IMG/VR virus record: IMGVR_UViG_3300001850_000168
Location: 1 to 25,973 of that record
DNA: 25,973 nucleotides
Source: a virus
Reading direction: 5' to 3' (one strand)
Made by a program: the position numbers and the translations under genes. Shown here piece by piece: positions 1 to 25,973 of the stretch; positions within the stretch are counted from its first letter, which is position 1, and every line of letters begins with the position of its first letter. The notes under the pieces were generated by a model. That model made no database searches. It saw only the letters and a list, made by a program, of their open reading frames with translations, and was not told where the DNA came from.

Positions 1-1829
1 GCACCTATTGGTCCTGTAGCACCATCTCCACCGCCACCTCCACCTCCTTCTAATACTTTCCATGTATTATTATCATATATCAATTGTGTTGTCATTCCCT
101 TTTTATCTAAAGTGATTGTACTAGTTAAAGGAATATCAACTATATTATTAATTTTTCCAGCTATATTATTAGTTAAGTCATTAGCTAATTTATTTATTAT
201 ATCAGTTGTAACAGAATTTCCGGGATAACCTTCAGCATTAATATTACCCAATAAATCTTGAATTAAATTCTGAGATAACTCACTAACACTATTTGATAAT
301 TCATTAAAATGATCAATAGATAAACCATCTACACTACCAATTAAGTCATTAACTAATCCATTAACGGAAGTGTTGAGTTCATTAACTAATCCATTAATTG
401 AAGTGTTGATAAAATCTCTAACATCAAATTGATTAGTTAAATTATTGATAGAACCGTTGATCAAATTTCCTACATCAAATTGATTAACTAAATCATTGAT
501 AGTACCGCCGATAGTATCGCCGACCTGATTAGCTAAACCATTGATAGTACCGTTGACTAAACCTCTAACATCAAATTGATTGGCTAAATTATTGATATCA
601 CCGTTGATTATGCTTTTAAAATCAACTTGATTAAGTAAACCACTGACAGTACCGTTGAGCAAATTTTTAACATCAAATTGATCAACTAAATTATTGATAT
701 TACCGACAAAATTATCAACAAAACTACCAGCTAATGCACCGATATTGGTACCACCAAAAATTCCATCAATAGCTTTATCTGCTACTATCGTTAAATTATT
801 TAAAGAGAAATCTCCACCATCTGCAATAGTAATAACATCACCTAAAGATGGAAAAGAAGGTAATGTTAGTGAAAGTGGTCCATTACATGTATTCACTATA
901 TTTTGTGAACCAATGTCTACAACAGTATCGGATACAATAGATGTCCAAGTTGGTGGTATATCTATTGAAGATGAATCTATTCCTGAATCATCTAAAGGAT
1001 TAAAATCTATTCTTGGTGCAATAAAAGTCATATTTCCACTAGAACGAACTTTATATGTTCCTCCGACTTCCATATCTACATTTCCATCTACATATACTTT
1101 AACATAACCTTTAACATAAACTTCTTCATTTCCTACTACAACAGTAAATTTATCTTTTTGTATTCTTTCTGCTCTATCACCTTTAGGACCATATTCTACA
1201 TAAGAACCTGATCTATGATAAAGATGTATTCGTTCTTTATCTTTTGTATCATCAAATTCTAAGGCATGCCCTGATTCAGATTCATATACATTATTATATG
1301 GATATTTTGCAGCATAATATGGATCAGGTTCCACTTTTGGTAATTTCTTTTGTTTTTTTAATGAAACAATAGAATCTTCTATATTTTCATTTCTTGATAA
1401 TCTGGATGTTGTAGGTTCATCTAATTTTCTAGGATAATTAGTAGCAGATTCATTTGGTTTTACTGGAGAATTTGATAGTTGATCTGAAGTTCTTGGATCA
1501 AAATATGCTTTTTGTGGATTTGCAGGTACAAGAGGTATTCTGGGAAATACACCCATAATAATTCTTTCTTGAGCATTTTCACCATCCAAAAAAAATCCCA
1601 TAACCATATCACCTTCTTTTATGGCATAAGGATTTGAATTATTTGTTGGTAATAAAGGTGTTGCCCAACGTAAATCTTTAGTTGGTAATAACATTTTATC
1701 ATCTATATCCCAACCAACACATCTTACTCTACATCTACCTAATTTTAATGGATCTTGTCTATCTTCAACAAAACCTGTCCACCATATAAAACCATCTTTA
1801 CCAGCAAAATTTTGTTCTGAATTGTCCAT
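1..1829 (-). CDS. gp5: Baseplate central spike/hub protein, gp5-like, without lysozyme domain (partial, runs off window)
   Basis: The open frame begins with ATG at 1829-1827, three bases after the stop of the gp27-like gene, and runs 609 codons off the left edge. The N-terminus (about residues 12-100, with FIWWTGFVEDRQDP and GRCRVRCVGWD) resembles the OB fold of T4 gp5/gpV spikes. Residues about 230-280 show alternating V-x-V-x-G strands (EEVYVKGYVKVYVDGNVDME), typical of the gp5 C-terminal beta-helix. No lysozyme domain lies between them, only a low-complexity linker. After the helix comes a fibre-like module (LTLPSFPSLGDVITIADGGD, about 321-355), a 17-residue repeat array (378 to about 494), the apparent second half of that module (about 568-604) and a glycine-rich collagen-like start. 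It should sit at the tip of the tail tube on the gp27 trimer. Spike identity is well supported; the roles of the extensions are inferred. Confidence 0.8.
   Translation of the reverse strand, partial: MDNSEQNFAGKDGFIWWTGFVEDRQDPLKLGRCRVRCVGWDIDDKMLLPTKDLRWATPLLPTNNSNPYAIKEGDMVMGFFLDGENAQERIIMGVFPRIPLVPANPQKAYFDPRTSDQLSNSPVKPNESATNYPRKLDEPTTSRLSRNENIEDSIVSLKKQKKLPKVEPDPYYAAKYPYNNVYESESGHALEFDDTKDKERIHLYHRSGSYVEYGPKGDRAERIQKDKFTVVVGNEEVYVKGYVKVYVDGNVDMEVGGTYKVRSSGNMTFIAPRIDFNPLDDSGIDSSSIDIPPTWTSIVSDTVVDIGSQNIVNTCNGPLSLTLPSFPSLGDVITIADGGDFSLNNLTIVADKAIDGIFGGTNIGALAGSFVDNFVGNINNLVDQFDVKNLLNGTVSGLLNQVDFKSIINGDINNLANQFDVRGLVNGTINGLANQVGDTIGGTINDLVNQFDVGNLINGSINNLTNQFDVRDFINTSINGLVNELNTSVNGLVNDLIGSVDGLSIDHFNELSNSVSELSQNLIQDLLGNINAEGYPGNSVTTDIINKLANDLTNNIAGKINNIVDIPLTSTITLDKKGMTTQLIYDNNTWKVLEGGGGGGGDGATGPIG
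346..698 (-). repeat. Tandem 51-bp (17-residue) repeat array inside the spike gene
   Basis: About seven imperfect units encode I-N-(N/G)-L-x-N-Q-F-D-V-x-x-L-(I/V)-N-G-(S/T), for example INNLANQFDVRGLVNGT and INDLVNQFDVGNLINGS. One unit is 15 residues and the last is degenerate. Hydrophobic positions recur regularly, which fits a trimeric fibrous segment. The repeat is visible in DNA as recurring caaattgattnnntaaatta-type blocks on the plus strand. Copy number may vary between related phages. Confidence 0.8.
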
Positions 1830-1832
1830 TAA

Positions 1833-3176
1833 TTAATATTCCAATAATTTTTTCATTTGAGTTGCACTACTTTGTGCTATATATGGATTTTCAGTTGATG
1901 TCGTAGCAACTTCTACTACAGTTTCATGTTTATCAAAAGCTGAAATTATTTGGCGTGAAGCAACAATCAAATATTTACCTGATGCAGTTTCATCACGGAG
2001 ACTTTCACTTTTTTCTAAACTCTTTTTAGCAAAATTTGGTGCACTGACATATACATTAAATCCTGAAGATAATTGAAAATTTCCAGGCATTGCTAATTTT
2101 AATCTGCGAGATAATAAATTGCCTATCAATGCTTTTCTCTGAAAAATAAACGATTCATAATTTTCGTGTTTTGATATGGATTCAGGATCATTTTTTCTTA
2201 TATATGTACTAGCTTGTTTAGCTGCTAATGATGAGAAAACATTTAATACTTTTTTAGAATTAAATGAATTAATATTTGGAATGCCTTCTCTATTTTTGAT
2301 AACAGAAATATTAGGAAGTTTATTTCCATGTTTCATATCATTAAAAACATCAGAATAACTTATACGATTTTTTTCTGTCATACCTGTCATAGGATCAAAA
2401 CCCATAAAAGTGCCTGCATTTATACCTTTTTGTACTCTTTCAAGTTCATCTGATTGGGATACCATTTCCATAGCACGTGCCATTTCCATTTCATCAAATG
2501 CAGTATCACCTTTTATATTTTTTATCTCAAAATATATATTCAATATTTTTTCTTGTGTTAAAAGATTTGATAATGATGCAAAATTATATCCTGCATTATT
2601 TTGATAAAATAAAAAATTTGGTGATTCCTGATTATCAACTGCTCTTTTTGTACACCACCTAATCGCATCAATAGGAGTTAAATTTGGTATTATTACTTTC
2701 TTAATTCCTCTACTTTTCTCATATATTCCTGTATATTCAGATTGACTTATCTTCAAATAATCTTCCATAATTTTTTGTATAATATATGAATATGTACCTT
2801 CATATGCTTGATTTATTTTTTGTTGATGTGAATAGATAAGTTCATCAGAAACAAAATGTAAAATATATTGTTCATTATTTAAATTGGTATTTTTACGAAA
2901 TGATTGTTTATATATTCTAAAAGCCTTCTTAAATTTTGCTACATTTAAATCTGGACTTTTTGAGATTTCTATAAGCAATACTTCTGATCCATCAAATACT
3001 AAATTATTTGATAAACCTAGTGAATCTGAAATTAATATATTGCCTGATATTACAGGAACAAATATAGAATCAAAAATATTAATTTCTTCATAAATATTTC
3101 TTATATCTATTATATCACTATTCTTAGTAACAATAGATAATTCTGTTACACTAAAATCTGTTGATTTCTTAAACAT
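1833..3176 (-). CDS. gp27: Baseplate hub subunit, gp27-like
   Basis: A 447-residue protein, somewhat longer than T4 gp27 (391). The N-terminal half contains the stretch IFDSIFVPVISGNILISDS and following strands that I recognise from gp27/gpD-type hub proteins of T4-like phages. These form the trimeric ring that joins the tail tube to the spike. The middle part (about residues 250-300) is Met/Gly-rich and less typical. The gene lies between gp53-like (stop and start abut at 3176) and the spike gene (3-base gap), so hub and spike are translated together. No catalytic motif is expected or seen. The assignment rests on sequence feel and gene order rather than an alignment. Confidence 0.75.
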   Translation of the reverse strand: MFKKSTDFSVTELSIVTKNSDIIDIRNIYEEINIFDSIFVPVISGNILISDSLGLSNNLVFDGSEVLLIEISKSPDLNVAKFKKAFRIYKQSFRKNTNLNNEQYILHFVSDELIYSHQQKINQAYEGTYSYIIQKIMEDYLKISQSEYTGIYEKSRGIKKVIIPNLTPIDAIRWCTKRAVDNQESPNFLFYQNNAGYNFASLSNLLTQEKILNIYFEIKNIKGDTAFDEMEMARAMEMVSQSDELERVQKGINAGTFMGFDPMTGMTEKNRISYSDVFNDMKHGNKLPNISVIKNREGIPNINSFNSKKVLNVFSSLAAKQASTYIRKNDPESISKHENYESFIFQRKALIGNLLSRRLKLAMPGNFQLSSGFNVYVSAPNFAKKSLEKSESLRDETASGKYLIVASRQIISAFDKHETVVEVATTSTENPYIAQSSATQMKKLLEY

Positions 3177-3832
3177 TATAGTGAAATAACTCTTTTAAAT
3201 TCTGACATTATAGTTGGAATAAGTTCAGGCTTAACTAATTTTATTTTACTTTTACTTTCATTAATATCTTTTTCATATTCATAATATGTTTTCTTATTTC
3301 GTGTTATTGTTTCAGTAATAATATTATTATCACCCAACACAATAGATGGTTGTATTTCTGATGATGGAGTATTAGCATATACAAATTCATCTATTTTTAT
3401 AGTTTGACTATATGAATCTCCTGTACTAACATTGGTATCAATTATTTTATAATATGAATGTACATTATTAACATTCATAGCCCATGATAAACCAGAGATA
3501 GATGTATTTGATGTATCTGCATAATTTGGAGATGAATATTTTTTATCAACAAATTCTATAAAATTATGATATGACAAAGGCCAGTCATATTGAACATCTA
3601 ATATATTATTAAAAAGCAAAATAATCCAATGTTTTTCTACACTACCATATAATTTATATGCTAATATTTCAGGAGTATCTTCTTCTTTAACTTTATATTC
3701 ATAAAAAACAAAAGGATTATTTTTAAATTTTTCTTGAAATATAAATCTAGAAATTATATTTGTACCTAAAATAATATTTTCATCATCAAAAGTATAATAT
3801 GTTGATGGATAATGATAGAAAAAATCTGACAT
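3176..3832 (-). CDS. gp53: Baseplate wedge subunit, gp53-like
   Basis: A 218-residue protein. Residues about 40-85 carry a LysM-like pattern (VFYEYKVKEEDTPEILAYKL, then GSVEKHWIILLFNN and YDWPLS), which is the signature region of T4 gp53. In T4 gp53 completes the wedge and clamps wedge and hub together. The rest of the protein is Ser/Asn-rich and variable, as in other distant gp53 relatives. Its stop codon shares a base with the start region of the gp27-like gene (both at 3176), indicating coupled translation. The start ATG at 3832-3830 lies 17 bases after the gp48-like stop. Confidence 0.8.
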   Translation of the reverse strand: MSDFFYHYPSTYYTFDDENIILGTNIISRFIFQEKFKNNPFVFYEYKVKEEDTPEILAYKLYGSVEKHWIILLFNNILDVQYDWPLSYHNFIEFVDKKYSSPNYADTSNTSISGLSWAMNVNNVHSYYKIIDTNVSTGDSYSQTIKIDEFVYANTPSSEIQPSIVLGDNNIITETITRNKKTYYEYEKDINESKSKIKLVKPELIPTIMSEFKRVISL

Positions 3833-3849
3833 TTTTTATAATCCTAAGA

Positions 3850-5082
3850 TTAAATTAAATCTTTATTAAAATCTTCTTTTGTTAAATATTTTGTTTCTTG
3901 GAATTCTAATTGTAGATTTATATGAACAGGCATACCAGTTTGTCCATATGATGGTTCTGATCTTCCGGGAACTTCATATGTTTTAAATCCACTTGGTGCA
4001 TAATTCACATTAATTGATTTTAATACACAATCTTCAGTAATGGGAGGTATATTTGGATTTTCTTTTCCTGCATAATAAAACTTTATATCAAATTGTGATG
4101 GAGGTTCTAAAAAACTCTCTAAATTACCACCAAGTTTTCTTGGTGCTTGATGATATCTCAAACGTTCTATAATCCGTTGTACTTCTAATGCTTCTTTTTC
4201 ACTTCTTGGATAAAAATCAAAAGTAAATGAAAATGATCTAAAATTTGGTCCTGTATATATTAGTTCCAACATAGGATTACTAACACCACCTAAAATTGCT
4301 AACATACCCAATTTTGTAGTATTTTCACCTACTGTAGCTTTACCAAGTTGTTCTGCTAATTTACCTCCTACAGACAGTGCAGCATTACCGGATGCTGCTT
4401 GTGCGCCCCTAAAAGCTGCTTTTATCGCATTTGCATTTGCTTCTGTTCTATTTTCTTTGAAAGCATTTACAGCAGATTGTAAACTTCCCATAATTTTACC
4501 ACCAAGTTCTTTACCTATATCCGCAGATGCATAACCTTGTGAATGTTGAAACATTAATGTATCAGGCATATATAATGCAATTGCATCAGTAGTCAATTTA
4601 GTTGTAGCACCAGAAAAAATGGAACTACCTTTGATTTTTGTTATTGAATTATTTAATATCTGCGATGTTTCTGGTGAAATATCATTACCAAATGTAGCAT
4701 TTGGTAGAACATTTACATAATTATTAATACCTGAATTATTTACAACATTATTTAATAGAGTACCACCAAAATTCTTTGCTATATTTTGCATAGAATCTTG
4801 CAAATTTACACCTTGTAGATTTATTCCAGTTCTATTCATACCAAATTTATTATTGACTTGTTCTACTCCTCTATAATTATCAATAGCTTTCCCCACGGAT
4901 GTTCTTACTGCACCACCTAAACCAGCTTGAGTTCGTATATAAAAAATAACATAATGCCCATATTCAGCGTTTCCAACATTTAATGGATATCTAAATGTAT
5001 TTCGTTCAAATTTATCACTAACTATGTTATCTAATGAATTTGTTGATTCTGTTTTTATTTCATTTATTTTTATTTGAGGCAT
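3850..5082 (-). CDS. gp48: Baseplate tail tube cap, gp48-like
   Basis: A 410-residue protein; T4 gp48 has 364. The N-terminal part (RNTFRYPLNVG, GHYVIFYIRTQ) and the C-terminal block (SFSFTFDFYPRSEKEALEV, HQAPRKLGG, VNYAPSG, MPVHINLQLEFQETKYLT) match the pattern of gp48 tube-cap proteins, which have a tail-tube-like fold and start the tube on the hub. The central segment (about residues 100-250) is Ala/Asn/Gly-rich and probably variable. It is the first gene of the leftward baseplate block. A T4-type late promoter lies 39-46 bases upstream of its ATG. Confidence 0.8.
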   Translation of the reverse strand: MPQIKINEIKTESTNSLDNIVSDKFERNTFRYPLNVGNAEYGHYVIFYIRTQAGLGGAVRTSVGKAIDNYRGVEQVNNKFGMNRTGINLQGVNLQDSMQNIAKNFGGTLLNNVVNNSGINNYVNVLPNATFGNDISPETSQILNNSITKIKGSSIFSGATTKLTTDAIALYMPDTLMFQHSQGYASADIGKELGGKIMGSLQSAVNAFKENRTEANANAIKAAFRGAQAASGNAALSVGGKLAEQLGKATVGENTTKLGMLAILGGVSNPMLELIYTGPNFRSFSFTFDFYPRSEKEALEVQRIIERLRYHQAPRKLGGNLESFLEPPSQFDIKFYYAGKENPNIPPITEDCVLKSINVNYAPSGFKTYEVPGRSEPSYGQTGMPVHINLQLEFQETKYLTKEDFNKDLI

Positions 5083-5120
5083 ATTATAATAAATATCCTT
5101 TTTTTTGATTGACTAAGTAA

Positions 5121-5128
5121 TATTTATA
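5121..5128 (-). promoter_or_regulatory. T4-type late promoter (TATAAATA) for the leftward baseplate operon
   Basis: The exact octamer TATAAATA is read on the minus strand in the 71-bp divergent gap between the gp48-like and gp4-like genes. It would place a transcription start around 5112, about 30 bases before the gp48-like ATG. The phage encodes a gp33 coactivator, which acts on such promoters. Octamers of this kind arise by chance in AT-rich DNA, but this one is intergenic and correctly placed. No equal motif is seen for the plus-strand gene. Confidence 0.6.
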
Positions 5129-5153
5129 ATAGAAAAAACATATTTACATTAAA

Positions 5154-5594
5154 ATGTCAATACCAAAACCATATAAAATTAAACTAAATAATCCTCAAAA
5201 ATATAAAGGAGATCCCAATAATGTCTGGATCAGATCATCATGGGAATTAAGAGTTTTGAGGTGGATGGATTCAAATCCAGATGTACTATGGTTTTCTTCT
5301 GAGGAATTGGTAATACCATATTATTCTCCAATTGATGAAAGAATGCATAGATATTTTCCAGATTTTGTTATGAATGTTAGAAAAAAAGATGGTTCTACAA
5401 TGATATATGTAATAGAAGTTAAACCAGAATATCAAACTAAATTACCAACTCAAAAACGTAAAACTAAAAGATATATTCAAGAATCTGCTACATACATCAT
5501 AAATCAATGTAAATGGAAAGCAGCAGATATTTTCTGTCAAAAGAAAGGTTGGAAGTTTCAGATTCTTACTGAAAAGGATTTAGGAATCAAATAA
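5154..5594 (+). CDS. gp4: Head completion protein, gp4-like (nuclease fold)
   Basis: A 146-residue protein, close to T4 gp4 (150). T4 gp4 is needed to finish filled heads before tail joining. The sequence shows a TnsA/PD-(D/E)XK-like core: WELRVLRWMDSNPDV (E31), YFPDF (D70) and VIEVKPEYQ (E88, K90), the usual E...D...ExK arrangement. It is the first rightward gene after the divergent promoter region. No clear ribosome binding site precedes its ATG, which suggests an AT-rich unstructured leader. The identity is well supported; nuclease activity is inferred from the family. Confidence 0.85.
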   Translation: MSIPKPYKIKLNNPQKYKGDPNNVWIRSSWELRVLRWMDSNPDVLWFSSEELVIPYYSPIDERMHRYFPDFVMNVRKKDGSTMIYVIEVKPEYQTKLPTQKRKTKRYIQESATYIINQCKWKAADIFCQKKGWKFQILTEKDLGIK

Positions 5595-5689
5595 TCTTGA
5601 AAACCCTACACCCCTACTTATAACGGTTTTATGATAAAATATGGGTAATAATGAAGGATAATTAGGTAAATGTGTAATAAATATAGAAT

Positions 5690-6268
5690 ATGGCATATTT
5701 AATAGATAGGATAAATCAAGAATTAACAAAAACTGGTTATACCGAAAGGTCTAATAGAGCCAGAGATTGGTTACGTTCAAAAATAAAAGAGTTAAAACCT
5801 ACGCCATCTACACTTTTACGAGATAAAGAACGACTTCGTAATACACAATTTATAGGTGGTATGTTTTTCTTTTATTATGATCCAAAAACTAAGGATACTT
5901 TGCCATATTATGATAGATTTCCATTGGTTATTCCAATAGAACGATATAAAGACGGTTTTTTAGGATTGAATTTACATTATATTTCTCCAAAGCAACGAAT
6001 AATCCTTTTGGATAAATTAAGTATGTATAAAAATAACGATAAATATGATAATACGACTAAATTAAGATTATCATATGATTTATTGAGTAGAGCATCAAAA
6101 ATATATGAAATGGCACCGTGTATTAAAAGATATCTAGCAAATCATGTAGAATCACGTTTTATTGAGATATCCGCTAATGAATGGGATATTGCTGCATTAT
6201 TGCCTGTATCCAGATTTGAAAAAGCATCCGAATCAAAAGTTTGGTCAGATTCAAGGAAATTATACTAA
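5690..6268 (+). CDS. Conserved T4-like phage protein of unknown role
   Basis: A 192-residue protein with the strongly family-like stretch FFFYYDPKTKDTLPYYDRFP then LVIPIERYKDGFLGLNLHYI. I recognise this from T4-like phages of aquatic bacteria, but I cannot attach it to a T4 gene with confidence. It has no signal peptide, no membrane segment and no obvious catalytic motif. The N-terminus is basic (about residues 20-50, RARDWLRSKIKEL). It lies between the gp4-like and tube-like genes, and its stop codon directly abuts the next ATG, which suggests a virion assembly or structural role. A 95-bp gap before it holds no clear promoter or hairpin. Confidence 0.65.
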   Translation: MAYLIDRINQELTKTGYTERSNRARDWLRSKIKELKPTPSTLLRDKERLRNTQFIGGMFFFYYDPKTKDTLPYYDRFPLVIPIERYKDGFLGLNLHYISPKQRIILLDKLSMYKNNDKYDNTTKLRLSYDLLSRASKIYEMAPCIKRYLANHVESRFIEISANEWDIAALLPVSRFEKASESKVWSDSRKLY

Positions 6269-6919
6269 ATGCCACAATTTTCACCAAATACTCTTTTTTC
6301 ACATATTAGTAATCAAGGTGGTTTAGCTAAACCATCAAGATTTCAAGTAATTTTACCTATTCCTTCATCATTAAATTCTTTTATAGGTAATTCAGTTATA
6401 GATAATTTATTAAATATACCAAATGCTTCGATTAATAATAATTCAAATAAAATATCAACATTAAGTAAAACTGCTTTTTCTCCACTTAATGATGGTTCTA
6501 CATCAAAATTTTTATCATTACAATGTGAAACTGCTGAATTGCCTGGAAGAAATATACAAACAAATGATGTAAAAATTTATGGTCCAACATTTAAAATACC
6601 GACACAAACATCATTTGCAGATACCAGTTTAACATTTTTGTGTACTAATAAATTTTCTGAAAAAAGAATTTTTGAGCGTTGGATGGAATCTATTCATCCT
6701 TTGGATACTAACAATTTTAGATTTCCAAAAGGAGATACAACCCGATATTTAACAAATATACAAATTGAACAATATGATGATGCAGAGAATACAATATATT
6801 CTGTACAATTATTGGATGCATTTCCTATATCAATATCTCCACAGGCTTTGAATTGGGCTGAAGATGGTTTTCACCGATTGACAGTACAATTTGCGTACCA
6901 CAAATATATACAACTTTAA
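6269..6919 (+). CDS. Tail-tube-fold protein (gp54 tube initiator or gp19 tube protein type)
   Basis: A 216-residue protein with the pattern of T4-like tube proteins: LAKPSRFQVILPIP near residue 20, then SLQCETAELPGRNIQTNDV, KIYGPTFKIPTQ, LTFLCTNKFSEKRIFERWM, IQIEQYDDAENTIYSVQL and LLDAFPISISPQALNWAEDG. It is longer than T4 gp19 (163) and shorter than gp54 (320). Its neighbours are baseplate and hub genes rather than sheath and portal genes. I therefore lean toward the baseplate-side tube initiator (gp54), but the main tube protein cannot be excluded. AAGGAAA precedes the ATG by about 11 bases. Confidence 0.75.
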   Translation: MPQFSPNTLFSHISNQGGLAKPSRFQVILPIPSSLNSFIGNSVIDNLLNIPNASINNNSNKISTLSKTAFSPLNDGSTSKFLSLQCETAELPGRNIQTNDVKIYGPTFKIPTQTSFADTSLTFLCTNKFSEKRIFERWMESIHPLDTNNFRFPKGDTTRYLTNIQIEQYDDAENTIYSVQLLDAFPISISPQALNWAEDGFHRLTVQFAYHKYIQL

Positions 6920-6936
6920 CATTTAATGAGGATATT

Positions 6937-7671
6937 ATGAATTTACCTAAAATAGATATACCAACTTATGATTTGAAACTTGTTTCGTTAGATAAAAATG
7001 TTTGTTTTAGACCATTTTTGGTAAAAGAACAAAAGCTATTTTTTATGGCATCAGAATCAACAGATTCTAAAGAAATGATGTCAACAATTAAACAAGTATT
7101 AAAAAATTGTGTTCTTTCTAATATTGATATTGATAGTTTACCAATATTTGATTTGGAATATTTGTTTATTAATCTTAGAGCAAGATCAGTAAATGAAATC
7201 GTAGAATTAAAATATAAATGTAATAATATGATTAAAAATGAAAATGAAGAAGAACATAAATGTAATGTTGTTTCTGATTATAAGATAAATCTTTTGGATA
7301 TTAAACCTAGTGTAAATGAAAAACATACAAATAAAATTTCTTTAAATGATAATTTGGGTATTTGTTTGAAATATCCCACATTTGAACTTATACAAAAATA
7401 TGAAGGCAAAGAATCTGCTGATGTAATGATGGATATTATAACAGATTGTATTGATTATGTTTATGATAAAGAAAATGTTTACTATACCAAAGATTCTACA
7501 CGTGAAGAAATAAAAGAATTTATAGATAATTTTCAACAAAAAGATTTAGAAAAAATACAAACTTTTTTTCAAACGTTACCCGAAATTAAAGAAGAAATAA
7601 ATTTTAAATGTGGTAAATGTGGATATACCGAATTGATTACGGTAAAAGGTATAGAAAATTTTTTCGGCTAA
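6937..7671 (+). CDS. gp26: Baseplate hub assembly protein, gp26-like (T4_baseplate family)
   Basis: A 244-residue protein resembling the gp26-type T4 baseplate protein family. It has an N-terminal IDIPTYDLKLVSLDKNVCFR, a central LFINLRARSVNEIVELKYKC and a C-terminal NFKCGKCGYTELI. Four cysteines (C95, C109, C225, C228) could bind zinc. In T4, gp26 acts in hub assembly next to gp51. GAGG precedes the ATG by about 5 bases. The last codons contain a canonical slippery heptamer (7656-7662), so a fraction of ribosomes may continue in the -1 frame into the following short ORF and make a fusion of about 308 residues, as in gpG/gpGT tail chaperones. Family identity is well supported; frameshifting is inferred. 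Confidence 0.8.
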   Translation: MNLPKIDIPTYDLKLVSLDKNVCFRPFLVKEQKLFFMASESTDSKEMMSTIKQVLKNCVLSNIDIDSLPIFDLEYLFINLRARSVNEIVELKYKCNNMIKNENEEEHKCNVVSDYKINLLDIKPSVNEKHTNKISLNDNLGICLKYPTFELIQKYEGKESADVMMDIITDCIDYVYDKENVYYTKDSTREEIKEFIDNFQQKDLEKIQTFFQTLPEIKEEINFKCGKCGYTELITVKGIENFFG

Positions 7672-7862
7672 CTTTTCGTTATGATACATTAAGTAATTAT
7701 TATCAGACTAATTTTGCGTTAATGCAACATCACAAATATAGTCTAACTGAACTTGAAAATATGATTCCTTGGGAAAGAACAATTTATATTGCTCTTTTGG
7801 TAGAGTATTTAAAACAAGAAAAAGAAAGAATAGAATTACAAAAACAAACAAGACAAAGATAG
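7617..7862 (+). CDS. Short -1 frame extension of gp26-like (gp51 or gpT-like tail assembly chaperone part)
   Basis: The frame encodes up to 81 residues from an ATG at 7617 that overlaps the gp26-like gene by 55 bases in the -1 frame. The conserved part lies after the overlap: LTFRYDTLSNYYQTNFALMQ, then HHKYSLTELENMIPWERTIY. The ATG has no convincing Shine-Dalgarno sequence, and the overlapping residues (MWIYRIDYG) look like out-of-frame coding. Expression by -1 frameshift at 7656-7662 therefore seems likelier, adding about 66 residues to the gp26-like protein. In T4 the gene next to 26 is 51, a hub assembly catalyst, but T4 gp51 is much longer (249), so the symbol is left out. Confidence 0.65.
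   Translation: MWIYRIDYGKRYRKFFRLTFRYDTLSNYYQTNFALMQHHKYSLTELENMIPWERTIYIALLVEYLKQEKERIELQKQTRQR
7656..7662 (+). promoter_or_regulatory. Probable programmed -1 frameshift site (A AAT TTT)
   Basis: Read in the gp26-like frame, codons 240-242 end as GAA AAT TTT. The heptamer A_AAT_TTT fits X_XXY_YYZ exactly and is followed by TTC GGC TAA. A -1 slip continues as TTT CGG CTA ACT into the open frame ending at 7862. Only two sense codons separate the site from the zero-frame stop. I see no strong downstream stem or pseudoknot, so efficiency is unknown. Confidence 0.6.
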
Positions 7863-7868
7863 TAAATC

Positions 7869-9854
7869 GTGAAAAAGCCAATAAGTAATATCAAAAAAAG
7901 AAATCGACGCAAAAATAAAACCGGTAAAGGTGCACAAAGACCTTTATCGCATGATATTATTGAATCATTAGAATCTGGTGCTGGATTACGTGAAGCATTT
8001 AAAGATGCTTGGAATAAAAAATTATCTACAATAGAAAAAATTGCATCTGATTTATCTAATAAAGATACTCTTAAAAAAATATTAGTTGAAAAAATGTTTC
8101 CAGAAAATGATATATTTTCTGCTTATATCAGAGGTAAATTAATACCTAAAGATAAAGACAATATTTCACCGGAACCAAATGATAAAATAACTCACACAAC
8201 TCCAACATCATTATCTGAAAATAGTCAAGTTTATTTAAAAATTATTGCGAAAAATTCATTATCACTTCCGGGTATAGCACGTGACGTAAATGTTCTACGT
8301 AGAAATATTGTTTCTCTTGTCAAATTAAAAGGCGGTAAAACTAGTAAATTCGGTGGAAAAGCTGATGCACAATATAAAACATCAAAACAATTAAATCAAA
8401 AATTAAATAAATTAACATCACCATCACGTACAAAAAATGAATCAAAAACACCATCTAAAATTTCAATTAAAAAAACATCAAATGTAAAAGTACCAGCAGC
8501 ACCAGCAGCAAAAGCTGCGGCTACAGCAGCATCATCAGCAGGTGAAGGTGGTATAATTAGTGGAATTTTAGAAACGTTATTTGGATTTTTTGCGGGTGTT
8601 TTGCCTTCAGTAATTAGAACTCTATTAAATCCAAAGGCTCTATTGAGAATATTCTCAAGAATTTTCGTAATTGCAAGTTTAATTGGAGCATTGTTCAGTG
8701 GTATTGTTGATGCTTGGGAAAAATGGAAAGAAACTGGAAGTTTAAAAGAAGCACTAATTGAAGGCATTGCATCATTTGTTGATTTCTTAACATTTGGATT
8801 GATTGGAAAAGATAATGTAAAAGATTTTCTGGGAAAAATAGGAACTTTTATTGAACCATTTATAAAAACAATAAAAGATATGTATTATAATATAAAAGAT
8901 TGGATAGTAAACAATATAGGTATTCCTAAAATATCTTTGGGTACATGGTTTGGTAAAGAAAGAAGTATAGGTCCATATTATCCATTTAAAAATGATACAA
9001 CTTCAGAAAAAAATGAGATAAGTGTAAGAGAAGAACCAGAAAAAAAACAAACTGAAAACATAGGCAAAGGTGGTGAATCAGGAGGCGCTGGAGCAACAGG
9101 CAGTTTTGAAACTACATCAGATAAAGAATCTACATCAGCAAATTTAGTATCTGGAATTTCTTTAAGATTACCTCCAAATGTAACATATGATGGATCAACA
9201 GGAAATTTTGTATATAAAGGTATATCTTTTAAAGCGGGCAATCAACAAGAATTAAATTCTATAGTTAAATCTATAGATAATTCTTCTGTAATTGAATATG
9301 ATAGTAAAGATTCTTCTGGTGAAAACGTAATTAAAACATTTGATGGCTCAACAGGTGAAAGTTCTTTAAGACCTTGTGCTTCATTAAAAATAGAGACACC
9401 AACTAAAGTAACATCACCTGAATCTGATTCAAGTACAACACCTTCAACTTCTGATTCTGCTGAAACTTCTAGCCCATCATCTATAGCATCCGCATCAGAT
9501 TCAATTACAACACCTTCAACTTCAGGTGAACAATCTTCATCGGAAACGACTTCAAACATTAAGCCTTTAATGGGTTATTTGTTTGATAAGTCTAAAATGT
9601 CATCACCATTAAAACAAATGGAAACTGATGATTTAGATAAAATTATACCTAATGTTAATGGTTCAGATTTGATGAATAAATCTTCTGATATTGCAGAAGC
9701 ACAACGACTAGAATTTTCAGATGATAACGGAAATATTGAAATAAATTCTCCTACAACAAATAATAATTCTTCATCAACAGATGAAAATACTAATTCACCA
9801 ATAGAAAATGCATATGATGATGAAATGTATGCTAAATTTGTAACATCATACTAA
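7869..9854 (+). CDS. Hub/tape-measure-like protein, first of two paralogs
   Basis: A 661-residue protein starting with GTG and a basic N-terminus (residues 1-25 rich in Lys/Arg). Residues about 118-155 (YLKIIAKNSLSLPGIARDVN) and a hydrophobic segment (about 228-290) followed by IVDAWEKWKETGSLKEALIE and FVDFLTFGLIGKDN match equivalent stretches of the next gene, so the two are paralogs. The hydrophobic core fits a tape-measure or gp29-type protein held inside the tube. The C-terminal third is Ser/Thr/Asn-rich with a small predicted domain (about 435-500, LRLPPNVTYDGSTGNFVYKG). It has no recognisable enzyme domain. The final NSPTTNN...YDDEMYA echoes the end of the paralog. Tape-measure identity is inferred from length, position and hydrophobic core. 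Confidence 0.7.
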   Translation: MKKPISNIKKRNRRKNKTGKGAQRPLSHDIIESLESGAGLREAFKDAWNKKLSTIEKIASDLSNKDTLKKILVEKMFPENDIFSAYIRGKLIPKDKDNISPEPNDKITHTTPTSLSENSQVYLKIIAKNSLSLPGIARDVNVLRRNIVSLVKLKGGKTSKFGGKADAQYKTSKQLNQKLNKLTSPSRTKNESKTPSKISIKKTSNVKVPAAPAAKAAATAASSAGEGGIISGILETLFGFFAGVLPSVIRTLLNPKALLRIFSRIFVIASLIGALFSGIVDAWEKWKETGSLKEALIEGIASFVDFLTFGLIGKDNVKDFLGKIGTFIEPFIKTIKDMYYNIKDWIVNNIGIPKISLGTWFGKERSIGPYYPFKNDTTSEKNEISVREEPEKKQTENIGKGGESGGAGATGSFETTSDKESTSANLVSGISLRLPPNVTYDGSTGNFVYKGISFKAGNQQELNSIVKSIDNSSVIEYDSKDSSGENVIKTFDGSTGESSLRPCASLKIETPTKVTSPESDSSTTPSTSDSAETSSPSSIASASDSITTPSTSGEQSSSETTSNIKPLMGYLFDKSKMSSPLKQMETDDLDKIIPNVNGSDLMNKSSDIAEAQRLEFSDDNGNIEINSPTTNNNSSSTDENTNSPIENAYDDEMYAKFVTSY

Positions 9855-9861
9855 TAAAAAA

Positions 9862-12237
9862 ATGGATTCCAATAATAAACCACAATTACTGAATAATTCT
9901 AATGCTTTAGTTGATTCATATCTGAAAATTATTTCTAAATCATTTTTATCTCTACAATCTATATCTAGAGATATAAATGTAGCAAAAATCAATATGGGTA
10001 AATTGGTTAAACTTGAAGGCGGAAAACCAATAACTAAACCTGATGCTATGTGGAAATCTCCACAAAGAATACAAAAAGAATTTGAAAAAAAAGTAGAATC
10101 ATCAAAAATATCAAAGATAGAAGAAATAAAAAAACCAGATGAAAAACCAGATGGAAAACCGGAAGAAAAACCAGAAGAAAAAAAGAAAGGAATTTTGGAT
10201 TCTATATTAGGAATATTTAATTTTAAGAATTTGTTTTCAGGAGGTCTTTTAAAAATTTTAGGTAAATTATCTATACCTTTATTGATAGTTTCATCATTAT
10301 GGGAAGGAATATCTAGTGCTTGGGAAGCATGGACTGAAACTGGTTCTATATGGGAAGCCTATAAATCTGTTATAGGAGGTATAGTTGATTTTCTCTCATT
10401 TGGATTAATTGATAAGAAACTTGTTGGCGAATTAATGGATGATGCAGCAAATTTTTTAAAACCATTTTTAAATGCTGTTTCTGGTTTCATAGAAAAAATT
10501 GGTAAATGGTTTTCTGATAAGTTTTCTTTTGTATCTGAATTATTCGGACCAAAAGAGAAATTAGTGCCAAAAGATAATATAAAAGGATTACATGATCTGG
10601 AAGAAGATTTGAACAAAAGAAAAGCAGAATTAAAAGATGCCGAAGAAAGAGCAGCAAAACTTGCTGAAGAAGCAAAAAACGATGCAAGTAAAAAAGCAGA
10701 ATCAGAAAAAGCAAATTCTGATGCACAAAAAAAGGCATGGTTAGAACGACAAAAAAATGCAGAACTGAATCGTGAGAAAAGACAAGAAAGAAGAACACGA
10801 ATCCAAACCGCAGCAAAACGTTCTGCACCAACTCCTTCTAGTACACCAGAAACATCAGCAACATCCGGAACTTCACCATCACAACAATCTTCAAGTGGTA
10901 GTTCTGGTGGTTCTAGAAGTTCTGGTGGTTCAGGAATGGAAAAATTATTAGCATTTATTTCTAAAGGTGAAGGTGGTTATAATGCTATGAATCAAGGAAC
11001 TAGAGGTGGTCAAATTGTAGGTAGTACACAAAATTCATCTACAATATTGGGTAAAAAATTAACAGATATGACAATTGGTGAAATAGTACAAAATCAAAAA
11101 GAAGGAAAATTATTTGCTGCTGGTAGATATCAAATAATACCAATAACAATGCCTGTAGCATTAAAAGGTGCTGGCGCTGGTATGAATGATAAATTTGATG
11201 AGAAAACACAAGATGAACTAGGTAAAGCATTAATTTTTAATAGACCAACATTAGGTGGTTATATAAAGAAAAGAAATGATAATTTACGTGGAGCAATGAA
11301 AGATTTTGCAATGGAATGGGCATCGATGCCTGATCCTGATACTGGAAATTCATATTATGGTAGTGGTAATAGAGCATCACATTCTGTAGAAGAAGTAAAA
11401 AGTGCATTACAAGAAGCAAGAGGTGATAAAGGTGATACTACACCAACAAATGTTGCATCAGCCGCAAGTACAGTAACTCCTTCTGCTGCTGGAGCAAGTT
11501 CATATGGACCAAGTACACCATCTTCTGGTGGAGATTCCACAGCAGAACTATCAACATTAGTTACAAAATCGGATTCTGGTGTTGATATTAGTGGTTTTAA
11601 ACCCGCATTCGCACAACAACTAGCTAAAGCTGCTTCAGAATTTAAACAAGTAACAGGAAAAAAAATACAAATAAATTCAGGCTATCGTTCAAATGAAAAA
11701 CAAAAACAATTATATGATGATTGGAAAGCAGGTAGATTAAAAGTACCTGCTGTTGCTGAACCAGCACCACCTCTAGGAAATGGTAGAGGTAGTTTACATA
11801 GTTCTGGAATGGCAGCAGATATACAACCAACAAGAGAATTAGAACAAAATATATCCATTTTCACTAAAAATGGTCTAATTAGAAATGTACCAGGCGAAGC
11901 ATGGCATTTTCAGTTAGGTAATACACCACCAACACCAGATAATCCACAAAATCCTGGTGCACCAATTGTAGTTGCAGATAGTAATGCAGGTAAAGCAACT
12001 GATATTTCTAGTGGAAAAAGTGTTAATACAACATCAAATCCTTCCGCTTCTAGTGGTAGTGAAATATCAAAAAAATCTGCGAATTTGAGTAGTAGTTATA
12101 ATCAACAACAAAGACGATTACCACCATGTATGATTAATGCACCAACTACAAATAATACAGTAATAAAAAATACTAAAAATACACCAAAAAATAAAACAAA
12201 AATCGATATGGGATATGAACTAGGTATGGCATCATAA
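9862..12237 (+). CDS. Hub/tape-measure-like protein with lysozyme-like and M15 peptidase domains
   Basis: A 791-residue paralog of the preceding protein: shared N-terminal YLKIISKSFLSLQSISRDIN, hydrophobic segment at about 127-155, then AWEAWTETGSIWEAYKS and IVDFLSFGLIDKK. A charged helical stretch rich in Lys/Glu/Ala (about 240-320) probably forms a coiled coil. Residues about 358-520 look like a lambda-type transglycosylase/lysozyme domain (catalytic-type E370 in KGEGGYNA; GRYQII at 421-426). Residues about 570-690 are an M15 D-Ala-D-Ala carboxypeptidase-like domain: SGYRS, HSSGMAAD with zinc ligands H646 and D653, and EAWH (E679, H682). The protein could cut both glycan strands and peptide stems during DNA entry. 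It ends just before a strong terminator. Confidence 0.8.
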   Translation: MDSNNKPQLLNNSNALVDSYLKIISKSFLSLQSISRDINVAKINMGKLVKLEGGKPITKPDAMWKSPQRIQKEFEKKVESSKISKIEEIKKPDEKPDGKPEEKPEEKKKGILDSILGIFNFKNLFSGGLLKILGKLSIPLLIVSSLWEGISSAWEAWTETGSIWEAYKSVIGGIVDFLSFGLIDKKLVGELMDDAANFLKPFLNAVSGFIEKIGKWFSDKFSFVSELFGPKEKLVPKDNIKGLHDLEEDLNKRKAELKDAEERAAKLAEEAKNDASKKAESEKANSDAQKKAWLERQKNAELNREKRQERRTRIQTAAKRSAPTPSSTPETSATSGTSPSQQSSSGSSGGSRSSGGSGMEKLLAFISKGEGGYNAMNQGTRGGQIVGSTQNSSTILGKKLTDMTIGEIVQNQKEGKLFAAGRYQIIPITMPVALKGAGAGMNDKFDEKTQDELGKALIFNRPTLGGYIKKRNDNLRGAMKDFAMEWASMPDPDTGNSYYGSGNRASHSVEEVKSALQEARGDKGDTTPTNVASAASTVTPSAAGASSYGPSTPSSGGDSTAELSTLVTKSDSGVDISGFKPAFAQQLAKAASEFKQVTGKKIQINSGYRSNEKQKQLYDDWKAGRLKVPAVAEPAPPLGNGRGSLHSSGMAADIQPTRELEQNISIFTKNGLIRNVPGEAWHFQLGNTPPTPDNPQNPGAPIVVADSNAGKATDISSGKSVNTTSNPSASSGSEISKKSANLSSSYNQQQRRLPPCMINAPTTNNTVIKNTKNTPKNKTKIDMGYELGMAS

Positions 12238-12261
12238 AAAACCCCGCCGAAGCGGGGTTTT
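12238..12261. terminator. Bidirectional intrinsic terminator
   Basis: A perfect stem ACCCCGC/GCGGGGT with a CGAA tetraloop (12241-12258) is flanked by A4-5 on the left and T4 on the right. It therefore ends transcription from both the plus-strand tail block (stop at 12237) and the minus-strand gp32 gene (stop at 12279). Confidence 0.95.
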
Positions 12262-12278
12262 CTCTTAGTTATTTTATC

Positions 12279-13160
12279 TTAGTCCTTTTCTGCTAATTTC
12301 TTAAAGTAATTCAAATCTTCATCATCAGTATCAGAAATATTGGAAGTTTCTTTAAGATATGATTCTTCTTTTTCAGAAACATCCGTTACTCTTGATCGAA
12401 TAGGAATAACATCTCCTAATCCAAGAGCCTTATCAAGGCGACTCTTAATTTGATCATATGATTTAAAATTCTTTTCTTCAAGAAATTCTTTCAATGAAAA
12501 TTCACTTTTCCAAATTTTCTCAAGAGACTCATCATCATTAGAGATTGAAGAACTTTCAGCAAATTCAGATTTATCATAATTACGATAACCCTCAACATTG
12601 CGAATTTTCATTTTAAAGTTGGCACCTTGCCACATATCAAAAGGATTAATTGCTTTTTCATCAGGAAATTCTGGATTCATTGCTTCTGTAATCTTATCAA
12701 AGATTTTTTTACCATATTTAAATAGTTTAACTTGACCATCATTTTCCGGATTACTTGGATCAGAAATAACTAGAATATTTGAAATATAAGAAAGTTTACG
12801 TTTCTGTTTACGTACAATTTCTTTATTTGCTTCAATACCAGAATTCCAGAGAACTGAATTGTGTTCACATACTGGACATTTTTGATTAATTGTTGTCAAA
12901 CAGTTATCAATCAACCAACCGCCTGGACCTTGAAAACCATGATTGAAAACACGAATCCAAGGTAGTGCATCATCACCATCGACAGATGGTGCAGGAAGAA
13001 ATCGGATTGTTGCGATACCATTTCCTGCTTTATCAACTGTTGGTTGCCAAAGACGGGTATCTTGTTTAGAATCACTACTAGCCATTGTAGAAGATTCGAT
13101 TGCTTTAGTAAGGGATTCAAAACTTTTGGAATTGCGTTTTAGATTTGCGAATGAACTCAT
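12279..13160 (-). CDS. gp32: Single-stranded DNA-binding protein, gp32-like
   Basis: A 293-residue protein close to T4 gp32 (301). It coats ssDNA during replication, recombination and repair. The N-terminus has a LAST-type basic/Ser cluster (LKRNSKSFESL) used for cooperative binding. The core holds the zinc motif H74-X12-C87-X7-C95-X2-C98 (HGFQ...DNC...KCPVCEHN); T4 has X9 in the middle spacer. Aromatic and basic residues follow. The C-terminal tail is acidic (about residues 255-285, DTDDEDL), as needed for partner binding. A GAGG site lies 7 bases before the ATG. A sigma-70-like promoter lies upstream at 13219-13247 and the leader may fold. It closes a leftward block with gp59, gp33 and DsbA, the same order as in T4, and ends at the shared terminator. 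Confidence 0.95.
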   Translation of the reverse strand: MSSFANLKRNSKSFESLTKAIESSTMASSDSKQDTRLWQPTVDKAGNGIATIRFLPAPSVDGDDALPWIRVFNHGFQGPGGWLIDNCLTTINQKCPVCEHNSVLWNSGIEANKEIVRKQKRKLSYISNILVISDPSNPENDGQVKLFKYGKKIFDKITEAMNPEFPDEKAINPFDMWQGANFKMKIRNVEGYRNYDKSEFAESSSISNDDESLEKIWKSEFSLKEFLEEKNFKSYDQIKSRLDKALGLGDVIPIRSRVTDVSEKEESYLKETSNISDTDDEDLNYFKKLAEKD

Positions 13161-13218
13161 ATTATTACCTCGTATAAAAGTTGTGTTTGTTTAGTGTAAC
13201 GACTTGTCCACTGAATAC

Positions 13219-13247
13219 ATAATATACTATATTTATCATGTTGTCAA
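13219..13247 (-). promoter_or_regulatory. Sigma-70-like promoter for gp32
   Basis: TTGACA (13247-13242) and TATTAT (13224-13219) are separated by 17 bases on the minus strand. The -35 box lies inside the last codons of the HAD gene. A start near 13212 would give a leader of about 50 bases. Confidence 0.75.
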
Positions 13248-13724
13248 GTAGTATTCTAGAATTTCTTTACTTTTACCATAATTTTCATGAAGAATACCAA
13301 TACCACCAGCATCTTCAAAAAATTGAATAACTTCCGAAGTATCATCAATCAATATGGTATTTGGTGTTGCATACTTCGCTTTTCTTCTTCTACTAGAAAC
13401 AATGTTAGCTTTATAATCAATGTTATGATCTTTTAGCCATTTTCTTTTTTGTTCTTCTACAATACTATGAAATTTTTCTCCTCCACTTGATGAAAGTATT
13501 TCAACAGGTATATTTGTTTGATTTACATATTTGATCAATTCTAATGCGCCAGGAAAGAAATCCAATTTCTCAAACTGTTTTGTCTCAACAAAGTTATTCC
13601 AGTTTTTTGAGAATAGTTTCTTTTCTCTGGCATTTTTTGGTGATTCATTGTATAACTCAATGTATTTCTTTTCAAAATCACATAGGACACCATCCAAATC
13701 CAGATATATTTTATCTATTTTCAA
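13236..13724 (-). CDS. HAD-superfamily phosphatase (5'-nucleotidase-like)
   Basis: A 162-residue protein with the HAD motifs in order: YLDLDGVLCDF (nucleophile D9, acid D11), LSSSGG (motif II, about 78-82), a basic SRRRKAKY (motif III lysine region, about 111-118) and LIDDTS (D127, D128). The small size and cap resemble the 5'(3')-deoxyribonucleotidase/NT5C-like proteins common in phages, which would dephosphorylate nucleotides; the substrate is not shown by the sequence. The start is TTG at 13724-13722, overlapping the gp59 stop (TTGA), with GGAG 8 bases upstream, so translation is coupled to gp59. It lies between gp59 and gp32, where T4 has no such gene. Confidence 0.8.
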   Translation of the reverse strand: MKIDKIYLDLDGVLCDFEKKYIELYNESPKNAREKKLFSKNWNNFVETKQFEKLDFFPGALELIKYVNQTNIPVEILSSSGGEKFHSIVEEQKRKWLKDHNIDYKANIVSSRRRKAKYATPNTILIDDTSEVIQFFEDAGGIGILHENYGKSKEILEYYLTT

Positions 13725-14308
13725 TTCATTTTCTCCAATAATATTTTTTTCATCTTATTTCTATCAAACTGTATAAATGGTACATATTTCAAACACTTTT
13801 TTCTTATTTGGGGCCATTGAATTGTATCTTGAATTTTTTTATTCCAAAATGGAAAAAAGTTCATTAAGACATTCATAATACATACTGTTTCTATATGAAT
13901 TTCTTTTTGCAACATCATTGTCAAAAGTTTCGGATAAGTATCATTAACTATAAGTAAATCATTAGGATTTTTTGTATTATCTGCTAATTTAGAAAAATCT
14001 TCACTTATAGTATATGTCAATGATTCGATAACTTTCATTCTATTACGATGAATAGTTAATGATTCCTCTGTCAATAATGTTCCAATCCAAACATTTTCAT
14101 CATATACAAAATTGGATACTAAAAATTCTATATAATCCTCTTTTGTATTTCTTCTTGATAATTTGTAGAAATAATATTTATCCTTTCGGTTTTCAAAAGC
14201 ATCAATACTTGTCTTTGTTTTACCATTATACAGAAAATAGTCATATTTTTCGGAACTAAAATGCATCTTCAATGCATTATATAAACAAAATGCATCATAT
14301 CCTGTCAT
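13721..14308 (-). CDS. gp59: Replicative helicase loader, gp59-like
   Basis: A 195-residue basic protein; T4 gp59 has 217. The pattern GYDAFCLYNALKMHFSSEKY, then RKDKYYFYKLSRRNTKEDYI and NFVYDENVWIGTLL, matches gp59, which has RRDKYFFQKLS and ISNLVANQDAWIG at the same places. Gp59 binds fork DNA and gp32 and loads the gp41 helicase. The neighbours gp33 (upstream) and gp32 (downstream) reproduce the T4 order, supporting the call despite weak overall conservation. Confidence 0.85.
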   Translation of the reverse strand: MTGYDAFCLYNALKMHFSSEKYDYFLYNGKTKTSIDAFENRKDKYYFYKLSRRNTKEDYIEFLVSNFVYDENVWIGTLLTEESLTIHRNRMKVIESLTYTISEDFSKLADNTKNPNDLLIVNDTYPKLLTMMLQKEIHIETVCIMNVLMNFFPFWNKKIQDTIQWPQIRKKCLKYVPFIQFDRNKMKKILLEKMN

Positions 14309-14325
14309 AAAAACTCTCTAAAAAA

Positions 14326-14550
14326 TCAAAAAGGTAATCTAGCTTTTTTGGGCAAAAGATTTAAATCCATAGCATCATTCTCAATTTTCGATTTAAGAGT
14401 GCTGTTTATTAAGGATGATGCTACATCAAGTTCCATACCTGTTTCATTACAATATTCTACAACTGCTTCAATATAATTGTAATCAGTAGTGGAAACAATT
14501 TTTTCTATGTCTTTTGCAAAAGATAGCATTTCATCTTTTGTGGGCATCAT
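14326..14550 (-). CDS. gp33: Late transcription coactivator, gp33-like
   Basis: A 74-residue protein, shorter than T4 gp33 (112). The core IEAVVEYCNETGMELDVASS followed by LINSTLKSKIENDAMDLNLL matches the gp33 family, which bridges RNA polymerase and the gp45 clamp at late promoters. The start ATG overlaps the DsbA stop (ATGATG), indicating coupling. It implies late promoters of the TATAAATA type; one is present at 5121-5128. Confidence 0.85.
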   Translation of the reverse strand: MMPTKDEMLSFAKDIEKIVSTTDYNYIEAVVEYCNETGMELDVASSLINSTLKSKIENDAMDLNLLPKKARLPF

Positions 14551-14822
14551 GTTTTTACTATATTTTGATAAAGAGTTTCAAATTGATCTTGTATAGCAAC
14601 TTCCTCATCAAAATTTTGTTTATGATATACCTTTACCATTTTATTAAGAATTTTTTTAGGTAAATTTAATTCAGAACTAATAGTGTTTACTGCATCTTTA
14701 ATTAGATCACGTTCTGCTTCTATTCTAATTTTGGATTCAGAACACTCTTTCAAAACACGTAATAGTTTTTGTTTGTCTGCTGGATTAGTAATTTGATTAA
14801 TTGTTAATTGTTGAATAGCCAT
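14547..14822 (-). CDS. dsbA: DsbA-like double-stranded DNA-binding late transcription protein
   Basis: A 91-residue, mostly helical, charged protein, similar in size to T4 DsbA (89). The stretch KIRIEAERDLIKDAVNTISS then ELNLPKKILNKMVKVYHKQN is typical of the family. In T4, DsbA binds DNA near late promoters and lies between rnh and 33; here it directly precedes gp33 with a 4-base overlap. It is not the periplasmic disulfide oxidase of the same name. Size, pattern and context agree. Confidence 0.8.
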   Translation of the reverse strand: MAIQQLTINQITNPADKQKLLRVLKECSESKIRIEAERDLIKDAVNTISSELNLPKKILNKMVKVYHKQNFDEEVAIQDQFETLYQNIVKT

Positions 14823-14823
14823 A

Positions 14824-15060
14824 TTATTTTCCTTTCAAAGAATAAGCAATACAAATAGAATCGGTTGTAGTTTGATATGAACATCTAACTGAAAGAGGGT
14901 CAACTCCCTTAGTAATAGCATTTTCTATATTTTTCGACATTAAAGTTCTATCATTAATAGAATACACTGAATAACCAATAACAACAGAAACAAAACAAAT
15001 TGTTATTGAAATATAAAATTGTAATATAGTATTATTCATTTTATTTGGTGTTTCATTCAT
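14824..15060 (-). CDS. Small single-pass membrane protein, possible lysis accessory
   Basis: A 78-residue protein with one membrane segment (about residues 11-34, TILQFYISITICFVSVVIGY) and a polar C-terminal part with two cysteines (C59, C70). I recognise no family. GGAG lies about 9 bases before the ATG, and the endolysin stop is one base away, so both are made together. A single-pass protein beside an endolysin could be a holin, pinholin or spanin-type partner, but nothing in the sequence settles this. Confidence 0.6.
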   Translation of the reverse strand: MNETPNKMNNTILQFYISITICFVSVVIGYSVYSINDRTLMSKNIENAITKGVDPLSVRCSYQTTTDSICIAYSLKGK

Positions 15061-15061
15061 T

Positions 15062-15637
15062 TTAAATTGCTCCTTGTAATTTAATTACATCACGTTGATT
15101 TTTATAAAAAATATGTCTACCAATTTTAACTGTTTGTGATAGATTCCAACCAGGATTAACATAATCTGCATGGTAATACGTTGATCCTTTCGTATTATCT
15201 GTTATTTTACCATAGTTCATAAATACTCTAACAGATAATTCACGAATATCATTATACAATGAAGTTTGTCTAATTGTCAACCTATTTGACATCTCTTTTG
15301 CCTGACAAGTCCATGAAAATTGGCAAATGATTATATCATCAGCAGTTTTGGTTCTTTGGTATACAACATTACAAACATTATTTGCATAATTCTTAGATGA
15401 TACACGATTAAGTGTTACCATTGCAACTGCAATTTTACCTTCTACACTTTCATTTCCTGCTTCAAAATATATATTTTCTGCGAGACATTCTACCTGTTTT
15501 TTAACTGGTTCTGCTAATGCATTAAAAGGTATATTCGTAGGAATATAGTATATGTTTGGTAATTTTGATAATAATGGTGCAATATAACATCCAAATATTA
15601 ATGTTATACATATAGAAATGAAAAATAAAGGACGCAT
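15062..15637 (-). CDS. SleB-type cell wall hydrolase, probable endolysin with N-terminal membrane anchor
   Basis: A 191-residue protein of the SleB/Hydrolase_2 family: ECLAENIYFEAGNESVEGKI (catalytic-type E59), VAMVTLNRV and, near the end, HADYVNPGWNLSQTVKIGRH. Family members are lytic transglycosylases or amidases acting on peptidoglycan. The N-terminus has a hydrophobic segment (about 4-24, LFFISICITLIFGCYIAPLL), so the enzyme may enter the membrane through Sec, as signal-anchor-release endolysins do. A purine-rich AAGGAGA site precedes the ATG. It is the likely exit lysin, distinct from the entry domains at 9862-12237. A promoter-like sequence lies inside the gene. Confidence 0.85.
   Translation of the reverse strand: MRPLFFISICITLIFGCYIAPLLSKLPNIYYIPTNIPFNALAEPVKKQVECLAENIYFEAGNESVEGKIAVAMVTLNRVSSKNYANNVCNVVYQRTKTADDIIICQFSWTCQAKEMSNRLTIRQTSLYNDIRELSVRVFMNYGKITDNTKGSTYYHADYVNPGWNLSQTVKIGRHIFYKNQRDVIKLQGAI
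15251..15280 (-). promoter_or_regulatory. Promoter-like sequence inside the endolysin gene
   Basis: TTGACA (15280-15275) and TATAAT (15256-15251) are separated by 18 bases on the minus strand. A start near 15244 would serve the small membrane protein and the DsbA-gp33-gp59 genes without the upstream endolysin. Both boxes match consensus exactly, but the site lies in coding DNA. Confidence 0.5.
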
Positions 15638-15674
15638 AATAGTCTCCTTATTATTTTATTTGTGTTTGTGTTTA

Positions 15675-15699
15675 TTAGGGTGTTTTAGGAACACCCTAA
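15675..15699. other. Ten-base-pair hairpin between outer-membrane and endolysin genes
   Basis: A perfect 10-bp stem, TTAGGGTGTT/AACACCCTAA, has a 5-base loop. Neither side has a proper T-run, so it is a weak candidate for intrinsic termination and may instead stabilise or process the mRNA between 15721 and 15637. Confidence 0.5.
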
Positions 15700-15720
15700 A
15701 ATCCTTTGGGACAATCTACA

Positions 15721-16191
15721 TTAGAATGTAAATTTCAAGCCCCCAGAAATCGTGTTTCCATTATACATTTCAACACGATCTTGTCCAAATTGACGTTTAA
15801 CTTCTGTTACAAAAGATGTATTCTTTGTAAGAGGATATTCTAAACCTAATCCAGCAAAAAATGCATATCCATCCGGTCTATTTTCATTATCAATAAATGA
15901 TAATCCAGATTTAGTATAAAATTTTACTTTTTCAATTTTGTAAAAATCTTTTTTCGCAGAAATACTAAATCGATATTGATCATTTCGTAATCTGCTAAAG
16001 GATTTATCATAAAAATATTCCAATTCTCCAACAACTTGAACAGGACCAACAGATTGGGATACACTCAAATTCAAAGAAGTTTTATCTTGTGTAAAATCTC
16101 TACCTGTGCCTACACTAATATCAGCAGAATTGACATTCATTGAAATCATAGTTAATGCAATTGCCGACATTTTAGTAATATTATTAAACAT
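15721..16191 (-). CDS. Outer-membrane beta-barrel protein with signal peptide
   Basis: A 156-residue protein. Residues 1-23 form a signal peptide (MFNNITKMSAIALTMISMNV, cleavage likely after NSA). The rest alternates polar and hydrophobic residues in about eight strand-like stretches (TSLNLSVSQ, QVVGELEYFYD, QYRFSISAKKDFY, KVKFYTKSGLSF, YAFFAGLGLEYPL, TSFVTEVKRQFG) and ends with GGLKFTF, the terminal aromatic signature of barrels inserted by BAM. The size fits a small barrel of the OmpX/OmpW/Opa class. In a phage it could alter the host surface, for example by blocking superinfection, or aid lysis; this is inference. A strong AAAGGAG site precedes the ATG, and the tmRNA gene lies directly upstream. 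Confidence 0.8.
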   Translation of the reverse strand: MFNNITKMSAIALTMISMNVNSADISVGTGRDFTQDKTSLNLSVSQSVGPVQVVGELEYFYDKSFSRLRNDQYRFSISAKKDFYKIEKVKFYTKSGLSFIDNENRPDGYAFFAGLGLEYPLTKNTSFVTEVKRQFGQDRVEMYNGNTISGGLKFTF

Positions 16192-16268
16192 ATGTTACTC
16201 CTTTACGTTATTTTTGAAAATAAAGTGCGGGTTGATTCTGTTCCCATGTCCAACCCGCAAAACACGGA

Positions 16269-16310
16269 TTAAGCTGCTAGAGCGTAATCGTAACGAGCAT
16301 CATTAGCTGC
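16269..16310 (-). other. tmRNA tag reading frame (AANDARYDYALAA-stop)
   Basis: Thirteen sense codons and TAA run from the resume codon GCA. The upstream bases fit the usual tmRNA resume context (...AAAC-GCA). The tag starts with the usual A-N-D core after an extra Ala and ends in ALAA, the signal read by ClpXP-type proteases and SspB-like adaptors. The central ARYDY differs from the tags I remember. Confidence 0.88.
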
Positions 16311-16395
16311 GTTTATAGTTTTGCTCTGCTTACGGCAGTCGCCTATCGTGCTGTCTGTTTCGCTACTCCTTGCCCTGTCGAAACCGGTCGCCCCC

Positions 16396-16490
16396 ATCAG
16401 AAGTATTCTTAACCATTTAAGCCGCAAGTGTAAGTTAGTCCCACTTAAGGGTGTCCTTGGCATACGGTGGGAATCGAACCCAAATACTTT
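16396..16490 (-). other. Intervening segment of the permuted tmRNA with a T-arm-like remnant
   Basis: The segment is bracketed by a 7-bp inverted repeat (16401-16407 and 16483-16489) that would extend the acceptor stem and close the segment into a loop before processing. Inside is a second T-arm-like element TGGG-TTCGATT-CCCA (16482-16468) with a following ACCGTATGCCA. No matching 5' tRNA half is found, so it is not a complete tRNA. Confidence 0.6.
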
Positions 16491-16562
16491 TGGTGGAGGC
16501 GGGGGGAATCGAACCCCCGTCCAGAACACATTTTACGTCACTTCATACAGCAATATAATTAT

Positions 16563-16730
16563 TTATTTCTTTAATTCTTCTTTTTTTACTTCTACCTTCT
16601 TTACTTCTACTTTCTTTTCCTCTTTTTTTGCTTCTACCTTCTTTTCATCTTTTTTCGGTACAGGTACATCTGCTGCATAACTAAATGTCACAAAAAAGCC
16701 AAGAATAATACCAGTAATAAATGTTTTCAT
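16563..16730 (-). CDS. Small exported Lys/Glu-rich protein
   Basis: A 55-residue ORF from ATG (16730-16728) with AAGGAG 6 bases upstream. Residues 1-19 form a signal peptide (MKTFITGIILGFFVTFSYA, then AD), so signal peptidase I cleavage would leave a 36-residue mature chain. This chain is almost only K, E and V in repeats (KKVEAKK, KKVEVKKVEVKK). There is no lipobox cysteine. The alternating charge suggests a single helix or a disordered rod in the periplasm. I recognise no family. It lies upstream of the tmRNA and downstream of the nuclease gene; a promoter-like pair at 16853-16881 may drive it. Confidence 0.7.
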   Translation of the reverse strand: MKTFITGIILGFFVTFSYAADVPVPKKDEKKVEAKKEEKKVEVKKVEVKKEELKK

Positions 16731-16743
16731 AATATCTCCTTAA

Positions 16744-17412
16744 TTAAGTTAAAAAATAAAAATTATTAATACACTTGTACAACTCTTTTATATATACTTC
16801 TCTTTTTCTCTCAAAAACCTGTGGTATCTGTTCCTCTGTTGCAATTAATACTATAATATCATCTATTTTTCTGCCTGTCAAATGAAAAAACATTTCAGAA
16901 TATGCGGAACATTGTAGAAAATAATTATTTATATGTTCTTCTTTTTTCTCTTTTAAAGAAGTTTTAAAATCGATAACCGATAATTTACCTTTCCATTCAG
17001 CAATACAATCAACTCTACCTGCAATTTTTAATTTATCACTATAAAGTGCCTGCTCCATACAATAAATATTATCAACATAAGAATCTAAATATTTTCTTAC
17101 TTGTCCAAACAACATCTTATCAAATGGCATCATCATCTTAATTTTCATTTCTGTTAAATTACCTTTAATATAATTTTCACATAATGAATGCATTCTAGTA
17201 CCACGATTTGCTGCCATTCTTGTTATACGATTTGCTTCCTCAATACCAATTCTATCCCGCCATCTCTTTAAAACATCATCTTTAGATGGTAATATTGTTG
17301 TTACAGAAGGATATCGTTCACCTTTTGGTGTTGTATAAAATCTACCTGTTTCAAGTGTTTCTGATTGTAAATCAAAATTTAATTCAGATAATTTTACAAA
17401 ATTAAAACTCAT
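16744..17412 (-). CDS. PD-(D/E)XK exonuclease, Cas4/RecB/MGME1-like
   Basis: A 222-residue protein with the motifs of the RecB-type nuclease superfamily in order: GTRMHSLCENYI (H75, E79), IAGRVDCIAEW (D135), LSVIDFKTS (D148, K150) and LQCSAY (Q167). These would bind metal and cut ssDNA ends. I see no four-cysteine iron-sulfur set as in Cas4, so the MGME1-like single-domain type fits better. An N-terminal FYTTPKGERYPSVTTIL is also typical. Its ATG overlaps the stop of the FmdB-like gene (ATGA). In a T4-like phage it may act in recombination or in breakdown of DNA ends. Confidence 0.85.
   Translation of the reverse strand: MSFNFVKLSELNFDLQSETLETGRFYTTPKGERYPSVTTILPSKDDVLKRWRDRIGIEEANRITRMAANRGTRMHSLCENYIKGNLTEMKIKMMMPFDKMLFGQVRKYLDSYVDNIYCMEQALYSDKLKIAGRVDCIAEWKGKLSVIDFKTSLKEKKEEHINNYFLQCSAYSEMFFHLTGRKIDDIIVLIATEEQIPQVFERKREVYIKELYKCINNFYFLT
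16853..16881 (-). promoter_or_regulatory. Promoter-like sequence inside the nuclease gene
   Basis: TTGACA (16881-16876) and TATTAT (16858-16853) with a 17-base spacer on the minus strand. A start near 16846 would transcribe the Lys/Glu-rich gene and the tmRNA. It is within coding sequence, so chance cannot be excluded. Confidence 0.45.
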
Positions 17413-17726
17413 GAAAGCCTTTTTGTAATCTTATCAACATGTTTTTTTACAACTTCATTTGTACGTGCTTGTTTAATACTTCGTTTACCATATCTTTCTC
17501 CCACAGTACTATTAGGATGTGCCTCTGCAACTTTAGATAATACCTCTTTAAACCCATCAGGAACTCTATTAGTTTTAGATGCTGATACTCCTGATACAAT
17601 CATAGGTGAAGATATTATAGGTTCAATATGAGGATTCAATCTCAAAAATTCTTCTCTTTCAGATATCTTCATGAAAGTTTCAAATTCTTCACCTGTTTCT
17701 GTATTATAAAATTCGTAAGTCGGCAT
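17409..17726 (-). CDS. Small conserved phage protein with FmdB-like N-terminus
   Basis: A 105-residue protein starting MPTYEFYNTETGEEFETFMK, which resembles the opening of FmdB-type zinc-ribbon proteins but has no cysteines, so no zinc site. I recognise the family (MPTY... NPHIEPI... SGVSASKT... DGFKEVLSKV) from T4-like phages of aquatic bacteria; its function is unknown to me. The start overlaps the preceding gene by 23 bases, and GGAC lies 6 bases before the ATG. The C-terminus is basic. Confidence 0.7.
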   Translation of the reverse strand: MPTYEFYNTETGEEFETFMKISEREEFLRLNPHIEPIISSPMIVSGVSASKTNRVPDGFKEVLSKVAEAHPNSTVGERYGKRSIKQARTNEVVKKHVDKITKRLS

Positions 17727-18330
17727 TGTAAAGTCCTAATTTCTGAGATTCAGAAGCTAATTCAGAAAGACAACCAAATTGAAACCATTTAGGAATCTCT
17801 CGGTTTTTCCATTTAGCCAAATGTAATTTGTTATTTATATAATAATTTCTATATGATTCAATAGAATTACCTTGAATTTTCACATTATCAGGCATTGCAG
17901 GTGTTGGTTCTGACCATCCTTTATTACCTATATTTTTAGGAATATTTTTCAATAAAACAAAACATAATTCATCTCTTTCCACTTTATGTGTTTTATTATA
18001 TCGATATGTATATTCTTCACACAATGAAATTAACATATTTGACAACCAAATATAATTTTCCTTTGATTGTCTTACCCATACAGCAGAAGGATGATTGATA
18101 TGTGTTGCTGAATACAATCGATCATTTAAAAATTTATCTTCAAGTATCCACCGTTTAACATTTCTACCAGTTTTAGATTTATCAAAAGTTTCTTTACCAT
18201 CAAGAAATCGATGTGCAGTAGAAAGCAATTGTGAATATTCTAAAATCATTTTTACCACATGTTTATCATTGTGCATCATAGCACATTTGTAAACATTATT
18301 ATCAAGATAAAAAATATTAATTTGTTTCAC
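17704..18330 (-). CDS. Conserved phage protein of unknown function
   Basis: A 208-residue protein. The N-terminal pattern NIFYLDNNVYKCAMMHNDKH followed by VVKMILEYSQLLSTAHR, and later HPSAVWVRQSKENYIWLSNM, belongs to a family I have seen in many phages but cannot name. The ordered His, Asp, Lys and Arg residues suggest an enzyme; a distant link to pyrimidine-dimer glycosylases is possible but weak. The start is GTG at 18330, inside the end of the preceding gene (14-base overlap); it keeps the conserved IFYLDNN opening. No signal or membrane segment is present. Confidence 0.65.
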   Translation of the reverse strand: MKQINIFYLDNNVYKCAMMHNDKHVVKMILEYSQLLSTAHRFLDGKETFDKSKTGRNVKRWILEDKFLNDRLYSATHINHPSAVWVRQSKENYIWLSNMLISLCEEYTYRYNKTHKVERDELCFVLLKNIPKNIGNKGWSEPTPAMPDNVKIQGNSIESYRNYYINNKLHLAKWKNREIPKWFQFGCLSELASESQKLGLYNADLRIL

Positions 18331-18583
18331 CTAATTTATTTCTTGTTACAGAATACAATTCATCAAAATTATATTTTTGATCTTTTTCTTGTTTAAGGAA
18401 ATAATGAGAAACAATTTTATCTTTGATCATATCAACAATATTATTATATGGCCATTCAAGAATAAATGGACAAGTAGTTTTCCAATTATTATTAATTCCA
18501 AAATAAACAAATTCACTCATATCATTGGAATTAGTAACATCAAATTTTCTTTTTGATGCAAAATGTTGTGTTATATTAGACAT
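18317..18583 (-). CDS. Hypothetical protein, 88 residues
   Basis: I do not recognise this protein. I chose the ATG at 18583-18581 (MSNITQHFASKRK) because GGA lies 8-9 bases upstream and the overlap with the previous gene is only 8 bases; a longer start at 18604 adds seven residues without a binding site. It is rich in aromatic residues in the middle (EFVYFGINNNWKTTCPFILE) and basic overall. It lies in a leftward set of small genes transcribed from 19006-19034. Confidence 0.55.
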   Translation of the reverse strand: MSNITQHFASKRKFDVTNSNDMSEFVYFGINNNWKTTCPFILEWPYNNIVDMIKDKIVSHYFLKQEKDQKYNFDELYSVTRNKLGETN

Positions 18584-18962
18584 TTGTTTTTTCCAAAATT
18601 TCATTTTCGATTGATTTTTCAGTTAATGATTCGGAAGTATGAATATTCGTTTCAATGGGTTGTGAAATATCAGTAAGTTTTTTAGATTTGCTTTTTTGAA
18701 TCAAACCTTTGTCACAAAGATATTGATTTACAGTTTCCGGATTAGTAATCTGATATGCAATAACATTCCGACCGTTTTTAAACGTTTTAATAATACCCTT
18801 CGCAAAGATTTTGATATCCAACATGTAATTCGGTAGACGATACATATGAATTTTCTTATCTTTCAGAAGATCTTGCAATTGTTCTTTTGTATACATTTCA
18901 CCAGTTTGCATGACCATAAGAACACGTTGAAAGCCATTAGGTTTAGATTGTTTACGTTTCAT
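18576..18962 (-). CDS. Hypothetical protein, possible winged-helix DNA-binding protein
   Basis: A 128-residue protein. I chose the ATG at 18962-18960 (MKRKQSKPNG) because GGAG lies 9 bases upstream; an upstream in-frame TTG overlaps that site. Residues about 10-90 alternate helices and strands in a way that suggests a winged helix (GFQRVLMVMQTGEMYTKEQL, NGRNVIAYQITNPETV). The C-terminal tail is Ser/Glu-rich. It is the first gene after a consensus promoter, so it should be made early and could be a regulator; this is inference. Confidence 0.6.
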   Translation of the reverse strand: MKRKQSKPNGFQRVLMVMQTGEMYTKEQLQDLLKDKKIHMYRLPNYMLDIKIFAKGIIKTFKNGRNVIAYQITNPETVNQYLCDKGLIQKSKSKKLTDISQPIETNIHTSESLTEKSIENEILEKTNV

Positions 18963-19005
18963 AATAAAATACTCCAAAGTTATAAAAAAGAGATACTACA
19001 GTTAT

Positions 19006-19034
19006 ATTATACACCATTTTCAGATATTTGTCAA
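19006..19034 (-). promoter_or_regulatory. Consensus sigma-70-like early promoter
   Basis: TTGACA (19034-19029), a 17-base spacer and TATAAT (19011-19006) on the minus strand; both boxes match consensus. It shares CTTGACAAATA with the promoters at 19415 and 24431. It would start transcription about 35-40 bases before the 128-residue protein gene. Confidence 0.88.
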
Positions 19035-19037
19035 GCA

Positions 19038-19388
19038 TTACCTACGCATATTTGCTTGATCTTTTGCATCTTGGGTGTTAAAAATAGGAATTGCATTAGA
19101 TTTATGAAGGGTACCAATACCAATCATTTTATCACCCGTATATTGTGGCACATTCTTTTTAAATGTATCATAATATTCAGAGGATAGGGATGTATACATT
19201 CTAGAATCACGATCTAAAGGTATACTTGGTGTTTGATATCTCCGTTCATTCGGAGCATTCCTATGCTTACCAGAAGAAAAATTGGTGCTAATAGACTGAA
19301 TATCCTTGAGCCATTTCTGGTATTGCTCCGCTTTGCGTTTAAGCGTAGCTTTTTTCTTGCGTGATTTCGTATTTGTATAGATAATCAT
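19038..19388 (-). CDS. Small conserved basic phage protein of unknown function
   Basis: A 116-residue basic protein. The C-terminal block YTGDKMIGIGTLHKSNAIPI then FNTQDAKDQANMRR is a signature I have seen in many unrelated phages (podoviruses and myoviruses), where the product is unnamed. The N-terminus is a Lys/Arg-rich helix (SRKKKATLKRKAEQYQKWL). GGAG lies about 11 bases before the ATG, and a consensus promoter lies 27-55 bases upstream. Expression from a strong early promoter suggests a role soon after infection. Confidence 0.75.
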   Translation of the reverse strand: MIIYTNTKSRKKKATLKRKAEQYQKWLKDIQSISTNFSSGKHRNAPNERRYQTPSIPLDRDSRMYTSLSSEYYDTFKKNVPQYTGDKMIGIGTLHKSNAIPIFNTQDAKDQANMRR

Positions 19389-19414
19389 AGTATAAAGTTC
19401 TCCACAGTATAATC

Positions 19415-19443
19415 ATTATAACATATATGTGGTTATTTGTCAA
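19415..19443 (-). promoter_or_regulatory. Consensus sigma-70-like early promoter
   Basis: TTGACA (19443-19438), a 17-base spacer and TATAAT (19420-19415) on the minus strand, upstream of the 116-residue basic protein gene. The gene before it ends at 19454, so the promoter sits in a true intergenic gap. Confidence 0.88.
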
Positions 19444-19453
19444 GTCTTTTTTT

Positions 19454-19621
19454 TTAAAGATTTAAATCTTTTTCTTCCTCACGCACTAAACGATACATGG
19501 TTTTATCATGATGTTTTCTTTTTTGTTTTAAAAATTCTTCATCTTTTACATCACCACGATCTTGATATTTTTTAAATTTTGATTTATTAGTTTTTTCAAA
19601 CTTTTTACCGCCATAGACCAT
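19454..19621 (-). CDS. Small highly charged hypothetical protein, 55 residues
   Basis: The ORF runs from ATG (19621-19619) to TAA and encodes MVYGGKKFEKTNKSKFKKYQ followed by a Lys/Arg/Glu/His-rich chain. GGAG lies 9 bases upstream, within the last codons of galE, and the start is one base after the galE stop. The product is strongly charged with no hydrophobic core; it may bind nucleic acid or a protein partner. I recognise no family. Confidence 0.65.
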   Translation of the reverse strand: MVYGGKKFEKTNKSKFKKYQDRGDVKDEEFLKQKRKHHDKTMYRLVREEEKDLNL

Positions 19622-19622
19622 T

Positions 19623-20585
19623 TTAAATTCTCTCCTTGTTTTGTTTTAGATGCCATTCATATGCAGTTTTTACTATTGATTGAATATCATATTTTGGATG
19701 ATATCCCAACAATTCTTTAGATAATGTAATATCTGAAATAAGACAATCAGGATCACCTTGTCGTTTTGGTCCTATTTTATATTTTACATTTTTATTTGTT
19801 ACTGATTCAACAATTTTTATTATTTCTAATATTGATGTACCTTTTCCTGTACCTAAATTCAATATAAATGATTTATTTTTACTTATATGATCTGCTCCAA
19901 CTATATGTGCATGAGCAACATCAGTTACATGGACATAATCACGAATACATGTACCATCAGAAGTATTATAATCATTTCCATTTATAATAAAATTATTCAT
20001 ATTTCTAAAAATATTTGGAATTAAATGTGTTTCAGGATCATGATTTTCACCAATATCACATTCTTGATCACAACCTGCTAGATTAAAATATCTAAAAATT
20101 CCATATTTAAAACCTGAATCCTGAATCATACGTTCACATGATATCTTATTATTACCATAAACGGAATTATTGCCTAATTTATCATATTCTTTTAATGTGA
20201 CTATAGAATATTTTGAAGGTTCATAAACAGCAGCAGTAGAACTAAAAATTATTTTATTAACTTTATATTCAGACATTACATTTAATATGGTAGCAGTACC
20301 ACCAACATTTACATCCCAGAATTCAGTTGGATATTTCATTGATTCACCAACTTCAATTCTACCTGCTAAATGAAATACAGTATCAATTTTATATTTTGAA
20401 AAAACATCCCGTAATTTTGTCTTATCTCTTATATCAGAACCAGAATACATAACATGAAAATAATTATGTGCAAAATCTTCTTTAAGATCATATACAATTA
20501 CTTTCCATCCACCATTCATCAAATATTTACATATATGACTACCTAGATAACCTTTACCACCTGTAACTAATGCTATTTTTTCCAA
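19623..20585 (-). CDS. galE: UDP-glucose 4-epimerase-like (GalE) extended SDR
   Basis: A 320-residue protein close to bacterial GalE (about 338). It has the NAD-binding GGKGYLG (9-15), FHLAGRIEVGESMKYP, catalytic SSTAAVY (S115-Y121) and YGNNK (Y143, K147), then RYFNLAG, DGTCIRDYVHVTD and a C-terminal sugar-binding region with QGDPD. It would interconvert UDP-glucose and UDP-galactose, or the N-acetyl forms, and so feed the adjacent glycosyltransferase. The start is TTG at 20585-20583, overlapping the GT gene by 13 bases, with GGAG 7 bases upstream; no in-frame ATG would keep the dinucleotide fold. Confidence 0.9.
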   Translation of the reverse strand: MEKIALVTGGKGYLGSHICKYLMNGGWKVIVYDLKEDFAHNYFHVMYSGSDIRDKTKLRDVFSKYKIDTVFHLAGRIEVGESMKYPTEFWDVNVGGTATILNVMSEYKVNKIIFSSTAAVYEPSKYSIVTLKEYDKLGNNSVYGNNKISCERMIQDSGFKYGIFRYFNLAGCDQECDIGENHDPETHLIPNIFRNMNNFIINGNDYNTSDGTCIRDYVHVTDVAHAHIVGADHISKNKSFILNLGTGKGTSILEIIKIVESVTNKNVKYKIGPKRQGDPDCLISDITLSKELLGYHPKYDIQSIVKTAYEWHLKQNKERI

Positions 20586-21283
20586 GGAAAATCTCCATTA
20601 TACTTTAATATATTTTTATTATTTCCATCAAAAAAGAATTCTGGTTTTACTGAATTTTCATTACCATCTAATCGATAACATAATGAATGATTATTTGTAC
20701 AACTATATTTTGGAAAATGTTTAGATAAATTCATAAAAAACTGTCTATCTGCACCCCATTTTCCATACCATGTGTGACCAACAGCAACAGCGACATCACG
20801 CCTAACTGCATAACATGAGGTATCAATATGATATACTTTATCATTAAAGTATACAGGCCATTTACCCAATGATTCACAATTGTCCTCACATAAAAAATTT
20901 CCATTCCTGTCATAAATTTTCCTTAAAGAATATGCCCACTGATTATCTTTTTGTAGTTGGTCAACAAGAGTTTCAACATGATTGGAATCAATCCAATTAT
21001 CTTCATCCAAATAGATAATAGCATCAGCATTTACAAGAAAGGAACATGCAGCATATACACGATGCCCATACCATCCTTTGCCCACATTATCTTGCAATTC
21101 AATGGTTTTTATTGTTCTTTTACCACTCTTAGAGTAAATATAATCATGAATATTTTCATAATGTTCTATACCATCAATAAACACATAATGTATGATATCA
21201 CTGTATGTTTGATTCTGAACACTTTCCAAACACTTTTCTAAAAACGGTGTACCAATACTAGGCGTTACTACTGCTATTTTCAT
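20573..21283 (-). CDS. Family 2 glycosyltransferase
   Basis: A 236-residue protein with the GT-A start MKIAVVTPSIGTPFLEKCLE and QNQTYSD, then IIYLDEDNWID (metal-binding D93-x-D95) and a later WGADRQFFMNL acceptor region. There is no membrane segment. It would move a sugar from an NDP donor to an unknown acceptor: host surface glycan, phage protein or modified DNA base. Overlap with galE (13 bases) and with the preceding gene (ATGA, 4 bases) points to one transcript. The family is clear; the acceptor is not. Confidence 0.88.
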   Translation of the reverse strand: MKIAVVTPSIGTPFLEKCLESVQNQTYSDIIHYVFIDGIEHYENIHDYIYSKSGKRTIKTIELQDNVGKGWYGHRVYAACSFLVNADAIIYLDEDNWIDSNHVETLVDQLQKDNQWAYSLRKIYDRNGNFLCEDNCESLGKWPVYFNDKVYHIDTSCYAVRRDVAVAVGHTWYGKWGADRQFFMNLSKHFPKYSCTNNHSLCYRLDGNENSVKPEFFFDGNNKNILKYNGDFPWKK

Positions 21284-21723
21284 GATTTGAGTTGAAATGG
21301 TAATTCAGGAAATGCTTCTTTTACAAGTTTTGCGGTAAGACCTTTTACCTTTAATTTCTTTAGAAACATTTGTTCTAATAGTTTAGCTTCTTTTACGTGT
21401 ACCGATTCAAAAATCTGCAAAAGAATATTAGTATGCTTCCGTTCAGGTAATTTACCTTTATATTCATCTGATGTTGTAATAAAAAGATAAAGTTTACGCA
21501 TTTGTAAATGTATTGTTGACCAAGTTAGACCTGCTGGTTCTGGTGCAGGTTTATAATTAGGTATCTTGTCAACATCAAATTTTATATCTGGATTAAAACA
21601 ATAATTAAGAAAAGTGATAAATGTATTATCATTATATTTTCTTAATACTTCAATCTTTTCTTTTGTTGTTTTTGCTAGTTCAAATTCATCAAAAATTTCA
21701 TTATACAATTTTTTATAAGACAT
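21280..21723 (-). CDS. Conserved T4-like phage protein (resembles DUF6433)
   Basis: A 147-residue protein. The pattern TTKEKIEVLRKYNDNTFITF followed by LNYCFNPDIKFDV and IPNYKP recurs in T4-like phages as a stand-alone protein, and similar segments occur at the N-termini of some phage DNA ligases. I believe this is the DUF6433 family, but I cannot check that here. It lies directly after RNase H with an AAGGAG site before its ATG, so it may work with RNase H in Okazaki fragment or end processing; this is inference. Confidence 0.65.
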   Translation of the reverse strand: MSYKKLYNEIFDEFELAKTTKEKIEVLRKYNDNTFITFLNYCFNPDIKFDVDKIPNYKPAPEPAGLTWSTIHLQMRKLYLFITTSDEYKGKLPERKHTNILLQIFESVHVKEAKLLEQMFLKKLKVKGLTAKLVKEAFPELPFQLKS

Positions 21724-21732
21724 ATTTTCTCC

Positions 21733-22575
21733 TTAAAAGTCATCAATTACCTCTAATAGATTTTTGAGGCGTTTTGATATCATATAATTCATGAATTTCT
21801 GCTTAGTAGCGGGTTTAGTTGATTCATAACTATCTATAATACTTTTAGAGATATTTTCTGGAATACTTGATAAATCTATCATAATCTTATTACGAATCCA
21901 GTTACGTTTCATGGTTTCATCATTTATATTAATAAAATCTGTATTCATCAATTCATCCATACGAGATTTAGTTAATGCTTTTTGACGGATACCATCAACA
22001 ATACAATTATCATTTGATAATATATTTGGAACACCATCACCTTTATCACCACAAATAATCAATTCTTTTAATTGCATGACAGGATTAGATGATTTAATAT
22101 ACTTTTTAAGTGTAGGAGAATATTGTTCAACATTAGAATTAATTTGTAATTGAACAAAATCTTTATCTGAAGATAGAATCATAATCTTTTCATGTGGACA
22201 ATATCGTTTGGTAAGAATACCAATAACATCATCCGCTTCAGCACCTTCAATATCTATTACTTTATAAGGTGAATGTTCCTTCAATTCAGTTCGAACAACA
22301 TTCATACATTGAAAAATAGAATTCCAATCATGCCCAGATTTTTCACGCGATTTTTTACGATTACCTTTATAAAAGGGAAATACTTGTTTCCTCCAATAAT
22401 TTTTATTGTCACAAGCAATAATTACTTCACCATATGTTTTGAATTTTTTTACATTACTTCTAATACTATTCAAAATCATATGTCGAACCAAATCTTCTTC
22501 AACAGATTGTTTTGAAGAACCAATTTGTTCCATTAAACTAGCAATTACAATCTGATTAAAATCAAAAATTAACAT
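21733..22575 (-). CDS. rnh: RNase H / 5'-3' exonuclease, T4 Rnh-like (FEN-1 family)
   Basis: A 280-residue protein; T4 RNase H has 305. It removes RNA primers and short flaps on the lagging strand. The acidic metal residues of the FEN family appear in order: FDFNQ (D5), IIACDNKNYWRK (D56), IEGAEADDVIGIL (E113, D115, D116), SSDKDFVQLQ (D137, D139) and GDKGDGVPNI (D177, D180). AGGAAG precedes the ATG. A TTGACA-N17-TACAAT promoter lies just upstream inside the end of the previous gene. In T4, rnh is beside dsbA; here they are about 7 kb apart. Confidence 0.9.
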   Translation of the reverse strand: MLIFDFNQIVIASLMEQIGSSKQSVEEDLVRHMILNSIRSNVKKFKTYGEVIIACDNKNYWRKQVFPFYKGNRKKSREKSGHDWNSIFQCMNVVRTELKEHSPYKVIDIEGAEADDVIGILTKRYCPHEKIMILSSDKDFVQLQINSNVEQYSPTLKKYIKSSNPVMQLKELIICGDKGDGVPNILSNDNCIVDGIRQKALTKSRMDELMNTDFININDETMKRNWIRNKIMIDLSSIPENISKSIIDSYESTKPATKQKFMNYMISKRLKNLLEVIDDF

Positions 22576-22611
22576 TTTTCTTCCTATACCATTTATGCAT
22601 TTGATTTATCA

Positions 22612-23706
22612 TTAAATAATCTTAACTAGAATTGTATCACAATTCAATCGACCTGTCAAGTTCTTTTCTTTTGATTTAATACTATCCATAACATTCCGCA
22701 AAAATACTTTGCCACCTTTTACAACATCAGGTAAAATTGTTTCTGGTTTACGTAATGTTTTACATACTGATTTTCGTTCATTATAATTCAAAATTGTTGA
22801 ACCTTTTATAGAAAATCCACCAGCATCATCAGCATGATATACACCCAATTTACGGGTTTTTACATTGAATACCCATAATTGATTTGATCCAATGATTTTT
22901 TTTGCATCTTCCGATTTAAGATTGAATTCTTCATTCTGATCTAGAATCTTAATTTTAGATACCAATTGTTCAGGTGTTTTTACCTTACGTTTACGTGGTT
23001 TACGTGTTTGTTTAGATTCATCTGATTGTTTAATTGCATCATTGATAATTTGATCATAATATGATAACAATTTACGTAATTGAAGTTTGCTATACTTACT
23101 ATAACCTTCAATTAATTGTTCATCATCAGTATCAAGAACTTCCTGAATTTCTTCCCGTTCTTTTTTATAGATTTCAATTATAATTTTAGCATGTGCAGGT
23201 TTTACTTTATCCTGCATAATAGCATGTGCAGAAGGCATATTCTTAAATTGACTAAGAATAAATTCATCAATAGAATAGTCAATTTCACCTGCAATTTCAA
23301 GAGTCTTTTTACGAATACGATCCTGAATTGAGATAACATTAGTATTTGGTGTTTCAACCAAAGTTTCTACAGATTTATTTTTCAAAATAAGATTTTGAAC
23401 TGTTTTTTCAAAATTGTTTTTATCATCAGATGATAAAATAAATCCACGTGATATCATCCGACAAAGCCAACCAAAAGTATTGGAAGTCTGTATTACTTTA
23501 TCTTCATCCAATTTCAATTTATTTTTTTTGAAATAATCAGATATATATTTTTGTGCATTTTTGGTATCACGATTATTAGAATACCAATTGAGTGATGTAA
23601 TCATATTCAATTTTGAACATACATCAGAAGATGCAACAGGTTCACTACCTGTTGTTATACTTTCTAATTGTTCATTTGAAATTCTTTTTACTTTTATATT
23701 AGCCAT
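22612..23706 (-). CDS. Conserved T4-like phage protein of unknown function, 364 residues
   Basis: A hydrophilic, Lys/Glu-rich protein starting MANIKVKRISNEQLESITTG. The phrase SLNWYSNNRDTKNAQKYISD and the C-terminal LWVFNVKTRKLGVYHADDAG recall a family carried next to RNase H in T4-like phages of aquatic bacteria; its role is unknown. A basic linker (about residues 233-245, KQTRKPRKRKVKT) separates a mostly helical N-terminal part from a beta-rich C-terminal domain. No catalytic motif is evident. The start overlaps the preceding gene by 8 bases. Confidence 0.65.
   Translation of the reverse strand: MANIKVKRISNEQLESITTGSEPVASSDVCSKLNMITSLNWYSNNRDTKNAQKYISDYFKKNKLKLDEDKVIQTSNTFGWLCRMISRGFILSSDDKNNFEKTVQNLILKNKSVETLVETPNTNVISIQDRIRKKTLEIAGEIDYSIDEFILSQFKNMPSAHAIMQDKVKPAHAKIIIEIYKKEREEIQEVLDTDDEQLIEGYSKYSKLQLRKLLSYYDQIINDAIKQSDESKQTRKPRKRKVKTPEQLVSKIKILDQNEEFNLKSEDAKKIIGSNQLWVFNVKTRKLGVYHADDAGGFSIKGSTILNYNERKSVCKTLRKPETILPDVVKGGKVFLRNVMDSIKSKEKNLTGRLNCDTILVKII
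22631..22659 (-). promoter_or_regulatory. Sigma-70-like promoter for rnh
   Basis: TTGACA (22659-22654), a 17-base spacer and TACAAT (22636-22631) on the minus strand. It overlaps the last codons of the 364-residue protein gene and would start transcription about 50 bases before rnh. Confidence 0.7.
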
Positions 23707-23986
23707 TAATCAATTCCTCAAAAGTCTTATCTTTAAAATTTTCAATAAACATGATACCATCAAAGGTTTCATATTCTAAATTTTTACTTATCATAGATGC
23801 CCTTAATAGGGCTTGATCTTTATCTTTGTAAAGAGAACATAAACCAAATGCTTCATCAATTGCTTTTGCATTTGCCTCATAATTAAAAGTACTATCAACA
23901 AAACTACCAAAAAAACTATAATATTGATCCGAAAAATTTACACGATAACCATCTTTTGTATGTAAAATATAAATTCCTGAACTCAT
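23699..23986 (-). CDS. Hypothetical protein, 95 residues
   Basis: A small acidic protein (SSGIYILHTKDGYRVNFSDQ, YKDKDQALLRASMISKN) with mixed strands and helices; I recognise only that similar proteins occur beside the 364-residue family. It overlaps both neighbours (ATGA upstream, 8 bases downstream), so it belongs to the same operon. Confidence 0.65.
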   Translation of the reverse strand: MSSGIYILHTKDGYRVNFSDQYYSFFGSFVDSTFNYEANAKAIDEAFGLCSLYKDKDQALLRASMISKNLEYETFDGIMFIENFKDKTFEELING

Positions 23987-24399
23987 GATACAACCACATA
24001 TTCTTTATTCCATTTTCCTACAAAAATATTAAAATAGTATGCAGTATCAAAATAATCTGTTTGTGCATCGGACCTATCATAATAATCTGCCGATTTCAAT
24101 GCCTTAAATGCATCATCCAAAAATTGTTTTACTTTACCATCAAAATGATTTTGATACCAATAAGGATTTACATCAATATAATTTCGTGTTTCAGGTTTAA
24201 ACCCATTTGAAACTTGATAATGACTATTACCACAAACCCGATTCATATTGGATAGAAAATCCAGTTTACCAGATTTTAAAGTAAGTGTAATTGTGCTATG
24301 ATGATGCACCGAAAGTGAACCTTTTACATTATACTTTTTAAGTATAGGTTTCAACAAACTCGAAATTTTCGCTTTTTTTTCTTGATTCATGTAAGCCAT
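23983..24399 (-). CDS. Conserved small phage protein (LPD-domain-like), 138 residues
   Basis: I chose the ATG at 24399-24397 (MAYMNQEKKAKISS) because GAGG lies 9 bases upstream and the promoter start would fall near 24424, too close for the longer TTG/ATG starts. The body (KPILKKYNVKGSLSVHHHST, YIDVNPYWYQNHF, ALKSADYYDRSDAQTDYFDT) resembles domains found attached to large polyvalent phage and plasmid proteins (LPD29-like, from memory). The function is unknown. It is the first gene of a leftward operon. Confidence 0.65.
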   Translation of the reverse strand: MAYMNQEKKAKISSLLKPILKKYNVKGSLSVHHHSTITLTLKSGKLDFLSNMNRVCGNSHYQVSNGFKPETRNYIDVNPYWYQNHFDGKVKQFLDDAFKALKSADYYDRSDAQTDYFDTAYYFNIFVGKWNKEYVVVS

Positions 24400-24430
24400 T
24401 GCAGTAATCCTCATCAATTAATCAGACTAC

Positions 24431-24459
24431 ATTATATCAATTAATTACCTATTTGTCAA
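24431..24459 (-). promoter_or_regulatory. Consensus sigma-70-like early promoter
   Basis: TTGACA (24459-24454), a 17-base spacer and TATAAT (24436-24431) on the minus strand, in the gap before the LPD-like gene. The shared CTTGACAAATA core links it to the promoters at 19006 and 19415. Confidence 0.88.
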
Positions 24460-24483
24460 GTACTTTGTAAGTCATTGATTTTA

Positions 24484-25029
24484 TTACGTTTTTTTTGTTA
24501 TAACTATGGTTTCTTCGGTGTATAGGTAGTATTTTTTGCTATTTCTTTTAATGGTTAAATCTTTTATATTTAACATGCTACCTTTATCTAACAGGTCAAA
24601 ATAAGAGTCGAATATGTGTATTTTATCATTTTCGGAATCTACTTTGGTTAATACGGTCCAATGATTCCAAGGTTGTCCAACGGAAATGATAGCAACACTA
24701 TTTTTGCCATCTACATGTTCTTTTAAACATGAAGTATATTCCTCTGCATTCTCAAATACATCATTTTCAAATGGTGTTGAATATGAAATATCTTTATAAC
24801 CACGAACACTGGTACATACATGATTTATTAAAAATTTAACATTTTCATAATATGTTCCATCACAAAATAAACTGTGAAAAGAATATGGTTTTGTTAGAAT
24901 TAAACTTTTTAAAAGTTTTTCACATTTTGCGGTTGACATATCAGATTTCAAATAATAGATGGCGTTTATAACCGAATAAAATCCACACATTCCATCTAAT
25001 AGACCTTGTTTATATGGATTTTTCGTCAT
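24484..25029 (-). CDS. Papain-like (C39-type) cysteine peptidase-like protein
   Basis: A 181-residue protein with the layout of papain-fold peptidases: oxyanion glutamine and nucleophile in KQGLLDGMCGFYSVINAI (Q8, C15), histidine in WNHWTVL (H123) and acidic partner in IFDSYFD (D141). There is no signal peptide or membrane segment, so it should act in the host cytoplasm. The target could be a host protein, a phage precursor or an ubiquitin-like tag; none is indicated. AAAGGA lies 8 bases before the ATG, directly after the tRNA-Gly gene. The fold call rests on motif order and spacing, without an alignment. Confidence 0.65.
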   Translation of the reverse strand: MTKNPYKQGLLDGMCGFYSVINAIYYLKSDMSTAKCEKLLKSLILTKPYSFHSLFCDGTYYENVKFLINHVCTSVRGYKDISYSTPFENDVFENAEEYTSCLKEHVDGKNSVAIISVGQPWNHWTVLTKVDSENDKIHIFDSYFDLLDKGSMLNIKDLTIKRNSKKYYLYTEETIVITKKT

Positions 25030-25050
25030 CCCATATTCCTTTCTATTTTT

Positions 25051-25124
25051 TGGAGCGGGTAACCAGACTTGAACTGGTATCTCTAGCTTGGAAGGCTAGG
25101 GCACAACCCTTATACCATACCCGC
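25051..25124 (-). tRNA. tRNA-Gly (UCC)
   Basis: A complete 74-base cloverleaf with encoded CCA. The acceptor is GCGGGTA/TACCCGC, the anticodon stem CTAGC/GCTAG has loop CTTCCAA (anticodon TCC at 25092-25090), and the T-arm is ACCAG-TTCAAGT-CTGGT. It reads GGA and GGG glycine codons; GGA is common in this AT-rich genome. Confidence 0.95.
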
Positions 25125-25127
25125 ATT

Positions 25128-25601
25128 TTATGCTATCCTTAAATATTTTAATCTATCAGCACAATAAGATGCTGCCCATGCATTAGGTTTAATAATAGGA
25201 ATAACATTACATATACCTTTTATATAACCTATAGCCTCATTTACTGCACATGAAGAACCATACTTTTCATTTGGATTAATATCCAAATGTATTTCAACTT
25301 TTCTATCCTCAAGTAATTCAGCTAACTTTAAATATAATTCTGCAACTTTCATAGTTTCAGTCATCATCCGCATTTTAGGACGATCACGCCTTTGATCATA
25401 ATCTCGTTCAGTAATTACTTCACCAAATAATTTACAACCATGTTTACCATCAATATGAACAACAACAGCGAGAACATAATCAGCATACCAAATACCATTA
25501 ATAGTATATCTTTCGGAATCACATCCTAGATAAATCTTAGTTTCAGGTGATTGTGTCGATATGAATTCTTTGATTTCTCCGATGTTTATTTTCCGTTTCA
25601 T
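25128..25601 (-). CDS. RNase H-like protein of the DUF458/YkuK family
   Basis: A 157-residue protein matching the DUF458 (Bacillus YkuK) pattern: IYLGCDSERYTINGIWYADY (D28), a central MRMMTETMKVAELYLKLAEL, then VEIHLDINPNEKYGSSCAVN and KPNAWAASYCADRLKY. The family is predicted to have an RNase H-like fold, with acidic residues such as D28 and D106 as candidate metal ligands; its substrate is not known. No strong ribosome binding site precedes the ATG. It lies three bases upstream of tRNA-Gly on the same strand, so tRNA processing from a shared transcript is possible. Confidence 0.8.
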   Translation of the reverse strand: MKRKINIGEIKEFISTQSPETKIYLGCDSERYTINGIWYADYVLAVVVHIDGKHGCKLFGEVITERDYDQRRDRPKMRMMTETMKVAELYLKLAELLEDRKVEIHLDINPNEKYGSSCAVNEAIGYIKGICNVIPIIKPNAWAASYCADRLKYLRIA

Positions 25602-25672
25602 GATTTATAATGACATTTCCTTTATTTTACATTTCGTATATCAACTATATATATATTTAAGGAAATATTGTT

Positions 25673-25948
25673 ATGAAAAAAGAAAGAATACCAAAATCAT
25701 TACGAATCAGAGTTATAGAACGTGATGGATTACGGTGTGTTTATTGTGGATTAGATTTAATTATAAAAGAAGTTCAATTAGATCATGTTATACCAGAAGC
25801 TAAAGGTGGTCCAACATCTTATGATAATCTACAGGTAACATGCGGTAAATGTAATCGTGAAAAATCTACTTTGTCCGAAAGTGAATTTGAAAATAATTTA
25901 CGTACACGTGCTATAAGAATACTTGAAAGAATAGGATGGATAAAATAA
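25673..25948 (+). CDS. HNH endonuclease
   Basis: A 91-residue protein with a complete HNH module: CVYC (C22, C25), LDHVIPEAKGGPTSYDNLQV (D37, H38, N52) and CGKCNREKS (C57, C60, N61). The cysteines bind zinc, and H38 with the N/K residues forms the beta-beta-alpha metal site. AAGGA lies 9 bases before the ATG. It is the only plus-strand gene in the right half and sits between tRNA genes. It may be a homing-type nuclease or have a role in DNA processing; no intron is seen next to it. Confidence 0.9.
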   Translation: MKKERIPKSLRIRVIERDGLRCVYCGLDLIIKEVQLDHVIPEAKGGPTSYDNLQVTCGKCNREKSTLSESEFENNLRTRAIRILERIGWIK

Positions 25949-25954
25949 TATAAA

Positions 25955-25973
25955 TGGCACGGCTGGAGGGATT
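25955..25973 (-). tRNA. 3' end of a further tRNA (cut by window edge)
   Basis: On the minus strand the window begins inside a T-loop (...AAT), followed by T-stem strand CCCTC, acceptor strand CAGCCGT, G73 and encoded CCA. The anticodon lies outside the window, so the amino acid is unknown. Confidence 0.7.

Follow-up and report, generated by a model that had tools for sequence, protein, structure and literature searches.

The transcript of a permuted tmRNA gene is cut by tRNA-processing enzymes, and the two pieces then assemble. Sharkady and Williams reportedly described such genes in Betaproteobacteria in 2004, and permuted tmRNA genes have been regarded as a curiosity of evolution whose spacer is simply discarded. 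Phage genes of this kind are on record. PMC9004378 reports a two-piece tmRNA in Melnitz, a T4-like phage of marine Methylophilales, and counts 53 such tmRNAs among public phage genomes, 50 of which are aquatic; the passages on the tmRNA consulted there do not mention what the spacer contains. A tRNA-Ala gene located within one permuted tmRNA intervening sequence was described as unique (PMC11915505). The bacterial Y RNA YrlA is a circularly permuted tRNA mimic (PDB 6CU1; PMC8394870, PMC11472068). Searches of the open-licence literature turned up no description of an ORF or a conserved RNA within the intervening sequence of a phage tmRNA, and none of the spacer microproteins and RNAs described below was found annotated. 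The spacer, and not the tmRNA gene, looks to be the new part of the locus presented here.

The DNA analysed (the window) is a 25,973-base IMG/VR virus record, a metagenome fragment. ARAGORN and Rfam identified a circularly permuted tmRNA gene at 16552-16269 on the minus strand. A sequence-only reading of this DNA had placed a permuted two-piece tmRNA at 16226-16540 without giving a strand, and its range was correct. The covariance-model search that it had suggested, run with cmscan at gathering thresholds, returned scores above the cut-off for two Rfam models: RF04321 (tmRNA_permuted; 141.5 bits, E 3.6e-28, cut-off 47), whose match begins at 16552, and RF01850 (beta_tmRNA; 106.7 bits, E 7.4e-32, cut-off 84). 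ARAGORN reported the permuted tmRNA at 16178-16583 with the tag AANDARYDYALAA. The acceptor piece (16491-16552, minus strand) comes first and consists of a 5' pairing region, the T-arm, CGCCTCC, A73 and CCA, with the acceptor-side (3') tRNA domain, from the T-arm to CCA, delimited by ARAGORN at 16529-16491. It is followed by an intervening segment of exactly 95 nt (16490-16396) and by the coding piece (16395-16269; ARAGORN, RF04321), which includes the GGGGGCG acceptor strand, GTTTCGACAGG, the resume codon GCA and the tag. The coding-side tRNA domain, GGGGGCG...GTTTCGACAGG, occupies 16395-16370. The tag (16310-16269) is intact, ends in ALAA and is followed by a stop codon, and the hairpin that ends the coding piece on its 3' side (GCGGGUUG/CAACCCGC; 16227-16258, minus strand) lies within the region matched by RF01850 and is also part of the predicted fold. 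All seven pairs between the acceptor strands form, G3-U70 among them; the spacer length and the 7-bp acceptor pairing given in the sequence-only reading were both accurate.

A maximum-likelihood tree was built from the mature tmRNA pieces. The Melnitz tmRNA joined the alpha-like sequences (support 99/96), in agreement with PMC9004378, while the window tmRNA fell in a phage clade outside the alphaproteobacterial group. This position, together with the RF01850 score above the cut-off, identifies the window tmRNA as one of the betaproteobacterial type. On the host lineage, to which the tmRNA had been proposed to point, the tree sets the gene apart from the alphaproteobacterial group and gives no exact bacterial sister. 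The locus is like that of Melnitz in being a permuted ssrA gene of a T4-like lytic phage of aquatic bacteria, with the same anatomy and a closing stem at the spacer ends. It differs in its tmRNA, which does not group with the alphaproteobacterial sequences and matches beta_tmRNA instead, and in the content of the spacer, which in Melnitz is an ORF led by a Shine-Dalgarno (SD) sequence and in the window a cloverleaf RNA. With the betaproteobacterial permuted tmRNAs of RF01850 it has in common a score above gathering, the order of the pieces and G3-U70. The window tmRNA gene itself is a further member of the already known phage two-piece kind, aquatic T4-like cases having been published in 2022 (Melnitz; PMC9004378).

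The contig is T4-like, with gp5-, gp53-, tail-tube-, head-closure-, end-protector- and gp32-like genes. The products include a baseplate hub plus lysozyme, a wedge subunit, a tube cap, head closure and DNA end protector proteins, a tail tube, a baseplate hub and a gp32-type single-strand DNA-binding protein. Since tmRNA is a cellular gene family and the contig is a metagenome fragment, host DNA misjoined to phage DNA, or a dead gene acquired by chance, had to be considered. However, an independent contig (L012) is 99.87% identical to the window over 5,171 bases that include the entire tmRNA gene. A permuted tmRNA also lies beside the same exonuclease gene (phrog_298; window 16744-17412, minus strand, upstream of the tmRNA) in more than 30 non-identical IMG/VR relatives (L013-L018 and many of L160-L238), and this synteny reaches relatives whose exonucleases are only 47-60% identical. 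Because of the independent contig and the shared location, misassembly or a phage-host chimera, which the sequence-only reading had raised against itself, is excluded. The acceptor, tag and terminal hairpin are all intact, and the window tmRNA sits in a clade of phage sequences only, which leaves the dead-gene explanation, like the misjoin, extremely improbable.

The 95-base spacer, whose content the earlier reading overlooked, is not inert but a conserved tRNA-shaped RNA element. Comparison of the relatives indicates a cloverleaf RNA with the architecture of a circularly permuted tRNA. All of its parts are on the minus strand. The closing stem, formed by AAGUAUU (16483-16489) and AAUACUU (16401-16407), takes the place of the anticodon stem and covaries across eight sequences. 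It is followed by a T-arm, UGGG-UUCGAUU-CCCA (16468-16482), in which UUCGA is kept in 8/8 relatives and the loop common to the eight sequences is UUCGANN. The central arm, CCG..CAAG-GACA-CCC-loop-GGG-..CUUG-CGG (16422-16467), takes the place of the acceptor arm; its outer pairs covary (CCG/CGG, CG/CG, CA/UG), CAAG/CUUG and CCC/GGG are invariant, and its loop is UUAAGU in the window and GNRA in the other sequences (CCC-GNRA-GGG). A D-arm-like hairpin, CUUA-AAUGGU-UAAG (16408-16421), shows double changes at 4/4 pairs and has GG in the loop in all eight sequences. The cyclic order of closing stem, T-arm, central arm and D-arm corresponds to a tRNA that has been opened at its anticodon.

The case for this fold in the window rests on the relatives, because the window sequence alone is weak evidence. 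Its spacer is no more stable than shuffled sequence (z -0.02), and its minimum-energy fold differs from the cloverleaf (-19.8 vs -14.7 kcal/mol); its second T-arm (4 bp) was present in only 0.1% of shuffles of that spacer. Counted by segment over the eight sequences, 200 of 200 cells pair, with changes on both sides at 12 positions, and none of 2000 reassignments of the 3' strands did as well as the real pairing. A covariance model made without L313 recovered that spacer, which does not have the usual D-arm, with 50 bits (E 1.9e-11). The element was sought over IMG/VR with two DNA patterns, a strict core and a relaxed one. The core pattern matched four contigs, every time within a tmRNA spacer, and the relaxed pattern added three spacers (L454, L457, L460) and two free-standing copies, which brings the element to at least seven distinct phage tmRNA spacers (the window, L451, L452, L454, L457, L460 and L313) and to at least two free-standing phage loci (L456 and L458). 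The copy in L458 (339-426, minus strand) is located in a phage tRNA array, between the tRNA-Leu and tRNA-Tyr genes. A scan of 299 Pseudomonadota genomes, run with no positive control and so of little weight, found the element in none of them.

These results bear on the explanation that this is an ordinary tmRNA of the Melnitz kind whose spacer is meaningless and by chance contains the remains of half a tRNA or a T-arm acquired by copying. T-arms are common sequences that are easily copied, 13 bases of the window spacer are identical to the T-arm of its own tmRNA, the folding z is close to zero, and a genuine tRNA-Ala has been described inside one intervening sequence (PMC11915505). Nonetheless, the core AAGGACACCC...GGGAC.AAC..ACACUUG is not a tRNA sequence and is kept in the spacers of tmRNAs scattered over the tree, the pairs covary, and the element also occurs free-standing. 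A meaningless spacer is unlikely on this evidence. A cyanophage tRNA-Lys fragment was considered as the source of the T-arm and rejected, the match being a single weak one of 24 bases (E 0.2). T4 stable RNAs C and D were likewise rejected as relatives of the element; the best model score in their region was 16.4 bits, on other genes. An ATG frame in the window's own spacer is not preceded by a Shine-Dalgarno sequence, runs into the tag frame and shows no evidence of coding.

The element is not a tRNA in the usual sense, since its arms are in permuted order and its central arm is capped. ARAGORN found no tRNA in the window spacer, a comparison of that spacer with Rfam at relaxed E-values matched the T-arm alone, and the L451 and L458 copies gave no Rfam match up to E 10. 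The secondary structure supported by covariation in eight sequences is tRNA-like, circularly permuted and set on a basal stem. It resembles YrlA in having a basal stem made from the two ends, followed by T-, D- and acceptor-like arms in a circularly permuted order. Unlike YrlA, the element sits inside a tmRNA spacer and has a conserved core sequence of its own; the YrlA model (RF02553) found no match in the window, and no Ro60/Rsr gene was seen among the window proteins examined. The tRNA-Ala case of PMC11915505 is similar in that a second structured RNA lies within a tmRNA intervening sequence, but there it is an ordinary tRNA, from a bin assigned nominally to archaea, and here a conserved non-tRNA element present in several phages.

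The spacers of other phages were compared with those of 41 bacterial permuted tmRNAs (beta and mostly alpha), with family searches in 300 and 249 genomes. Bacterial spacers measured 5-68 nt (n=41), most of them 22-48, compared with the 95 nt and the folded element of the window; in two phage samples taken blind to the spacer, the median was 60-64 and the maximum 210. Long spacers also occur outside phages: a bacterial permuted tmRNA with an alpha_tmRNA match (L434, 1501-1832) has a spacer of more than 100 nt, which may be structured. Among non-redundant phage spacers of at least 40 nt, 92% have a closing stem of at least 7 bp, compared with 15% when the ends were exchanged between phages, and in the precursor this stem continues the acceptor stem. 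Its presence in nearly all phage spacers would suit a cloverleaf that acts in cis only, folding the precursor and drawing its halves to each other, for instance to help RNase P, and that has no function once it is excised. The tRNA elbow is a feature that tRNA-processing enzymes recognise, which points the same way. Yet a closing stem alone is enough in bacteria, with their mostly shorter spacers, and in other phages, and the same element stands free elsewhere, once among tRNA genes. We consider a purely cis-acting element a possibility, although a doubtful one.

Other spacers contain ORFs. In non-redundant phage spacers with a length of 80 nt or more, an ORF was counted when its ATG was at most 20 nt from CCA, a Shine-Dalgarno sequence preceded it and at least 20 codons were open. 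Such SD-led ORFs just after CCA were found in 22 of 87 spacers, against 0.88 +- 0.95 expected from dinucleotide shuffles, and the spacer of the cultured phage Melnitz has one, of 54 aa. Homologous spacer ORFs form more than 10 unrelated families. Within families, pN/pS was mostly 0.1-0.5 with a third-position excess, with exceptions such as the family of L240 with L270, L285 and L311, where it was near 1; these substitution patterns suggest that the spacer ORFs are mostly under purifying selection. In 18 of the 22 ORF-bearing spacers, the Shine-Dalgarno sequence falls within the closing stem, in its 5' strand. A simple hydropathy rule predicted transmembrane peptides for 9 of the 22 ORFs. In six of them the stop codon is the UGA of the terminal UGAU itself, and 11 continue beyond the expected RNase P site, so that processing would leave a nonstop message, a natural substrate of tmRNA. 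Ten spacer proteins compared with PHROGs gave nothing below 1e-3, and two compared with phage isolates gave no match. SD-led ORFs of 28-41 aa, mostly predicted to be transmembrane, were observed in the L268, L337, L240, L286, L316, L278 and L371 spacers, and several of these have the UGA of the terminal UGAU as their stop codon. Soluble microprotein families were also seen (L013/L354, L015/L175, L138/L262/L273, L376/L380 and L360/L378/L386), with pN/pS well below 1 where measurable. Recurring non-coding spacers (L247/L266, L044/L279/L348, L254/L299/L317, L255/L303 and L040/L176/L177) look like further structured RNA families.

The contents of the spacer change between close relatives. L088 and L138 are 98.5% and 92% identical on the two sides of the spacer, but the spacers differ, one being a 67-nt RNA and the other 134 nt with an ORF. 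Because of this swap, and because the element-bearing phages are scattered over the tmRNA tree, the cargo seems to move independently of the tmRNA; exchange could take place by recombination through the conserved flanks.

The best explanation overall, in which we have considerable confidence, is that of a working two-piece tmRNA with the spacer as cargo. During infection, the window gene would provide the T4-like phage with a working tmRNA that acts in trans-translation. The sequence-only reading had suggested for it a possible part in keeping ribosomes active or steering proteolysis while host mRNA decays. A single transcript would be cut by the host tRNA-processing enzymes, with RNase P acting between UGAU and GGGGG and 3' processing after CCA, and the two pieces would remain paired. 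Alanyl-tRNA synthetase would charge the tmRNA thanks to G3-U70, and stalled chains would receive AANDARYDYALAA, the end of which would be a protease signal. The excised 95-nt segment would be the cargo, a putative circularly permuted tRNA mimic with a closing stem for the anticodon stem, a T-arm, a capped arm for the acceptor arm and a D-arm. The closing stem would keep this RNA in one piece, its release would probably result from the cuts that mature the tmRNA, and the mimic may act, for example, on a host enzyme that binds tRNA. Other phages would use this slot for different RNAs or for microprotein ORFs with the ribosome-binding site inside the closing stem. The evidence leans, by a small degree, toward the more general proposal that phages made the intervening segment of permuted tmRNA a general slot, from which maturation frees a functional RNA or a microprotein mRNA, with translation coupled to processing and the overrunning ORFs acting as nonstop messages for the tmRNA itself.

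A different function for the phage tmRNA would be to act against the host, by competing with the host tmRNA or retagging host proteins, instead of rescuing ribosomes. A phage tmRNA devoid of a CDS (DS6A) inhibits the endogenous tmRNA (PMC11915505), and tagging of host proteins was suggested by the Melnitz authors (PMC9004378). The window gene, on the other hand, keeps a resume codon, an intact tag ending in ALAA and a stop codon, as in normal trans-translation, and we judge a role directed at the host to be improbable. If the spacer is an exchangeable cargo site, a cellular RNA-processing pathway would serve to express hidden microproteins and RNAs of viruses, and one of the cargos would be a new family of tRNA mimics. 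The finding bears on why large phages carry tmRNAs.

Other observations concern the surroundings of the gene. By eye, no sigma-70 promoter was seen before the acceptor piece in the window comparable to the good promoter sequences located just before it in L013 (TTGACA...TATACT) and L002 (TTGACA...TATAAA). The sole other RNA gene found in the window is a tRNA-Gly (UCC) at 25051-25124 on the minus strand. Between the exonuclease and the tmRNA, directly upstream of the latter, lies an ORF (16563-16730, minus strand) for a protein of 55 aa that begins like a signal peptide and has a tail of Lys/Glu/Val repeats (KKVEVKKVEVKKEELKK).
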